Assembly: GCA_002708905.1 (NCBI GenBank)
Contig: PAPM01000035.1
Location: 248,001-312,000 of the forward strand
DNA: 64,000 nt
Direction: 5' to 3'
Source: Pseudomonadales bacterium
GTDB taxonomy: Bacteria; Pseudomonadota; Gammaproteobacteria; Pseudomonadales; Ketobacteraceae
Shown here: piece after piece, positions 1-64,000 of the stretch
Layout: each line of letters starts with the position of its first letter
Numbering within the stretch: the stretch's first letter is position 1
Made by a program: the position numbers and the translations under genes
The notes under the pieces: model-generated
What the model was told of the DNA's origin: nothing
The model's database searches: none
The model's input: the letters and a program-made list of their open reading frames with translations, nothing else

Positions 1-506
1 ACAATCTGTTTTCGATCCGGTTCCAGCAGCACTTCAAACTCCACACCCACCCGGTATATTGAAGGTTGTTCCTCAATTTTTTCACAGCTCTTGACGATGC
101 CAATGGCGGCGATGGTGGCATAGCTGGGGAACAACACCATAATTACGTGCAGATAGCTGTCCAGAGGCAGCGCTGTGGCGTGATAGAACGAGATGCCCCC
201 TTCGCTGAGGTTAATGGATTCCTTCTGGCTGATCTGCTTATCGTGGCTTACCAGGTACTTGGCGATCATGTCGATCTTCTCATCCAGGTAGCGCAAATAG
301 GTGCCCAGGGCGCGGTTGCTGTCGCTGACCTGGCGCAGCAGCTCCCGGCTCTCGTTCTCGATGGCCTGCAATTGGCTTACGAGTAGCGCCTGGCGGGGAA
401 TGTGGTAGGCCTCCCCATAGGGGTCATCCGATAGCAGGTGTTTCTCTATGGGGGTTTTGATGAGGTGAACCCGATCCTCGATACGGTAAAAGTCCCGTCG
501 CTCCAT
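1..506 (-). CDS. PilZ-domain protein, C-terminus cut by window edge
   Basis: The protein reads left off the window; about 168 residues are visible. It begins MERRDFYRIED, which carries the arginine-rich RxxxR-type element of PilZ domains near the N-terminus. About 110 residues in it has NLSEGGISF, the (D/N)xSxxG element that with the arginines binds cyclic di-GMP. Between them is a charged, helical stretch of roughly 80 residues, so the two PilZ signature halves lie further apart than in a minimal domain. PilZ proteins act as c-di-GMP receptors in the cytoplasm. The partner process cannot be told from the sequence. The start is the ATG at 506. Family call is fairly secure; function is open. 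Confidence 0.75.
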   Translation of the reverse strand, partial: MERRDFYRIEDRVHLIKTPIEKHLLSDDPYGEAYHIPRQALLVSQLQAIENESRELLRQVSDSNRALGTYLRYLDEKIDMIAKYLVSHDKQISQKESINLSEGGISFYHATALPLDSYLHVIMVLFPSYATIAAIGIVKSCEKIEEQPSIYRVGVEFEVLLEPDRKQI

Positions 507-577
507 GTTTTGATTCCTAAGGGATTTTTAATTAAGTGTAGACCCTTTGGAGCCGGTTGTTCAGGGGCTGGATTCCG

Positions 578-1477
578 TCAGGCGACGCTCAAAAACGATT
601 CCCCCGTCATTTTTTCTGAAACATCCCACAAACGCCGGGCAATGGTTTTATCGTTGGATCGTGGCGTGGAATAGGCCAGATCCGGTTTGCCCTGCATTTC
701 CAGAAAGCCATTTGGACCGATATACTCGCCACCGCTCAGATCCGGTTGTGTGGCGGCACACAGTGTCGGAAGAGCACCTTTTTCCTGAGACTGGGAAAAC
801 AGTGAGTTAAGGAGGCGGTTCACCGGCATGTACTGTTGCAGGTTAGTGTTGGAATACCCGGGGTGTACCGCAACCGCAATGACCCTGGAGCCTCGTGCTT
901 GCAAGCGACGCTGTAATTCCTTGGCAAACATCAGGTTGGCCAGTTTACTTTGGCCATAGGCCTGCCAGCGGGAATAGCGGTTTTCCCAATTGAGATCCTT
1001 GAAACGGATATGGCCGAGTCGGTGGGCAACACTGCTTACCACTACAACCCGCCCGGCTTCGGCTTTCTCCAATAAAGGCAGCAGGCGAGCGGTGAGCGCG
1101 AAGTGTCCCAGGTGGTTGGTGCCAAACTGGCTCTCGAAGCCGTCTTTTGTTTTGCTGTAAGGCGGCGCCATCACACCCGCGTTATTCACCAGCACATCGA
1201 TATGATCGAACTGCTCTGTAACGGCCGCACTGAATGCCTTTACGGAATCCAGGCTCGATAGATCCAGGCTCATCAGGGTCAATTGGGCTCTGGGCGATTC
1301 CTGTAAGATTCGATTAATGGCGGCTTGGCCTTTCTGCTGATTTCGGCAAGCGAGGATAAGTCGTGCGCCCTTGGCGGCAAATACCCTGGCGGCTTCAAAG
1401 CCGATGCCGCTGTTGGCGCCGGTAATCAGGATAGTTTTATGGTTCAGGTTGGGGATCGAATCAATGGACCAGTGCAT
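578..1477 (-). CDS. Short-chain dehydrogenase/reductase (retinol-dehydrogenase-like)
   Basis: A 299-residue NAD(P)-dependent oxidoreductase of the SDR family. The Rossmann glycine motif TGANSGIGFEAAR lies near residue 20, NNAGVMAPP near 97, and the catalytic YGQSKLAN (YxxxK) near 178. Length and motifs match the classical SDRs annotated as retinol dehydrogenase or protochlorophyllide-reductase-like, which act on lipophilic alcohols and ketones. The substrate here is unknown. The start ATG has a strong AAGGAGG ribosome-binding site 5 bases upstream. It diverges from a TetR regulator, with two palindromic sites between them, so repression by that regulator is likely. Confidence 0.88.
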   Translation of the reverse strand: MHWSIDSIPNLNHKTILITGANSGIGFEAARVFAAKGARLILACRNQQKGQAAINRILQESPRAQLTLMSLDLSSLDSVKAFSAAVTEQFDHIDVLVNNAGVMAPPYSKTKDGFESQFGTNHLGHFALTARLLPLLEKAEAGRVVVVSSVAHRLGHIRFKDLNWENRYSRWQAYGQSKLANLMFAKELQRRLQARGSRVIAVAVHPGYSNTNLQQYMPVNRLLNSLFSQSQEKGALPTLCAATQPDLSGGEYIGPNGFLEMQGKPDLAYSTPRSNDKTIARRLWDVSEKMTGESFLSVA

Positions 1478-1543
1478 GGCATCCTCCTTGGATCAGCGGG
1501 CTGTGGTCTTGGTATCGGTTTACGGTTTACACTCTAAATAAGT

Positions 1544-1579
1544 GACCAGTGGTCTCAAAAATAAAAGACCAACGGTCTT
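1544..1579. promoter_or_regulatory. Two TetR-type operator candidates between SDR and TetR genes
   Basis: Two similar palindromes lie in the 165-bp divergent intergenic region: GACCAGTGGTC at 1544-1554 and AAGACC-AAC-GGTCTT at 1565-1579. They share the pattern GACCAnnGGTC and are centred about 23 bp apart, close to two helical turns. Paired palindromes in a divergent TetR/target arrangement are typical of autoregulated TetR systems. Binding is inferred. Confidence 0.6.
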
Positions 1580-1642
1580 GTGTCAAACAGAAAGGGGTAA
1601 GGCAATGATTTTTAACGTTGTGGTCGTGATAGAATTGCGGCA

Positions 1643-2302
1643 ATGAAGTGTGTATCTGATTTCAAACGGGCTCGTCAGCCTGAACAAATTGAGCAGCGCA
1701 GGCGTGATATCCTCAATGCGGCGGCGACCTTGATGGCTGAAAAGGGCTTTGATCAGGTGAGCCTGAATGCCATCGCGCGCAGCGCCGGGGTCGCCAAATC
1801 CAACGTTTATCGTTATTTCGAAAGCAGGGAAGAAATATTTCTGACCTTATTGCGGCAGGATTGGGATGAGTGGTTGGTCCAGCTTGAGCGAGGGGTGGTT
1901 GGTCTGGAGGGAAGCGATGATATAGGCCGCTTTTCTGCGTTGGTGGCACGAACCATAGCCGCTTCGCCGCGCATGTGCGAGCTGGTTAGTGTGCTGGCTT
2001 CGGTGCTGGAGCAGAACCTGTCAGAGCAGGCCCTCATTACCTTTAAAACTGAATCCATGGCATTGGGGGGGCGCATCATGAATACGGTGCAGCGGGCACT
2101 GCCCGGCTTGCCGTCCGGAAACCTCATGCAATTGGGGCAAACGTTATTCGCGCTGATTGCCGGCCTCTGGCCCTTGGGGAATCCGCCTCCAGCGGTGCAG
2201 CGGGTGATGTCCAGACCGGAGTTGGCCCCGTTCCAGATTGAATTCGAAAGTTCGTTGGAACTGGCGTTGAACTTGATGCTGAAAGGGGCCTCTAACCCCT
2301 GA
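1643..2302 (+). CDS. TetR-family transcriptional regulator
   Basis: A 219-residue regulator. The N-terminal helix-turn-helix is clear: RRRDILNAAATLMAEKGF followed by AIARSAGVAKSNVYRYFES at about residues 50-68, the usual TetR recognition helix region. The C-terminal ligand domain (about 75-219) is rich in leucine and alanine and gives no hint of the ligand. It is transcribed away from the SDR gene across the paired palindromes at 1544-1579, so it probably represses that gene and itself. It is followed after 45 bp by the Lol genes, which are unlikely to be its targets. Confidence 0.88.
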   Translation: MKCVSDFKRARQPEQIEQRRRDILNAAATLMAEKGFDQVSLNAIARSAGVAKSNVYRYFESREEIFLTLLRQDWDEWLVQLERGVVGLEGSDDIGRFSALVARTIAASPRMCELVSVLASVLEQNLSEQALITFKTESMALGGRIMNTVQRALPGLPSGNLMQLGQTLFALIAGLWPLGNPPPAVQRVMSRPELAPFQIEFESSLELALNLMLKGASNP

Positions 2303-2347
2303 GCTTGTCGTAGCTTTACTATCAACCCTGTGGTTTAATGGCGCCCC

Positions 2348-3583
2348 ATGTTTAGACCGGTTTCCCTGTTTGTTGGATTACGATATACCCGTGCCAAGCG
2401 GCGTAATCACTTTATCTCCTTTATTTCACTTACCTCCATCCTGGGATTAACTCTGGGGGTGACGGTATTGATCGTTGTTTTGTCTGTGATGAACGGCTTC
2501 GACCGGGAATTGCAGCGCCGAATTCTGGGGATGGTGCCCCAGGCCAGTATTGTCGGTTATCAGCCGTTTGATAATTGGCAAGGCATGGTTGAGATGGCCG
2601 AACAGGATGAGCAGGTCCTTGGCGCAGCGCCCTTCATTCAACTGCAGGGTCTGCTCAGCAATAAGGGTGCGGTCGACAGTGCTTTCATCAGCGGCATTCA
2701 TCCGGATTACGAAACCCGGGTGTCCATCTTACCCAATCACCTCAAGTCCGGTTCCTTACAGGAACTTCAGCCCGGAACATTCAATGTCATTCTGGGTTCC
2801 GCTTTGGCGCGTAAACTGGGACTGGTGATCGGCGACAAGGTGACCATGGTATTGCCGGAAGCCGCCCTGACCCCTGCCGGTGTCATTCCCCGTTTCAAGC
2901 GTTTCACCCTGGTGGGTACGTTCGAAGTGGGGGCCGAGTTAGATGGTATGGTGGGGTTTATCAACCTGGAAGATGCTGCCCGTCTGGCGCGTATCAAGGG
3001 CAAGGTGGAAGGCGTACGTCTGCAGGTGGATAACCTGTTCAAGGCGGGGCAGGTGGCTTGGGACCTGGTGGCAAAACAGGAAGGCCAGTTCTACGCCAGC
3101 GATTGGACCCGCACCCATGGCACTCTGTTCCAGGCGATCAAAATGGAGAAAACCATGATGGCCTTGCTGCTGTTGCTGATTGTGGCGGTGGCGGCATTCA
3201 ATATCGTATCCAGCCTGGTGATGGTAGTGACGGATAAGAAATCCGATATCGCCATTCTGCGTACCCTGGGCGCCTCGCCCAATACCATCATGGGTATTTT
3301 TATGGTTCAGGGTAGTTTTATCGGAGTCATCGGTACCTTGGCCGGTACTGCGCTGGGGGTTTTTCTGGCCCTGAACATCAGCGACTTTGCGCTCTGGTTG
3401 GAACAGGTACTGCACAAGAAATTGTTCGCCCAGTACTTTGTCAATTATCTGCCTTCCGAGCTGCGTTGGGAAAACGTATTGTTCGTGAGTGGAATGGGTT
3501 TTCTCATGAGCTTTTTGGCAACGTTGTATCCAGCGCGCAAGGCGTCCAAAGTACAACCGGCGGAGGCATTGCGCTATGAGTAA
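2348..3583 (+). CDS. lolC: Lipoprotein-releasing ABC transporter permease (LolC/LolE family)
   Basis: A 411-residue inner-membrane permease that with LolD extracts mature outer-membrane lipoproteins from the inner membrane and hands them to LolA. The LolC/E signature region [19 protein letters not shown] leads into the first membrane helix. A large periplasmic domain (about 50-265) and three more C-terminal helices follow, ending in [17 protein letters not shown], the usual FtsX-fold tail. The stop overlaps the start of lolD by 8 bp. Only one permease is present: in the Pseudomonas-type cluster a second one (lolE) follows lolD, but here the next gene is DUF2062 on the other strand. The protein may therefore be a LolF-type permease acting as a homodimer; this is inference. 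Confidence 0.9.
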
Positions 3584-4280
3584 AGCCATCCTCGAATGTC
3601 GTCAGTTGTGCAAGAGCTTTGATGAGGGTCCGGTTGAAGTCCAGGTGTTGAAGCAGGTGGATTTTACCCTGGAAGAAGGCGAGTTTGTCGCTATCATCGG
3701 CAACTCAGGCTCCGGCAAAACCACACTATTGCACCTGTTGAGCGGGCTGGATGTGCCGTCCCGGGGACAGGTTCTGATCGGCGGTAAGGACTTCAGTGCG
3801 CTTAACGACAAACAGCGTGGCATCGTGCGCAACCAGCACATCGGCTTCGTTTATCAGTTTCATCATCTGCTGCCTGAATTTACCGCGTTGGAAAATGTTT
3901 CCATGCCGCTCATGCTGCGCAAGGATTCCATTGCCGACATTAAACGCCAGGCGACGGAAATGTTGGAGAAGGTTGGGCTTGGGCATCGCATCGGCCATAA
4001 ACCGGCGGAGCTTTCCGGCGGCGAGCGGCAGCGGGTTGCTATAGCGCGGGCCCTTGTCACCCGGCCTTCCTGTGTGATGGCGGATGAACCCACCGGTAAT
4101 CTGGACGTGCACACTGCTCGTGAGATCCAGGCCCTAATGCACGAACTCAATCGAAGTTTGAAGACATCCTTTCTTATCGTTACCCATGATTTGGGCCTAG
4201 CGAGTCAGGTGGACCGCGTGGTTAAAATGGAGGATGGGCACCTGATGGCAGCCGACAAGGAAGGCTTGGCCTCACTCTGA
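3576..4280 (+). CDS. lolD: Lipoprotein-releasing ABC transporter ATPase LolD
   Basis: A 234-residue ATP-binding subunit. Walker [17 protein letters not shown] is near residue 42, the ABC signature [15 protein letters not shown] near 147, and Walker [13 protein letters not shown] just after, with an H-loop in [10 protein letters not shown]. Length and motifs match LolD/MacB-type ATPases. It overlaps the upstream permease by 8 bp, which points to translational coupling and a shared complex that powers lipoprotein release from the inner membrane. Confidence 0.95.
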
Positions 4281-4333
4281 ACCAGCTTGGAGGTTTCTTT
4301 ATTTACCCCAAGACTGTCTATGTTGTTTGACTT

Positions 4334-4347
4334 TTGGATGCATCCAA
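4334..4347. repeat. 14-bp perfect palindrome between convergent genes
   Basis: TTGGATG directly followed by its reverse complement CATCCAA lies between lolD and the convergent DUF2062 gene. There is no loop and no flanking T-run, so it does not look like an intrinsic terminator. It may be a protein-binding site or chance. Confidence 0.35.
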
Positions 4348-4352
4348 TCCGC

Positions 4353-4916
4353 TTATGAGTGCTTCTTGAGCCGCCGTTCCCGGCGGTGCTGCCAGGAGCG
4401 GTATATGTGCATGCGCCACAGTAACCGGATTGCGACAAAACTCAGGGTGGCTGATACCACACCGACGATGGTGCAACCAAAAAACAGTGGCCAAATCGCT
4501 TTCCAGCCCAGTTCCGCCAACTGTTTCAGGAAGCCATCAAAATCAGACAGGATGATATTGAAATCCACCCTGATGGGTTGACCCAGCGTGTTTACCGGCA
4601 CACCTACAATCCAGGCGCCTACTTCGTAGCAGAAGTAGTACAGGGGGATGTAGGTGAAGGGGTTGCTGACCCAGGTGGAGGCCACGGAGATAGGCAAATT
4701 GCCGTGAATGAAGAAACAGAGAAAGATGGCGACGAAAATCTGGATGGGCAGGGGAATAAAGGCACACAGGACGCCGGCGAAAATCCCTGCCGACACAGAG
4801 CGCCGGTTCAGGTGCCACAGATTGGGATCTTTGATTCTCGGCCCAAGTTTCGAAATCCAACGATTCTCGATAATGGTATGGGGCGCTGGAATGTATTTTT
4901 TGAATATATTTTTCAA
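4353..4916 (-). CDS. DUF2062 membrane protein
   Basis: A 187-residue inner-membrane protein of the DUF2062 family. The family pattern is visible: RRSVSAGIFAGVLCAFIPLP near residue 40, then a short loop and WVSNPFTYIPLYYFCYEVG near 84. Three or four hydrophobic helices are present, and the C-terminus is strongly basic (RSWQHRRERRLKKHS), consistent with a cytoplasmic tail. No enzymatic function is established for the family. It lies at the same place in the lol-comEC neighbourhood in Pseudomonas, but here it is divergent from comEC and convergent with lolD. Confidence 0.85.
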   Translation of the reverse strand: MKNIFKKYIPAPHTIIENRWISKLGPRIKDPNLWHLNRRSVSAGIFAGVLCAFIPLPIQIFVAIFLCFFIHGNLPISVASTWVSNPFTYIPLYYFCYEVGAWIVGVPVNTLGQPIRVDFNIILSDFDGFLKQLAELGWKAIWPLFFGCTIVGVVSATLSFVAIRLLWRMHIYRSWQHRRERRLKKHS

Positions 4917-4982
4917 GGCCGACGGTTACCTGGTTCCTGCCACAGCGCGCTTATTATGCCGCCAATAGAGGCATAACACTAG

Positions 4983-7214
4983 ATGTGGATGTGGGTCTCT
5001 GGCGTTGCCATTGGAATAATCTTCTCGGTCCTGGTGTTGCCTGCACTTACGGAGCCATTTCCTACAACTTTGCTGGTGTTCGCGGCACTTTTCCCCGTTG
5101 TAACTGGGTTGTCATGGTCTCGCCTGAAGCCCGGACCTTACCGGGTCACCCTGGTGGTCATGCTTGCCTCGCTGGTAGGGTTGGCCATCGGTGGATGGGT
5201 TAAATATAGATTATCGCCGTGGGAGCTGGAAACCGGTTCCACTTACTACTTAAGTGGGGAAGTCACAGGCATTCCCCGGGCAAACCGGTTCAGTACAGGA
5301 TATCGCTTGAAAGCAGACTGTCTGGGGCGGACGCAGACGGATTGCAGTGTTTTCCATAACCGGATTCCGGTGCTCTGGCCGGTGCTGGTGGAGGTGAGTT
5401 CTTCCCAGCGAAAGCCGGTGTTGATTCCGGGCCAGCGTGTGCAGATCCAGGTTCAGAACAGAGTGTCTCGAGTTAATACCAATCCCGGCGCGTTTAATGT
5501 TGAGCGCTGGTTGCTCTCAAGTCATATCGTGGCACGGCTGAAGCTGAAACGGGGTAGTACGATCCAGCAATCCGGGAAAGCGTGGTTTACCATGGATAGA
5601 GTCCGCGCCCGTCTCAATGCTTACTTCAGCCAATCCCGGGATTCGGGATCAGCTGACAATCTCTCCGCTTATCCGGTCATTCTGGCGCTGTTAAGCGGGG
5701 ACCGCAGTTTGATGACGGATCAGCATTGGGCGTTGTTCAATCGAACCGGAACCACCCATCTGGTGGCGATCTCCGGATTGCATGTAGGGCTGGTGGCGAC
5801 CATGGTGACTTTGCTTGCTATGCCGTTATTTCGCCGCTGGCGTTGGTTTACCAATCGTTACCCGGCGAGCCATGGTGCGTTGGTACTGGCATGGCTGGCC
5901 AGCCTCGTGTATTGCGGTTTGGCGGGGTTCGCCATTCCCACTCAGCGGGCATTGATTATGCTCAGCGTGTATGTGGCTTTGAAACTGACAGGGCGAGCTC
6001 AGCACCTCTGGTTTGGTCTGTTGGTGGCACTTTGTATCGTCCTGGTGTGGGACCCGGTGGCCTGTTTGAGTTTAGGGTTCTGGCTGTCGTTTTCCGCGGT
6101 ATATCTGATCCTCTGGTTGATTGGCGGTAACGTCTCCGCCCGTTCGAAAATCTCTCAATGGACGACGGTGCAGCTTGGCCTTTTTATTGGGCTGGCGCCG
6201 GCTTTACTCTGGTCCGTGCATTCCGTTTCCCTGGTCTCTGCATTTACCAACGCGGTGGCGATTCCCCTGATTGGTTTTGTGGTGGTGCCCCTGGCTCTGG
6301 TTTGGTGTGCGCTTTGGGCCATATTGGGGGAACAGGTCGCTTCCCTGTTGGCTGGGATCGTATACCTCACCGACAGCTTGCTCTGGTTGCTACACCAGTT
6401 CAGCAGTTGGCGTTATAGCACCTGGAGCGTGGGTGAGCGTAGCATGGCTAGCTTGCTGCTTGCCATGGTGGGGGTGTTGTGGCTCGTGAGTGCCGGTCTG
6501 CCCGGGCGGGCCTGGGGCATGGTTCTGCTGTTGCCTATTTTGCTGCCCCAGGTGCAAGGTAAGGGGCTTTATATAATGGGGGCTGGCTCCGGCCGCATTC
6601 TGTTCCAGTCCGAACACGCGGTCTGGTCGCTGTCGAAATCCCATTGGCCCGAGCCCGTTGCCCACTGGCAGGCGCAGCTGTTGACCCACTGGGGAGTGAT
6701 GATTCCCCCTGAAAGCCTGACATTACATGCAACCAAGCAGCTATGGCTCGCCCCGGAAAAGGTGTTGTCCGAGTTCAATTTGCACAAGAATTTTTTGGGT
6801 GCCAGGCATTTGGGTACTGCAAGTTATAGCCATTTGTGCGACAGACCGCATTGGCAAACAGCCGCTGTGAAATTTACTCGTTATGAGGTCGAGGGTAGGC
6901 AGGAGCGCTGTGCCCTGGCGATGGAGTGGGGGCAATCCCGCTGGCTCTACTGGCCGCTGGATACTATCAGGGACCAGGCTGCTGTACTGAGTGATATGGC
7001 TACCGAGCGTTTTGACGTGCTGTTACTGGATGTGGGGAAAGGCAAACCTGTCGAACCTGCTTTACTGTCGCTATTGGTCCCTGATGGCAAAGTCATATCG
7101 ATAAAGCCCCTGTCAGAAGCTATGTCCAGACGGGTCGCCGACCTTGCAATTCCGGTTCATGTGATTGAGGAGGAGGGTTATTATTACCAGCCTTTTACGG
7201 ATGGAGCGGATTGA
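4983..7214 (+). CDS. comEC: ComEC/Rec2-family DNA uptake channel with degenerate C-terminal domain
   Basis: A 743-residue polytopic membrane protein. N-terminal helices are followed by an OB-like DUF4131 domain (about 60-200). The Competence domain (about 240-510) includes LLSGDRSLMTDQHW, TGTTHLVAISGLHVGL and the channel helices around FAIPTQRALIMLSVYV. ComEC carries single-stranded DNA across the inner membrane during transformation. Most homologues end in a metallo-beta-lactamase-like domain with an HxxxDH-type metal site. Here the last 230 residues keep only a weak DVGKGK relic of the DVGQG entry strand and I see no HxxxDH motif, so nuclease activity is probably lost. The start ATG lies 66 bp from the divergent DUF2062 gene. 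Confidence 0.88.
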   Translation: MWMWVSGVAIGIIFSVLVLPALTEPFPTTLLVFAALFPVVTGLSWSRLKPGPYRVTLVVMLASLVGLAIGGWVKYRLSPWELETGSTYYLSGEVTGIPRANRFSTGYRLKADCLGRTQTDCSVFHNRIPVLWPVLVEVSSSQRKPVLIPGQRVQIQVQNRVSRVNTNPGAFNVERWLLSSHIVARLKLKRGSTIQQSGKAWFTMDRVRARLNAYFSQSRDSGSADNLSAYPVILALLSGDRSLMTDQHWALFNRTGTTHLVAISGLHVGLVATMVTLLAMPLFRRWRWFTNRYPASHGALVLAWLASLVYCGLAGFAIPTQRALIMLSVYVALKLTGRAQHLWFGLLVALCIVLVWDPVACLSLGFWLSFSAVYLILWLIGGNVSARSKISQWTTVQLGLFIGLAPALLWSVHSVSLVSAFTNAVAIPLIGFVVVPLALVWCALWAILGEQVASLLAGIVYLTDSLLWLLHQFSSWRYSTWSVGERSMASLLLAMVGVLWLVSAGLPGRAWGMVLLLPILLPQVQGKGLYIMGAGSGRILFQSEHAVWSLSKSHWPEPVAHWQAQLLTHWGVMIPPESLTLHATKQLWLAPEKVLSEFNLHKNFLGARHLGTASYSHLCDRPHWQTAAVKFTRYEVEGRQERCALAMEWGQSRWLYWPLDTIRDQAAVLSDMATERFDVLLLDVGKGKPVEPALLSLLVPDGKVISIKPLSEAMSRRVADLAIPVHVIEEEGYYYQPFTDGAD

Positions 7215-7339
7215 TTCGGTATCCTGGAGCGGGTTGTCCAAATTTGGATCAAAATGAGATCCAGGCAACGCTCCGGTTACGAAAAGCTGCTACAGTGTGC
7301 TAGAGTAAAAATCAGTTAAAAAATAGGAGATTACAGCGC

Positions 7340-7981
7340 GTGCGAGTGCTTGATGTGATTATGTCCGGGGGCTTGGTAATGTACCCCATAATTTTGTGCT
7401 CCATTTTGGCATTGGCCATCATTGTTGAGCGCTTGTGGGCACTAAGGGTGAACAAAATCAGCCCCCGTAATCTGATTGCCCAGGTGTGGGGGTGGGTTAA
7501 GAATGGCAAGCTGGATGGCAAGAAAGTCAAAGAACTGCGGGATTCCTCTCCGCTGGGCAGAGTATTGGCAACCGGGTTGATCAATGCCAAGCATGGCCGC
7601 GAAATCATGAAGGAAGCCATCGTGGATACTGCCACCCATGAAATCCACGAGATGGGGCGCTTCCTTAATCTCCTGGGTTCCATCGCCGCCGTTGCCCCTT
7701 TGCTGGGACTGCTGGGCACGGTAATCGGCATGATCAAGGTGTTTAATGCGATCGTGTTGGAAGGTGCTGGCAACGCGGCAATACTTGCGGGCGGTATTTC
7801 TGAAGCACTGTACACTACCGCCGCTGGCCTGGTAGTGGCGATCCCGGCACTCTTTTTCCACCGCTTTTTCTCCCGGCGTATTGATGAAATTGCGGTGTTG
7901 ATGGAGCAGGACGCGGTGAAGCTGGTGGATGTTATCCACGGCGACCGTGAAGCGGAAACCGCTGAGGGTGACAAAAAGTGA
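7340..7981 (+). CDS. exbB: ExbB/TolQ-family proton-channel protein
   Basis: A 213-residue inner-membrane protein. Residues 10-30 form the first helix (PIILCSILALAIIVERLWAL). The long cytoplasmic segment is followed by two helices with the family pattern SIAAVAPLLGLLGTVIGMI and AGGISEALYTTAAGLVVAIP. With ExbD it couples the proton gradient to outer-membrane energisation, usually through a TonB-type protein. No tonB is present here. The start is a GTG with TAGGAG 10 bases upstream. The stop overlaps the exbD start by 4 bp. Same position as the ExbB-like gene upstream of lpxK in Pseudomonas. Confidence 0.9.
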   Translation: MRVLDVIMSGGLVMYPIILCSILALAIIVERLWALRVNKISPRNLIAQVWGWVKNGKLDGKKVKELRDSSPLGRVLATGLINAKHGREIMKEAIVDTATHEIHEMGRFLNLLGSIAAVAPLLGLLGTVIGMIKVFNAIVLEGAGNAAILAGGISEALYTTAAGLVVAIPALFFHRFFSRRIDEIAVLMEQDAVKLVDVIHGDREAETAEGDKK

Positions 7982-8394
7982 AGTTCCAACGCCAACCGGT
8001 GGAAGAGGTCAATGTTAACCTGACACCCCTTATTGACGTGGTATTTCTGCTGCTGATCTTCTTTATGGTCTCCACCACCTTTACCCGGGAGCGGGAGCTG
8101 ACCGTGGAACTGCCGAAAGCAGTCGGTGAATCGGCGACGGAAGCCCCCAAATATATCGAGATCCAGATCAGTGCAGACGGCGAGTACGCCATTAACGAAC
8201 AACGCTTGGTGAACCGGGAGCGGGAAACCCTGGAGCGAGCGCTAAAAAAGGAATCCAATGGTAACGTGGACATCCCGTTGATCATTACCGCCGATGCCCA
8301 TGCTGCTCACCAGTCGGTAATGACGGCCATGGATGTGTCGGGGGCTCTGGGCTTCACCAAATTAAGGCTTACCGCCCAGCAGCCGGAGCCATAA
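7978..8394 (+). CDS. exbD: ExbD/TolR-family biopolymer transport protein
   Basis: A 138-residue protein with a short cytoplasmic N-terminus, one membrane helix (about 15-38) carrying the conserved proton-binding aspartate (D20 in NLTPLIDVVFLLLIFFM), and a periplasmic domain. It forms the stator with ExbB. The GTG start is embedded in the exbB stop (GTGA), showing tight translational coupling. The downstream lpxK begins 14 bp later, so the three genes are probably one operon. Confidence 0.92.
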   Translation: MKFQRQPVEEVNVNLTPLIDVVFLLLIFFMVSTTFTRERELTVELPKAVGESATEAPKYIEIQISADGEYAINEQRLVNRERETLERALKKESNGNVDIPLIITADAHAAHQSVMTAMDVSGALGFTKLRLTAQQPEP

Positions 8395-8408
8395 CCGCTC
8401 CGGTTGTC

Positions 8409-9479
8409 ATGACGGTGTTGCATCGCTTCTTCAACAGGCTTTGGTATCAGGGGCATCCCCTCGCCTGGGTATTCTGGCCGCTTTCAGCTTTGTTTTCCTG
8501 GCTTGCTGAGCGACGCCGCAATCAATACCTGTTAGGAAAAAAACCAGCCTATCATCCCGAAATCCCGGTCATTGTGGTGGGAAACATCAGTATTGGAGGA
8601 ACCGGCAAAACCCCGGTCAGTATCTGGCTGATCGAGGCGCTGCAACAGCGGGGCTTTCGCCCCGGGCTGGTCAGTCGAGGTTATGGCGGCAAGGCTCCGT
8701 ATTATCCCTATTCAGTATCCGAATCTGATAGCGCTTCAGTGACGGGGGATGAGCCGCTGATGATCCGTTTGCGTACGGGCGTGCCTGTGGTGGTGGACCC
8801 GGATCGTGCGGGGGCCGTGCGCCACCTGATTGAGAATGAGCAGGTGGACGTGGTGGTCAGCGACGATGGTCTGCAACACTATCGTTTGTCTCGCACGGTT
8901 GAACTGGTGGTGGTGGATGGCGTACGCGGGTTTGGCAGCAACAAGTTGTTGCCTATGGGGCCGTTGCGGGAATCCATTGACAGACTGCGGTCTGTGGATG
9001 CCATTCTGGTCAACGGTGATCCCGGCCATGTTTCGTTGGGTCAATTAAGCAGCCTCCATAGCAAAACCTTTTCCTTTTCCTTGCAGCCGGGGGCCTGGGT
9101 GCCTCTCAATTCCGATTCAGAAGCACCATTGGAGCAGCTCGGGAGTGGTAATGCATCCACCGTCCATGGCGTCGCAGGTATCGGTAATCCGCAGCGTTTT
9201 TTCGATACCCTGAAGCAGCTGGGCATCGAGCATCAGCCCCACAGTTTTCCGGATCATTTTGACTATACCGAACTGGATCTGGAACCCTTTGAAGCGGGGT
9301 TGGTGCTGACCACGGAAAAAGACGCCGTCAAACTGCGTCGCTTTGGCCGCTTACGGGGTGCCTATTTACCGATGGATGCGCAATTTGATCCAACTGACCC
9401 ACAGCTTCGGTCCAGCCTGATCGATGTTATAATGGCGCGTCTTGAAGCGTTCAAACAACATCGCCGCCACCTGTATTGA
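8409..9479 (+). CDS. lpxK: Tetraacyldisaccharide 4'-kinase
   Basis: A 356-residue kinase that phosphorylates the 4' position of the lipid A disaccharide at the inner membrane. An N-terminal hydrophobic helix (about 15-35) is followed by the P-loop GNISIGGTGKTPVSIWL near residue 60. SRGYGGK and SDDGLQHYRL are the other LpxK signatures. Length agrees with the family. It lies 14 bp after exbD and 17 bp before kdsB. The small Trm112/YcaR gene often found between lpxK and kdsB is absent. Confidence 0.95.
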   Translation: MTVLHRFFNRLWYQGHPLAWVFWPLSALFSWLAERRRNQYLLGKKPAYHPEIPVIVVGNISIGGTGKTPVSIWLIEALQQRGFRPGLVSRGYGGKAPYYPYSVSESDSASVTGDEPLMIRLRTGVPVVVDPDRAGAVRHLIENEQVDVVVSDDGLQHYRLSRTVELVVVDGVRGFGSNKLLPMGPLRESIDRLRSVDAILVNGDPGHVSLGQLSSLHSKTFSFSLQPGAWVPLNSDSEAPLEQLGSGNASTVHGVAGIGNPQRFFDTLKQLGIEHQPHSFPDHFDYTELDLEPFEAGLVLTTEKDAVKLRRFGRLRGAYLPMDAQFDPTDPQLRSSLIDVIMARLEAFKQHRRHLY

Positions 9480-9496
9480 GATAACTAGAGATTGCC

Positions 9497-10261
9497 ATGA
9501 CAGATTATCGCGTCATTATTCCGGCCCGTTATGCTTCCACCCGCCTGCCCGGGAAACCGCTGCAGGATATTGCCGGTAAACCCATGATCCAGCGGGTTTA
9601 CGAGCAGGCTTGCCGCAGCCAGGCGAAGCAAGTGATTATTGCGACTGACGATACGCGAATTGAAGCGGCAGCAGCTGAATTCGGTGCCACAGTGGTGATG
9701 ACCCGGGCGGATCATGAGTCCGGCACAGATCGCCTGCAGGAAGTGGTCGCCAAGTTGGGCCTGGGGAGCGATGATATTGTGGTGAATGCGCAGGGGGATG
9801 AGCCGCTTATTCCGCCTGAGCTTATCGATCAGGTTGCCAATAATCTAGCTAGGTCCACGGCGGGCATATCAACTTTGAGTGAACCGGTTGATAGCATCGA
9901 AACAGTGTTTGATCCGAATGCCGTGAAAGTGGTGGCAGATGCCAATGGCTACGCACTGTACTTCAGCCGCGCCCCCATTCCTTTTGGTCGTGACCATTAT
10001 GATGTAATTAATCGCAGCGGACATCTGCCTGAGTTGATGGCGGTACAGCGGCATATTGGTATATACGGATATAGGGTCAGTTTGCTGCATGATTTTGTGC
10101 GCTGGGGCCCCTGCGCGTTGGAAAAAACCGAGTGTTTGGAACAGTTGCGAGCCATGTGGCACGGCGTGAAGATTCACGTAGAGCAAGCGGCTGTTACACC
10201 TCCCGCCGGTGTGGATACGCCGGCGGATTTAGAGCGGGTGCGGGCCCTGTTTTCCCGCTAA
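9497..10261 (+). CDS. kdsB: 3-deoxy-manno-octulosonate cytidylyltransferase
   Basis: A 254-residue cytoplasmic enzyme that makes CMP-Kdo from CTP and Kdo for the lipopolysaccharide inner core. The nucleotide-binding N-terminus [15 protein letters not shown], the segment [12 protein letters not shown] and the motif [11 protein letters not shown] are all typical. Length matches E. coli KdsB closely. It follows lpxK by 17 bp and is followed by the phosphatase gene, so Kdo activation and lipid A synthesis appear to be co-expressed. Confidence 0.96.
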
Positions 10262-10290
10262 GGGGTAGCGGATTGGGGTAGAGGGGAACC

Positions 10291-10758
10291 ATGAAGAAAG
10301 TATTGTTTGTATGCCTTGGCAACATTTGCCGTTCGCCAACAGCCGAGGCTGTATTCCGGGCCAAAGTTAAGCAGTCCGGGCTGGAACAGGTGATTGTTCA
10401 TGATTCTTGCGGCACTGCTGGCTATCATGTTGGTGAGGCTCCCGATCGTCGAGCCACCCAAGCCGCACAGAAACGTGGTTATCCCATGTCGGATTTAAGG
10501 GGGCGCCAGGTTTGCGATGAGGACTTTGAAGAGTTCGACTACATCCTGGCGATGGACCGTTCCAATTACTCTGATCTTAAGCGCCGTGCGCCGGAACATC
10601 ACCATCCGAAGATCCAATTGTTTCTCAAGTACAGCTCCACCGATGAGCGGGAAGTCCCCGACCCCTATTATGGTGGGGCCGAGGGTTTTGATTATGTGCT
10701 TGATCTGGTGGAAGACGCCTGCGATGGTTTGCTGCAACGTTTGCAGGATGAGTTGTGA
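10291..10758 (+). CDS. Low-molecular-weight protein-tyrosine phosphatase
   Basis: A 155-residue cytoplasmic phosphatase. The active-site loop CLGNICRSPTAEAVF (C(X)5R) lies at the N-terminus and the general-acid aspartate in VPDPYYGG near residue 120. These are the two catalytic elements of the LMW-PTP family. The Pseudomonas gene at this locus is called ptpA. Its substrate is not indicated here; no capsule kinase is present. The stop overlaps the murB GTG start by 4 bp. Confidence 0.93.
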   Translation: MKKVLFVCLGNICRSPTAEAVFRAKVKQSGLEQVIVHDSCGTAGYHVGEAPDRRATQAAQKRGYPMSDLRGRQVCDEDFEEFDYILAMDRSNYSDLKRRAPEHHHPKIQLFLKYSSTDEREVPDPYYGGAEGFDYVLDLVEDACDGLLQRLQDEL

Positions 10759-11768
10759 TCCCCCTTCAGTTTAATGTTTCGCTGAAACCCTACAACACTC
10801 TGGCCGTGGATGTTGAGGCCAAAATATTCTGTGCGGTCAGTACGGTAGATGAGTTGCAGCAGGTGTTGCAAAGCCATCGAAATGAATCCCTGTTGATATT
10901 GGGTGGAGGCAGCAATCTGGTATTAACCTCCAATTTTGACGGGCTCGTGGTGCACAATCGTATCTGTGGTGTTGATGTGCTGGAGGAAACAGAAGCCAGT
11001 GTCCTGCTGCAGGTGGGAGCAGGGGAAAACTGGGACGACCTGGTAGTCGCCTGTGTGGGCCGGGGTTGGTTTGGCCTTGAGAACCTGAGCTGGATCCCTG
11101 GTTCGGTGGGAGCGGCGCCGATCCAGAATATTGGTGCTTATGGTGTCGAGCTGAAGGATGTACTGGTACAGGTGGAGACTGTGCAGTTAAGTGATTTATC
11201 TCGGCATGTGTTTACTCGCGAGCAGTGTCGGTTTGATTACCGTGATAGTGTTTTCAAACGGGAACAGAAGGGGCGTCAGGTCATCGTTGCTGTCCGGCTT
11301 AGGTTATCGAAAGCACCTAGGCTGAAATTGGATTACGGTGAGATCCGGAAAAACGCCGAACACTGGGGTTATGATTGTACCAATATGACTCCGGTGGATG
11401 TACGCGAAATTATTATACGAACCCGTTCAGAAAAGTTGCCGGACCCCGCACATTTGCCTAACGTTGGGAGTTTCTTTAAGAATCCTGTAGTGTCTCGGGC
11501 TCAGTTTGAAAAAATCCGATCCACAGATCCTGATGTTGTGGCGTATCAGCAAGAGGATGGCGTGAAACTGGCGGCTGGCTGGCTGGTCGACCAAATGGGA
11601 TTCAAGGGAAAAAGGCTGGGGCAGGCGAAAGTACATGATCGCCAGGCTCTGGTTCTGGTCAATGAAGGCTCTGATAGCAAAGATGTGATGGTACTGGCCC
11701 ATCAAATTCAGAAGTCAGTACGAGATCGCTGGGGGGTTGAGTTGGAAATTGAACCCAGTATTGTATAA
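10755..11768 (+). CDS. murB: UDP-N-acetylenolpyruvoylglucosamine reductase
   Basis: A 337-residue FAD enzyme that reduces UDP-GlcNAc-enolpyruvate to UDP-MurNAc in peptidoglycan synthesis. The FAD site ILGGGSNLVLTS lies near residue 50. The substrate region IPGSVGAAPIQNIGAYGVE is near 115, and VGSFFKNP near 235 supplies the catalytic serine. Length indicates the type I enzyme of gammaproteobacteria. It starts with GTG inside the phosphatase stop (GTGA). A bidirectional terminator separates it from rne. Confidence 0.96.
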   Translation: MIPLQFNVSLKPYNTLAVDVEAKIFCAVSTVDELQQVLQSHRNESLLILGGGSNLVLTSNFDGLVVHNRICGVDVLEETEASVLLQVGAGENWDDLVVACVGRGWFGLENLSWIPGSVGAAPIQNIGAYGVELKDVLVQVETVQLSDLSRHVFTREQCRFDYRDSVFKREQKGRQVIVAVRLRLSKAPRLKLDYGEIRKNAEHWGYDCTNMTPVDVREIIIRTRSEKLPDPAHLPNVGSFFKNPVVSRAQFEKIRSTDPDVVAYQQEDGVKLAAGWLVDQMGFKGKRLGQAKVHDRQALVLVNEGSDSKDVMVLAHQIQKSVRDRWGVELEIEPSIV

Positions 11769-11784
11769 ATGAAAATGCTGCATT

Positions 11785-11820
11785 AAAAAGCCCACCCGGC
11801 TAAAGGGTGGGCTTTTTATT
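11785..11820. terminator. Bidirectional intrinsic terminator between murB and rne
   Basis: The stem pairs AAAAAGCCCACCC with GGGTGGGCTTTTT around the 7-base loop GGCTAAA. T-rich on the plus strand and A-rich on the left, so it can end both murB and the convergent rne transcript. Confidence 0.92.
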
Positions 11821-11827
11821 TTGCCTA

Positions 11828-14743
11828 CTAGTCTTCCTTCTTCGTCACTGCCTCATTGGACGATGCCGCTTTGGCTTCTTCCTTTTGGCGACGACGAATT
11901 TCTCGAGGGTCGTTGGCTGCCCGTTGTGCCGGTTGTTCCGCTTCCGCGGCCGTTTTTTCCGCAGCGGGTTTCGGAGCAGCCGGAGTTGCTGCAACGGGTT
12001 TTGCAGTCACCGCAGCTGGCGCACTGGGAGCCGCCGGAGGCTGAGGCTTGGGTTCGGGCCTGGCTTCAGGTTTTGAAGGCTGCGGTACGCTGGCTGCAGG
12101 TGCAGGCGTTGGTGCTGCCTTGGGTGCCTGAGGCGCGGCTGGTTTCTCCACTGGTTTTTCGACCACTGTAGATTTCGCTTCCGCAGCCTGAGCGGCCGGT
12201 GCCGGCTTAGGCGCTTCCTCTTTGGGTGGTTGTGGCTTGGCAGCCTGGGCCACTGGTGCTGCTGCCTTTTCAGGTTCCGGTTTCACTTCAGTCGGCTTTG
12301 ATTCCACTGGTTTCGCGGCAGCTGGCTGATCAGTTCCCTGGGGCGCTATATGCGGTTTTGCTTCAGCGTCCTGCGTTTTAGCCCGCTCTTGCTCCGGCTG
12401 TGGCTGACGCGGTTTCTCCTGAGTCTCTGCCGCGGGAGCCGGCTTCTGCCCTGAACCCTGGGTCTCAGCCGGTTTGGGTTGCGCCCTGTTACCGGTTTCA
12501 GGTTTGCTTTCCGATACAGGTTTGCTTTCGCGGGCCGGCTTCTCACCCTGCTGAGGCTTTACGTCCGAAGGAGCTTGAGCACTGTCAGTCTGTTCCGAAG
12601 GGTTCTGTTCTCGCTCGGCAGCCTGTGCCTTGTTCTGGCGACGACGGCGACTGTCATTGGGGCTGCGACGGCGGCCCTTGCGTGCGTTACCGGAATCCTG
12701 AGCATCATCACCGCTGTCAGCTGGCTTTTGCTTGTTCTCAGTCTTTTGTTCACGGTTATCCTGCTGATCTTTCTTCTGGTTACGACCACGGCCGCGACCC
12801 TGCTTCTGATCGCGGTTTTGGTTGTCCTTGCCAGAATCCCTGTCAGTGGATTCCTTGCGCTTGTTGCGGGTGTCGGACTCTTTGTTGTCATCCTTCCCTT
12901 GCTTGTCTTCGCGCTTGTCATCACGTTTTTCATCGCGGCGATTATTGCGGTTCTTCTGGTTGCGGTTGCCGCGCTGGTTGTTGCGATTATTACGCTGATT
13001 CCGGTTTTGCTGATCGCGTTTCTGGTCCTGTTTCTGCTCTTCCTGTTCGTTGCCGCTGAACAGCTGAATAAACCAGGCAAACAAACGGGAGAAGAAGCTT
13101 GGATCTTTCTTCACGATCGGCACAGGTGCCGGGGTATTCGGCTGAATCATCTGCACCGCGGCCTGTTCCGGGCGATGGATCGGGCTTTCACCAGGGGCCA
13201 GCAGATTTTCTTCCACCTCGTCGGCAGCGTCGATCAGGTCATAGCTCGCGGTTGCTTCGCCTTCCACCTGATCACTGCGGAAACGGCTCACCTCGAAATG
13301 CGGAGTTTCCAGGTTGGGGCTGGGCAGAACCAGCACCCGCACCTTATTGCGGGCTTCAATGGCCACGATATTGTCGCGCTTTTCGTTCAGCAGGTAAGTG
13401 GCCACATTGACCGGTACCTTGGCGTGAATCTCGCTGCTATTCTCTTTCAGGGCCTCTTCTTCAATCAGGCGCATGATATTGAGAGACAGGGAGTGTAGGT
13501 CGCGGATGAAGCCGACACCGTTACAACGTGGGCAGATGTGTCCGCTGGTCTCGCCGAGTGAAGGACGCAAACGCTGACGGGATAATTCCATCAGGCCGAA
13601 GCGGGAAATGCGTCCCACCTGAACCCGCGCCCGATCCAGCTCCAGGGCGTCGCGCATGCGATTTTCCACTTCCCGCTGATTGCGGTTGGCGTTCATATCA
13701 ATGAAGTCCACCACGATCAGACCACCGATGTCCCGCAGACGCAGCTGGCGCGCGATTTCATCGGCCGCTTCCAGGTTGGTCATCAGAGCGGTTTCTTCGA
13801 TATCCGCACCCTTGGTGGCCTTGGAAGAGTTAATGTCGATAGACACCAGCGCTTCGGTGGGATCGATCACAATAGAACCGCCTGAGGGCAGTTTCACTTC
13901 CCGCTCAAAGGCGGTTTCGATCTGGGACTCGATCTGGTAGCGGTTAAACAACGGGATATTGTCGCTGTAGAGCTTGATCTTGTTTTCGTACTGGGGCATC
14001 ACCTGGCGTACGAAATTCAGCGCTTCCTGATGAACCTGTGGCGTGTCGATCAGAACTTCACCGATATCCTGACGCAGGTAGTCGCGAACGGCACGGATGA
14101 TCACGTTGCTCTCCTGATAGATCAGGAAGGGGGCTTGGCGCTTTTCCGCTGCTTCGCTAATGGAACTCCACAGGGTCAGCAGGTAATCCAGGTCCCATTG
14201 CAGTTCCTCAACGCTGCGGCCAATACCGGCAGTACGGATGATCACACCCATATCCTGGGGAATATTCAGGGCATTCATCACTTCCCGCAGGGCAGCACGT
14301 TCTTCACCATCAATGCGACGGGAAATACCACCGGCACGGGGGTTGTTCGGCATCAGAACCAGGTAACGACCGGCCAGGCTGATGAAGGTGGAAAGGGCAG
14401 CTCCTTTATTCCCACGCTCTTCCTTGCCTACCTGCAGGATGACTTCCTGACCCTCCTTGATAACATCCTTAATCGTAAAACGACCCTGGACGTCTTTAGG
14501 GCTCTTGGTGAAGTATTCCCGGGAAATTTCCTTTAAAGGCAGGAAACCGTGGCGCTCAGAACCGAAATCCACAAATGCGGCTTCCAGACTGGGTTCGATG
14601 CGGGTGATGCGACCTTTATAGATATTGGATTTTTTCTGTTCTCTAGTTCGGTGTTCGATGTCCAGATCATAAAGACGTTGGCCATCGACCAAAGCAACAC
14701 GCAACTCTTCCGAGTGGGTTGCGTTAATCAGCATTCTTTTCAT
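11828..14743 (-). CDS. rne: Ribonuclease E
   Basis: A 971-residue endoribonuclease that starts mRNA decay and processes rRNA and tRNA, and scaffolds the degradosome at the inner membrane. The catalytic half (1-520) has [18 protein letters not shown], an S1 domain with [13 protein letters not shown], the DNase I-like site around [16 protein letters not shown], and the zinc-link CPRCNGVG. Residues 530-970 are low in complexity: [12 protein letters not shown] is a likely membrane-targeting amphipathic helix, then Arg/Asn/Lys/Asp-rich RNA-binding repeats, then Pro/Ala/Lys/Glu-rich linker. The C-terminal half is expected to vary between species. A 0.9 kb gene-free leader lies upstream. Confidence 0.96.
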
Positions 14744-15649
14744 GCAGATTGTTATCCAGCAATCAATGCGATCAACAGCTCTGAAGACGGATTACGGGCG
14801 GGAAAGCGGAGTATCAACCGATCTGAGCAACTTCACTGCAGATCAGCGGCCTGACCCATCATAATGGCAGGCAATTGTGACAACGCGATGTCTTATTTCC
14901 ATGCATGCGTTGCGGCACACGCTGTGTCCGGCATGAATCTATTGCATCCATCACCGGTTAATTACTTTTTCGCCGGGTTGAACAGTCCTGCAAATGCTTT
15001 TGACCAGGGCTGTTCTCGTAACCTTCGTCAGGCGTGATGCTCTATTTTTGATTGCACTGTGTGATAGCGTCTGTGCAATGGACTAATCGAGCGTTTGTTT
15101 GAATCAGGCCTGACAAATAATCTTGTCTCATTCACTGTTAAACGCGTGTTTAACATTCACGCGGCTCAACCGTCGGGAGGAGCACTGCGTACCATTTACT
15201 TTTTGCTTGCGCCAATGCGTTCAGGAACGTTCTCGAAACACTCGGGTGTCGGTTACTGGTTCCACCGTGTTGGCTGGTTGCTGCAATGCAGCGATCATCT
15301 TCTGGTGAGGGTCAGCAGCCGGTCGTCTGACCGCGGTTTTAGCTGAAGCACTCACGTTGGATAATGGTTTTTTAGGTCGTGTGCGCTGCACTTCGGGTTT
15401 ACATCTCAAACTGCGAGGCAGGGAGCTGCACGACGTCTTGTGGCCTGTTGGAGCGGAGCGGGAGGATAATTAGGTGATTGCCACTATTCTGGTTAGAATA
15501 TGCGGCCCCTCCTGATCTCGGCTGCAAATGGCAGGGATCTGCAGGGAAAGTACCTGGCTATGCCGTGCCCGCCGCTTTTTAAGGCTCACCGCAATATAGC
15601 AGGAAATGTTAACCTCTTCAAACAGATAGCTATAAGTCCTTGATTCCTC
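14744..15649 (-). other. Long gene-free region, likely rne 5' leader and divergent promoters
   Basis: No convincing gene lies in this 906-bp gap between divergent rne and rluC; short reading frames lack ribosome-binding sites. E. coli rne has a 361-base leader through which RNase E controls its own mRNA, and the same divergent rne/rluC layout occurs there. Visible structure includes an 18-bp inverted repeat at 15137-15154 (GTTAAAC-GCGT-GTTTAAC). I could not place a promoter with confidence. Confidence 0.5.
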
Positions 15650-16600
15650 ATGAGCAGTAATGATAAGCGCCCATCCGTAGCCATGGTCACGGTAACAGAA
15701 GATCAGAACGGCCAAAGGCTAGACAATTTCCTGATGAGCCGCTTGAAAGGTGTACCAAAATCAGCGGTTTATCGCATGATTCGCAAAGGCGAGGTGCGGG
15801 TAAACAAGGGGCGTACCAAGCCAGATTACAAGCTTAATGTCGGGGATGTGGTGCGGGTACCGCCGGCGAGGACCAAGTCTGTTGCAGAAACCGAGCCTTT
15901 CGTGGGAGATGGCTTGAAAAGTCAGCTCGAAGACGCCATTTTGTACGAAGACGATGGCTTGATTGTGCTCAACAAGCCCAGTGGGCTGGCGGTCCATGGC
16001 GGCAGCGGGGTCAGCCTGGGGGTTATTGAGGCCTTGCGTCAGTTGCGGCCCAACCAACGTTTTCTGGAATTGGTGCATCGCCTTGACCGAGATACATCCG
16101 GCTGCCTGATGGTGGCAAAGAAACGCAGTGTGCTGAAGAAGCTCCATGACGACCTGCGTCACAGCAACATGCAGAAGACTTACCTGGCCCTTTTGTGGGG
16201 GCGCTGGAATGGTCTGGAACATCGGATTGAGGCGCCTTTGCGCAAGTTCCACCTGGCTTCCGGTGAGCGCATCGTTCGGGTGTCCACTGAGGGCAAGCCA
16301 TCCCTGACATTGTTCCGGCAACTGGAGTTGTATGACAACGCCACCCTGGTGGAAGCGAAGCCCATTACCGGCCGCACGCACCAGATTCGGGTTCATGCCC
16401 AATATGCCGGTCACCCCATCGCCGGGGATGACAAATACCTGCACCGGGAACAAGCGGCCTATTTTGAGGACAAAGGTCTCAAACGCCTGTTCCTGCACGC
16501 TGCGAGTCTGGAGTTGGAAGATGCGCAGGGACAAAAAAGGGTGTTTCACGCACCGCTTCCGGAAGCACTACAGAGCATTTTGAACGGGTTGTCGAAGTAA
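15650..16600 (+). CDS. rluC: 23S rRNA pseudouridine synthase RluC
   Basis: A 316-residue pseudouridine synthase of the RluA/RluC/RluD family. The N-terminal S4 domain (about 20-75) includes RLDNFLMSRLKGVPKS and RKGEVRVN. The catalytic motif HRLDRDTSGCL near residue 143 contains the essential aspartate, and GRTHQIRVHAQYAGHPIAGD near 245 is the other family signature. RluC modifies U955, U2504 and U2580 of 23S rRNA. Position opposite rne matches enterobacteria and Pseudomonas. The stop shares one base with the next start (TAATG). Confidence 0.94.
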   Translation: MSSNDKRPSVAMVTVTEDQNGQRLDNFLMSRLKGVPKSAVYRMIRKGEVRVNKGRTKPDYKLNVGDVVRVPPARTKSVAETEPFVGDGLKSQLEDAILYEDDGLIVLNKPSGLAVHGGSGVSLGVIEALRQLRPNQRFLELVHRLDRDTSGCLMVAKKRSVLKKLHDDLRHSNMQKTYLALLWGRWNGLEHRIEAPLRKFHLASGERIVRVSTEGKPSLTLFRQLELYDNATLVEAKPITGRTHQIRVHAQYAGHPIAGDDKYLHREQAAYFEDKGLKRLFLHAASLELEDAQGQKRVFHAPLPEALQSILNGLSK

Positions 16601-17256
16601 TGGCTGATTACAGATTAATAGTGTTCGACTGGGATGGTACCCTGATGAACTCGCTCGCGCGTATTGCCAGCTGTATGCAGGCGGCCGCCGTCGACCTGGA
16701 GATTGATCCCGCCACGGATGAGCAGGTGCATGACGTAGTGGGGTTGGCACTGGATATTGCTATCCAACGGTTGCACCCGGTTTTGGAAACCCAACAGGTG
16801 GAATTGATGAGGCAGCGTTATGCTCATCATTACGTGGCTGCAGAAGCTGCTCCCAGCCCGTTCTATGAAGGCATCCCGCAGATGCTGCAGAGCTTGAGCG
16901 AAAAGGGAACCTTACTGAGTGTGGCAACCGGCAAGAGCCGAAAAGGCTTGTCCCGGGTGTTTAATGCTCATGGTGTGGGGGCGCTTTTCCACAGCTCCCG
17001 TTGTGCCGATGAGACACGCTCCAAACCGGAGCCGGACATGTTACTGGAAATTTTGGAATTTCACGGCCTGAAACAAGACCAGGCGGTAATGGTGGGCGAT
17101 ACTGAATTTGATCTGGAAATGGCCAATCGTGCTGGAGTGGACTCCGTTGGCGTTACCTGGGGTGCCCATGATATAACTCGCCTCCTGCGCCATAATCCAA
17201 AGGTTTGTGTGGATAGCGTTGCCTCGCTATCAGATTGGTTGCACCAAGCAGTGTAA
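16600..17256 (+). CDS. HAD-superfamily phosphatase (Gph-like)
   Basis: A 218-residue hydrolase. Motif I is DWDGTLMNS at residues 9-17 with the nucleophile aspartate, motif II is the threonine in SVATGKSRKG, motif III is KPEPDM, and motif IV GDTEFDLEMANRAG has paired acids. A helical cap lies between residues 18 and 85. Members act on small phosphate esters such as phosphoglycolate; the substrate is not set by sequence alone. It follows rluC with one base of overlap and precedes sppA by 12 bp, the order seen in Pseudomonas. Confidence 0.88.
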   Translation: MADYRLIVFDWDGTLMNSLARIASCMQAAAVDLEIDPATDEQVHDVVGLALDIAIQRLHPVLETQQVELMRQRYAHHYVAAEAAPSPFYEGIPQMLQSLSEKGTLLSVATGKSRKGLSRVFNAHGVGALFHSSRCADETRSKPEPDMLLEILEFHGLKQDQAVMVGDTEFDLEMANRAGVDSVGVTWGAHDITRLLRHNPKVCVDSVASLSDWLHQAV

Positions 17257-17268
17257 GGAAAGTATTCG

Positions 17269-18267
17269 ATGACCGAAGACCAAAACAGCAATAAAAACTA
17301 TCAGCAACGCAACGATCGAGGGCGTTTCAACCGTCCCCGTTCCAGTAAGGAATGGAAGCTCCTTGAGAAGATGGTGATGTCCTCCCAGGATGAGCATCGT
17401 AAGGCCCGTCGCTGGGGGATATTCTTTAAATCCCTCACCTTTCTCTACTTGTTTATTGTGCTCATGATGTTCAACTGGAGCCCATCCGGGGTGAGTGTCG
17501 GCGATTCCCATGTGGCTTTGGTGGAATTGAAGGGTATGATTTCAGACGATGAGGACGCCAGTGCTGATCGTTTGGTGAAGGGATTGCGCGATGCTTTTGA
17601 AGCCGAGCATTCCAAAGGCATTATCATTCGTGTCAACAGTCCGGGGGGCAGTCCGGTTCAGTCCGGGTTGGTTTATCGCGAAGTTCAGCGGCTGAAAAAG
17701 AAATACCCGGAAAAGAAAGTGTATGCGGTTATTACGGATATCGGCGCATCCGGCGCTTACTACATTTCCGCCTCTGCTGACGAGATTTATGCGGACCCTG
17801 CCAGTCTGGTTGGATCTATCGGTGTAGTGAGTGATGGATTTGGTTTTGTTGGAACCATGCAGAAATTGGGTGTGGAACGCCGGGTTTATACCTCCGGAAC
17901 CAACAAAGCCATGTTGGATCCGTTCCAGCCTGAAGATCCGAAGCAGACCGAGTTCTTTGCTACCATTCTGGCGGATGTACACCAGCAGTTTATTGATGCG
18001 GTGAAAGAGGGGCGGGGAGATCGCATCAAAGATGATGATCTGGTTTTCTCCGGTCTGTTCTGGTCTGGCCGGCAAGCGCTGGAGCTTGGCTTGGTCGATG
18101 GACTTGCCAGCCCGGGGCAGGTGGCCAGGGAAATTATCGGCGAGGAAAAAATTGTCGATTACACGCCCGGTGTAAGCCCTCTGGCTGCGTTCACCAAAGG
18201 TCTGGGCGTGGCGATGGCTGATCGAGCGATGGCCGTGCTGGGGATCGGTACTGTTTCTTTGCAATGA
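17269..18267 (+). CDS. sppA: Signal peptide peptidase SppA (S49, short form)
   Basis: A 332-residue membrane-bound serine protease that degrades leftover signal peptides. A charged N-terminus is followed by one membrane helix near residues 50-66. The S49 fold shows IIIRVNSPGGSPVQSG, DIGASGAYYISASAD with the candidate nucleophile serine, GSIGVVSDGFG, and SGTNKAMLDPFQ with the candidate general-base lysine. At one S49 domain it is the SppA36K-type enzyme, half the size of the fused E. coli protein. AAGGAA precedes the ATG. It ends in a strong terminator. Confidence 0.92.
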   Translation: MTEDQNSNKNYQQRNDRGRFNRPRSSKEWKLLEKMVMSSQDEHRKARRWGIFFKSLTFLYLFIVLMMFNWSPSGVSVGDSHVALVELKGMISDDEDASADRLVKGLRDAFEAEHSKGIIIRVNSPGGSPVQSGLVYREVQRLKKKYPEKKVYAVITDIGASGAYYISASADEIYADPASLVGSIGVVSDGFGFVGTMQKLGVERRVYTSGTNKAMLDPFQPEDPKQTEFFATILADVHQQFIDAVKEGRGDRIKDDDLVFSGLFWSGRQALELGLVDGLASPGQVAREIIGEEKIVDYTPGVSPLAAFTKGLGVAMADRAMAVLGIGTVSLQ

Positions 18268-18285
18268 TATTGAGAGCTCGGAAAT

Positions 18286-18318
18286 AAAAAAGGCGCTGGT
18301 AAAAGCGCCTTTTTTATT
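18286..18318. terminator. Bidirectional intrinsic terminator after sppA
   Basis: AAAAAAGGCGC pairs perfectly with GCGCCTTTTTT around an 8-base loop. It serves sppA on the plus strand and the convergent TetR gene on the minus strand. Confidence 0.92.
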
Positions 18319-18334
18319 TGGTGTGGCGATGGAC

Positions 18335-18973
18335 TTAATTGACGTTTAACAGCCGATTAATAATCGTATCTACCGTGGACTGCATGGGCTGGTACTCAAT
18401 AAAGACCTCACCTTCCTCATTGTTGCGGGTTGGCAACCAACTTAAACGCATCAGCATGAAGCCATGCAGGCAGGCGGTGAAGTCCGCAGCCGTGATTTTG
18501 TTGTCCTCGCCGCAATGCCGGTCGATCAGGCTTTGCACCCGGTTATGCATGTCGTTAATTTCGGAGGGAAGACTGAAATTTTGATTGACGGCAGCACGGT
18601 GGTTCAAAGGGTCGTATCCCAAAGGTACGGATTGGTCACGCAACATCAATCGGAAGTAGGCCGGATGATCACCCAGGAACATCAACATTTCCTGTGCGCC
18701 ACGTTTCAGTGTCTCAATGGGGGACTCGCCGGGTTTGGCAATGTAAAGTTGGGTAAAGCCTTTACTTATGCGACCGCCCATGGCGGCCAGAATATCTTCC
18801 CGTCCACTGAAGTGGGCATAGACGGAAGGTAGTTTGATCCCGATTTTGTCGGCTACATCCTGCAATTTTAAATGCTCAATACCGTGCAACGCTGCCAATG
18901 CTTCGGCTTCGTCGATTATCTTCTCTTTGGTATTTCTGCGTCTTGGTTTGTTGATTTGAATATCATCGGCCAT
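18335..18973 (-). CDS. TetR-family transcriptional regulator
   Basis: A 212-residue regulator from the ATG at 18973. An upstream GTG would add 7 residues but has no better ribosome-binding site. The helix-turn-helix spans about residues 30-65 with LQDVADKIGIKLPSVYAHFSG. The C-terminal domain contains the pattern FLGDHPAYFRLMLRD, as in TetR proteins with a WHG-type ligand domain. Ligand and targets are unknown. It lies between sppA and maf, genes that are adjacent in the related Pseudomonas cluster, so it looks like an insertion into a conserved order. Confidence 0.85.
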   Translation of the reverse strand: MADDIQINKPRRRNTKEKIIDEAEALAALHGIEHLKLQDVADKIGIKLPSVYAHFSGREDILAAMGGRISKGFTQLYIAKPGESPIETLKRGAQEMLMFLGDHPAYFRLMLRDQSVPLGYDPLNHRAAVNQNFSLPSEINDMHNRVQSLIDRHCGEDNKITAADFTACLHGFMLMRLSWLPTRNNEEGEVFIEYQPMQSTVDTIINRLLNVN

Positions 18974-19087
18974 CTGTTTTTCGCCTCGTAACACAGGGTG
19001 CGCGACTTACAGCTCACGCACGCCGTAGCACCTAACAATATAAGTGTAGACGCCCGATGAAATTTGTTCAGAATTTGGCAAAAAAAA

Positions 19088-19666
19088 TTACGGAATTTGT
19101 ATACCTTGATTCCTCAACATTTCAGCTAATTTTATTAGGGGTAAGCCAATCAAAGCGTTAGGATCATCTCCCTCCAATTTGCTGAAAAGCGCTATTCCCA
19201 AACCTTCTGATTTGAAGCTTCCCGCACAGTTAAAAGGCGTCTCTTTTTCCAGGTAACGGTCAATTTCCCTATCTTCCAGTTCTCGAAAGTGAACATGGAA
19301 TGGTTCCACCACTAAATTGCTTTGGCGCGTTTTGGAATCATAAAGACACAGGCTCGTAAAAAACGTGACGGTGTTTCCACTGCTGGCTTTCAGTTGCTGA
19401 AAAGCCCGTTCGTGGCTGCCGGGTTTGCCGTTGATTTGACCCTGCAGTACAGAGACCTGGTCGCTGGCGATAATCAGTGCATCACCGTACTGTAATGCGA
19501 CCGCTTCGGCTTTTTTAACCGCCAGCCTGGAGACCAGTGCTTCGGGCTGCTCTCCGGCAAGTGGGGTTTCATCAATATCGGGAGAACAGGTTTCGAAATC
19601 GGTAATCAATTTGCGTAATAATTCCTGCCGGAAAGGGGAGCTGGAACCCAAAACGATCTTTCTCAC
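19088..19666 (-). CDS. Maf-family nucleotide pyrophosphatase (YceF type)
   Basis: A 192-residue house-cleaning pyrophosphatase, probably acting on 7-methyl-GTP. The Maf signature LGSSSPFRQELL lies at the N-terminus, followed by SPDIDE, the acidic ASDQVSVLQG and NGKPG. I choose the GTG at 19666 because GGAG lies 6 bases upstream and the protein then begins directly at RKIVLGSSS as in other Maf proteins. Divergent from yceD, as in E. coli and Pseudomonas. Confidence 0.9.
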   Translation of the reverse strand: MRKIVLGSSSPFRQELLRKLITDFETCSPDIDETPLAGEQPEALVSRLAVKKAEAVALQYGDALIIASDQVSVLQGQINGKPGSHERAFQQLKASSGNTVTFFTSLCLYDSKTRQSNLVVEPFHVHFRELEDREIDRYLEKETPFNCAGSFKSEGLGIALFSKLEGDDPNALIGLPLIKLAEMLRNQGIQIP

Positions 19667-19821
19667 GATAGTCTCCAAAAGCCACTTGAATAACAGAGGG
19701 TTAAACGACACAAAGATAAAAAACTAAGTTATTTAGGGTTTGTGTTGGGTGATCTTTGAGGGAGCGCAATAATCGCACAGGCAAAATGCCTGATCCAGTT
19801 GAAAAAAGCCTGTTAAAGCCT

Positions 19822-19850
19822 TTGACAGAGTGCAACCTTGACCATAGAAT
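19822..19850 (+). promoter_or_regulatory. Near-consensus sigma-70 promoter of yceD-rpmF-plsX-fab
   Basis: TTGACA at 19822-19827 and TAGAAT at 19845-19850 are 17 bp apart. The expected transcription start is about 19856-19858, only 2-4 bases before the yceD ATG at 19860. Confidence 0.75.
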
Positions 19851-19859
19851 TGCGCGCTT

Positions 19860-20387
19860 ATGTTTGAGCACCCACTGCCATTAACGATCAAACCTGTCAA
19901 ACTTGCCCGTCAAGAAGGCAAGCTTACCGGGTTTATGCCGTTAAAGCAGCTGGTTAATCTTGCAGCGGACTGTGTTTCTGATGAGGGTCGGGTTGAAGCT
20001 GACCTGGAACTGAGGATGGAGCGGTCCCGTCCGGAATTGCATGGCTCGGCCAACGCCGCTGTCAAGCTGGTGTGCCAGCGCTGTCTGGAGCCGGTGGACG
20101 TTAAGGTCGAAGTGAACATTGCCTTGGGTTTCGTACAGACAGAAACCCAGATGGCAGAATTGCCGGAAAGCCTCGAGCCGTTTGTGCTTGAGGAAGAGGA
20201 AATTCCGCTCGCTGAGCTGCTCGAACAAGAACTGATTTTGGCACTGCCTATTGTTGCGTATCACGATGCCTGTGAACCTTATCCATACGAGGGTAAAGAG
20301 GAAGCCGAGGCAGCGGTGGCAGATGAAAAGCCTAACCCTTTTGCTGTGCTGGAACAGCTCAAGGGGAATTTGAAGAAACCCGATTAA
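19860..20387 (+). CDS. yceD: YceD/DUF177 23S rRNA accumulation protein
   Basis: A 175-residue acidic protein of the DUF177 family, needed for normal 23S rRNA levels in bacteria and plants; its molecular role is unclear. The family core KLVCQRCLEPVDVKVEV lies near residue 67, with a pair of cysteines as in many homologues. LEPFVLEEEEIPLAELLEQEL follows in two parts. The start gives an N-terminus of the length usual for Pseudomonas homologues. It has no visible ribosome-binding site and sits at the expected transcription start, so the mRNA may be leaderless. It precedes rpmF by 27 bp, the normal arrangement. Confidence 0.9.
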   Translation: MFEHPLPLTIKPVKLARQEGKLTGFMPLKQLVNLAADCVSDEGRVEADLELRMERSRPELHGSANAAVKLVCQRCLEPVDVKVEVNIALGFVQTETQMAELPESLEPFVLEEEEIPLAELLEQELILALPIVAYHDACEPYPYEGKEEAEAAVADEKPNPFAVLEQLKGNLKKPD

Positions 20388-20414
20388 GCACAAGTTGTAA
20401 CTCAGGAGCATACA

Positions 20415-20597
20415 ATGGCAGTTCAACAGAACCGTAAAACCCGATCCAAGCGTGGCATGCGCCGTTCTCACGACAGCCTGTCTCGTCCCACGTTGTCTGA
20501 AGACGTGACCACTGGTGAAGTTCACCGTCGTCACCACGTTACTCCAGACGGTTTTTACCGTGGTCGTCAGGTCATCGCCAGCAAAGACGACGAGTAA
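20415..20597 (+). CDS. rpmF: 50S ribosomal protein L32
   Basis: A 60-residue basic ribosomal protein. [20 protein letters not shown] is the invariant L32 N-terminus. The non-zinc form is present: there are no cysteine pairs. It lies between yceD and plsX, linking ribosome production with membrane lipid synthesis as in many proteobacteria. Confidence 0.97.
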
Positions 20598-20611
20598 GCC
20601 AAGACGCCAGT

Positions 20612-21601
20612 ATGGTTACCCTTGCGGTTGACGCAATGGGCGGGGACTTCGGTCCCGATGTGACAGTACCCGCAGTCCTGCGAGCGCTTTCGGAGCAGCA
20701 GGATTTGCGGGTTTTGTTGTTTGGGAACCAGGAAAAACTCCAGTCTATGGTGGGGCCGCGTAACGTGGATCGCCTCACAATTTGTCACTCAGAACAAATC
20801 ATCGGGATGGGAGAATCACCCGCAGTTGCCTTGCGTACCAAAAAGCAGTCATCCATGGCGATGATGCTGAATGCCGTCAGTGCAGGGCAAGCGGATGGTT
20901 GCGTCAGTGCGGGTAATACCGGTGCGCTGATGGCCCTTAGCCGACATATCCTCAAAACCACCGAATCCATCGATCGTCCCGCCATTATATCGGCCTTACC
21001 CAGAGAAGACGGCAAACATACGTTTGTGTTGGATCTGGGGGCCAATGTGGGTTGTGATTCAGAACAACTCTATCAATTTGCCGTCATGGGGCAGGCCGTG
21101 GCCCAGGTTCTGGATGGTAGCCGTAAACCTTCAGTTGCGTTGCTCAATATCGGTAGTGAGGAAATAAAGGGTAATGATCAGGTTAAAGCCGCCAACGATT
21201 TGTTGCGGGCCGATACAACGCTGAATTATCTGGGTTACGTTGAAGGCTCTGATCTGTTCCGCGATAAAGTGGATGTGGTGGTGTGCGACGGCTTTGTGGG
21301 TAACGTGGCACTCAAAACCATTGAAGGCTTGGCCCGTTACATCATTTCAGAGGTGCGGCGAGAGTTTTCGCGAAACTGGTGGAGCCGGATTCTGGGTATG
21401 TTGGTCGTTCCCCTGTGGCGCAAACTGGAAAGCCGTATCAATCCAAGCGGTTATAACGGCGCAGCTTTTGTCGGTTTGAGGGGGGTTGTGGTCAAGAGTC
21501 ATGGTAACGCTGACGCCATTGAGTTTAATCAGGCAATCTCTGCCGCCCGCCAGTACGTGGATAAAAAACTTCCCGAAAAGATAGAAAATCTACTCAGATG
21601 A
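20612..21601 (+). CDS. plsX: Phosphate acyltransferase PlsX
   Basis: A 329-residue peripheral-membrane enzyme that makes acyl-phosphate from acyl-ACP for the first step of phospholipid synthesis. LAVDAMGGDFGPDVTVPAVL opens the protein. VGCDSEQLYQFAVMG near 148, GSEEIKGND near 190 and CDGFVGNVALKTIEGL near 228 are family signatures. It is followed by fabD with no fabH between them, unlike E. coli but as in Pseudomonas. Confidence 0.96.
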   Translation: MVTLAVDAMGGDFGPDVTVPAVLRALSEQQDLRVLLFGNQEKLQSMVGPRNVDRLTICHSEQIIGMGESPAVALRTKKQSSMAMMLNAVSAGQADGCVSAGNTGALMALSRHILKTTESIDRPAIISALPREDGKHTFVLDLGANVGCDSEQLYQFAVMGQAVAQVLDGSRKPSVALLNIGSEEIKGNDQVKAANDLLRADTTLNYLGYVEGSDLFRDKVDVVVCDGFVGNVALKTIEGLARYIISEVRREFSRNWWSRILGMLVVPLWRKLESRINPSGYNGAAFVGLRGVVVKSHGNADAIEFNQAISAARQYVDKKLPEKIENLLR

Positions 21602-21719
21602 TGTCGCTAAATTTTGTTACTTTTCCGTCGAGCAGCCTTTGTCTAGGACGGTTATGATGGTTTGATTACCCTCGGGTATGCTGCACGAGGCAGTCTGTTT
21701 TAAGAAATCAAGGTGTTCT

Positions 21720-22661
21720 ATGAGCAAAGATCTCGCATTTATCTTCCCCGGCCAGGGATCCCAGTCAGTGGGCATGATGGCAGACCTTAATGAGGCCCAT
21801 CCGGTGGTCAAAAAGACCTTTGATGAAGCATCAGAAGCTTTTGGTCAGGACATGTGGGCGTTGGCTCAAAACGGCCCGGAAGAACTGCTGGGCCAGACTG
21901 AAATCACCCAGCCCATTATGTTTGTGGCCGGAGTGGCGGCATGGCGAGCCTGGTGTGAAGCCACCGACGTAAGACCTGCCCTGATGGCGGGTCATAGTTT
22001 GGGCGAATACTCCGCTTATGTCTGTGCCGGTGCCATTTCCCTTGAAGAGGGCGTGAAACTGGTGAAGCGTCGGGGTGAGTTGATGCGGGACGCCTGTCCG
22101 GGCGGGCAGGGTAAAATGGCAGCGCTGCTGGGCTTGGATGATGAAGCCGCAGTAGCGGTCTGTTCTGATGCGGCCCAAGGGCAGGTTGTGCAGGCAGTAA
22201 ATTTCAACTCGCCCGGCCAGGTGGTTATTGCAGGGCATGCCGCTGCTGTGGACCGGGCCATTATGCTGGCGAAGGAAGCGGGTGCGAAGAAGGCCATGGC
22301 GTTGGCGGTGAGTGTGCCTTGTCATTCAGACTTGATGAAGCCTGCAGCGCAAGAGTTGGCCGAACAGCTGAATGCGACCACAATCGAAGTGCCGGCCATT
22401 CCAGTGGTCAATAACATTGACGCCCGGATCGAGATGGAGCCCGGCAAAATCCGTGACAAGCTGATTGCTCAGCTGTACAGTCCGGTGCTTTGGGTTGCTT
22501 CGGTCAACACCATGGCTGAAGCGGGTATATCCTCCCTGGTTGAGTGTGGTCCCGGCAAAGTGCTGTGTGGTATGAGCAAGCGGATTGTGCGATCGATGAA
22601 CGTTTCAACCCTTCAGGATCAATCCGGGTTTGACGCTACATTGGCCGCCCTGAAAGCATAA
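21720..22661 (+). CDS. fabD: Malonyl-CoA:ACP transacylase
   Basis: A 313-residue transferase that loads malonyl groups on acyl carrier protein. FIFPGQGSQSVGM opens the protein, and the nucleophile serine lies in GHSLGEYSAYV near residue 92. The later PVVNNIDA and VECGPGKVL segments are typical. The ATG at 21720 follows an AAGGTG-type site and matches the usual FabD N-terminus; an upstream in-frame ATG would add 14 atypical residues. A 118-bp gap separates it from plsX. Confidence 0.96.
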   Translation: MSKDLAFIFPGQGSQSVGMMADLNEAHPVVKKTFDEASEAFGQDMWALAQNGPEELLGQTEITQPIMFVAGVAAWRAWCEATDVRPALMAGHSLGEYSAYVCAGAISLEEGVKLVKRRGELMRDACPGGQGKMAALLGLDDEAAVAVCSDAAQGQVVQAVNFNSPGQVVIAGHAAAVDRAIMLAKEAGAKKAMALAVSVPCHSDLMKPAAQELAEQLNATTIEVPAIPVVNNIDARIEMEPGKIRDKLIAQLYSPVLWVASVNTMAEAGISSLVECGPGKVLCGMSKRIVRSMNVSTLQDQSGFDATLAALKA

Positions 22662-22722
22662 CTTGCACACTAATAACGACATCAAACTATCTGAAAATGA
22701 CCAAGTGATAAAGGAGCGCGAC

Positions 22723-23463
22723 ATGTCCCTAGAGGGTAAAGTGGCACTGGTAACGGGTGCCAGCCGAGGCATAGGCAGGGCAATCGCTGAATCGTTGATT
22801 AAGCAGGGGGCTGTTGTTGTGGGTACCGCGACAACGGAATCCGGAGCAGAGAAAATCTCTGAGTACATCAAAGCGGCTGGGGGGAACGGCAAAGGGTACT
22901 GTCTTAATGTGACAGATCCATCCAGCATTGATGTGGTAATGAATGATATTCAAAAGGAATTCGGGGCGCCGTTGGTGCTGGTAAACAATGCAGGCATCAC
23001 CCGTGATAACCTGATGCTGCGCATGAAAGAGGAAGAATGGGATCAGGTCATCGACACCAATCTGACGTCTGTTTTCCGCATGAGCAAAGCCTGCCTGCGG
23101 GGTATGACCAAGGCGCGCTGGGGACGTATTATCAACATCAGCTCGGTAGTCGGTTTGATGGGCAATATGGGCCAGGCTAATTACAGCGCAGCGAAGTCCG
23201 GTCTCGAGGGTTTTACCCGTTCCCTGGCAAAAGAAATTGGGTCCCGTAATATCACTGTCAATGCAGTGGCCCCTGGCTTCATCGATACCGACATGACCAA
23301 GGAACTTCCGGAGGCCAATAAAGAGCTGATGCTGGCACAAATTCCGGCAGGCCGATTGGGGCAGCCGGAAGAGATTGCGGCAACGGTTTCCTTTCTCGCC
23401 AGTGAAGAATCTGGTTACATTACAGGGGCAACAATTCCTGTTAATGGCGGTATGTATATGTGA
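22723..23463 (+). CDS. fabG: 3-oxoacyl-[ACP] reductase
   Basis: A 246-residue NADPH-dependent SDR that performs the first reduction of each fatty-acid elongation cycle. It has TGASRGIGRAIAESL, NNAGITRDNLMLRM, the catalytic serine in NISSVVG, YSAAKSGLEGF (YxxxK) and APGFIDTDM. I use the ATG at 22723, 7 bases after AAGGAG; the open frame runs further upstream without a start signal. It lies 61 bp after fabD. Confidence 0.97.
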   Translation: MSLEGKVALVTGASRGIGRAIAESLIKQGAVVVGTATTESGAEKISEYIKAAGGNGKGYCLNVTDPSSIDVVMNDIQKEFGAPLVLVNNAGITRDNLMLRMKEEEWDQVIDTNLTSVFRMSKACLRGMTKARWGRIINISSVVGLMGNMGQANYSAAKSGLEGFTRSLAKEIGSRNITVNAVAPGFIDTDMTKELPEANKELMLAQIPAGRLGQPEEIAATVSFLASEESGYITGATIPVNGGMYM

Positions 23464-23539
23464 TATAGTTGCCGCACTGGTTTGATGGTGTCTGCCGGGG
23501 CCAAGCCACTCTGGGGAAAGGCTTTACAGACACAACGCT

Positions 23540-23568
23540 TTGATAAACTATAAAACCCTAATCATTAT
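23540..23568 (+). promoter_or_regulatory. Candidate sigma-70 promoter of acpP
   Basis: TTGATA at 23540-23545 and CATTAT at 23563-23568 with a 17-bp spacer, inside the 134-bp fabG-acpP gap. A TATAAA at 23549-23554 is an alternative -10. A separate acpP promoter would fit the high abundance of ACP. Confidence 0.4.
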
Positions 23569-23597
23569 AGGGATCATGCACAGGAGATAAGAGTCAA

Positions 23598-23834
23598 ATG
23601 AGTAGCAATATCGAAGAGCGCGTCAAGAAAATCGTGGCCGAACAGCTTGGCGTAAAACTGGAAGAGGTCACTAATGACGCTTCTTTCGTCGAAGATCTGG
23701 GGGCTGACTCTCTTGACACCGTCGAGTTGGTAATGGCTCTGGAAGAAGAATTTGAAACCGAAATTCCTGACGAAGAAGCTGAGAAAATCACCAAGGTTCA
23801 GGAAGCAATTGATTACGTGCAAGCTAATCTGTAA
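23598..23834 (+). CDS. acpP: Acyl carrier protein
   Basis: A 78-residue acidic carrier of acyl chains in fatty-acid and lipid A synthesis. The phosphopantetheine serine is in [20 protein letters not shown], at residue 37. AGGAG lies 10 bases before the ATG. It ends in a strong terminator, but fabF follows from its own promoter. Confidence 0.98.
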
Positions 23835-23852
23835 GCCCGTTCTCGATTTAGT

Positions 23853-23881
23853 AAAGCCGCTGTTTTTCAGCGGCTTTTTTT
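23853..23881 (+). terminator. Intrinsic terminator after acpP
   Basis: AAAGCCGCTG pairs with CAGCGGCTTT around a TTTTT loop and is followed by more T residues. Confidence 0.92.
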
Positions 23882-23906
23882 GCCTGCTGTTAATGTTGTT
23901 GCATTG

Positions 23907-23933
23907 TTGCACGATTTTTAGACTGTCTATAAT
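23907..23933 (+). promoter_or_regulatory. Candidate promoter of fabF-pabC-mltG-tmk-holB
   Basis: A perfect TATAAT at 23928-23933 is preceded by TTGCAC (15-bp spacer) or TTGTTG (18-bp spacer). It follows the acpP terminator and precedes fabF by about 120 bases. Confidence 0.5.
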
Positions 23934-24051
23934 GTCTGGTTACGAAATCTTTTGAAAGACATTTCATCTATATAACAAATATGTAACAAGGGTAAACTAG
24001 CGTGCCAAGTGGATATACTTGGAATCAGATTAGCCGTTTGGAGGATGTATT

Positions 24052-25287
24052 GTGAGCCGCAGAGTGGTGATCACTGGGATGGGGGCTGTTACCCCCCTGG
24101 GTAACAGCGTTGACGAGACCTGGAAGGGTCTGTTGGAAGGAAAGAGTGGAATAGCCCCAATCGAAAACTACGATGTCTCCAGCTACGCAACCAGGTTCGC
24201 GGGACAGGTTCGAGGACTGGATGTCACGGAATACATGTCGGCAAAAGAGGCCCGTAAGATAGATCCTTTCATTCAGTACGGTTTAGTGGCCAGTATCCAG
24301 GCAATACGTGATTCCGGCCTGGAAGTGACCGATGCCAACCGTAAACGGATCGGGGTCGCAGTAGGCTCAGGCATTGGCGGAATCGGCACTATCGAGCGCA
24401 ACAAAGAGTTGCTCGATAAGGGCGGCATTCGCAAGGTCAGTCCGTTTTTGGTTCCCGGCTCCATTATCAACATGATTTCCGGAAACCTGTCCATTATGTT
24501 CGGGCTGCAAGGGCCGAACTGGGCGATTACCACGGCCTGTACTACGGCGACCCACTGCATTGGTTACGCTTCCCGTATGATCAAATACGGCGACGTGGAT
24601 GTCATGATCGCCGGTGGTGGAGAATGCGGTTCTTCACCACTGGGTATGGCCGGATTCGTGGCGGCGCGGGCGCTGTCCTGTCGTAATGATGACCCTCAGG
24701 CCGCCAGCCGTCCCTGGGACCGAGACCGGGATGGTTTTGTGCTGGCGGATGGCGCGGGGGTACTGGTGTTGGAAGAGTATGAGCATGCCAAACAACGGGG
24801 TGCCAAAATTTATGGAGAATTGATTGGTTTCGGTGCCAGCAGCGACGCACATCATATTACCGCACCACCGGAAGATGGTCGCGGTGCTGCGGATTCCATG
24901 CTGAACGCGATCAGCGATGCCGGTATTGATGCTTCTGTGGTGGACTACGTGAATGCCCATGGCACCTCCACGATGGCAGGGGACATTGCGGAAACCAATG
25001 CCATCAAGTCGGTATTTGGCGATCACGCCTACCAGCTATCTGTGAGTTCCACCAAGTCCATGGTAGGCCACCTGCTGGGAGCAGCCGGGGGGGTTGAAGC
25101 GGTCTTTACCCTGCTGGCATTGCAGAACCAGGTTGCACCGCCCACCATCAACCTGGACAACCCGGATGAGGGGTGTGACCTGGATTATGTTCCGCATACA
25201 GCCAAGGAACGCAAGATCGAAGTGGCGGTATCCAATTCCTTTGGCTTTGGCGGCACTAACGGTACCCTGATTTTTAAGCGTGCCTGA
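24052..25287 (+). CDS. fabF: 3-oxoacyl-[ACP] synthase II
   Basis: A 411-residue condensing enzyme that extends acyl-ACP with malonyl-ACP. The catalytic triad is visible: cysteine in [14 protein letters not shown] near residue 163, histidine in [12 protein letters not shown] near 303, and histidine in [20 protein letters not shown] near 340. The GTG start at 24052 has GGAGG upstream and gives the usual [15 protein letters not shown]-terminus. The stop overlaps the pabC start. Confidence 0.97.
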
Positions 25288-26110
25288 TTTCGCAGCCATT
25301 CCCAAATGGATAAACGGGCAGCTTGGTGACAGGCTGCCCGTTTCTGATCGTGGACTTGCCTATGGTGATGGTGTCTTCGAAACCTTGAGGGTGGTGCAGG
25401 GCAGGCCTGTGTTGTTTGACTATCATTTGGAGCGATTGCAGTTGGGGCTGCAGCGTTTGCAGATCAAGCACGACTGGGCTGCGCTGGAAAACGAAATCAT
25501 GGCGTATCCCGGTTGCCAGCAGGACGGTGTGGTCAAGTTGCTGGTCACCCGTGGCCAGGGCGGCCGGGGTTATGGAACTCAAAATATCCAGGGACCTACT
25601 CGAGTTTTTTCCTGGCATGAATTGCCGGTTTATCCCGATTCACACTACACCCATGGGATCTCAGTTTACTCTTGTCGACAGTCATTATCCGCGAACACAT
25701 CGTTAGCGGGCTTGAAGCACTTGAACCGCTTGGAGCAGGTAATGGCGCGACAGGAATGGGGGGACGATTATCAAGAGGGGCTGATGCTGGATGGCGAAGG
25801 TAATGTGATTGAGGGTGTCTTCAGTAACCTGTTTGTCGTTCAAAAAGGAACGCTACTGACGCCGGATCTTAAGCAATCCGGAGTGGCAGGCACGATGCGG
25901 CGCTGGCTGTTGGAGTGCTTTGCGGGAAGCGGCTATCAAGTGGATGTCGGCCAGGTCACGTTGCAGGACATCCGGCTTGCTGATGAGTGGTTTTTTTGCA
26001 ACAGTGTCTATGGGATATGGCCTGTGCGCCAATGGGAAGACAGGACCTGGATCGTGGGTAATATAACCCGCCAGGCTCAGCAGTGGATTAAAGATCGTTG
26101 GCAATTCTGA
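25280..26110 (+). CDS. pabC: Aminodeoxychorismate lyase
   Basis: A 276-residue PLP enzyme of fold type IV that releases pyruvate from aminodeoxychorismate to give p-aminobenzoate for folate. [16 protein letters not shown] lies near residue 24, the PLP lysine in [16 protein letters not shown] near 150, and [10 protein letters not shown] near 182. The GTG start overlaps the fabF stop by 8 bp. The fabF-pabC-mltG-tmk-holB order is the usual one. Confidence 0.93.
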
Positions 26111-27135
26111 AAAAATTTTTGGTAGCTGTTTTCATGGTGGGCGCTGCGGGTGTCGGTGCCGTGGTGTTTGCTGTGACCTGGTTGAACCAGTGGGGGGAGT
26201 CTCCCATGTCGTTGCAGCAGGACCAGGTGCTTGAAGTGCCGACGGGGTCTTCACTGTATCGACTCTCCATTGAGTTGGAGCAACTTGGTTTGATCGAGCA
26301 GGGCCGTTACTTGCGCTGGTATATCAAGTTGAACAAGCTAGGACATTTTATTCAGGCCGGGGAATACGATGTGCCAGTGGGTACGACACCGCAGCAATTA
26401 ATTGCCAAGATTCAGCGCGGCGATGTCATCAAGTATTCCGTTACCCTGATCAATGGTCATACCTTTAAAGAGTTCAGATTGGCGCTGCAGGCCGATCCGG
26501 TGTTGGTCCAGCGTCTTCCAGACATGACCACTGAACAGATACTCCAGGCGCTGGGGGAGGAACGTAAGCATCCCGAAGGTTTGTTCTACCCGGATACGTA
26601 CCATTTTCACCGCGGTGATTCGGATTTGGATATCCTGCAAAGGGCTTACGACAGGATGGCATCCTTGCTGGCGGAAGCCTGGGAAAGGCGGGAAGAGGGC
26701 CTGCCCTACAAGGATGCCTACGAGGCTTTAATCATGGCCTCCATTGTGGAAAAGGAGACGGCAGTCGGCGAAGAGCGGGCCTTGATTGCCGGTGTGTTTG
26801 TGAACCGCCTGAACAAAAAAATGCGTTTGCAAACGGACCCAACGGTGATCTATGGCCTGGGTGACCAATATCGGGGCAATATCACCAGGACCCACCTCAA
26901 AACCTACACGCCTTACAATACCTACAGGATAAACGGGTTGCCGCCTACGCCCATCGCCAACCCCGCATTGCCTGCCATCGAAGCGGCATTGCACCCCGCC
27001 ACCACAAAAGCGTTATACTTCGTGGCCAAAGGTGATGGCAGCCATCACTTTTCAGAGACCTTGCAGGAGCATGAAAAAGCGGTGCGTCAATATCAATGGA
27101 AGCGCCGTTCTGATTATCGCTCCAGCCCAAAGTAG
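26098..27135 (+). CDS. mltG: Endolytic murein transglycosylase MltG (YceG)
   Basis: A 345-residue inner-membrane enzyme that cleaves nascent glycan strands and sets chain length. One N-terminal helix (about 8-28) is followed by a LysM-like subdomain and the YceG domain. The catalytic glutamate is in IMASIVEKETAVGEE near residue 222. LQTDPTVIYGLG, YNTYRINGLPPTPIANP and FVAKGDGSHHFS are family signatures. The TTG start at 26098 overlaps pabC by 13 bp and is the best placed start, but it is not certain; a CTG at 26107 would begin closer to the KK of homologues. Confidence 0.93.
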   Translation: MAILKKFLVAVFMVGAAGVGAVVFAVTWLNQWGESPMSLQQDQVLEVPTGSSLYRLSIELEQLGLIEQGRYLRWYIKLNKLGHFIQAGEYDVPVGTTPQQLIAKIQRGDVIKYSVTLINGHTFKEFRLALQADPVLVQRLPDMTTEQILQALGEERKHPEGLFYPDTYHFHRGDSDLDILQRAYDRMASLLAEAWERREEGLPYKDAYEALIMASIVEKETAVGEERALIAGVFVNRLNKKMRLQTDPTVIYGLGDQYRGNITRTHLKTYTPYNTYRINGLPPTPIANPALPAIEAALHPATTKALYFVAKGDGSHHFSETLQEHEKAVRQYQWKRRSDYRSSPK

Positions 27136-27165
27136 AAACCGACATCCAACAACAAGACGCAACTC

Positions 27166-27801
27166 ATGACCCAGCGTGGCAAGTTTATTACGGTTGAGGG
27201 TACCGAGGGGGTGGGTAAGACCACGAACCTGGAGTTTATCCGCAATTGGTTGCAGCAACACAAAGTCGACTTCATCAGCACCCGGGAGCCGGGTGGAACC
27301 CCCATGGCCGAACAGTTGAGAGAGCTGTTGCTGCAGCCGCGGCAGGAGCCTGTGGACCAAACGGCGGAATTGTTGATGGTGTTCGCCGCCCGGGCCCAGC
27401 ATTTGAATCAAGTGATCAAGCCCGCACTGGAGCAGGGTACCTGGGTGTTGTGCGATCGCTTTACCGATGCCACCTATGCCTACCAAGGCGGAGGGCGTCA
27501 GATGGACACCGCATTGATTGCCAGCCTTGAGTCCCTGGTGCAGGGGGAGCTGCGCCCTGATGCCGTCATTCTTCTGGATGTGCCGGTAGAAGTAGGTTTG
27601 GCCAGGGCCAGGGATCGGGGCGATCTGGACCGTTTCGAACAGGAGGATGTGGCTTTCTTTGAGCGTGTGCGTGGTGCTTATCGCAACAGAGCGCAGGGCA
27701 ACGCCCATTATCATCTGGTGGATGCCAGCCAATCTCTGGAGCAGGTGCAGACCGATTTGGGGGCTATCTTGAAGCAACTGAAGGAGCATTGGGGGTCATG
27801 A
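27166..27801 (+). CDS. tmk: Thymidylate kinase
   Basis: A 211-residue kinase making dTDP from dTMP. The P-loop VEGTEGVGKTTNLEFI lies near residue 10. TREPGGTPMAEQLRELLL, the DRF in LCDRFTDATYAYQGGGR and the lid DRGDLDRFE follow. Length and order match the family. Its stop overlaps the holB start (ATGA). Confidence 0.96.
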   Translation: MTQRGKFITVEGTEGVGKTTNLEFIRNWLQQHKVDFISTREPGGTPMAEQLRELLLQPRQEPVDQTAELLMVFAARAQHLNQVIKPALEQGTWVLCDRFTDATYAYQGGGRQMDTALIASLESLVQGELRPDAVILLDVPVEVGLARARDRGDLDRFEQEDVAFFERVRGAYRNRAQGNAHYHLVDASQSLEQVQTDLGAILKQLKEHWGS

Positions 27802-28805
27802 GCCTGGCGGAAATCAACCACGTGCAGGCGGCACTGCCCTGGCAAAAGACCCAGTGGGATGGCTTGATGTCCCGGCTGCAGGACGAGCGCATGGCTCATG
27901 CGTTGATGCTGCGGGGCGAAGCCGGTACCGGTAAAAACCAATTTGCCTTGGCGCTGGCGCAATTCCTGCTGTGCGCCAAGCCGGTGGCCAATACGGCCTG
28001 CGGCAAATGCAAGGGCTGTCAGCTCAATCTGGCCGGTTCCCATCCGGATATGGCGATTCTGGAACCTGAGGATCCCGGTAAGGCCATCAAAGTGGACCAG
28101 GTACGGCAGGTGGTGGATTTCGTCAGCAAAAAAGCGCAACTGGACGGATTCCGGGTGGTGATCATCAGCCCGGCAGAGGCCATGAACGTCAATTCGTCCA
28201 ATGCATTGTTGAAATCATTGGAAGAGCCCGGGGAGCGCACGGTGCTGATCCTGGTGTCGCACCAGATCACCGGTGTGCTGCCGACCATCCGCAGCCGTTG
28301 TCAGGTTCTGGATTTTCCCATTCCAGGTAGGGCAGAGGCCTATGCTTGGCTGAACACCCTGGTGGGGGACCCCGCCAAGTCCGACAAGTTGCTGAATGTG
28401 GCCGGGGGCGCTCCGGTACGGGCCCTGGAGCTGAACCAGAGTGAGTGGTTGGGTGAGCGTTCTACGGTGCTGCAGCATTGGCTGGCGGTATTAAGCGGAA
28501 AACGGGATCCGGTGAGAACGGCTGAGGCCTGGACTCAATACCCTATTCTGGACGTGCTGGCCTGGTTACTTGCCTGGCATATTGATCTTGCCAAGTTGGC
28601 CAGCGGCTGCGCTCCCGTCATCATGAACGAGGACTTGCGCCAGGACCTGCAGATGGCTGCGGCCATAGTGAACCTGGACCGGTTGTTTGCCTGCCATGAT
28701 CATCTGTTGCAGGTTAAGCGGATGTTGAACAGCCAGGCCAATCCTAACCCTCAGTTATTATTAGAAGAAATTTTGTTGAAATGGTCACAGGCCCGATTGC
28801 GCTAG
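27798..28805 (+). CDS. holB: DNA polymerase III delta' subunit
   Basis: A 335-residue clamp-loader subunit. HALMLRGEAGTGKNQFALAL is the degenerate P-loop, followed by the zinc-binding CGKCKGCQLNLAGSHPD. NSSNALLKSLEEPGERTVLILVS holds the SRC-type region with the arginine-finger area IRSRCQ. I use the ATG at 27798 in the tmk stop; a TTG 9 bases upstream is possible. It works with the dnaX product encoded later in this window. Confidence 0.93.
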   Translation: MSLAEINHVQAALPWQKTQWDGLMSRLQDERMAHALMLRGEAGTGKNQFALALAQFLLCAKPVANTACGKCKGCQLNLAGSHPDMAILEPEDPGKAIKVDQVRQVVDFVSKKAQLDGFRVVIISPAEAMNVNSSNALLKSLEEPGERTVLILVSHQITGVLPTIRSRCQVLDFPIPGRAEAYAWLNTLVGDPAKSDKLLNVAGGAPVRALELNQSEWLGERSTVLQHWLAVLSGKRDPVRTAEAWTQYPILDVLAWLLAWHIDLAKLASGCAPVIMNEDLRQDLQMAAAIVNLDRLFACHDHLLQVKRMLNSQANPNPQLLLEEILLKWSQARLR

Positions 28806-28883
28806 CTGGCATTGAATGGGGCAGGTGCTAAACTCGTAACAACATAAATGATTTTGGTTTTATGAAATTATGGCGGTTAAGCT

Positions 28884-29231
28884 ATGGCAATAGGTGGCTC
28901 CAGAAGCGGTATATTGTCCCTTACCATCAAGGACAAGGCGGTGCTGTATGCGGCGTACATGCCTTTCATTAAGAATGGTGGCCTATTCATTCCGACCAAC
29001 AAGCAATACAAGCTGGGCGAAGAGGTGTTTCTGCTGCTGAACCTGATGGAAGAAACCGAAAAGATTCCGGTTGCCGGCAAGATCATCTGGGTCACACCCA
29101 AAGGTGCGCAGGGTAACCGCGCTGCCGGTATCGGCGTGCAGTTTAACGACCAGGATGACAGCGCCCGCTCCAAAATCGAAACCTATCTGGCAGGGGCGCT
29201 GGAATCTGACCGTCCCACCCATACCATGTAG
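28884..29231 (+). CDS. pilZ: Type IV pilus protein PilZ
   Basis: A 115-residue PilZ-domain protein. It lacks the RxxxR and DxSxxG binding motifs and has instead the pattern SLTIKDKAVLYAAYMPFIKN-GGLFIPT, as in P. aeruginosa PilZ, which does not bind c-di-GMP but is needed for type IV pilus assembly. The tmk-holB-pilZ-tatD order is the same in Pseudomonas. No pilus structural genes are in the window. Confidence 0.92.
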   Translation: MAIGGSRSGILSLTIKDKAVLYAAYMPFIKNGGLFIPTNKQYKLGEEVFLLLNLMEETEKIPVAGKIIWVTPKGAQGNRAAGIGVQFNDQDDSARSKIETYLAGALESDRPTHTM

Positions 29232-29346
29232 TCGCAGCCAAATATCCGGGCCGGTTCTCCGGCCTCCTCGAATCACCTCCCCGATCTGTGTAAAATCATT
29301 CCCCTAGCCCATTTCTATTCACTCAAAACAACAGGAATCTTTATGT

Positions 29347-30141
29347 ATGCTGGTTGATTCCCACTGCCATCTGGACAAGCTGGACCTGAGTGCCTATGGC
29401 GGTGACCTCGATACTGCGCTGCAGGCGGCCTATGCCAGACAAATCAGTCATATTCTTTGTATTGGTATCAACCTGGAGAATATCGATGATGTGGTTCAGC
29501 TGGCAGAGCGCTACGAGCCGGTATTTGCGTCAGTGGGGGTGCATCCACTGTATCGGGAAAGCCGTGAACCCACCGTGGATGAACTGCTGAACATTGCCAG
29601 CCACCCTAAGGTGGTGGCCATTGGCGAAACCGGGCTGGATTATTTCTACGGCGAAGGGGATTTGCAGTGGCAGCGGGATCGATTTCTGATACATATCGAG
29701 GCAGCCCGTCAATCTGGGTTACCCCTGATTATTCATACCCGTGGCGCCAAGCAGGATACCCTGGACTATCTGCGTGAGCATGGGGGTGGAGCGGTCCGGG
29801 GGGTGCTGCATTGCTTCACGGAGGACCTGGACATGGCCAAGCAAGCGGTGGATATGGGTTTTATGATATCCATTTCCGGCATAGTCACCTTTCGCAATGC
29901 ATCGGAGTTGAGGGACGTGGTAAAGGCCTTGCCTTTGGATCGATTGTTGGTGGAAACGGACGCGCCCTGGTTGGCCCCCGTGCCCCACCGGGGCAAAAAG
30001 AACGAACCCCAATACGTATTGGAGGTGGCGGAAAAAGTGGCTGAAATCAAAGCTGTGAGCCTGCAAGAGGTGGCGAGGGTGACGACTGAGAACTTCTTTA
30101 GCATCTTTCCCAAAGCGCAACCCGGTGGAACCGCCCTATGA
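29347..30141 (+). CDS. TatD-family metal-dependent hydrolase
   Basis: A 264-residue TIM-barrel hydrolase of the TatD/YcfH family. LVDSHCHLDKLDL is the N-terminal HxH metal motif, GETGLDYF supplies the bridging glutamate, IIHTRGA and GVLHCFTED the further histidines, and VETDAPWLAP the last aspartate. Members are 3'-5' DNA exonucleases or deoxyaminoacylases. In Pseudomonas the gene at this locus follows pilZ. It overlaps rmuC by 4 bp. Confidence 0.93.
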   Translation: MLVDSHCHLDKLDLSAYGGDLDTALQAAYARQISHILCIGINLENIDDVVQLAERYEPVFASVGVHPLYRESREPTVDELLNIASHPKVVAIGETGLDYFYGEGDLQWQRDRFLIHIEAARQSGLPLIIHTRGAKQDTLDYLREHGGGAVRGVLHCFTEDLDMAKQAVDMGFMISISGIVTFRNASELRDVVKALPLDRLLVETDAPWLAPVPHRGKKNEPQYVLEVAEKVAEIKAVSLQEVARVTTENFFSIFPKAQPGGTAL

Positions 30142-31604
30142 CAATGGATTTACCACAACTTCTGCTGGTATTTGCTGGTTTGCTCTTGGGTGGGCTGCTG
30201 GGCGCATTGACGGTACATTTTCGTTCTTTGGCGCGCCTGGAAAAGCTGAAAGCGGATGCAGAGCGGGAAGGTGCGCTTCAGCGGCAGGCTATGGACCAGC
30301 AAACCCAGAAACTGGCGATACTGGAACGCAGTGAGTCCGAGAAGAGCAGCCTGCTGGACGCGTTGCGCAAGCAGCTGAATGATGCCGAAAAACGGCTGGC
30401 CACGGCAGAGGAACAGAGCCGGCAGCAAAAACTGCTGAGTGAAAAATTGTTGGCCACAGAACAGCTGGTGGTGGAACAACAGCATGAGCTGATGCGCGGG
30501 CATGGGGAAGTGAAAGACCTCAAGGCCAGGCTGGAATCGGCCCAACGGGAAACCCAGGAAAAGCTGCAATTGCTGCAGGAAGCCAAGGAACAAATGAAAC
30601 TGGAGTTCCAGAGCATCGCCAACAAGTTGTTTGAGGATAAAAGCGAGAAATTTACCCTACAGAACAAAACCAATATGGGTGAAATCCTGAATCCGCTAAA
30701 AGAACAGATCTTTGAATTCAAGAAGAAGGTAGAGGATGTCTACGACAAGGAGAGCCGTGACCGGGTCAGTCTGTTGCAGGAAATCGTTTCCCTCAAAGAA
30801 TTGAACACCCGCATGAGTACCGATGCCCTGAACCTGACTCGAGCGCTGAAGGGTGATAACAAAGCACAGGGTAACTGGGGGGAAATGGTGCTTGAAAAAG
30901 TGCTGGAGGCCTCGGGGTTGCAGAAGGGGCGGGAATACGAGACCCAGGGTAGCTTCACCAATGAAGAGGGGCAACGCCTGCGCCCGGACGTAGTGGTGCA
31001 TCTGCCGGAAGCCAAGCATGTGGTGATTGATTCCAAGGTGTCCCTGGTGGCGTGGGAGCGCTTTTGTGCCGAGGTCGGCGAACAGCAGGACGTGAACCTG
31101 CGGGCGCATATTGAGTCCATTCGTGCTCACATTAAAGACCTCAGCGCCAAGAATTACCAGGATCTGTACGGTATAACGACATTGGATTACATATTGATGT
31201 TTGTACCAATAGAACCGGCCTTTTTGAAAGCTCTGGAAGTGGATAGTACGTTGTTCGTGGACGCATTTGATAAAAACATTATTCTGGTTTCGCCGTCGAC
31301 CTTACTGGTGACTTTAAAGACAATTCACAATATCTGGCGCTATGAGTATCAAAATCGAAATGCCCTGGAAATTGCCCGTCAGGCCGGGGCGCTGCATGAT
31401 CAATTCGTGCTTTTCGTGGAGTCCCTGGAAGAGATTGGGGACAATATCGGTAAAACGCAGCGAGCCTACGATACCGCCCATAAACGCTTGATTTCAGGCA
31501 AAGGAAATTTGGTTAGGCGGGTGGGGCAGTTGGAATCCCTGGGCGCCAAGGCGCGAAAATCCATTCCGGAATCTCTCAAGCTGGACCCGGAAGAAGAGAT
31601 CTAA
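30138..31604 (+). CDS. rmuC: DNA recombination protein RmuC
   Basis: A 488-residue protein. An N-terminal membrane helix (about 5-24) is followed by a long coiled coil (about 30-160) rich in Glu, Lys, Gln and Leu, and then the RmuC nuclease-like domain (about 190-450), with NWGEMVLEKVLEASGLQ, RPDVVVHLPEAKHVVIDSK and MFVPIEPAF. RmuC limits inversions at short inverted repeats in E. coli and is predicted to be a nuclease. The start lies in the tatD stop (ATGA). Confidence 0.92.
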   Translation: MTMDLPQLLLVFAGLLLGGLLGALTVHFRSLARLEKLKADAEREGALQRQAMDQQTQKLAILERSESEKSSLLDALRKQLNDAEKRLATAEEQSRQQKLLSEKLLATEQLVVEQQHELMRGHGEVKDLKARLESAQRETQEKLQLLQEAKEQMKLEFQSIANKLFEDKSEKFTLQNKTNMGEILNPLKEQIFEFKKKVEDVYDKESRDRVSLLQEIVSLKELNTRMSTDALNLTRALKGDNKAQGNWGEMVLEKVLEASGLQKGREYETQGSFTNEEGQRLRPDVVVHLPEAKHVVIDSKVSLVAWERFCAEVGEQQDVNLRAHIESIRAHIKDLSAKNYQDLYGITTLDYILMFVPIEPAFLKALEVDSTLFVDAFDKNIILVSPSTLLVTLKTIHNIWRYEYQNRNALEIARQAGALHDQFVLFVESLEEIGDNIGKTQRAYDTAHKRLISGKGNLVRRVGQLESLGAKARKSIPESLKLDPEEEI

Positions 31605-31687
31605 GGGCTTTGTCCCAATCTGTCAATTGATAAATCTGGTCTATAGTTCTTGTTAACTCATTAGAATTATTTTGAGGGGGTATTTGA

Positions 31688-34600
31688 TTGCCTCCCCGTT
31701 TTGGCTGTCTGAAGCATATGATACCGGATTCTCATTTTATCGATTCTCTTCCAGGCTACCTGATCGAAGAATTAGTGTGTGAACATTATACCACCAGGGT
31801 GTTTCGAGCCCGGCGCCTGTCCGACAATAAACCAGTGATGCTGAAGGCTGTGCGCAACGATCAGGCGATGGCTAATACCGTGGCTGCTCTGAAGCACGAA
31901 TACGAGATAGCGAGTGCTTTTCAATCTCCTGGAATTATTCGGATCCTGGGGATTGAGTATATCCAACAGCATCCCGTGGTGGTGCTGGAAGATTTCGGTG
32001 GTTCGGCGCTCAGTATTTTAATGCGGCAGCAGCAGTTCAGCATAGAGCAGGTGCTGGACATAGGCATCAAGTTGGTTTGCAGTTTGGGAGAGGTTCACGC
32101 CGCGAATATTATTCATAAAGACATCAATCCATCCAACGTGGTATTTAATCCTGACAGCGGCGAGTTGAAGATCATCGATTTTGGTATTTCCTCCTATCTC
32201 ACTCGTGAGCAGGCGGCGATCGCCAACGTCAATGTGGTCGAAGCCAGTTTGCCGTATCTCTCGCCGGAGCAAACCGGGCGCATGAACCGGTCCGTTGATT
32301 ATCGATCAGATTACTACTCATTGGGTGTCACCCTGTTTGAACTGCTTACCGGCAGGTTACCGTTTCAGGTGGATGAAGCCATTGAATGGTTCCATTGTCA
32401 CATTGCAAAAATTCCGCCTTCGCCTCATGAATTTAATCCTCAAGTGCCGAGAGCATTGTCCAATGTGATTCTAAAGCTGATGTCGAAAATGGCTGAGGAT
32501 CGTTACCAGAGCGCAACGGGCATTGCCGCTGATCTGCAGAACTGTCTGGATCAGTTGCGGAGCTCAGGGACTATTGCGGACTTTATTCTGGGACAACAGG
32601 ATGTCTGCCGGCAAATGCAAATCCCTCAGCGTTTGTATGGCCGTGAGCGGGATGTCGAAAACTTACTTGATGGGTTTGAGCGGGTCAGTCAGGGTGCGAA
32701 TGAACTGGTTTTGGTGTCCGGATACTCCGGAATCGGAAAAACCTGCCTGATTCGTGAGGTCTACAAACCAATCACGGAACATAGGGGATTTTTCATCGCA
32801 GGCAAGTTTGACCAGCTGCACCGGGACGTACCGTACAGTGCTTTGGCCGTGGCTTTGCGCGATCTGTGCAGGCAAATTTTAACGGAGAGTGACGCACGCC
32901 TTGCGCAATGGCGATCAGACCTTCTTGCCGCACTGGGGGATAATGGCCAGTTGATGATAGACCTGGTCCATGAATTGGAGTTGATCATCGGGCCGCAACC
33001 CGCCGTGCCGAAACTGGCTCCATTGGAATCAGAGCAAAGATTTCAGCATGTTTTTCTGTCTTTAATCGGCGTTTTTTCCCAGAGCACCCATCCTTTGGTG
33101 TTGTTCTTGGATGATTTGCAGTGGGCGGATAACGCAAGCTTGAATGCACTCGAATTATTGAACAACCCTGAATCGCGAGTGCCGTATCTGATGGTGGTTG
33201 GTGCGTATCGGGACAATGAAGTGGCCGAGGGGCATCCTTTATTACTGAGTATTAAAGCCAGCGAAGCCCGTGGCTGCCCGGTTAGCAGAATTAACCTGCA
33301 GCCTCTTGAATCCCAGCACATAATCCAGTTGTTGATGGATACATTCAATCTGGATCGGCTGTCGGTAGTCAATCTGGCTGGTTTGTTGACAGAGAAAACG
33401 GGGGGAAACCCTTTCTTTATTGAAGAATTTCTGAAAGAGCTGTATCAGCAGGCAGTGATTCAATATGACCTGGAGCAAGGTCGTTGGCAGTGGGATCTGG
33501 AGCAAATACAGCGGCAGAAAATCACCGATAATGTGGTTGATCTTATTACCCAGAAGCTATTGCGCATGGAGCCAGCAGCCTGCGAGCTGGTTCAGATAGC
33601 ATCGTGCATTGGCAACCGTTTTCCTCTTGCGATGCTCAACCTGGTGTGGGAAAGCAGCCGAGCGCAACTGGAACAGAACCTGAAGTTGGCGATGAGGCTG
33701 GGTTTGATTGCACCCGTAGGGGATGCCTATCAAATAACAGAGTTGGAAGGTGAGGTGACTACCCTGGAATTTGCATTTGCGCATGACAGGGTGCATCAGG
33801 CAGCCTATGCCATGTTGGATGAAGGCAAAAAGCAGGCCATACACCTCAGGGTAGGCCGCCTGCTGCTTCGGTCCACCAACGAAGAAAAAATACAAGAGAA
33901 AGTTTTTGATATTTGCAATCATTTGAATTTGGCCTTACCGCTGATTTCCCAACAAGAAGAAAAGGACGCTTTGCTTGCTCTGAACCTACGGGCCGGCATC
34001 CGCGCAAAATCTTCAACTGCCTACCAGGCTGCAAAACATTACTTAAGCAGCGCACTAGAGCTGCAGCACGCAGATGCATGGGAAAGCACTTTTGAACAAA
34101 CCAGAGAGCTGTATCTCGAAGCGGCGGAGGCCGCTTATTTGTGTGCAGAGTACTCTGCCATGGACGGTTACCTGGACTCTGCCTTCGAACATATTGGTGA
34201 CTTGCTGTTAAAAGTGGATTTTTACCTGGTAAAAGTCTCCGCGTTGATTGCCCAGGGTAAGCTCAAAGAGTCTTTAGATCTGGCGAAACCTGTAATGGCT
34301 AAATTCGGTCATCGCTATCCAGCCAACCCCGGAAAACGGCATGTCCTAACAGAGCTGTTCAAAACATTATGGAGTCTACGTAAGGCTGATCCGGACGCCA
34401 TCAGTAAACTCCCGCAGATGACGGACCCCAATCATCTGGCTGCCCACGCACTGGGTGGGCGAATTGGCGCGCCTGCCATGTTTGTACAGCCTGAACTGCT
34501 ACCGATGATGGCGCTACGTTCCGTGCGTATTCAGCAGCAATGCGGTCCCTGTGAGCTGGGATTGAACTCATGGGCTGTGGTCGGCATGATTCTCGCCGGC

Positions 34601-36727
34601 CAGATGAATAAACCAGAAAAGGGGCTTGCCTATGGGAATCTCTCTTTAACATTGGCGCAACGTTTCCAGTCGCGTCCCATGGAAGGCCGGTCGATACATC
34701 TTTACAACGCCCTTGTTCGCCATTGGGCGGAACCTTTACGCAATACTATGGAACCGCTGCAGCAGGCTTATCGCATATCGCTGGAAAACGGTGACTTTGA
34801 ATATGCGATGCTGGCTTTGGTCGTGCACATGATGAATACCTTTGAAGTGGGAGCGGATCTCAATCATTGGTATCAGCAGTTGATGGAATTAAGGCTCACT
34901 ATCAAGCAATTGCGGCAAGGGCATTCTGTCGATTATGTGGATAGCCATCTTCAGTTCTGTAGTAATTTTATGGGGCAAGCCGACGATCCCGCATTGCTGG
35001 TAGGTGAACACTATAATGTGTTGGAAAAGCGTCATCTTCATGAACAGATTGGCGATAAGAGCCTGGTTATTATAGGTCATGCACTTAATGTTATGGCTCT
35101 CTACCATTTCGGGCATTACGAAAAAGCACTGGAACAGGTAAATACGCTCTCGCTTGAAGCGGCCAATGTCGGTAGCTTTTATCTGATAGCACGCCTATAC
35201 CTTATGGATTCACTCGTCAGACTGGCCAACGTGCCACTAAGCCAAGGTTCAAAAAGGCGCCGCCTGTTGCGTGAGGTGGCAAAGAATCAGAGAAAGCTAA
35301 AGCAATGGTCGGTGCAGAATCCGGATAATTTTTTTGGTAAATACTGTTTGCTCAAAGCCGAACACTTAGGTGTGCTCGGACATGGTCTGGATGCCAACAG
35401 TTGGTTCGACAAAGCAATAGAAGCCAGCGTTGAGCAGGGCTTTTTACAGGATGAAGCCCTGGCAGCAGAACGCTGTGGGCGTATGCATCTGGCTGCTGGC
35501 CGCATAACGTTGGCCGGGCCTTATTTGCAACGAGCGTTTCATTGCTATCATCGATGGGGCGCCAGCGCCAAATGTCAGCACTTGCTGGAAGCGTTTCCCA
35601 ACCTGGTCCGCAAACCAACGGAAGTTCATGTTGGCGACTCGGCAACAACTCGCACAGAGCATTTGGCCAATATCGACATTTCTGCGTTGATGAAAGCACT
35701 CAAGGCGATCGCAGAAGTAAAAAGTCATGGTGACATGATCAAGATGATTCTGAATGCGGCTTTGGAATTCGCTGGCGCGCAGCGGGGAACGCTGGTGTTG
35801 CGAAGCTCAGATTCGGACTTCAAAGTGGAGGGCGTGGCCAGTGTTGATTCCGACGAGACGAAGGTCATGCAATCCATACCATTGTCTGAGTCCGGTTTGC
35901 CTCTTACGCTGGTCAATTATGTTATACGAACCCAATCGAAACTCGTTGTGCATGATGCTCAAGAGGGATGTGAGGAAGTGCCAGGTTTGGAGCGAGACGA
36001 AATAATAAAGAGTAGTCAGGTACGCTCATTACTCTGTATGCCGATTGTCATTGGCGCAGGGGAGGACCGGGAGGTGATCGGGTTGCTGTATCTCGAGCAT
36101 GAGCTGGCAACCGGGATTTTTACTGAAGAACGTTTCAGTACGCTGGAGATCATTACCATGTCTGCAGCGGGTCGGCTTGAGTTGTCCCGCAAAGCATCCT
36201 TTGACGGGCTTACCGGGCTGTTCAACCACGAGTACTTTCAAAACGTACTGGTTAAAGAATTTTCGGCCAGCAAACGGTATCAGCAGGAGCTCGGGGTGTT
36301 GTTAGTCGATATCGATCATTTTAAACAATTTAATGACACCTGGGGTCACCAGGTGGGTGATCTGGTGTTGAAGGATGTTGCGCAATTGTTGCGTGCCAAC
36401 AGCCGGGATTGTGATGTGGTGGCTCGCTATGGAGGGGAGGAAATGGTTGTGATAATGCCATCTACACCCATGCCTCACGCTCGTGATGTGGCAGAACGAA
36501 TGCGGCTGATGATTCAAAACCATGAAGTCATCCACGATGGCAATGTGCTGCGGGTGACGATCAGTGCTGGCTTGGCGATGTATGACGCGATCACTGACTC
36601 AAAAGATGAACTGATTCAGCGTGCCGATGAAGCGTTGTACACCTCTAAACGGGAGGGGCGCAATCGACTGACGATCTCTGATCGGCGCGACCAAGGGCAA
36701 GGCGTGGTCCGCTCTGTGCAACCTTAA
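31688..36727 (+). CDS. Giant Ser/Thr kinase-like / AAA ATPase / GAF / diguanylate cyclase
   Basis: A 1679-residue signalling protein. The kinase domain (about 15-290) has a catalytic HKDINPSNVVFN and DFG in IIDFGISSYL, plus SPEQTGRMNRSVDYRSD. A STAND-like ATPase follows, with Walker A SGYSGIGKTCLIRE near 345 and Walker B LVLFLDDLQWAD near 470. A long helical, TPR-like region reaches about 1300. GAF is at about 1335-1500 and GGDEF at about 1505-1665, with GLTGLFNHEYF, DIDHFKQFND and YGGEEM intact and an RxxD inhibitory site (RDCD) five residues before GGEE. Known relatives usually end in a histidine kinase; here a cyclase replaces it. The TTG start at 31688 has GAGGGGG 7 bases upstream; an ATG at 31718 is the alternative. 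It likely couples an unknown signal to c-di-GMP. Confidence 0.88.
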   Translation: MPPRFGCLKHMIPDSHFIDSLPGYLIEELVCEHYTTRVFRARRLSDNKPVMLKAVRNDQAMANTVAALKHEYEIASAFQSPGIIRILGIEYIQQHPVVVLEDFGGSALSILMRQQQFSIEQVLDIGIKLVCSLGEVHAANIIHKDINPSNVVFNPDSGELKIIDFGISSYLTREQAAIANVNVVEASLPYLSPEQTGRMNRSVDYRSDYYSLGVTLFELLTGRLPFQVDEAIEWFHCHIAKIPPSPHEFNPQVPRALSNVILKLMSKMAEDRYQSATGIAADLQNCLDQLRSSGTIADFILGQQDVCRQMQIPQRLYGRERDVENLLDGFERVSQGANELVLVSGYSGIGKTCLIREVYKPITEHRGFFIAGKFDQLHRDVPYSALAVALRDLCRQILTESDARLAQWRSDLLAALGDNGQLMIDLVHELELIIGPQPAVPKLAPLESEQRFQHVFLSLIGVFSQSTHPLVLFLDDLQWADNASLNALELLNNPESRVPYLMVVGAYRDNEVAEGHPLLLSIKASEARGCPVSRINLQPLESQHIIQLLMDTFNLDRLSVVNLAGLLTEKTGGNPFFIEEFLKELYQQAVIQYDLEQGRWQWDLEQIQRQKITDNVVDLITQKLLRMEPAACELVQIASCIGNRFPLAMLNLVWESSRAQLEQNLKLAMRLGLIAPVGDAYQITELEGEVTTLEFAFAHDRVHQAAYAMLDEGKKQAIHLRVGRLLLRSTNEEKIQEKVFDICNHLNLALPLISQQEEKDALLALNLRAGIRAKSSTAYQAAKHYLSSALELQHADAWESTFEQTRELYLEAAEAAYLCAEYSAMDGYLDSAFEHIGDLLLKVDFYLVKVSALIAQGKLKESLDLAKPVMAKFGHRYPANPGKRHVLTELFKTLWSLRKADPDAISKLPQMTDPNHLAAHALGGRIGAPAMFVQPELLPMMALRSVRIQQQCGPCELGLNSWAVVGMILAGQMNKPEKGLAYGNLSLTLAQRFQSRPMEGRSIHLYNALVRHWAEPLRNTMEPLQQAYRISLENGDFEYAMLALVVHMMNTFEVGADLNHWYQQLMELRLTIKQLRQGHSVDYVDSHLQFCSNFMGQADDPALLVGEHYNVLEKRHLHEQIGDKSLVIIGHALNVMALYHFGHYEKALEQVNTLSLEAANVGSFYLIARLYLMDSLVRLANVPLSQGSKRRRLLREVAKNQRKLKQWSVQNPDNFFGKYCLLKAEHLGVLGHGLDANSWFDKAIEASVEQGFLQDEALAAERCGRMHLAAGRITLAGPYLQRAFHCYHRWGASAKCQHLLEAFPNLVRKPTEVHVGDSATTRTEHLANIDISALMKALKAIAEVKSHGDMIKMILNAALEFAGAQRGTLVLRSSDSDFKVEGVASVDSDETKVMQSIPLSESGLPLTLVNYVIRTQSKLVVHDAQEGCEEVPGLERDEIIKSSQVRSLLCMPIVIGAGEDREVIGLLYLEHELATGIFTEERFSTLEIITMSAAGRLELSRKASFDGLTGLFNHEYFQNVLVKEFSASKRYQQELGVLLVDIDHFKQFNDTWGHQVGDLVLKDVAQLLRANSRDCDVVARYGGEEMVVIMPSTPMPHARDVAERMRLMIQNHEVIHDGNVLRVTISAGLAMYDAITDSKDELIQRADEALYTSKREGRNRLTISDRRDQGQGVVRSVQP

Positions 36728-37305
36728 TGATCCTTGTCCTTACATGGCTCGGAAAAATCAATTACAAACTGATCAAATCCAATGACCAGTACACCAACGG
36801 CATGCTTGGAACGTGGGTTGTAGATGGGGGTGGAGATTTTTATCAACATCAGGTGCGTGCTTTCATCCAGCATTTCTGACTGAACAAAAATATTGCCAGC
36901 CGGCAACGTGATGGCTTGCAGAAACTGAGCCTCGTCGCCTTGCCAGAAATCCGTGGTTTTCTCCGTGGCGGCAACCAACCCGCCATTGCGCCCCATGAGC
37001 AACCCTTCCCCTTGAATCGATATACGTTTAATCCAATCGCGCATCGAATCGGCCGAGGGGTTATTGATGACACTGTCAAGATAGATCTCTCCCGGCTTTA
37101 ATGCGGGCCAGATTCTATCGAGCTTTTGTGGGTCTGGAGGAGAGCTGTTGTAGTTATTTACCCCGGCGATAATGGTGGGGTCTTTGGCAAATTCACTGAC
37201 TTTTTGTCCCAGGCATTGAAGATTGGGTTGGATCCCTTTTTCCTGGGCTGTGGCGTTAACCAAAGTGCTCAACAGCAACGCTAATACACTAAGGGCTTGC
37301 TTCAA
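36724..37305 (-). CDS. Exported Cache-like (PDC) sensor domain protein
   Basis: A 193-residue predicted periplasmic protein. I choose the TTG at 37305: GGAG lies 9 bases upstream and the protein then begins with a clean signal peptide (MKQALSVLALLLSTLVNATAQ). The mature part has the Cache/PDC pattern: GEIYLDSVINNPSADSMRDW, IQGEGLLMGRNGGLVAATEK and ITLPAGNIFVQSEM. Such domains usually sit in the extracytoplasmic part of chemoreceptors and sensor kinases; here it stands alone with no membrane helix after the signal. Its stop overlaps the stop of the kinase/cyclase gene by 4 bp in a convergent pair. It may sense a small molecule for a nearby receptor. Confidence 0.7.
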   Translation of the reverse strand: MKQALSVLALLLSTLVNATAQEKGIQPNLQCLGQKVSEFAKDPTIIAGVNNYNSSPPDPQKLDRIWPALKPGEIYLDSVINNPSADSMRDWIKRISIQGEGLLMGRNGGLVAATEKTTDFWQGDEAQFLQAITLPAGNIFVQSEMLDESTHLMLIKISTPIYNPRSKHAVGVLVIGFDQFVIDFSEPCKDKDH

Positions 37306-37348
37306 TTTATTTTTCTCCGGCTTTAACTTCCATATCTCAGTTCGGGTC

Positions 37349-37385
37349 AAAAAAAAACCCGGTATCCTGGGGGGGGAACCGGGTT
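37349..37385 (-). terminator. Minus-strand intrinsic terminator with G8 tract in its loop
   Basis: Read on the minus strand, AACCCGGT and ACCGGGTT form an 8-bp stem followed by nine T. The 14-base loop contains eight C (G8 on the plus strand, 37369-37376). It can end transcription from the gene at 37614-38546. Confidence 0.7.
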
Positions 37386-37405
37386 AAGACCAATAGGAGT
37401 TAAAT

Positions 37406-37558
37406 ATGCGGTACTCGATCCTCGGTACCTGGACCACACTAGGTGACCCAACCAATGTTCATTCTCACGTTTGGGGGGAAGTGAGCAACATCAGTAATGA
37501 TAAGTATTGTCGACCTTACGAAAACATCCAGAAAGCTTTTAAACTTATTAGCAATTAA
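37406..37558 (+). CDS. Candidate small protein, 50 residues, unrecognised
   Basis: A 50-codon open frame from ATG 37406 to TAA 37558, beginning MRYSILGTWTTLGDPTNVHS and ending in KAFKLISN. AGGAG lies 7 bases before the ATG, a strong ribosome-binding site that is otherwise unexplained in this gap. The peptide has two tryptophans, two histidines and one cysteine, no membrane segment and no signal. I recognise no family. It sits in the 308-bp gap between two minus-strand genes, antisense to the terminator region. No upstream promoter was placed. It could also be chance. Confidence 0.4.
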   Translation: MRYSILGTWTTLGDPTNVHSHVWGEVSNISNDKYCRPYENIQKAFKLISN

Positions 37559-37613
37559 AAAAAAGCAATTCAAAAGCTTTGAGAATAAGGTTATGTAACC
37601 CGTACTTAACGTC

Positions 37614-38546
37614 CTATTGGTCTTGGCGCGAGTTAATGGGTGTCACCTTTTTGTCTTCTTTTGCGTTGTCAGGGTTATCCTGGACATTCACAGTTGACTC
37701 ACCCGCATCCGATTCGACCTGATTAGATTTAAACACAAGTGCGGGATCCTGCTCCACACCTGAATACACACCGCTGCCTTTCCAGGGAATTAATCTTTCC
37801 TGTTCATAGAGTTTGAAATCGATAAAGGGGTATTTGATGATCTCGAAATTGGGTGATTGATCGATCTCATAGGGCATACAAAGCACTGGGTGACGGCGCA
37901 GCAACTGGACCCCTTGCTCCCCTGTTATTTTCACCAATGGATAGACGGGAAACTGAATGAAGCCAAAGCACTCGGCCACAAAGGCCGCGGTTACGTTTTT
38001 GGTGTGTCGACCGGCCCAGCGACGGAACAGACTGCCTCGCCAGCCCACCGGGAGCAGGCTCCAGGGGAAGAAGAACCGCAGCAGATCAAATAAAAAACCA
38101 CCGCCTTTATGGGCTCCCAGGCGATTCACCCCAAACCGGATCACCTGGTTGGCGTCCTTCTCGCTGAGGCTTTTGGGACGGCAAAGCCGTAAATGGTCCT
38201 GTTCGTATTCGTTGAGGGGAGTGACGACGATACCTTCACCCAAGCGGGCTTCTATCAGTAATGGCGTATCCGGAGCACCATTGAAAAAGTGGCCGATGAT
38301 GGTCTTCAGGTCGCTGTCAATGATGTCCAGGGGACGACCCACATACAGTGCCGCATGGCTCCAGGGCGATTGCGTCACTGTCTGGATGGTTTTATCCGCT
38401 TTGCTGCTGCCTTCCACCAAAACCACATCACAGGGTTTGATTTCGGCGCGTATGCGGTCAAAGTCGCTGAGACCATGTTCCTTGGCTTCCCCCGTGCGGG
38501 TCAGCCACTCCAGTATGAATGCAATAAACTGTTTAAAAACCTGCAT
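37614..38546 (-). CDS. YiiX/YebB-like permuted papain-fold protein, probably lacking catalytic cysteine
   Basis: A 310-residue protein resembling the permuted NlpC/P60 (YiiX, peptidase C92-like) family. KPCDVVLVEGSSKADKTIQ opens the fold and SPWSHAALYVG carries the conserved histidine near residue 63. In relatives the nucleophile lies in a later CSSLIAEAF-type helix. The matching segment here is NVTAAFVAECF, with threonine and alanines in place of CSS, so the usual nucleophile seems lost; a cysteine occurs four to eight residues further on. The C-terminal 50 residues are charged and disordered-looking. It starts 30 bp after the class V aminotransferase stop, so they may be co-transcribed. Confidence 0.65.
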   Translation of the reverse strand: MQVFKQFIAFILEWLTRTGEAKEHGLSDFDRIRAEIKPCDVVLVEGSSKADKTIQTVTQSPWSHAALYVGRPLDIIDSDLKTIIGHFFNGAPDTPLLIEARLGEGIVVTPLNEYEQDHLRLCRPKSLSEKDANQVIRFGVNRLGAHKGGGFLFDLLRFFFPWSLLPVGWRGSLFRRWAGRHTKNVTAAFVAECFGFIQFPVYPLVKITGEQGVQLLRRHPVLCMPYEIDQSPNFEIIKYPFIDFKLYEQERLIPWKGSGVYSGVEQDPALVFKSNQVESDAGESTVNVQDNPDNAKEDKKVTPINSRQDQ

Positions 38547-38576
38547 ACCTTCTCCAGTAATCGCCCGATCCCATAG

Positions 38577-39704
38577 TCAGGCCGGAATAAGTTCAACCGC
38601 TGTGGTCAATACGCTTTCAGGTGTGTAGAAATGGGGTGAGAATCGGATTCCTCCGCCCCGACATGCGCAGACAACGCCCTGTTCTTTCAGGTGGGTGAAC
38701 AGGGATTCTGGCTCAATTTTGCGGTGCCGAAAAGTGATAATGCCCGAGCGCTGTGGGCGATGTATATCGGTGATCAGCTGGATGTCGTCTCTGGTGAGGA
38801 GGGCGTCTTCCAGTACCTTAACCTTGCCCATCAAGTCCTGTTGCACTTGATCCAGGCCATACTCCAGCAACAGGCTCAGGCTGGCATTGAGGGCATAGGC
38901 ACCCAGCATATTGGGGCTTCCACACTCAAAGCGCTTGGCATCATCGGCGATCTCCCATGATTTTAGATCATAATTGCCCCGATCTTTCACCATGTGCCAA
39001 CCAAATTGATTTAATGACAGGCGTTCGAGGGCGTTATCGCTGACGTAAAACAGTGCCAGGCCCTCCGGCCCGAGCATCCATTTGTGGCCATCGGCCACCA
39101 CGAAATCGGCTTGGTAACGGTTCACGTCAAAGGGCAGGGCACCGATACTTTGAATAGCGTCCACACAAAACAGGATGCCTCGATCGTGGCAGGCCTGACC
39201 CAGTACTTCGAGATCCAGCACCAGGCCAGTCCCATATTGAACAGAACTGACGGAAACCAAGCGTACTGAACTGTCCAGCGCGGCGATGATATTCTGCTCA
39301 GGTTGTTCGCCACTGAGCGGCGCCTCGATAATCTTTACCCCCTTGTTTTTAAGGGACTCCCATACAATTCGGTTGCTGGGGAATTCCTGGTCGGTAATGA
39401 CGATCTTGTCCCCGGCCTGCCAGTCCAGACCATAGGCAATGGCGGATAATCCTTCTGAGGTGTTCTTCTGAAGAGCAATATTGCGGGTGGAATGGGCGCC
39501 TATCAATTGGGCCATTTTTGCCCGCAACGCGTTTTCAGTCTTAAGCCAGACCGGATAGTCCCTGGCGCCTCGATGCATATTTTCGTCGGCGAATGTTTGC
39601 ACGGCTTCTGCCGTACGCTTTGGCCAGGGTGCTACCGCCGCGTGATTCAGGTAGTAAACTGCGGGGTCTAGGGGAAATTCCTGTTCCAGCAATAGTTTGG
39701 GCAC
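38577..39704 (-). CDS. Class V aminotransferase (cysteine desulfurase/lyase-like)
   Basis: A 375-residue PLP enzyme. VYYLNHAAVAPWP at the N-terminus, DKIVITDQEFPSNRIVWE, FCVDAIQSIGALPFDV with the PLP-contacting aspartate, and VADGHKWMLGPEGLALFYV with the Schiff-base lysine all fit the class V aminotransferase/cysteine desulfurase fold. It is closer to the small-substrate aminotransferase and lyase subgroup than to IscS, and no SufE or IscU is nearby. Substrate unknown. Divergent from a TetR gene with an 8-bp inverted repeat in the gap. Confidence 0.88.
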   Translation of the reverse strand: MPKLLLEQEFPLDPAVYYLNHAAVAPWPKRTAEAVQTFADENMHRGARDYPVWLKTENALRAKMAQLIGAHSTRNIALQKNTSEGLSAIAYGLDWQAGDKIVITDQEFPSNRIVWESLKNKGVKIIEAPLSGEQPEQNIIAALDSSVRLVSVSSVQYGTGLVLDLEVLGQACHDRGILFCVDAIQSIGALPFDVNRYQADFVVADGHKWMLGPEGLALFYVSDNALERLSLNQFGWHMVKDRGNYDLKSWEIADDAKRFECGSPNMLGAYALNASLSLLLEYGLDQVQQDLMGKVKVLEDALLTRDDIQLITDIHRPQRSGIITFRHRKIEPESLFTHLKEQGVVCACRGGGIRFSPHFYTPESVLTTAVELIPA

Positions 39705-39751
39705 GGCTTTGAATCCTCATTGTTGCGTCAGGATAGTCTATAGTGTGAAGG

Positions 39752-39773
39752 AGCGTGACTCAAAGGTCACGCT
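39752..39773. repeat. Inverted repeat in the aminotransferase/TetR divergent gap
   Basis: AGCGTGAC and GTCACGCT form perfect 8-bp arms around TCAAAG. Neither strand has a T-run after it, so it looks more like a regulator-binding site than a terminator. Confidence 0.5.
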
Positions 39774-39872
39774 GTATGAATTGACGTGGTTGTCCGACAA
39801 CCAGCTGATCTATAAGGCTAATGTGTTCAAAAAAACACTTTATGGCCTTCAAGTAATAGGAAATAGCGCTCA

Positions 39873-39902
39873 AATTGCGCATAATTGCGCACCAAATTGC
39901 GG
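39873..39902 (+). repeat. Three AATTGCGS repeats just upstream of TetR gene
   Basis: AATTGCGC occurs at 39873 and 39883 and AATTGCGG at 39895, 10 and 12 bp apart, ending 17 bp before the TetR start codon. Helical spacing suggests a repeated binding site, perhaps for autoregulation. Confidence 0.45.
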
Positions 39903-39919
39903 TATCGGAGTTTAGGTAG

Positions 39920-40549
39920 ATGAGTGATTTGCAGAAAGCCAGCCAAAAAGCCCAGGAGTTTCGCAAGCGTGAGGAGGAGATCCTCGAGCGAGCCCAGGAA
40001 TTATTCATCGCCAACGGGGAAGACAAAGTCACCGTTGAGATGATTGCCGATGCAGTCAATATTGGCAAAGGCACGATCTACAAGCATTTCGAAACCAAAG
40101 ATGAAATTTATCTGCGCCTTATGATTCGGTATGAGGAAGAATTGGCGGAGATGTTCGACCGGCTCAATGAAGGCGACACCAAGGATCGCGCCAAGCTGGC
40201 GAAGGACTACTTTTCCTTCCGCATGAAAGATCCGGAGAAGTATGCCCTGTTTGATCGACTTGAACATAAACTGACCAATCGGACCTCCTGTCCTGATCTG
40301 GTCTCCAAGCTCCATGAAATCCGCGCCAGCAACCTGGACAAGCTGGCCAGCGAAATCAAGTCCAAGATCGACGACGGCACCCTCGAGGATGTGCCGCCGT
40401 ATTTCCATATCTTTGCCGCCTGGGCGTTGGTTCATGGCGCCGTGGCGCTCTACCATTCCAAGTTTTACCAGGAATTCATTGAGGACAAGGAAGGCTTTTT
40501 CAACTTTCTGGCGGATGTGGGGATTCGCATGGGCAACCGCCGCAAGTAA
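39920..40549 (+). CDS. TetR-family transcriptional regulator
   Basis: A 209-residue regulator. The helix-turn-helix covers about residues 15-62, with MIADAVNIGKGTIYKHFETKDEIY as the recognition part in two overlapping halves. The C-terminal domain contains RMKDPEKYALFDRLEHKL and HIFAAWALVHGAVALYHSKF, a helical ligand pocket without known specificity. AATTGCG repeats lie immediately upstream. Targets may include itself, the divergent aminotransferase gene or the lipoprotein gene 50 bp downstream. Confidence 0.87.
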   Translation: MSDLQKASQKAQEFRKREEEILERAQELFIANGEDKVTVEMIADAVNIGKGTIYKHFETKDEIYLRLMIRYEEELAEMFDRLNEGDTKDRAKLAKDYFSFRMKDPEKYALFDRLEHKLTNRTSCPDLVSKLHEIRASNLDKLASEIKSKIDDGTLEDVPPYFHIFAAWALVHGAVALYHSKFYQEFIEDKEGFFNFLADVGIRMGNRRK

Positions 40550-40599
40550 GCCCAGCCTCAACTATACTGTTGGGTATCTGTGTTTTAAGGAGCATGGTT

Positions 40600-41262
40600 G
40601 TGCTGACCAGATACCTGATATCGGGATTGTTCGCCGGGATGTTGCTGGGCCTGGGCGGCTGCTCATCGGATTCGTACCTTGCCCAATCGTCAACATCGAC
40701 GTTTGACAACCTGTCACCGGTGGGAAGCCGGCAGGTTACCCGTGAGCAGCAGTTGGTGTTAGCCAGCCATTATAATATTCAGATTGCCTATGCTGCAGAC
40801 GGACGCTCAACGGAGTTCATCAAGGATCTCAATTTGAGTGCCCGTGACAGCCTTGCCCGTCATATGAAGCGTTATTTCTCCCATGTCCGGGTTGACGAGG
40901 AGGCTCAATCCCTCGCTCAGGCGCTGCAGCATGCCAAAACCCAGCGCGCCCAATTGTTGATGTACCCGAGGGTGGAAAATTGGCCCAACATTGAGCCCAT
41001 TCGGGTTCAGGAATGTAAGGATAAGGACGGAAACAAGAAGACCAGTGTGGGTCAATGTGAGCCTACCAAAGAGTCGGATTCAGATGAGCTGGTGGTTAAC
41101 GTCGGCATCTATGATGTGCTTTCCGGCATGCACCTCGATTCTATTCACGCCCGCTCCCGGCGCGGGATGGCCTCCTATCTGTTTGAGAACAGTGACCAGG
41201 AGCTGGATGAGTTAAGCCGCATGATCGTGATGCGTTTGACTTCAAACTCGAATGGCTATTGA
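40600..41262 (+). CDS. DUF4823 lipoprotein
   Basis: A 220-residue predicted lipoprotein from the GTG at 40600, 7 bases after AAGGAG; an ATG at 40594 lies too close to that site. The signal peptide MLTRYLISGLFAGMLLGLGG ends in the lipobox LGGC, with the lipid-bearing cysteine before SSDSY, so no inner-membrane retention Asp at +2. The mature part includes LLMYPRVENWPNIEPI and VNVGIYDVLSGMHLDSI, as in DUF4823 proteins of Pseudomonas and relatives. Function unknown. The Lol system at the start of the window would sort it to the outer membrane. Confidence 0.8.
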   Translation: MLTRYLISGLFAGMLLGLGGCSSDSYLAQSSTSTFDNLSPVGSRQVTREQQLVLASHYNIQIAYAADGRSTEFIKDLNLSARDSLARHMKRYFSHVRVDEEAQSLAQALQHAKTQRAQLLMYPRVENWPNIEPIRVQECKDKDGNKKTSVGQCEPTKESDSDELVVNVGIYDVLSGMHLDSIHARSRRGMASYLFENSDQELDELSRMIVMRLTSNSNGY

Positions 41263-41303
41263 ACGTTGTGCTTTTAACATTCAATGATGTTAAGATTAAG
41301 TTG

Positions 41304-41337
41304 TCCTACAGTAATACAAATCCTGCAGTAATATAAA
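41304..41337 (+). repeat. Tandem 17-bp repeat, two copies
   Basis: Two adjacent 17-base units, TCCTACAGTAATACAAA and TCCTGCAGTAATATAAA, match at 15 positions. They lie in the 207-bp gap before the hybrid kinase gene. Confidence 0.7.
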
Positions 41338-41342
41338 AATAA

Positions 41343-41384
41343 ACAAGTGACTACGTACAAACAAGCGACTACGTAAGCGACCAC
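41343..41384 (+). repeat. Imperfect direct repeats ACAAGYGACTACGTA
   Basis: ACAAGTGACTACGTA at 41343 and ACAAGCGACTACGTA at 41361 differ at one base. A shortened copy (AAGCGACCAC) follows at 41375 and a diverged copy (AAGCGACTATTCGT) at about 41430. They may be regulator-binding sites for the downstream kinase gene. Confidence 0.6.
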
Positions 41385-41469
41385 ATTAGGTGTCAGGGAT
41401 GTACACAGCGAACATCATATATAGGCGCAAAGCGACTATTCGTGTCTCCGGGCGAACGGGGGAACGGGA

Positions 41470-43902
41470 GTGAAGCACCTGTTCGATCGATTGTCGGTAG
41501 CCAATAAGTTGGTGCTGATTAATCTGGTAGTGGTTATCTCCGCCCTGAGCTCTGCTTTCCTGTTTTTTATATTCTCCGAGCGCACAGAGCATCGAAATCA
41601 TTTTATTGCAGACCTGCGTGAGCACAGCCAGGTGCTGGCATCCATTCTGGCGCCCACCCTGGAGAGCGATGACATCGTTCAGGCTGAACGAATTCTTGCG
41701 GCCAATGCTCTCAGTCAGGGGATTATTGAAGTTATTCTATTTGACCAAAATCGACGGGTCTTGGCGTATTACAATCGTGATAACCGCCCGCTGGAAGAGA
41801 CTGAATATGCCTATCTTTACGGTGGGCGCCTGCAATGGCCGGATGACAATAACAGCTCAGTCGTGTTTTCCCGTCAGGGTGTGTTTCTGTTCGTGCGGAT
41901 TCCTTATGGTGACGGCCTGGAGGGTGGTTTGTTCGTCCATTCCTCCCTGGAAGGCAGTGCTGCCAGTCAGGGGCATGGTACCTGGATTTTTTTCGGCGTG
42001 TTTATGTGCGCTTTACTGGTCTCCCTGCTGATTATCCGGCGCATGATTGTCTTGATCACCGAGCCCATTCACAAGGTGCTGGGGGCGGTAAAAGCGGTCG
42101 GTGATGAAGGTAACTATGCGGTTCGGGTTGAGGGTAATACCGAGGACGAACTGGGTGAGCTGGCGGAGGCCTTCAATGAGATGTTGCAGGCCATCGGCGA
42201 TCGGGATGCGGAGATCAGCAAGCAGCACCTCAAGCTGGAAGTGGAAGTTCAGGAGCGCACTCACGAACTGAGCATCACCAACGAGAATCTTGAGAAAACC
42301 GTAAAAGCACTGCAGCAGGCCAATCGGGCTATTCGTATATCAGAGGAAAACAAGCGCATTGCCGAAGCCAGTGCCCGCTCCAAGGCCCATTTCCTTGCCA
42401 ATATGAGTCATGAGCTTCGTACCCCCATGAATGGAGTGCTGGGAATGTTGTCCCTGTTGCAGGACACGGAATTGAATGAGGAGCAGCGTGAGTATCTCGG
42501 AGTGGCCTATGAGTCCGGCCATGTCCTGTTGGAGTTGATCAATAATGTGCTGGACCTTTCCAAGATTGAGCAGGGCAAGCTGATTCTGGAAGCCATTCCC
42601 TTTGATTTGCGCAGCAGCCTGGAGGAAGTGTTTACCATCGTAGCCGAGTCAGCGCAAAGCAAGGGATTGGAACTGGCTTTGGACTGGACGCCCTCCACGC
42701 CGACCAAGGTAATCGGTGACCCGGTTCGGTTTAAGCAGTTGTTGTTGAATCTGGTGGGCAATGCCATCAAGTTTACCCAAAGTGGCCATGTGTTGGTGAC
42801 GTTCCGGATGGTCGGGGATTTTGGTACCCGCAAACGGTACCGGTTTGAAGTTTGTGATACCGGAGTGGGTATTAAAGACGAAGTGGCCGGCCTGATTTTT
42901 GAGAAGTTCTCCCAGGCTGATGTTTCCACCACCCGGGAGTTTGGCGGCACGGGTTTGGGGTTGGCGCTGTGCAAGCAACTAACCCGTCTAATGGAAGGGC
43001 AAATCGGTGTTCACAGCGAGTATGGGGAAGGCAGCACCTTCTGGTTTGAAGTCTATTTTCAGGAACAATCCGGTTCTGCGGATGCAAAGCGTTGGATGGA
43101 ACCGGACTCTGCCCGTTTTCTGTTGCTGGAGCCCAGCCGTGCTTCGCAATCCAGTTTTGCTTCGTATCTCGGCTCTATGGGGGCCAAAACCGATGCGGTA
43201 TCGGATATTGAAAGTTTTGTCGGCCGCATTGAATCGGGAGAACGCGATTACCACGGCGTAATTCTGAGCCTGAATGCCGGAGTGGAGGTGGTACGCTCCA
43301 TGTTGGTGGCAAGTCTGTTGACCCAGCGCTTCAGTAATGCCCAGATCTTGCTGAGCGGGACGACTCATCAACGGCAGTTGTTGTCAGCGGAGGAGCGTCT
43401 ACAGCACACCTATGTAGTGAAACCCCTGCGCTTTGAGCGATTGCTTTCCGCGTTGGAGGATGCCGTGGGAGAGAAAGTCACCCGGGATTCCGTTCAGGCC
43501 AGTGACGGTAAAGTGATTCCACTACAGAACCGTCGCTTGCTGGTAGTGGAGGATAACAAGGTAAATCAACAGGTGGCCCGCGGTCGTCTGGAGCGAATGG
43601 GCTTTGATGTTCACGTTGCAGAGAACGGCGCGGCTGCTCTGGAAATGCTTAACCGGGAACACTACGATTTGATATTTATGGATTGCCAGATGCCGGTGCT
43701 GGATGGCTATCAGGCAACTCGCCGGATACGGGAAACAGAGGAGCGGAGCAGTGGCAGGCGAATACCCATTGTTGCCATGACTGCGCACGCTATGGCCGGA
43801 GACCGGGAACAGTGCATTAAAGCGGGGATGGATGATTATGTCTCCAAGCCCTTCAGGACAGCAGAATTAAAATCTATATTGGAACGATGGTTAAAGCGAT
43901 AA
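41470..43902 (+). CDS. Hybrid sensor histidine kinase/response regulator
   Basis: An 810-residue membrane sensor. Two helices (about 13-36 and 167-190) flank a 130-residue periplasmic domain. HAMP follows (about 188-240) and then a short coiled coil. HisKA has the phospho-accepting histidine at residue 314 in [17 protein letters not shown]. The HATPase has [13 protein letters not shown] and [15 protein letters not shown] receiver-like segment (about 545-670) lacks a clear phosphorylatable aspartate and looks degenerate. A true receiver ends the protein, with [14 protein letters not shown] and the aspartate near residue 738 in [15 protein letters not shown]. There is no HPt domain, so a separate one is needed. 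Overall it resembles BarA/GacS. Output unknown. Confidence 0.92.
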
Positions 43903-43951
43903 TGTGGAACGGGGCCCTCATCAAGCAGGACCGTCATCGAACAGGAGCGTC

Positions 43952-44518
43952 ATGAAAGACAAAATTAATCTGAATGACCTGGCCGGCAAGGTGACGCAGT
44001 CAGGTCAAAGCGAGAAGAAACTGCCACCGTTGGAGAAGTGGAGCCCGCCGTTCAGTGGCGATCTGGATATGCGCATCCAGCGGGACGGTAAATGGTTTTA
44101 CCTGGGTTCTGAAATCAAGCGTCAGGCCCTGGTAAATTTGTTTTCCACTATTTTGCTGCGGGAAGGGGATGAATACTTCCTGATTACCCCGGTTGAAAAG
44201 TACCGCATTCAGGTGGAAGATGCTCCCTTTGTGGCTGTGTTGGTTGAGCAGGTGGAAGGCGAGAGAGGCCCTGCACTCAGGTTCGAAACCAATGTCGGCG
44301 ATATTGTGGTTGCTGGCCCAGAACATCCCATTCGGGTGGAAGTGGATGATGAAACCGGTGAACCCGCGCCGTATATTCTGGTACGCAAGAACCTGGAAGC
44401 GTTGATTTCCCGAAATGTGTTTTATCAATTGGTCGATCAGGCGGAGATGCAGGAAGGTACCAGCAATGAGCTGTTTATTGTCAGTGATGGACAGAAGTTC
44501 AGTTTAGGGCGTTTCTAG
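43952..44518 (+). CDS. DUF1285 protein
   Basis: A 188-residue cytoplasmic protein of the DUF1285 family. PPLEKWSPPFSGDLDMRI, DGKWFYLGSEIKRQALVNLF and REGDEYFLITPVEKYRIQV are the conserved blocks, and LISRNVFYQLVDQAEM lies near the C-terminus. No function is established. The ATG at 43952 follows AGGAG by 4 bases; the frame extends upstream without a signal. It starts 49 bp after the hybrid kinase, so the two may be co-transcribed. Confidence 0.87.
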   Translation: MKDKINLNDLAGKVTQSGQSEKKLPPLEKWSPPFSGDLDMRIQRDGKWFYLGSEIKRQALVNLFSTILLREGDEYFLITPVEKYRIQVEDAPFVAVLVEQVEGERGPALRFETNVGDIVVAGPEHPIRVEVDDETGEPAPYILVRKNLEALISRNVFYQLVDQAEMQEGTSNELFIVSDGQKFSLGRF

Positions 44519-44554
44519 CTTATCGGGTTTCAGCCTGTCTCTGAATATATCTCT

Positions 44555-44594
44555 GAAAGAAAGAGAGCAGGCCAAAGCCTGCTCTTTTTCTTTC
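44555..44594. terminator. Bidirectional intrinsic terminator
   Basis: An 18-bp stem with one mismatch (GAAAGAAAGAGAGCAGGC with its partner) around a CAAA loop, purine-rich on one arm and T-rich on the other. Shared by DUF1285 and the convergent ETF-QO gene. Confidence 0.88.
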
Positions 44595-44604
44595 ACCATT
44601 CCCG

Positions 44605-46245
44605 TTACATGTTAGGGTAATTGGGGCCGCCTGTACCTTCCGGAACCACCCAGGTAATATTCTGGCTGGGGTCCTTGATGTCGCAGGTTTTGCAGTGTAC
44701 GCAATTCTGGGCATTGATCTGGAAGCGCTTGCTGCCGTCATCCTTGTCCACAACTTCATAAACACCGGCAGGGCAATAGCGCTGTGCCGGTTCGGCCCAT
44801 TTTTCCAGGTTCACCTTGATGGGAATATCCGCATCAGCCAGCTTCAGGTGGCAAGGCTGGTCTTCTTCGTGGTTGGTGTTCGACAGGAACACCGACCCCA
44901 GCTTGTCGAAGCTCAGTTTGCCGTCGGGCTTGGGGTAGCTGATCGGCGAGAAATTGGCAGCGGGTTTGATGCACGCGTAATCCGGAGTGGTGTCGTGCAG
45001 GTTCACTGGCAGTTTGCCATTGAAGATGTTCTGGTCGATGAAGTTGAACGCCGCACCGATGAAAGTACCAAACTTGTGCATGGCGGCACCGAAGTTACGG
45101 CTGCGGAACAATTCGTCGAACACCCAGGAGTTTTCGAACTTGGTGGTGAAGCTGGTCAGTTCACTTGGGGCTGTTTCCTGAGCCAGGCCTTCAGCAATGG
45201 CTTCGGCCGCCAACATGCCGCTCTTCATGGCGGTGTGGGTGCCTTTGATCTTGCTGAAGTTCAGGGTGCCGGCATCACAGCCGATCAGCAAACCACCCGG
45301 GAACGTCATCTTGGGCAGGGAGTGCAGGCCACCTTTGATAACCGCACGGGCACCGTAGGAAACACGCTTGCCGCCTTCCAGAGTTCCAGCGAACAGCGGA
45401 TGATGCTTCATGCGCTGGAATTCGTCGAAGGGGCTCAGGTAAGGGTTGTCGTAGTTCAGGTCGGTAATCAGACCCACAACCACCTGGTTGTTCTCAGTGT
45501 GGTACAGGAAGAAACCACCAGTGGCTCCGTTTTCCGCCAGCGGCCAGCCGGCGCCGTGTACCACCAGGCCTTCCTGGTGTTTGGCTGGATCGATGTCCCA
45601 CAATTCCTTGATACCAATCCCGTAGTGCTGTGGGTCTTTACCGGCATCCAGGTTGAATTTCTTGATCAGCTCTTTACCCAGGTGACCGCGGCAACCTTCG
45701 GAGAAGATGGTGTATTTGGCGTGCAGTTCAAAGCCGGGCTGGTAGCTGGCTTTCTGCTCGCCGTTGTGCGATACGCCCATGTCACCAGTGGCAACACCTT
45801 TGACGCTGCCATCTTCATTAAACAGCACTTCAGCCGCAGCGAAGCCGGGATAGATTTCCACACCCAGACCTTCAGCCTGTTCCCCCAGCCAGCGACACAC
45901 ATTGCCCAGGCTCACGATGTAGTTGCCATCGTTGTGCATGGGTTTGGGAATGCCGAAGTGAGGTACTTTGGAGGCCTTGGTGTCGCTGGTAAGGAAGTAA
46001 ACTTCATCACCTTTAACAGGCACATTCAGGGGTGCACCCAATTCTTTCCAGTTGGGGAACAGCTCATCCATGGCACGAGGTTCGATGACGGCGCCGGAGA
46101 GGATGTGTGCTCCCACTTCGGAACCTTTTTCCACCACACAAACGGTGATTTCTTCGTTCAGCTGTTTCAGTTTGCATGCAGTCGACAGTCCGGCGGGACC
46201 CGCCCCCACGATGACTACATCATATTCCATCGATTCACGTTCCAT
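44605..46245 (-). CDS. Electron transfer flavoprotein-ubiquinone oxidoreductase
   Basis: A 546-residue membrane-associated flavoprotein that passes electrons from ETF, reduced by acyl-CoA and other dehydrogenases, to ubiquinone. The FAD site VVIVGAGPAGLSTACKLKQL lies at residue 10. The C-terminus carries the [4Fe-4S] ligands CPAGVYEV and CVHCKTCDIKDPSQNI, ending WVVPEGTGGPNYPNM as in other ETF-QO proteins. The gene is often called etfD. Its partners etfA and etfB are not in the window, although they adjoin it in Pseudomonas. Two ATG codons five residues apart are possible starts. The acyl-CoA dehydrogenase at the window end would feed it. Confidence 0.95.
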   Translation of the reverse strand: MERESMEYDVVIVGAGPAGLSTACKLKQLNEEITVCVVEKGSEVGAHILSGAVIEPRAMDELFPNWKELGAPLNVPVKGDEVYFLTSDTKASKVPHFGIPKPMHNDGNYIVSLGNVCRWLGEQAEGLGVEIYPGFAAAEVLFNEDGSVKGVATGDMGVSHNGEQKASYQPGFELHAKYTIFSEGCRGHLGKELIKKFNLDAGKDPQHYGIGIKELWDIDPAKHQEGLVVHGAGWPLAENGATGGFFLYHTENNQVVVGLITDLNYDNPYLSPFDEFQRMKHHPLFAGTLEGGKRVSYGARAVIKGGLHSLPKMTFPGGLLIGCDAGTLNFSKIKGTHTAMKSGMLAAEAIAEGLAQETAPSELTSFTTKFENSWVFDELFRSRNFGAAMHKFGTFIGAAFNFIDQNIFNGKLPVNLHDTTPDYACIKPAANFSPISYPKPDGKLSFDKLGSVFLSNTNHEEDQPCHLKLADADIPIKVNLEKWAEPAQRYCPAGVYEVVDKDDGSKRFQINAQNCVHCKTCDIKDPSQNITWVVPEGTGGPNYPNM

Positions 46246-46320
46246 AGCGTGTCTCCTCTGGCAAGCCTATGGATAAATTCAGGTAGGGCGGCCGAGCAAT
46301 TGGCCCAATCTGGATGGCCC

Positions 46321-46350
46321 CGAAATATATTGGATCGAAATATATTGGAT
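46321..46350 (-). repeat. Perfect tandem 15-bp repeat upstream of ETF-QO
   Basis: CGAAATATATTGGAT occurs twice without a gap, about 75 bp upstream of the ETF-QO start. Each unit contains the palindrome AATATATT. It could be a duplicated operator or AT-rich promoter element. A 6-bp GC stem (CGCCCG/CGGGCG) lies beside it at 46358-46379. Confidence 0.7.
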
Positions 46351-46436
46351 AAGGGGGCGCCCGCTAATTCAAACGGGCGTATTATAGGAGAGAAGTAAAA
46401 CAAAACCAACGCATTGCACGGAAATCAATGTTTCAT

Positions 46437-48194
46437 TTAGTTGCGGGAACTAATGAGCTTTGGCTTCTCTTCACGAAGCGGAAGCTCGATCAGGCCCTCC
46501 AGCGTGGCATCCATAAACCAGCCGGTATGGCTGAAACGGTATTGGTTGTGGTAGCCGAAAAGCCAGGTGCCCACAATGTCGCCGGGTTCCAGGCGGGTGC
46601 TGATGGCCATCAAATCCGTGCTGTGGTCGCCACTGCCACGCAAGGGGGTGACCTGGTCGCTGATGAGTTCGTAATAGCGTCCGTTAGCCCGTTTAACCGC
46701 TACCCCGAGAAAGACCATCGGGTCAGCTTCTGTCGACTGCAAATGGCCGTTGAAGAGGGGTATGCCCACCAGGTCCTGCTCTGTTTCAGCCACATACAGT
46801 GGGGTGAACGCCGGCCGCAAGGCACTTGAACCTCCAGTGCTGACCAGTTCGGGGGTGCGGTTGGTGGGGATGAACCAGCCCATGAAACGCTCCAGGGGCC
46901 AGAGTGGTGCTTCAAAGAAACCGGTAAAACCGGAGCTGATCCGGGTCGGGTTGATTCTGAATTCGCGGCCGCCGCGGGGAATCCGATCCAGGACAATACC
47001 GCGCCGGTAGTCCTGGGTAAGGCAGATGCCCGGAATGTAGTGGGCTTTATCGGTTTCATGTTTGAGCTTTTCATCAAGCCAGTCCAGTACCGCCAGGTTT
47101 AGGTCCAGTGTGGTGTTATCACAGTGGACTTCGGCCTCCACCTCGTAGCCCGGGGTAGGGAAAGACCATTGGGTAAACGGCAGTAGATGTCCGCCCTGAG
47201 TTCCAATCAACCGTATATCCCCGCCATTTTTGCTCAGGCATTCCATATTGCCCACGGCTTCATTGATGGGGAACGCCACATCCCGAAAGCCCTGGATGAG
47301 CAGGGTGTCCACCTTGGTGTTTTGATACTCAGGACAGTAGGTCTTGGGGGATCTGGCCTTCAGGTAGGTTTCGATCTTTGGGCCCAGGCTGCCATCCCGC
47401 GCCTGCCAGTAGGATTCGTTAATGATGGGGTCCATGGAGCCTGGGTTGAGTACGTTGTTCACCAGCAACAGGGTGGATAACCAGCCGCTCTTGGGAACCT
47501 GATTGGGTGCCAGGCTGTAGGGAAAGTCGAACCAGGTGGTAATGGGGATCATGGTATCGATGCGGGGTTCCACCCGGGAGGCCAGCAGCATGGCGCCGCC
47601 GCCGTAACTTTCACCTATGGTGCCGATTAACGGGTCCTCGTCCTGATCCCGGCTGATGCGCACCAGGTTTTCCAGCGACCAGTCGATCACCGTGCTCAAA
47701 TCCCGTACCTCATGATCCGGTGACATCAAACGGTTGGTACCCTCGCTGTCGCCGTGTCCCCTTTGGTCGTAGCTCACCACCCAATAGCCCCTGTGCCAGG
47801 CCGCCAGGGCGGCTTCGCCGCTGAAAACCAATTGTCCGTAAACACTGATGGGGCCGGACATGCGGAAGACACCGAAACCATGGCTGTGTACCAGCAGCGG
47901 GGCTGTCTGGCCAGGCTTCAGGGCCGGTTGGAACACTGTGGCGCGCAGCTGCTTGCCGTCGTGGGTGGTAATGGAGACATCGTAGTAATCCGCAGAAATG
48001 GAGCGGGTTTCTCTCAGGTAGTCGGGGCCTTTAGCTGGAATGCTGGAACAGGCTGAAAGCCAGATCAGGCATAGTGCCAGGAGTAACTTTCTGATTTTTG
48101 TCGAATTAAACCGGAGGAAGCCGGGATTCGTCCTGAATGAGCCATCATCCGGTAGCGGCATCTGATACGGTCTGGTTGGGGCTGACATGGGCAA
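46437..48194 (-). CDS. S15-like alpha/beta hydrolase lipoprotein
   Basis: A 585-residue predicted exported hydrolase. A long polar N-terminus of about 32 residues precedes a hydrophobic stretch and lipobox-like LIWLSACSS. The hydrolase core has LLVHSHGFGVFR, SYDQRGHGDSEG (as in CocE/S15 enzymes), the nucleophile elbow GTIGESYGGGAMLL, and the histidine probably in GTQGGHLLPFTQW. The C-terminal 200 residues look like the beta-rich domain of X-Pro dipeptidyl-peptidase-like esterases. Substrate unknown; an ester or acyl-peptide is plausible. A shorter start near MPLPDDGSF would give a more normal signal peptide. Divergent from the FadL gene. Confidence 0.8.
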   Translation of the reverse strand: MPMSAPTRPYQMPLPDDGSFRTNPGFLRFNSTKIRKLLLALCLIWLSACSSIPAKGPDYLRETRSISADYYDVSITTHDGKQLRATVFQPALKPGQTAPLLVHSHGFGVFRMSGPISVYGQLVFSGEAALAAWHRGYWVVSYDQRGHGDSEGTNRLMSPDHEVRDLSTVIDWSLENLVRISRDQDEDPLIGTIGESYGGGAMLLASRVEPRIDTMIPITTWFDFPYSLAPNQVPKSGWLSTLLLVNNVLNPGSMDPIINESYWQARDGSLGPKIETYLKARSPKTYCPEYQNTKVDTLLIQGFRDVAFPINEAVGNMECLSKNGGDIRLIGTQGGHLLPFTQWSFPTPGYEVEAEVHCDNTTLDLNLAVLDWLDEKLKHETDKAHYIPGICLTQDYRRGIVLDRIPRGGREFRINPTRISSGFTGFFEAPLWPLERFMGWFIPTNRTPELVSTGGSSALRPAFTPLYVAETEQDLVGIPLFNGHLQSTEADPMVFLGVAVKRANGRYYELISDQVTPLRGSGDHSTDLMAISTRLEPGDIVGTWLFGYHNQYRFSHTGWFMDATLEGLIELPLREEKPKLISSRN

Positions 48195-48291
48195 TAAAAC
48201 CTGAATTCTGTGTTTTGTTTTCGTATATGTTCGCTTTGGTGGTTCAGTGGGTGTTGCCCGCTCTTGTTGAACCCAATTAGTTAAAAATACA

Positions 48292-48321
48292 TTGTGGTGA
48301 AACTATAAACGAAAATATAAT
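48292..48321 (+). promoter_or_regulatory. Candidate promoter of the FadL-like gene
   Basis: TTGTGG and a perfect TATAAT with an 18-bp spacer in the AT-rich gap between divergent hydrolase and porin genes. The leader would be about 65 bases. The surrounding bases contain several TTCG/CGAA repeats. Confidence 0.45.
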
Positions 48322-48391
48322 GTTCGAAAATGACTTGAATCGAATATTTTGTGTTCGTGTCTCGCATCCGGCGATAACCGAGTAGTTCCTT

Positions 48392-50044
48392 ATGAGCCCA
48401 AATTTGCTGCGCGCCTCTTGTCTGGCTGGGGTTTGCGCTTTTTTGTCCAGTCACGCCCAGGCCCAGCTGGCGCAGAATATTTTCATCGGTAACCCAAAGG
48501 CGTTGGCTTTGGGCAACGCCGTTACCGCGGATCCCCCCGGTATTGATGCCATTCACTTCAATCCTGCGGGTTTGGCGTTATTGAAAGGCCGTCAATACGA
48601 GATCAAGGGTATTGCCGGGCACATCTCTCTCGAGGCCGAATTCCAACCGGGCCCCCAACTCCAGTCTGCCTTCGAGCAGTTTCCCGATATCCTGTCTGAC
48701 CCCGTCGTTAATGGGCAAACCAGTGAAATCTCAGGTACGTCCGTCATGCTGCCGTTCTTTGGACTTACCGACTTGCCCGCTTTGGTGGCGGCGCTGGGGG
48801 GAGCCAGTTATGAGGTGGAGGAACAGAATATGGTGCTGGCGACCGGCGTTTTTGCCCCAATGTTGTTAGGGCTCAATCGGGATGAGAATGATCCAGGCAT
48901 CTATTCCGGGGAAGACGTGGGAATTACCCGCCTAACCTACTTTGCACCATCCGTGGGTTATCGGATCAGCGATAAGGTCTACGTGGGAGCAGCCCTAAAC
49001 TTCTCTTACGTGGGGGTCGGGTTGAATTTCGATATGCGCTTGCCCAATTTTACCTTCGGTGCATTTGATACCCTGCAGCAGGGTGGCTGTTTTGCCGATA
49101 CCGGTGACATCATCAGTAACCCGCTCAACGATATTATTTGTCCCAGGGATCTGGCAGACCCGTCGCGGCTGTCTCCGTTTCAGGCCATGGCCTTTATCGA
49201 ATCTGAATTTGAACGACCTCTGTCCACCACTTTCAATGTGGGAGTGCTGTGGGAGGTGGAGCCATGGTTGAGCCTGGGGGCGGTGTATATGAGCGGGGCG
49301 CGGGACCGCATTGAGGGGGATGTGAGAATTGAGTACTCCCCCGGTGTGCAGGGCTTTGTGAACAATCTGGCGCAGGATTCTTCAATTGTCGGAATGATTG
49401 CCCGCGGTATCGGGGTGAACGAGATCGCGGTGGATGAAACGCCCGCCAGCCTGGTGCTGGAATATCCACAGCATTTTTCCATCGGGGCTTCCATCAAGGT
49501 CACGCCCCGGCTTAAAACCAATATTGATATCAAGTGGACGGATACGGCCGTGTGGGACGAATGGGATATCCAGTTTGAAAAGCCCGCCCAATTCCTTGGT
49601 GTCTTAGGCAGTATCGTTGATCTGCTGGATCAGGGTACCACTGGTGGTGATATCAGTGCAGACGGGTTGCTGCTGCCCCGTGGTTATGAAAGCGTCTGGA
49701 CCTGGGCGATTGGTTTCGAATATCAATACAGCAACCGTTTGGCACTCCGTTTGGGGTACGAGCCTCGGGGTGACTCCATTCCTGATGATAAGCGGGACCT
49801 TTTCATCCCGTTGGGTGATACCAAATTGTATTCGGGCGGCTTTTCCTATCATTGGTCGCAGGATACCTTTATAGAAGGCGCGCTTGGCTTTATTCATTCA
49901 GAACAGGACATTCCGTCCAACAGCAGCACCAACGCAACTTCGACGGCCATAGATAACTTTATCTATAACCCCTACGCCGGCTACGATATGAAAACGGAGC
50001 TTACGGTTGTAGTGGGCGAAATCAGCATTCGATCCACCTTTTGA
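48392..50044 (+). CDS. FadL/OmpP1-family outer-membrane transporter
   Basis: A 550-residue outer-membrane beta-barrel of the FadL/TodX group that takes up fatty acids or other hydrophobic compounds. The signal peptide MSPNLLRASCLAGVCAFLSS ends near AQA. The mature start has the hatch motif region IFIGNPKALALGNAV and HFNPAGLALL (NPAG). Later strands have alternating aromatic residues, and the chain ends in GEISIRSTF with the terminal phenylalanine used by the BAM complex. At 550 residues it is about 100 longer than E. coli FadL. It stands alone with its own promoter and terminator. Confidence 0.92.
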   Translation: MSPNLLRASCLAGVCAFLSSHAQAQLAQNIFIGNPKALALGNAVTADPPGIDAIHFNPAGLALLKGRQYEIKGIAGHISLEAEFQPGPQLQSAFEQFPDILSDPVVNGQTSEISGTSVMLPFFGLTDLPALVAALGGASYEVEEQNMVLATGVFAPMLLGLNRDENDPGIYSGEDVGITRLTYFAPSVGYRISDKVYVGAALNFSYVGVGLNFDMRLPNFTFGAFDTLQQGGCFADTGDIISNPLNDIICPRDLADPSRLSPFQAMAFIESEFERPLSTTFNVGVLWEVEPWLSLGAVYMSGARDRIEGDVRIEYSPGVQGFVNNLAQDSSIVGMIARGIGVNEIAVDETPASLVLEYPQHFSIGASIKVTPRLKTNIDIKWTDTAVWDEWDIQFEKPAQFLGVLGSIVDLLDQGTTGGDISADGLLLPRGYESVWTWAIGFEYQYSNRLALRLGYEPRGDSIPDDKRDLFIPLGDTKLYSGGFSYHWSQDTFIEGALGFIHSEQDIPSNSSTNATSTAIDNFIYNPYAGYDMKTELTVVVGEISIRSTF

Positions 50045-50054
50045 TCATCTGGTT

Positions 50055-50080
50055 GGCACCTTTAAGGTGCCTTTTGTGTT
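50055..50080 (+). terminator. Intrinsic terminator after FadL-like gene
   Basis: GGCACC pairs with GGTGCC around TTTAA and is followed by TTTTGTGTTTTT. Confidence 0.7.
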
Positions 50081-50131
50081 TTTGGTGATTCAAAATTGAT
50101 GCGTAGTGTTCACGTGGTTCTTACGGTGTTA

Positions 50132-50145
50132 GTTCAATCGTGAAC
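50132..50145 (+). promoter_or_regulatory. Palindrome, possible enhancer site for sigma-54 promoter
   Basis: GTTCA-ATCG-TGAAC is a 14-bp palindrome. A further half, GTTCACG, lies at 50108. The palindrome centre is about 100 bp upstream of the sigma-54-like elements, the usual distance for an enhancer-binding activator. Confidence 0.45.
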
Positions 50146-50230
50146 TGATTTGGTGATTGTTGTGGTGCATGCCGCTTTTAATCGGTGCATATGAGCCGCT
50201 TTTGCTGGCGTTTTTAATGGGTTTTTGATT

Positions 50231-50247
50231 TTGGCACAGCTCTTGTA
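50231..50247 (+). promoter_or_regulatory. Sigma-54-like (-24/-12) promoter
   Basis: TTGGCACAGCTCTTGTA matches the pattern TTGGCAC-N5-TTGC(A/T) except for one base in the -12 element (GT in place of GC). The -24 half is perfect. It lies 36 bp before the start codon of the redox operon. Confidence 0.55.
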
Positions 50248-50282
50248 CAGGGAACACCAATTACAAGCGATAGCGAGTTGTC

Positions 50283-52301
50283 ATGGCCGAACCCCAATTG
50301 AAAACGCCCTGGGCTGAAGAATCTGTATCAGATCCCATTGCTTCTGTTGGTTTGGATCACCGTAAGGTATTGGTGATCATCGGCAGCGGTCCGGTGGGCG
50401 TGCAATTTGCGCAGGAGTTGATTAACCGGGGTTATCCGGGAATCATCAAGCTGTTTGGCGACGAGCCCTGGCGGCCCTACAACCGCATTCAATTGTCTTC
50501 TTTGGTGGCGGGAGAAGTCCGCTACAACGATATTCTGTTTCCGGAAATCCGGGATGACCGTGACCATTTTCATTTTCTCAATCGTCGTGTGGTGCAAATC
50601 GATCACGACAAGCGTGCGCTGCTGGATGAAAAGGGCGTCACCCATCGATTCGACCATCTTGTATTTGCCACCGGCTCCAATCCCTGGATCCCGAATGTGC
50701 GAGGTATCGAGCTTCCCGGAGTCTATGTTTTTCGTGACCTGAATGATGCCCAGCTGTTGATGGCGCGCAGTGTGCGTACCCGGCGTACGGTGGTGGTGGG
50801 GGGTGGCTTATTGGGTGTGGAAGCCGCCCGCGCCATGCAACGCAATAACACCCAGGTGGTCTTGGTACATCAAAGCAACCGCTTGATGAATCGGCAGTTG
50901 GACGTGGAAGGCGGCGCCATACTAAAACGTACCCTGGAAGGGTATGGCATAGAAGTGTTCCTTAATTCCGGCGTAAGAAACCTGGTTGGTGAGCGCAATG
51001 TGAATGCGGTGGAGTTGCGTAACGGCCAAACCATCGAATGCGACACGGTAATCTTTGCCACCGGCATACAGCCAAATGTGGAATTAGCCCGCAGTTCCGG
51101 CGTGAAAGTAGCGCGGGGCATTCAGGTTAATGACGATTTGAGCACCAATCTGGAAAACGTATTCGCGGTGGGGGAGTGTGCAGAGCATCGCGGTGAAATC
51201 TATGGGTTGTTGGCACCCGGGTTGGAGCAGGCGGCGATCCTGGCGGATCGTTTGTGTGAGGGTAACGCAACCTATCAGGGCTCCATTGCAGCAACGCAAC
51301 TAAAAATTCTGGATCTGCCGATCTTTACTATTGGTTGGATCAGCGATGAATACGAAAATCAGATTGATCAGACGCTCACGTTCCACAACGAGAACGGCGA
51401 TTACCGCAAACTCTTTCTGAAACGCAATCGCCTGAAAGGCTTTGTTGCCGTTGGGCGTTGTGACGAGCGTAGCCGGTTGCAGCAGGCGGTGGTGAATGAA
51501 CAGCGCATTTATCCCTGGCAAATAGCCCGCTTCAAGAAGGAAGGTCGCATCTGGCCCCAGGAAGACACTGAACACGTTAGGGAATGGCCTGCATCTGCCA
51601 TAGTCTGCAATTGTCGGGCTGTGGACAAGGGAACCCTGGTGGAAGCGCAGCTGCAAGGGTGTCAAACCGTTGAGGCACTGGCTCAGTGCACTGGTGCTTC
51701 AACGGTGTGTGGTTCCTGCAAACCATTGTTGGCGGATCTGGCTGGCGCTCCATTCGAACCGGAGCCCGTGGTTGCATCCGGCAAGCCGCTGATCGCCATC
51801 GTCGCAATAAGCCTGCTGTTGGTGGTGGCGCATTTCCTGTTGCCGGCACCGGTTTATTCTGAAAGCTTTCAATCCGCCACCTGGCTTGAGTCCTTCTGGA
51901 CCGATGCCCTGTTAAAACAGATCACCGGTTTTACCATGTTGGGGATCAGTGTGGCGGGTATTTTTATTTCTTTGCGTAAGCGCGTTAAAAAATTCACATT
52001 GGGCGGCTTCCCCTGGTGGCGTTTTGTTCATACCGTGCTGGGTGTTTTGGCATTGATCATTCTCTATTTGCACACCGGCTTCTCCCTCGGCGATAACATT
52101 AATCAGTATCTGATGCTGGATTTCCTGTTATTGGCGTTGGTGGGGGCCTTCGCCGGTTTGGTGATTGGTGGGGAACGCTATACGAAAATGGGTTATACCG
52201 GAAAGCAAATGCGACAGTGGTTCACCCATGCTCACATTATCTTGTTTTGGCCCTTGCCCGTGTTGTTGGGCTTTCATGTGTTGAGCGTGTATTTCTTCTG
52301 A
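50283..52301 (+). CDS. NirB-like FAD/[2Fe-2S] oxidoreductase fused to a dihaem membrane domain
   Basis: A 672-residue fusion. Residues 30-420 are a pyridine nucleotide-disulfide oxidoreductase module as in the N-terminal half of NirB: FAD site VIIGSGPVGVQFAQEL, NAD(P) site VVVGGGLLGVEAARAM, and FAD site VFAVGECAEHRG. A BFD-type [2Fe-2S] domain follows, with C442, C444, C476 and C479. Five hydrophobic helices make up residues 505-672. Two of them carry His pairs exactly 14 residues apart (H583/H597 and H651/H665), the spacing that holds two stacked b haems in ferric reductase and cytochrome b families. The siroheme part of NirB is absent. It should move electrons from cytosolic NAD(P)H to the periplasmic side. 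First gene of a three-gene operon. Confidence 0.85.
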   Translation: MAEPQLKTPWAEESVSDPIASVGLDHRKVLVIIGSGPVGVQFAQELINRGYPGIIKLFGDEPWRPYNRIQLSSLVAGEVRYNDILFPEIRDDRDHFHFLNRRVVQIDHDKRALLDEKGVTHRFDHLVFATGSNPWIPNVRGIELPGVYVFRDLNDAQLLMARSVRTRRTVVVGGGLLGVEAARAMQRNNTQVVLVHQSNRLMNRQLDVEGGAILKRTLEGYGIEVFLNSGVRNLVGERNVNAVELRNGQTIECDTVIFATGIQPNVELARSSGVKVARGIQVNDDLSTNLENVFAVGECAEHRGEIYGLLAPGLEQAAILADRLCEGNATYQGSIAATQLKILDLPIFTIGWISDEYENQIDQTLTFHNENGDYRKLFLKRNRLKGFVAVGRCDERSRLQQAVVNEQRIYPWQIARFKKEGRIWPQEDTEHVREWPASAIVCNCRAVDKGTLVEAQLQGCQTVEALAQCTGASTVCGSCKPLLADLAGAPFEPEPVVASGKPLIAIVAISLLLVVAHFLLPAPVYSESFQSATWLESFWTDALLKQITGFTMLGISVAGIFISLRKRVKKFTLGGFPWWRFVHTVLGVLALIILYLHTGFSLGDNINQYLMLDFLLLALVGAFAGLVIGGERYTKMGYTGKQMRQWFTHAHIILFWPLPVLLGFHVLSVYFF

Positions 52302-52349
52302 TGGTTTGTTGTTGATGGCTGGATGTAGAAGGTTAACTGAGGGGTCGCT

Positions 52350-53756
52350 GTGAAAAAAGGTGTTAAGGGGGGAGTGAAAAAGGTAACCCTGTTTTATTCC
52401 CTGCTGACAATAGTGGTTTTGGCGATGGCAGGCATTTGGGGTTATGAACTATTTGTGCAACCGGAAAAAGAGACCTTCCTGATAGGGAAGACCTCAGACG
52501 GGCATCATCAGATAGAACTGGCCTGTGGAACCTGTCACCAATCTCCTTTTGGTGGAGGAGAAGTTTTGCAGGATGCCTGTATGGGGTGTCATGCCAAAGA
52601 ATTAAAGGCAGCCCATGATTCTCATCCGAAGTCGAAGTTTACCGATCCGCGAAATGCAGATCGGTTGGAGCAGATAGATGCACGTTATTGCATCGCCTGT
52701 CACCGGGAGCATCAACCGGACATTACCCGGGAGATGGGCGTGACCCTGGCCACGGATTTTTGTGTGGCCTGTCACCTGGATATTGCAGAAGACAGACCGT
52801 CCCATGAAGGCATGGAATTCGATACCTGCGCTTCTGCCGGTTGCCACAATTTTCACGACAACCGGGCTCTGTACGAAGACTTTTTGCTGCAGCATGTGGA
52901 TGAGCCGGATTTTGCGGCGCAACCGGTGATTGCCGCTCTTAAAGATTATGTGAATCAACCAGTGGTGAAGAAAGTGGCTCCGCAACCCGATTACCCGGAG
53001 CAATCCTTCCAGGTAGGTGAGATCGAACAGGAGTGGTTGCACAGCGCTCATGCCACCGAGGAAAGTAATTGTTCGGCCTGTCATGGTGAAGGCGAAGCCT
53101 TTACTGCTCAACCGGACCCGCTGGTATGTGTGGATTGTCATCAGCCACAGGCGCAGGGTTTTCTGATTGGCAAGCATGGCATGCGGTTGGCGATCAAGCG
53201 TGATACGGTGGAATCGTTCCCCCTGAATGCATCCGTTAAATCGCTGATGAAACCGGAGCAGCGTCTGTTGACACCAATGACTCCGGAGCAGGGCCGACTG
53301 CCTTTCAAGGCCGAGTCACATGGTGCAGAACTCACCTGTAACAGTTGTCATGGCGCTCACGAGTATACCTTAGGCGTTAGTGCCTCAGTGGATGCCTGCA
53401 TGGGCTGTCACGATGATGAGCACACCAATCAATACAAGGCGTCGCCCCACTATGCGCTGGTGCTGAGAGAAGCCGCTGGAGAATTGCCGGCCGGAAGCGG
53501 GGTGACCTGCGCGACCTGCCATATGCCGAAACTGGAGAGTGAGGCGGAGCCCGGCGTGTTCCGGACCTTGCATAACCAGAACGATAATTTGAGACCGAAT
53601 GAGAAAATGATTCGAACCGTATGTCTTGATTGCCACGGATTGCAATTTGCGTTGGATGCCTTGGCGGATCCGGCGTTGATTGACAATAACTTCCAGGGGC
53701 AGTCCAAGGTTTCCATTGATTCCATAAAAATGGCAATACAGAGAGTGAAGGAGTGA
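52350..53756 (+). CDS. Membrane-anchored multihaem cytochrome c
   Basis: A 468-residue cytochrome. An uncleaved-looking N-terminal helix (about 12-34) would anchor it to the periplasmic face of the inner membrane. Ten CxxCH sites are visible (CGTCH, CMGCH, CIACH, CVACH, CSACH, CVDCH, CNSCH, CMGCH, CATCH, CLDCH) and an eleventh, CASAGCH, has the CX4CH spacing known from some cytochromes c3. It therefore may bind up to 11 haems. Many free histidines could be distal ligands. The GTG start follows GAGGGG. It lies 48 bp after the fusion oxidoreductase and 3 bp before the DUF3365 gene, and probably takes electrons from the dihaem domain. The final acceptor is unknown. Confidence 0.9.
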   Translation: MKKGVKGGVKKVTLFYSLLTIVVLAMAGIWGYELFVQPEKETFLIGKTSDGHHQIELACGTCHQSPFGGGEVLQDACMGCHAKELKAAHDSHPKSKFTDPRNADRLEQIDARYCIACHREHQPDITREMGVTLATDFCVACHLDIAEDRPSHEGMEFDTCASAGCHNFHDNRALYEDFLLQHVDEPDFAAQPVIAALKDYVNQPVVKKVAPQPDYPEQSFQVGEIEQEWLHSAHATEESNCSACHGEGEAFTAQPDPLVCVDCHQPQAQGFLIGKHGMRLAIKRDTVESFPLNASVKSLMKPEQRLLTPMTPEQGRLPFKAESHGAELTCNSCHGAHEYTLGVSASVDACMGCHDDEHTNQYKASPHYALVLREAAGELPAGSGVTCATCHMPKLESEAEPGVFRTLHNQNDNLRPNEKMIRTVCLDCHGLQFALDALADPALIDNNFQGQSKVSIDSIKMAIQRVKE

Positions 53757-53759
53757 TCC

Positions 53760-54341
53760 ATGAAAGCAACTAAACTTTGGGGTTCAGTACTGTTGGCCGG
53801 TTCTGTAGCATTGACTGCGGGCTGTGGCGGTGAAGAGAAGGCAGCCGGGGTTGATCCTCAGGTTATGGCGGATGCCCTGTTCGCCGTAATGGCGTCTGAC
53901 CGGGCCAACTATACTAAATTGATCATCAAGCGACTGGGCGGCGAAGCCGGTTTCATCAAGCCTGATGAGCATTGGGAGGATCTGGACAATGGTGCGCCTC
54001 TGCCGGCCCAGATGTTCCGCTTCGGCGCAGAAGCGGTAGCGGAGCGCACGGATGCGTTTACCTATTCTTTGCAGTCCCTTTGGCCTATCAACAAACAGAA
54101 TGCGCCGCGAACTGAGGTAGAGAAAACCGGGCTTCAGTACATCGTCGATAATCCAGGCAAGAACTACTACGGTGAGGAAGAATTGGGTGGGGTTAAGTAT
54201 TACACCGCTGTCTATCCGGATGTTGCCGTGGCCACGCCCTGTGTGGATTGCCACAACAAGCACAAAGATTCGCCCCGAACCGACTTCAAGATCGGTGACA
54301 CCATGGGCGGTGTTGTCGTGCGAATCCCGGTCAAGGGCTAA
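53760..54341 (+). CDS. DUF3365 (Tll0287-like) monohaem lipoprotein
   Basis: A 193-residue predicted lipoprotein. The signal MKATKLWGSVLLAGSVALTA ends in the lipobox LTAGC. The mature part is a DUF3365 domain, known as a haem-binding PAS-like module in Tll0287. GLQYIVDNPGKNYYGEEE and the haem site TPCVDCHNKH near the C-terminus are visible. With no Asp at +2 it should go to the outer membrane, so it could accept electrons from the multihaem cytochrome across the periplasm, or act as a redox sensor. Third gene of the operon, 3 bp after the cytochrome. Confidence 0.87.
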   Translation: MKATKLWGSVLLAGSVALTAGCGGEEKAAGVDPQVMADALFAVMASDRANYTKLIIKRLGGEAGFIKPDEHWEDLDNGAPLPAQMFRFGAEAVAERTDAFTYSLQSLWPINKQNAPRTEVEKTGLQYIVDNPGKNYYGEEELGGVKYYTAVYPDVAVATPCVDCHNKHKDSPRTDFKIGDTMGGVVVRIPVKG

Positions 54342-54401
54342 GTCCGGCCTATTCTGTCCATTCGAATTTGACCGCTCATAACCGTTTATAAAAGACCGCT
54401 C

Positions 54402-54437
54402 CGCAATACCGCGCGACCCCAGGGCGCTGGTATTGCG
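54402..54437 (+). terminator. Terminator-like hairpin after the redox operon
   Basis: CGCAATACC and GGTATTGCG form perfect 9-bp arms with an inner GCGC/GCGC pair. The following bases are only weakly T-rich (TGTTT), so efficiency is uncertain. Confidence 0.5.
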
Positions 54438-54471
54438 TGTTTCCCGGCCATAGCTTAAGCAACAGCCTTAT

Positions 54472-54499
54472 TGGGTTGTCGTGCTGAATCCCCTATACT
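54472..54499 (+). promoter_or_regulatory. Candidate glnS promoter
   Basis: TTGGGT and TATACT with a 16-bp spacer, about 60 bp before the glnS start codon. Confidence 0.45.
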
Positions 54500-54561
54500 A
54501 CGCGGCAGAAGTGTAGCCGCCGGTTTCGTACCGGTGCATTAGACGGGATTAATGAGACCTT

Positions 54562-56244
54562 ATGAGCAAAACCGAGCCAGTGAAACCTGCCCATTTCATC
54601 CGCCAGATCATCTCCAAAGACCTGGAAGCCGGCAAGAACGAGGGCCGCGTGGCCACCCGTTTCCCTCCGGAGCCAAATGGTTATCTGCATGTGGGGCATG
54701 CCAAGTCAATCTGCTTGAACTTTTCCATGGCGGAGGAGTTTGGCGGTACCTGCAACCTGCGCTTTGATGACACCAACCCGGAGAAAGAAAGCCAGGAATA
54801 CATTGAGGCCATCAAGCGCGATGTGACCTGGCTGGGGTTTCAATGGAATGGTGAGGTACGCTATGCATCCGGTTATTTCGATCAGCTGTATCAGTTTGCG
54901 GTCGAACTGATCAAGCAGGACAAGGCCTATGTGGACGAGTCCACCCCGGAGCAAATCCGGGCCATGCGCGGCTCCCTCACCGAGGCCGGGCAGAACAGCC
55001 CCTATCGTGACCGCAGTGTGGAGGAGAACCTGCAGCAGTTTGAGCGTATGCGGGCGGGTGAGTTCGCTGACGGCGCGGCGGTCTTGCGTGTCAAAATCGA
55101 TATGGCGTCGCCCAATATCAACATGCGGGATCCGGTGATCTACCGTGTGCGTCGTGCCCATCATCACCAAACCGGTGACAAGTGGTGCATTTATCCCATG
55201 TACGATTACACCCATTGTATTTCGGACGCATTGGAAGAAATCACCCATTCTCTGTGCACCCTGGAATTCGAAGATCACCGCCCTTTGTACGACTGGGTTT
55301 TGGATCAGCTGGATGTACCCTGCCATCCGCAGCAAATCGAGTTTGCCCGGCTCAACCTGAACTACACAGTGACCAGCAAGCGAAAATTGAAACAGCTGGT
55401 GGACGAAGGCCATGTCAGTGGTTGGGATGATCCCCGTATGCCTACGATCGCCGGCATGCGTCGTCGTGGTTATACCCCGGCGTCTATTCGCAATTTCTGT
55501 GAGATGATTGGCGTCACCAAGAGCGAGGGCGTGGTGGATGTAAGCATGCTGGAATTCGCTATTCGCGACGATCTGGATAAGAACGCGCCGCGGGCCATGT
55601 GTGTTATGGACCCCATCAAAGTGGTGATTGAAAACTGGAACCAGAGCGAAGAGCAGGCACTGAGCATAGCAGCACACCCCAAAGATGAATCACTGGGTGT
55701 ACGCGAGATCTTCTTTGGCAAGGAGCTGTACATCGATCGCAGTGATTTCGAAGAAGAGCCCCCCAAGGGCTTCAAGCGTTTGATTCCCGGTGGGGAAGTG
55801 CGTCTGCGGGGCGCTTATGTGATCCGTTGTGATGAGGTGATTAAAAACGAGCAGGGCGACCTGATTGAGCTGCGCTGCAGTTACGATGACCAGACCCTGG
55901 GCAAGAATCCGGAAGGCCGCAAGGTAAAAGGCGTCATCCATTGGGTGTCCGCGGCCAAGGCGCTCCCGGTGGAAGTGCGGCTTTATGATCGCCTGTTCAA
56001 TCATGAAAGCCCGGATGCCACCAAGGATGGCTCCAGCTTCCTGGACCATATCAATCCAGATTCGTTAACTGTAAAGAGCCAGGCCTATGCGGAGCCGTCA
56101 TTGGCCAATGCGTCAGCCGATTTGCCCTACCAGTTCGAACGTGAAGGTTATTTTGTGCTGGATGCGGTGGACAGTAGTGCCGACAAATTGGTGTTTAACC
56201 GTACCGTCACGTTGCGGGATACCTGGGCCAAAGTAAATAAGTAA
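54562..56244 (+). CDS. glnS: Glutaminyl-tRNA synthetase
   Basis: A 560-residue class I aminoacyl-tRNA synthetase. [20 protein letters not shown] holds the HIGH motif (HVGH). FDDTNPEKE is the ATP/substrate loop, [12 protein letters not shown] contacts the amino acid, and [13 protein letters not shown] is the KMSKS-equivalent. The C-terminal two beta-barrels (about 345-560) bind the anticodon. Length matches E. coli GlnRS. Strong terminator downstream. Confidence 0.97.
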
Positions 56245-56270
56245 ACTCCGGCCTGAGATGGCCCAACGAT

Positions 56271-56302
56271 AGCCGCTGTTCTTCGGAATGGCGGCTTTTT
56301 TG
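56271..56302 (+). terminator. Intrinsic terminator after glnS
   Basis: AGCCGC and GCGGCT form the stem, followed by six T. Confidence 0.85.
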
Positions 56303-56427
56303 TGGCGGCTCCAAATTGGTCGTGACCGGATTACACAATCCAACGGCGGCGAAATTGCGTATAAACGGACTTGATGCAGAAGAGCCTATAACAAGAAATC
56401 AATCAGCGTCTTCAAAGGAGAACAGGG

Positions 56428-58290
56428 ATGAATCCTGCCAAATACTGGGTCCTAACCACCTTTTGCTGTCTCAGTTTACTGCTGCCCGGATGTTACAGTC
56501 CGGACGGACCGATACCGGAAGCCAAGCAAGAAAAAGTACAGCCCTTATGGAGTGACGAGCAGGTGGAAGCCCTGGTATCCGTTACCTACGAGTCGGTGCC
56601 CGCCATTCACCAGATCGACGACCCCCTGATGCCGGAGCAGTGCAGGGATGTTAACTTCCTCCGCTTCAAAACCCGGGAGAGTGAGATTCCCTCGGAAGCC
56701 GATGCCGCGATTCTTTTGGTGCCCGGTATACTAGAAGGCGCCAATGGCTTTGAGTACATCGGCCGGCAACTGGTGTATATGGCCAAAACCTTGCGCGACC
56801 AGACCATCGAGGTCTGGGCAATGGATCGTCGCGCCAACTGCCTGGAAGACCTGACCGGCATGCAGGCGGCTGAGCAGGCCGGCACGGCCCAGCAAGCAGA
56901 AGACCTGATCCTGGGCTACTACTATTTCGATCAGCCTGTTGATGGCAAGACGTTCCAGGGGTTCTTGAAAAGCAAGGATATGCCTTTCATGCTGAACTTC
57001 GGCATGGAGCAGGCGACCCAGGATATGTACGCCATCATCCAATCCATGATTCCCGACCCGGCCGTTAGTCGCAGGAAGGTCTTCGTGGGCGGGCATTCCC
57101 TTGGCGGGGCGCATACCTCCCTGTTCCTGGCCTGGGACCTGGATGGTGATCCGGGAACCACGGACGATCAGGGCGCCAATCTGGTGGCCGGAGCCATTGG
57201 TTTTGATACCAGTATTGGATCAGTGTCCGACGCAGTGGGGGCCTCCTCTTCCAGTGTGCCGATGATGGATGTCCAGGGTTCTTTGGATAAGGCCACGGCT
57301 GAGGCTAACGCCGATGGGGATACGGATGAGGATGCGGGGTATCGCCGCCAGTTACGTTGGATTGAAACCGGGGTGTTGCCAAAAAACATCAATATCCCGC
57401 TGGTGTTTAGTGCTGAAGCCATTGCGTTGCCCGAAGCCGTGGGCATTCTGGCGGCGAAAGGGCCGGATGAGGAAAGCTTCGTACTGGATCGTTTGCCCAT
57501 GTCGCCGGTGCTGAAAAACCTGTTTCGATTCTTCCACACCCGTGATGCCAATAATTACGCCTGGGGCCCGTTCATCAAAGACTTTCGCTATACCAATGAA
57601 GCTCAGGTGGGCCTGATGTTCGACGATCACTTTTCCATTCTGAGTTTCCTGCAGACCAGTCTGGGCCACCTTCATGGTGGCGCGGTTGTACCCAAGTCTC
57701 CGTTTTTCAACCTGATGCGAAGTATTCCGGTGGTGGGGGATCTGGTGAATGCCGTGTCTGGTCCCAAGCTGCAACATATCGCGGCGGACGCCGGGCCGGA
57801 TAGAGCTCATCTGGGGCAGGGTCCACTCTACAGTTGGGCGGATATGGATGAGATCGGCGCAGCAGACGACCCGGTCTACACGAGTGTCGAGGGAGATTAT
57901 CAATACACCAGCCTGAGCGAGGAAATGGTGCGCATGGAAGACTTCGTGCGCGCTCTTTATATTGGCGAAACCAATCTGACCGAATGGTATTTCCCCGTGC
58001 GTATCGTGGTGGACATTGATGCTGCCAGCAAATCATTCGCGCCACAGTATGGGCTCAATACCTATTTCAAGGAGGCCTACAAGCAGGTGCCTACCCTCTT
58101 GCTGATGGCAAAGGGCGGGGGGCTTTCCTTTCCCATGAAAGACGAGCCTGACCGGCTGCTGGAGGTGGTGGATCTGGCAGGGCAGTCCCATTTGGATCCG
58201 ATGTTTGCGACGGTGAATGTACCGAGCTTGCATCAGAATCAGGTGGCCAATTCAATTTTGGATTTTGTGGAGTCCCATGTGACCGAATAG
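56428..58290 (+). CDS. Large alpha/beta-hydrolase lipoprotein
   Basis: A 620-residue predicted exported hydrolase. The signal ends in LLLPGC, a lipobox with tyrosine at +2. The hydrolase core shows AILLVPGILEGANGFEYIG, the nucleophile elbow VFVGGHSLGGAHTSLFL near residue 220 and a likely histidine in GQSHLDPMFA near the end. Several insertions make it about twice the length of a minimal lipase. Its substrate is unknown; a lipid or ester is plausible given the FadL porin and beta-oxidation genes nearby. It is monocistronic. The ATG at 56428 follows AAAGGAG. Confidence 0.82.
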   Translation: MNPAKYWVLTTFCCLSLLLPGCYSPDGPIPEAKQEKVQPLWSDEQVEALVSVTYESVPAIHQIDDPLMPEQCRDVNFLRFKTRESEIPSEADAAILLVPGILEGANGFEYIGRQLVYMAKTLRDQTIEVWAMDRRANCLEDLTGMQAAEQAGTAQQAEDLILGYYYFDQPVDGKTFQGFLKSKDMPFMLNFGMEQATQDMYAIIQSMIPDPAVSRRKVFVGGHSLGGAHTSLFLAWDLDGDPGTTDDQGANLVAGAIGFDTSIGSVSDAVGASSSSVPMMDVQGSLDKATAEANADGDTDEDAGYRRQLRWIETGVLPKNINIPLVFSAEAIALPEAVGILAAKGPDEESFVLDRLPMSPVLKNLFRFFHTRDANNYAWGPFIKDFRYTNEAQVGLMFDDHFSILSFLQTSLGHLHGGAVVPKSPFFNLMRSIPVVGDLVNAVSGPKLQHIAADAGPDRAHLGQGPLYSWADMDEIGAADDPVYTSVEGDYQYTSLSEEMVRMEDFVRALYIGETNLTEWYFPVRIVVDIDAASKSFAPQYGLNTYFKEAYKQVPTLLLMAKGGGLSFPMKDEPDRLLEVVDLAGQSHLDPMFATVNVPSLHQNQVANSILDFVESHVTE

Positions 58291-58321
58291 GTTCGGTCTC
58301 ATGCTGGTCGATGCTTGTTGG

Positions 58322-58798
58322 CTAGCGGCGTTCGATGGCGCGTAGCGCTGCGCCGGAACCTCGCAGGCTTTCCTTCAACTCGGTTCCGTCTGGCAGACGG
58401 ATGATGAGATGGTTGCCTTTTTTGAGCCCGTCCCAATGGCGTCGATCGATTTCTACGGACACCAGATTTTGATCGTCGTGGATGTGGCCCTGGGCGGTGC
58501 GGTAGTATTTATCCACTTCCACACCTACATCGATGAATGGAAAATTCGGTGATTTGCGGCGCTTGTGCAGTTCAGGTAGCTGGTCGGCATTAATGGGTAC
58601 GATAATTTTGCCCCAGACTGATTCGTTGGGGCGGTCAATCTGATAAACCTGCAGTTTGAAGTTGGGGGTGACAGCCACCATTTTGCCGTCGATGGTTTGG
58701 TTGGTCCAGCTCCCGGAAGCCTGCGCCATTGCGCTGCAAACCAGTAGTACCACCAGTATTGGAAAGGGGAACAGGATCTGCTGTAGCGGCGCTTTCAA
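58322..58798 (-). CDS. Small exported protein of unknown function
   Basis: A 158-residue protein starting at the TTG at 58798, with GGAGG 8 bases upstream. A longer TTG start at 58813 has no such site. A signal peptide is visible (hydrophobic FPFPILVVLLVCSAMAQA). The mature part is mostly beta-like and basic at the end, with NFKLQVYQIDRPNESVWGKI and VSVEIDRRHWDGLKKG. I recognise no family. It lies convergent with the hydrolase lipoprotein, 31 bp from its stop. Confidence 0.65.
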   Translation of the reverse strand: MKAPLQQILFPFPILVVLLVCSAMAQASGSWTNQTIDGKMVAVTPNFKLQVYQIDRPNESVWGKIIVPINADQLPELHKRRKSPNFPFIDVGVEVDKYYRTAQGHIHDDQNLVSVEIDRRHWDGLKKGNHLIIRLPDGTELKESLRGSGAALRAIERR

Positions 58799-58873
58799 AG
58801 GGATGCCCTCCAATTAGGCTTTTTCATATCTTAGCTCATTTTGTACAAAATACTGTGACTTCAAATGCTTGCC

Positions 58874-58902
58874 TTGAAATGGGTCACGAAATAAGGAATA
58901 AT
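58874..58902 (+). promoter_or_regulatory. Promoter of 4.5S RNA
   Basis: TTGAAA and AATAAT with a 17-bp spacer, followed by the C-rich discriminator CGCCCCCC typical of stable RNA promoters. The transcript would start some 8 bases before the mature RNA. Confidence 0.7.
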
Positions 58903-58917
58903 CGCCCCCCTTGCAAT

Positions 58918-59027
<110 letters not shown>

Positions 59028-59152
59028 TCCAATTTCCAGGCAAAATTGATAAGCAAATTCATTGGTTTATCAATCTCTTCTCCCGTATTACACTGAGCGT
59101 CTTTTATTGGCCGGATTGGCCCCTAATACCGACACAGTAGAATCATAAGTAC

Positions 59153-61183
59153 ATGAGTTATCAGGTCCTTGCACGTAAGTGGCGCCCCAAGACATTCCGC
59201 GAAATGGTGGGGCAGGAACACGTACTGAAAGCCCTAATCAATGCCCTTGACCATGGTCGCCTGCACCATGCTTACCTGTTCACCGGCACCCGGGGTGTGG
59301 GTAAGACCACCATCGCCCGTATTCTGGCGAAATCCCTTAACTGTGAAACCGGGATCAGTTCTGAACCCTGTGGCCAGTGCAGTGCCTGTCAGGAAATCAA
59401 TGAAGGCCGCTTTGTTGATTTGATCGAGGTGGACGCGGCTTCCCGCACCAAGGTGGAAGACACCCGAGAGCTACTCGAGAACGTGCAATACGCGCCGACG
59501 CGAGGCCGCTACAAGGTGTACCTGATCGATGAGGTGCACATGCTGTCCGGGCACAGTTTCAATGCCCTGTTGAAAACCCTGGAGGAACCGCCGGAACACG
59601 TGAAGTTCCTGTTGGCGACCACGGATCCGCAGAAACTGCCGATCACCATACTCTCCCGTTGCCTGCAGTTCAGCCTCAAAGCCATGACGCCTGAGCGTAT
59701 CGTTGGCCATCTGAAAAAGGTGCTGGAAGCGGAGATGGTGGAGTTTGAAGAGCCGGCGCTGTGGCAATTGGGGCGGGCGGCGGATGGCAGTATGCGGGAT
59801 GCCATGAGCCTTACTGACCAGGCCATCGCCTTCGGCAGTGGCAAGGTCATCGAGTCCGATGTGCGTGCCATGCTGGGCAGCATTGATCGGGAATATGTAT
59901 TTGGCATTGTCGATGCTCTGGCGCAAAACAGTGCCGAGCTGTTGTTGCAACGGGTGGCTGAGATGTCTGAACAGAGCCCGGATTATGTGGGTGTGTTGGC
60001 CGACCTTATCAGTACGCTGCACCGCATGGCGGTGGCACAGATTGCGCCCGACGCGGTGGACGACAGCGACGGGGATCGTGCCCGCGTTCTGGACTATGCC
60101 GGCCAGTTTGCAGCGGAACAACTACAGCTTTTTTACCAGACGGCTTTGGTGGGGCGGCGGGATCTTCCCCTGGCACCGGATGCCCGCAGCGGTTTTGAAA
60201 TGACCCTGTTGCGGCTGCTGTTGTTTAAACCGGTGGGGGCTTTACCCAGTGGTGTTGGATCAGGGCAGTCCGCTCCAGGAAAGTCCGCTCCAGTGGGTGT
60301 AGTGGGAGGGCCACAGCCGGGAAAGCCCTCTAGCCCTGCTGAGGCAGCAGGGCAACTCTCCAGCACCCCTGCAACCCGGTCGCCCACTGACGAGAATATT
60401 CCCGCCCGCGCGCTGGGCAGTGCCAATGATCATCTGTCCAAGATGAAAGCGACTCTGGGCGTGAATTCCCCGGCGGGAAGTGCTCCGGGGCAGCCCGCTG
60501 TAGCAAACAGCTCTGCGAGTACAGCTCAGAATGAAACTCAGAATAAAACCCAGGGTAAAACCCCGCAAATAGCCAAACCCGCACCTCAAAACCAGCAGTC
60601 CGCAACCAGACCGGAGGCTTCCATCCGGGGCGGTTCAGCCCCGCACCCAAACTCCTCCGGGAATGGGGCAGAGCCAACTGCACAGCCCGCTGAGCCCCAG
60701 TCCACAGAACCTCACTCTGCTGAACCTCAGGCCGCAGAGGGCCGGCCGGCGCAGAATGCGGACTCCAAGCCAAAGGTCAAAACCAACGTTATCAGACTGG
60801 GCGATGAGTGGGCCGATTTGGTCGGTGTGTTGGAACTTGACGGCCCGGTGCGGAATTTTGCCCGCAATTGTTCCCTTGAAGTCAAAGATGGCGAACGCTG
60901 GGTTCTGGCGATCAGCCCTCGCTTTGAAGCCCTGTACAAGGAAGAGAACCGTGATCTGTTGGCCAAGGCGTTGTCGGAAAATGCCGGCCAATCCATTACA
61001 CTCAGGGTGGATGTGACGGAACCGGGTAAGCCCACGCCCGACCAGTTGCTGGCCCAGTACAAACTTAAGCGTAAAGAGGAGGCTATCGCCCTGATGCAGG
61101 GGGATGCTTTTGTCCAGGATCTACAGAAGCTGTTCGGCGCGACGCTGGATCTGAATTCGGTCACGCCGGTGGATGATGATTAA
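59153..61183 (+). CDS. dnaX: DNA polymerase III gamma/tau subunit
   Basis: A 676-residue clamp-loader ATPase. Walker A FTGTRGVGKTTIARILAKSL lies near residue 45. The zinc site is CETGISSEPCGQCSAC. Walker B is VYLIDEVHMLSGHSFNAL and the SRC motif ILSRCLQF. Residues 375-545 are a low-complexity linker rich in Pro, Ala, Gln, Ser and Asn. The tau C-terminus follows from about 545 (IRLGDEWADLVGVLELDGPV). I saw no A-AAA-AAG slippery sequence, so a short gamma form made by frameshift, as in E. coli, is not evident. Confidence 0.96.
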   Translation: MSYQVLARKWRPKTFREMVGQEHVLKALINALDHGRLHHAYLFTGTRGVGKTTIARILAKSLNCETGISSEPCGQCSACQEINEGRFVDLIEVDAASRTKVEDTRELLENVQYAPTRGRYKVYLIDEVHMLSGHSFNALLKTLEEPPEHVKFLLATTDPQKLPITILSRCLQFSLKAMTPERIVGHLKKVLEAEMVEFEEPALWQLGRAADGSMRDAMSLTDQAIAFGSGKVIESDVRAMLGSIDREYVFGIVDALAQNSAELLLQRVAEMSEQSPDYVGVLADLISTLHRMAVAQIAPDAVDDSDGDRARVLDYAGQFAAEQLQLFYQTALVGRRDLPLAPDARSGFEMTLLRLLLFKPVGALPSGVGSGQSAPGKSAPVGVVGGPQPGKPSSPAEAAGQLSSTPATRSPTDENIPARALGSANDHLSKMKATLGVNSPAGSAPGQPAVANSSASTAQNETQNKTQGKTPQIAKPAPQNQQSATRPEASIRGGSAPHPNSSGNGAEPTAQPAEPQSTEPHSAEPQAAEGRPAQNADSKPKVKTNVIRLGDEWADLVGVLELDGPVRNFARNCSLEVKDGERWVLAISPRFEALYKEENRDLLAKALSENAGQSITLRVDVTEPGKPTPDQLLAQYKLKRKEEAIALMQGDAFVQDLQKLFGATLDLNSVTPVDDD

Positions 61184-61205
61184 CTGTTAACGAGTAGGTG
61201 AAACC

Positions 61206-61529
61206 ATGTCAGGTCCATTTGGAGATTTGATGAAGCAGGCGCAGGAAATGCAGGAGCGCATGCAGAAAATGCAGGAAGAAATTGCCAATGCCGAGGTGAC
61301 CGGTGAATCCGGTGCTGGCTTGGTCAAGGTGGTGATGACGGGGCGGCACGATGTGAAACGCGTAACCATCGACGACAGCCTGCTTAGCGAAGAGAAAGAG
61401 ATTCTGGAAGACCTGCTGGCGGCCGCCGTGAACGATGCCGTGCGTCGGGTAGAGCAAGCCAACAAGGATAAGTTGGGTGGTCTGGCGGCCGGCATTGACT
61501 TGCCACCTGGCTTTAAGTTTCCTTTCTAA
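61206..61529 (+). CDS. ybaB: YbaB/EbfC-family DNA-binding protein
   Basis: A 107-residue nucleoid-associated protein. [19 protein letters not shown] is the N-terminal helix, followed by [17 protein letters not shown] and [17 protein letters not shown]. It forms a dimer with tweezer-like arms and binds DNA. It lies between dnaX and recR, the near-universal arrangement. Confidence 0.96.
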
Positions 61530-61550
61530 CCTTCTGATAATTGGTGGTTA

Positions 61551-62153
61551 ATGAGCTTCAGCCCTCTTACCCAGCGGTTGATTGAGTCCCTTACCTGTTT
61601 ACCGGGAGTTGGGCCAAAATCCGCGCAACGTATGGCCCTCTACCTGTTGGACCGGGACCGGGAAGGCGCCCAGCAGTTAGCGGATACCTTGCAGCTGGCC
61701 ATCGACAAAATCGGCCGCTGCCAGCGCTGCCGCAACTTTTCCGAAGAACCCGTTTGCCATACCTGTTGCCAAACTTCCCGCGATCCCGCTTTGCTCTGCG
61801 TGGTGGAAACCCCAGCAGACGTTATAGCTATCGACCAGTCGGGCAGCTTTCGTGGCTATTACTTCCTCCTGTTGGGGCATCTGTCGCCAATCGATGGGAT
61901 TGGCCCTGAAGACATTGGGGCGGATGTGCTGGATCGGCGTTTGGCCGAAGGGGAGGTGAAAGAGCTGGTGATTGCCACCGGTACCACGGTGGAAGGCGAA
62001 GCCACGGCCCATTACCTGTCGGAGATGGCCAAGCGTCACGGCGTGACGGCATCCCGGATCGCTCATGGCGTGCCTATGGGGGGCGATTTGGAGTATGTGG
62101 ACAGTAATACCCTCAGTCTGGCCTTGCAGGGACGCAAGGTGATTGAGTCCTGA
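61551..62153 (+). CDS. recR: Recombination protein RecR
   Basis: A 200-residue protein of the RecFOR pathway that loads RecA at gaps. The helix-hairpin-helix [17 protein letters not shown] opens the protein, the zinc site is [16 protein letters not shown], and the Toprim domain has [13 protein letters not shown] and [20 protein letters not shown] lies 21 bp after ybaB. Confidence 0.97.
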
Positions 62154-62154
62154 C

Positions 62155-62868
62155 ATGAATGAACTGACGGTGATTATGCTGCTGGCCTGGGCTTCCGGGT
62201 CAATGGCGTTCATCGGCGGATTAATTGCCTGGCTGCTTCCGCTTGGGAACAGTACTCCTGTCAAAGGTTTTTTGCACGGTTTGATCGGTTTTGGCGGCGG
62301 TATTCTGCTGGCGGCGGTGGTATTTGCATTGCTGCCGGAAGGGATGAAGCGCCTTGACCCCATCCTGTTGGGACTGGTGTTTACCAGTGGTGGCGCCGTA
62401 TTTTGCGGGCTGGACGCCTACCTCAGTCGCCGGGGCGGCTCCATGGCCCAGTTTCTGGCAATGTTGATGGATTTCGTGCCCGAAGCATTATCGCTGGGGG
62501 CAGTATTTTCCGAGAATCGCAAACTGGGGCTCTTGTTGGCTGGCTTTATCGGAATACAGAATCTGCCGGAGGGCTTCAATGCCTATCGTGAATTGCGGGC
62601 CACCTCAAATCGTCCCGCAACAATCTTACTGACCCTGTTTCTCGTTGCTTTTCTTGGTCCGCTGGCGGCAGCCGGGGGCTATTTCCTGTTGCAGGATCAT
62701 CCCCAGGTGACGGCTTCTCTGATGGCATTTGCCGGTGGTGGAATTCTCTATCTGCTGTTTGAGGACATTGCCCCTCAGTCCACCATGCGTAATTTCTGGT
62801 TACCCCCGATGGGGGCGGTGTTCGGATTTTTGCTGGGAATGATAGGCAGTATTTTAATCGGGCACTAG
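62155..62868 (+). CDS. ZIP-family divalent metal transporter
   Basis: A 237-residue inner-membrane protein with about eight hydrophobic helices. Two half-motifs of the ZIP metal path are visible: MDFVPEALSLGAVF near residue 106 and GIQNLPEGFNAYRE near 135, where canonical ZIP proteins have HN/DxPEG. The leading histidines of both motifs are replaced (D and Q), so specificity may differ from zinc. The ATG at 62155 is preferred; it lies just after the recR stop. No other transport gene is near. Confidence 0.75.
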   Translation: MNELTVIMLLAWASGSMAFIGGLIAWLLPLGNSTPVKGFLHGLIGFGGGILLAAVVFALLPEGMKRLDPILLGLVFTSGGAVFCGLDAYLSRRGGSMAQFLAMLMDFVPEALSLGAVFSENRKLGLLLAGFIGIQNLPEGFNAYRELRATSNRPATILLTLFLVAFLGPLAAAGGYFLLQDHPQVTASLMAFAGGGILYLLFEDIAPQSTMRNFWLPPMGAVFGFLLGMIGSILIGH

Positions 62869-62882
62869 ACCTTGCGACAGAA

Positions 62883-62920
62883 AACCAAGCGCTTGCTTGG
62901 TTGGCCTTCCCTCATATATA
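62883..62920 (+). promoter_or_regulatory. Operator palindrome overlapping acyl-CoA dehydrogenase promoter
   Basis: AACCAAGC and GCTTGGTT form perfect 8-bp arms around GCTT at 62883-62902. A candidate promoter, TTGCTT (62893-62898) and TATATA (62915-62920) with a 16-bp spacer, overlaps the palindrome, so a bound repressor would block RNA polymerase. Confidence 0.6.
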
Positions 62921-62957
62921 GTCCATGCATATTCCAGTAAATCGACAGAGGGAACCC

Positions 62958-64000
62958 ATGACAGACTGCCAGCGCTATTTCGGCGAAACCCAAAACATCG
63001 TGCGGGAAACGGTACGTAAATTCGTTGCTCAGGAGATTGCCCCGAACGTGAATGCATGGGAGGAGGCGGGTGAGTTGCCACGATCTTTGTACGAGAAAGC
63101 CGGGGCTGCGGGTATTCTGGGAATTGGGTATCCGGAGCAACTCGGTGGTTCAGGGTTTGATATGTTCACCAAAATCGCCGCCAGTGAAGAAATCATGGCG
63201 GCAGGCTCCGGTGGCGTCGCAGCCAGTTTGGGCTCCATTGATATCGGTCTGCCTCCTGTGGTGAATTGGGGCAGTGAAGAGCTGAAACAGCGTATATGTC
63301 CAGAGGTCATTGCCGGCAGGAAGATTCAGTGTCTGGCTATTACCGAGCCGGGGGGTGGTTCTGACGTCGCGAACCTGCGTACCCGCGCGGTCAGGGAGGG
63401 GGATCATTACGTCGTAAATGGCGCCAAAACCTTCATTACCAGTGGTGTGAACGCAGATTATTACACTGTGGCGGTCCGCACCGGAGCGGCAGGCTATGGT
63501 GGGATCAGTCTGTTGCTGGTGGAAAAGGGTATGCCTGGCTTCGGTGTGGGTAAGAAACTGAAGAAAATGGGGTGGTGGGCCAGCGACACTGCCGAACTGT
63601 TTTTCGAGGATTGTCGGGTGCCGGTCGCTAATCTGATCGGCCAGGAAAACGCCGGCTTCTACGCCATTATGACCAACTTCCAGATGGAGCGTCTGAATCT
63701 GGCGGTAATGGCAAACTGTACTTCCCGCATGGCCCTTGATGCCTGTCTGCAATACGTCAAAGAGCGGGAAGCCTTCGGCAAAACCTTATCCAAATTCCAG
63801 ACCCTGCGTCACAAGCTGGCGGATATGGCGACTCAAACCGAGGCGTCTACTGAATTTACCTATCGTATCGCCGCCCGCATCGCGGCGGGTGAAGAGGTGG
63901 TGAAAGAAGTTTCCATGGCCAAGAATTTTGCCACCAGTGTCAGTGACAAGGTGACCTACGATGCAGTGCAGATTTTCGGAGGTATGGGCTATATGCAGGA
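62958..64000 (+). CDS. Acyl-CoA dehydrogenase, C-terminus cut by window edge
   Basis: About 347 residues are visible, most of an expected 385. CLAITEPGGGSDVANLRT is the flavin/substrate region and TFITSGVNADYYTVAVRTG follows. The C-terminal helical domain begins at MERLNLAVMANCTSRMAL and continues to KEREAFGKTLSKFQTLRHKL; IFGGMGYMQ is at the cut. FAD enzymes of this family introduce the alpha-beta double bond in acyl-CoA and pass electrons to ETF, then to ETF-QO encoded at 44.6-46.2 kb. In Pseudomonas an acyl-CoA dehydrogenase also follows recR. A palindromic operator lies upstream. Confidence 0.93.
   Translation, partial: MTDCQRYFGETQNIVRETVRKFVAQEIAPNVNAWEEAGELPRSLYEKAGAAGILGIGYPEQLGGSGFDMFTKIAASEEIMAAGSGGVAASLGSIDIGLPPVVNWGSEELKQRICPEVIAGRKIQCLAITEPGGGSDVANLRTRAVREGDHYVVNGAKTFITSGVNADYYTVAVRTGAAGYGGISLLLVEKGMPGFGVGKKLKKMGWWASDTAELFFEDCRVPVANLIGQENAGFYAIMTNFQMERLNLAVMANCTSRMALDACLQYVKEREAFGKTLSKFQTLRHKLADMATQTEASTEFTYRIAARIAAGEEVVKEVSMAKNFATSVSDKVTYDAVQIFGGMGYMQ

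Follow-up and report, generated by a model that had tools for sequence, protein, structure and literature searches.

NADPH oxidases and the yeast ferric reductases (NOX/FRE) pass electrons from NAD(P)H through flavin to two haems b across the membrane, and they combine an FNR-type FAD/NAD(P) domain with two helices bearing two His pairs about 14 residues apart. In Bradyrhizobium, the narK-bjgb-flp-nasC genes link haemoglobin and an FAD oxidoreductase to nitrate assimilation and NO defence, according to parts of the published account (PMC4724949). Haem-Cache proteins are treated in a 2026 preprint (PMC12889525), in passages of which a member without the axial Cys releases NO slowly, a stand-alone example binds NO weakly, as does its Cys-to-Ala variant, and stand-alone members are given redox rather than NO roles.

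Here we analyzed a three-gene locus, A-B-C, in a window of 64,000 nucleotides from a Pseudomonadales bacterium of the Ketobacteraceae (contig PAPM01000035.1). We recognized no description of this trio in the open-licence papers searched, on topics that included DUF3365/Tll0287, nitrate assimilation with globin or multihaem proteins, and Ketobacter. Its features, in window positions, are as follows.

50232-50247, forward strand: sigma-54-type promoter-like site TGGCACAGCTCTTGTA, agreeing with the consensus at 10 of 12 positions and lying 35 bp upstream of the A start codon
50283-52301, forward strand: gene A (672 aa), NAD(P)H/FAD/[2Fe-2S] oxidoreductase and dihaem-type membrane domain in one protein, assigned from the open reading frame, Pfam, the NirB profile, the His pairs and a structure model
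50370-51191, forward strand: Pyr_redox_2 FAD/NAD(P)-binding module, A residues 30-303 (Pfam, 1.3e-54)
51291-51497, forward strand: Rubredoxin_C domain, A residues 337-405 (Pfam)
51600-51740, forward strand: BFD-type [2Fe-2S] domain (Fer2_BFD), A residues 440-486 (Pfam; C442, C444, C476, C479)
51780-52295, forward strand: predicted membrane helices, A residues 500-671 (five by hydropathy; model)
52350-53756, forward strand: gene B (468 aa, GTG start), c-type cytochrome with 11 haem sites, 10 CXXCH and one CX4CH, with conserved ligands
52827-52847, forward strand: CX4CH haem site, B residues 160-166, with C160, C165 and H166 in 78 of 78 sequences
53760-54341, forward strand: gene C (193 aa), DUF3365/Tll0287-like haem-Cache lipoprotein (PF11845; model; best PDB match 5b82)
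54240-54254, forward strand: CXXCH of C, residues 161-165, kept in 77 of 77 sequences

The gaps recomputed from the open reading frames, 48 bp between A and B and 3 bp between B and C, are those given by the initial annotation, which had proposed a three-gene electron-transfer operon. The same-strand order A-B-C is kept at 77 of the 80 named loci, the other 3 being loci that end or are gapped; among the named loci, A is split into two frames in L102 and L135, as is B in L146. The genes are also ordered in 33 of 36 unnamed regions fetched, as well as in the window, the genomes of these regions overlapping those of the named loci. Co-conservation in relatives, on which the annotation had made its proposal depend, thus holds in both sets, and the trio occurs in Pseudomonadota, Nitrospirota, Verrucomicrobiota, Planctomycetota and Lentisphaerota. 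Across 67 rows, the pairwise distances of the three proteins correlate (r of 0.80 for A-B, 0.69 for A-C and 0.70 for B-C), exceeding the highest r of 0.26 found in 1,000 permutations. On sequence grounds, A-B-C is one real unit and not a chance arrangement. As a compact, strictly conserved NAD(P)H-to-periplasm route in lineages of five phyla, it would open a new point at which bacterial electron flow can branch.

The Pfam domains of A and its match to the NirB profile bear out the earlier description of a NirB-type FAD/NAD(P)/[2Fe-2S] protein fused to a membrane domain. TIGR02374 (NirB) scores 384.2 bits, below its cut-off of 578.35, and is covered over positions 1-464 of 794; residues 27-430 have a ferredoxin-reductase fold (3fg2; VIA Z 39.4, rmsd 2.1, 392 aligned). 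All four BFD cysteines are kept in 72 of 72 full-length A proteins. All 35 membrane-domain sequences examined, and the same 72 full-length proteins, keep two His pairs with a spacing of 14 residues (H583/H597 and H651/H665). A predicted position outside the membrane would have counted against the dihaem proposal; the predicted helices 576-598, 637-655 and 657-671 hold the pairs (model mean pLDDT 89.9), and by the positive-inside rule H583 and H651 would lie on the cytosolic side and H597 and H665 on the periplasmic side. At E values of up to 0.5, DUF4405 is found in 29 of 35 A membrane domains (best 6.8e-6) and Ni_hydr_CYTB in 11 of 35 (best 2.3e-7), and the test for these dihaem domains in the window's A gave 18.5 bits against a cut-off of 26.7. 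The structure search with the whole of A was filled by its flavoprotein part and so barely probed the membrane fold. Three ribosomal-protein matches (E of 0.67 or worse), obtained with the membrane-domain profile against solved structures, were taken as chance.

For B, the annotation had given 10 or 11 haem sites and an anchor. Ten CXXCH motifs and the single CX4CH (C160-H166) bring the count to 11, and the hydrophobic N-terminus is read as a membrane anchor. The description of C as a DUF3365 monohaem lipoprotein likewise stands, with a PF11845 score of 65.3 bits (cut-off 24.1), a lipobox Cys22 and one CXXCH at residue 161. The C profile matched no solved structure by sequence up to an E value of 1, while a fold search with the model (pLDDT 89.2) does find Tll0287 as the best PDB match (5b82; VIA Z 13.9, rmsd 3.3, 145 aligned). 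No conserved Cys outside the CXXCH was seen in 77 C sequences. In a low-identity alignment, C has M85-F86-R87 where the paralogue L002 has KVCR, the Cys of which probably corresponds to the axial Cys of Tll0287. F86 is invariant in 59 of 59 sequences, and M85, M182 and H168 are conserved; these last three are possible sixth ligands, so the haem site of C may be closed.

Taken together, the operon-like trio forms a plausible path from NAD(P)H through FAD, [2Fe-2S] and two haems b to the multihaem and then the monohaem cytochrome, as had been proposed. This electron path is well supported; the direction of the electrons, haem occupancy, complex formation and the substrate we infer.

The genes around the trio point to a role. 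A haemoglobin gene is present at 60 of the 80 named loci, at 58 of them on the same strand within 1.5 kb 3' of C, and nitrate-assimilation genes (at least two of NrtA, NrtB, NrtCD and NasT, or NirB) are present at 29. Either kind occurs at 68 loci and neither at 12, some of which are short contigs. The window's trio sits between fadL upstream and the tRNA synthetase gene glnS downstream; globin, NrtA, NrtB and NasT had no match in the window, and its closest kin (L080 to L082) have no adjacent globin or nas gene. We also compared 35 carriers, defined as genomes with a strong match to the A membrane domain, with 45 hand-picked genomes without one, all 45 listed as at least 91% complete and 4 of the carriers at 72-88%. 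In Fisher tests uncorrected for kinship, NrtB-like proteins of at least 140 bits were found in 31 of 35 carriers versus 18 of 45 non-carriers and single-domain globins in 22 versus 6, while flavohaemoglobin-length globins were rarer in carriers (2 versus 16), the globin classes being set by frame length, with frames of 592-1015 aa and weak matches in neither class. The haemoglobin and nitrate-gene context suggests a job in nitrogen metabolism or NO defence rather than metal breathing. A haemoglobin neighbour is no proof that NO is the substrate of C.

Sequences upstream of A were scored against the sigma-54 consensus. Sites matching at least 10 of 12 positions occur in 29 of 70 upstream regions versus 16 of 406 control genes, an enrichment whose p-values are nominal because the A upstream regions are related to each other. 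Upstream regions were taken for 71 of the 80 loci, and the count drops L080 and L081, which are almost identical to the window, as well as one control region out of 407. At loci without a nas-type gene, a sigma-54-like site is still present in 17 of 37, and the window's site is a candidate of this promoter-like type. NtrC-like sites (at least 9 of 12 positions) are moderately enriched, at 37 of 70 versus 71 of 406; in the window the best-scoring one resembles the terminator of fadL, and we therefore claim no NtrC site there. FNR/DNR-like sites are often used in NO control. They are not enriched upstream of A in the same 70 regions and 406 controls, and control of this type was rejected.

We tentatively favor the reading, which may well be wrong, that A-B-C forms a conduit from NAD(P)H to the periplasm, under nitrogen control, which most likely reduces a reactive nitrogen oxide, NO first, at the haem of C. 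Cytosolic NAD(P)H would reduce the FAD of A, and the [2Fe-2S] cluster would hand electrons to a stack of two haems b spanning the inner membrane, ligated by H583/H651 inside and H597/H665 outside. Electrons would then enter the anchored 11-haem wire B and reach C, a periplasmic lipoprotein with one c-haem and a Cache fold, where the haem would bind and reduce a small, reactive oxide of nitrogen, NO being the likeliest. Cytoplasmic NO would be left to the haemoglobin whose gene adjoins the trio in most relatives. In favor of NO are the slow NO release by the preprint's member without the axial Cys, a residue that C seems to lack as well, and the Bradyrhizobium precedent; against it count the redox roles given in the preprint to stand-alone members, with weak NO binding by its example, the possibly closed haem site of C, the lack of enrichment of FNR/DNR-like sites, and the missing globin and nas neighbors of the window and its closest kin. 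A bolder form of this reading is doubtful: a periplasmic NO reductase of a new kind, driven by cytosolic NAD(P)H, with haem-Cache as catalyst and not sensor, a convergent bacterial counterpart of NOX under nitrogen control in five phyla.

Electrons might instead leave C for the monohaem cytochrome c encoded nearby and so reach a terminal oxidase, the trio acting as a short-cut NAD(P)H:cytochrome c oxidoreductase and a redox valve in nitrogen limitation. A c551/c6-like gene at 47 of the 80 loci, often directly after C, agrees with this idea, as does the proposal, in parts of the preprint, that stand-alone haem-Cache proteins are redox proteins (PMC12889525). We nevertheless consider it unlikely, since no such gene was found at 33 of the 80 loci, those of the window's kin included, haemoglobin is the commoner neighbor and the nitrate neighborhood is left unexplained.

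The trio might also serve assimilation in the periplasm, taking nitrite, NO or hydroxylamine towards ammonium while the 11 haems of B store the electrons for a step that needs several. This would fit the nitrogen-type promoter-like sites and the nas neighbors, and parts of B resemble eight-haem nitrite reductase (profile E 6.5e-10) and NrfA (1e-9). However, B has 11 further conserved His besides those of the haem motifs, one for each of its 11 haems, and thus no obvious open site. NirB, moreover, exceeds its cut-off in 29 of 35 carriers, which does not support the trio as a general replacement of assimilatory nitrite reductase. The other 6 carriers speak for the idea, above all G183 and G107, which have a NasA-like protein (53-54% identity) and sirohaem-type proteins under the cut-offs. 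Among these 6, the NirB of G031 is partial and lies where a contig ends; G031, G183, G065 and G107 each encode a NIR_SIR protein of 551-607 aa that falls under every nitrite and sulfite reductase cut-off, a type also held by the window's genome, where NirB is present. The sulfite reductase of G234 is of the dissimilatory type (alpha subunit over cut-off; two matches side by side), and G338, 72% complete, gave no NIR_SIR match. NasA-like proteins at 53-55% identity were found in 4 of 8 other genomes searched (G136, G364, G183 and G107). G234, a carrier with two copies of the trio, speaks against the favored reading, since neither NirB above its cut-off nor NrtB, a globin or a close match to NasA was found in it. 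In single genomes the trio could still have taken the place of nitrite reductase; as an account of the trio, assimilatory reduction is quite unlikely.

The annotation had further extended the path to outer-membrane haems and respiratory acceptors, that is, to extracellular electron transfer or metal reduction, which as a general function did not hold up and is very unlikely. The DmsE/MtrA decahaem model (TIGR03508) is matched by 38 of 38 B members, although the window's B, at 41.1 bits, is far under the cut-off of 192.2. A lipobox lacking Asp at +2 permits outer-membrane sorting, and that of C lacks it. The window's genome also contains a separate cluster with MtrB, DmsE, OmcA/MtrC-type and NapC/NirT-like proteins, so outward electron flow is possible in this strain, but that cluster has its own NapC/NirT-like protein. 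An MtrB/PioB porin was found in 5 of 35 carriers, the window's genome included, and not in the other 30; the window's genome has its sole match on a different contig, C28, in agreement with the annotation's remark that no porin-cytochrome conduit adjoins the trio. Only one type of porin, Alginate_exp-like, recurs around the trio, and the recurring neighbors (haemoglobin, cytochrome c and nitrate genes), like the sigma-54-like sites upstream, make up a nitrogen-type context. That the trio is a periplasmic reductase for another small substrate, such as ferric iron for those enzymes of nitrate assimilation that carry haem, sirohaem or Fe-S, is scarcely probable: Ferric_reduct (PF01794) is listed weakly in 6 of 35 A membrane domains (best 4.4e-4), the window's A not among them, but no iron-uptake family is among the nine recurring neighbor types scanned.

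If the trio removes NO or nitrite arising from nitrate assimilation, it would give nitrosative defence a second arm, located in the periplasm, and would account for an 11-haem cytochrome in many nitrate-assimilation loci. The trio is also a test case for a redox or catalytic role of haem-Cache proteins, as opposed to a sensory one.

Set beside the known systems, B shares with MtrA/DmsE and with the Uet undecahaem complex of Tenderiales a c-type cytochrome of 10 or 11 haems; it differs in its hydrophobic N-terminus, its one CX4CH and the lack of an MtrB-type porin partner, Uet being compared by its published description (PMC10734462, PMC5371394). C has the fold and the CXXCH of Tll0287/sCache_heme (PF11845, 5b82), but M85-F86 stands at the presumed place of the axial Cys, and C is tied to A and B. 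Like narK-bjgb-flp-nasC, the trio and its usual neighbors would tie haemoglobin and an FAD oxidoreductase to nitrate assimilation and NO defence, whereas Bradyrhizobium Flp is described as having features typical of cytoplasmic oxidoreductases, and those parts of the account mention neither a dihaem membrane protein nor a multihaem cytochrome or a haem-Cache protein (PMC4724949). A shares with NirB (TIGR02374) the N-terminal FAD/NAD(P)H and BFD modules, the membrane domain replacing the rest of NirB. With NOX/FRE it shares two His pairs 14 residues apart in predicted membrane helices, but its flavoprotein is an N-terminal NirB/ferredoxin-reductase type (Pyr_redox_2) with a BFD [2Fe-2S] domain in place of the FNR-type domain, and electrons leaving A would pass on to a c-type cytochrome with 11 haems and to a haem-Cache lipoprotein.

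The three genes singled out in the initial annotation (here A, B, and C) form a real, widespread unit, and the domains, haem motifs, and intergenic gaps assigned to them there were right. The gaps measure 48 bp between A and B and 3 bp between B and C. The features in the window are as follows.

50232-50247, upstream of A: sigma-54-like site
within 50283-54341, same strand as B and C: gene A, 672 aa
within 50283-54341, same strand as A and C: gene B, 468 aa, GTG start
within 50283-54341, same strand as A and B: gene C, 193 aa

By Pfam, the trio is preceded by a gene for a FadL-type protein and followed by one for a glutamyl/glutaminyl-tRNA synthetase. A perfect inverted repeat at 50055-50071 (GGCACCTTTAAGGTGCC), followed by a T-rich stretch, lies 3' of fadL and is probably its terminator.

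Counting the window's own genome, 11 of 57 relatives gave a membrane-domain match (1 weak), as did 48 genomes (26 strong) in a draw of 369 from the class. A, B, and C followed one another in 33 of the 36 fetched regions; of the others, L057 is broken by a scaffold gap, L077 runs into the end of its contig, and L078 is a distant variant that lacks B and C. In a set of named loci that overlaps with these regions in genomes, all three genes were present in 77 of the best 80 of 118, the exceptions being two loci that end (L112 and L154) and one that is gapped (L151). Pairwise distances for A, B, and C were correlated (r of 0.69 to 0.80 over 67 rows; highest permutation, 0.26). The midpoint-rooted tree of A set a Verrucomicrobiota-Planctomycetota-Lentisphaerota group apart from Pseudomonadota, with two Nitrospirota rows nested within the latter; the nearest named relative is a Ketobacter (91% in the membrane domain). 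Our searches of open-licence PMC papers turned up no description of the trio.

Two unusual arrangements were also seen. Genome G234 carries a second copy (L079:8986-12344, counted among the 33) in which a 416-aa A without a recognisable FAD part precedes B and C. The L078 variant (7833-10424) is an 863-aa protein with the same kind of membrane domain and no B or C nearby; by eye, it has cyclic-nucleotide-type domains, a Rubredoxin_C/BFD-like part, and an FNR-like reductase part.

Protein A matches Pyr_redox_2 (1.3e-54), Rubredoxin_C, and Fer2_BFD in Pfam, and covers positions 1-464 of the 794 in the NirB model with a score below the cut-off. Its AlphaFold model, built from 63 sequences (mean pLDDT 89.9), superposes over residues 27-430 on ferredoxin reductases (Z 39.4, rmsd 2.1, and 392 aligned with 3fg2) and has helices at 500-519, 542-567, 576-598, 606-631, 637-655, and 657-671. 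Among 35 sequences of the membrane part, 29 matched DUF4405 and 11 matched prokaryotic cytochrome b561, mostly weakly; we take these families to belong to one common dihaem clan. H583, H597, H651, and H665 are invariant in all 35 membrane-domain sequences and all 72 full-length A proteins. The positive-inside rule, applied to the RKRVKK after helix 2, would place H583/H651 on the cytosolic side and H597/H665 on the periplasmic side, so that two haems would lie in series across the membrane.

Protein B has ten CXXCH motifs and one CX4CH. All 33 haem-motif residues are retained in 76 to 78 of 78 sequences, as are 11 other histidines (52, 92, 121, 152, 169, 234, 276, 337, 358, 367, and 408), which may supply one distal ligand per haem. 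In two Verrucomicrobiota proteins (L110 and L114), one CXXCH is missing jointly with H234 and H337, a natural hint at haem-ligand pairing. The N-terminus, hydrophobic by eye across 38 aligned sequences, is read as an anchor. The DmsE model matched 38 of 38 members, with the window's B far below the cut-off, and profile comparison showed parts resembling eight-haem nitrite reductase and NrfA; judged by these profiles, B is kin to multihaem cytochromes of several kinds. The L057 B is interrupted by a run of N, and the L151 frame has the same short length, apparently from the same region, so its shortness reflects the gap rather than a frameshift.

Protein C (PF11845; lipobox Cys22; CXXCH at 161; model pLDDT 89.2) has Tll0287 (5b82) as its best solved match (Foldseek 2.9e-5; Z 13.9 versus 9.4 for the next). 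No conserved Cys outside CXXCH was present among 77 sequences. In a low-identity alignment, M85-F86-R87 aligns with KVCR of a same-genome paralogue, and F86 and R87 are invariant (59/59). The window's genome encodes two more haem-Cache proteins; by eye, one has a HAMP-like C-terminus and adjoins a Ser/Thr-kinase-like gene (L001:1210-2091), and the other is stand-alone with a KVCR motif (L002:1351-1953).

Neighbours were typed by clustering, Pfam and NCBIfam searches on nine representatives, and an HMM rescan of the best 80 of the 118 named loci. Among these 80, globin occurred in 48, truncated haemoglobin in 13, and either in 60; haemoglobin lay on the same strand at most 1.5 kb after C in 58. 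Cytochrome c was found in 47, NrtA in 29, NrtB in 26, NrtCD in 26, a NasT-like ANTAR regulator in 19, an Alginate_exp-type porin in 17, a 2Fe-2S/FNR reductase in 11, and long NirB in 3. At least two nitrate-assimilation (nas) genes, or NirB, were present in 29, and nas or haemoglobin in 68. The rescan matched no globin, NrtA, NrtB, or NasT within the window; one ABC ATPase there, at 3576-4280, matches NrtCD, so that model alone is not specific, and the nas count requires two families. In G020, a single run, partly identified from sequence starts with only some genes typed, comprises NirB, NirD-like, NasT-like, NrtA-, NrtB-, and NrtC-like, and porin-like genes, A, B, C, cytochrome c, and a reductase. 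Sigma-54-like sites (at least 10/12, at most 300 bp upstream) preceded A in 29 of 70 regions versus 16 of 406 other genes of the same loci (nominal 2.7e-16), and were found in 13 of 34 loci with a nas-type gene and 17 of 37 without (the latter count including near-copies L080 and L081).

Carriers, defined by a strong membrane-domain match (35 genomes), were compared with 45 hand-picked genomes that lack one, kinship being uncorrected throughout. NirB (29/35 versus 28/45; p 0.05), NrtB-like proteins (31/35 versus 18/45; p 8e-6), and single-domain globins (22/35 versus 6/45; p 5e-6) were commoner in carriers, and flavohaemoglobin-length globins were rarer (2/35 versus 16/45; p 0.002). Within the window's genus, a short globin is encoded elsewhere in the genome of three carriers (G000, G002, and G005), a fourth (G001) has none, and flavohaemoglobin-length globins occur in two non-carriers (G003 and G004). 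G234, with its two trio copies, is a counter-example: no NirB over the cut-off, NrtB, globin, or close NasA was found, and the dissimilatory sulfite reductase type accounts for its NIR_SIR matches. Five trio genomes encode a sirohaem-type protein of 550-607 aa (loci L172 to L176) that reaches neither the nitrite nor the sulfite reductase cut-off (NCBIfam).

From family knowledge of the parts, NAD(P)H would give electrons to A, whence they would pass through the [2Fe-2S] cluster and two haems b to B and afterwards C. The initial annotation, whose anatomy stood, carried this path on to periplasmic and perhaps outer-membrane haems, a functional frame that is probably too respiratory. The finding of MtrB/PioB in 5 of 35 carriers counts against extracellular electron transfer. 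In its favour, the window's genome holds, on another contig, two OmcA/MtrC-family decahaem proteins and a DmsE-family decahaem protein, all above cut-offs, with an MtrB/PioB porin and a NapC/NirT-like tetrahaem protein (239.7 versus a cut-off of 310.6). This Mtr-type set, in a Ketobacter-like genome, lies on a single strand (L206, contig C28:139000-153000; 1315-11301) and includes a 9-CXXCH protein. We favour NO as the candidate substrate on the strength of a neighbouring haemoglobin, promoters of the nitrogen type, the lower frequency of flavohaemoglobins among carriers, and C's lack of the axial Cys. In one study, a signalling haem-Cache protein without the axial Cys is reported to release NO slowly, and stand-alone haem-Cache proteins to bind NO weakly and to be assigned redox roles (PMC12889525), evidence that would cut both ways for C. 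Nitrate assimilation that contains a haemoglobin and a flavoprotein for NO defence has a precedent, as described in PMC4724949.
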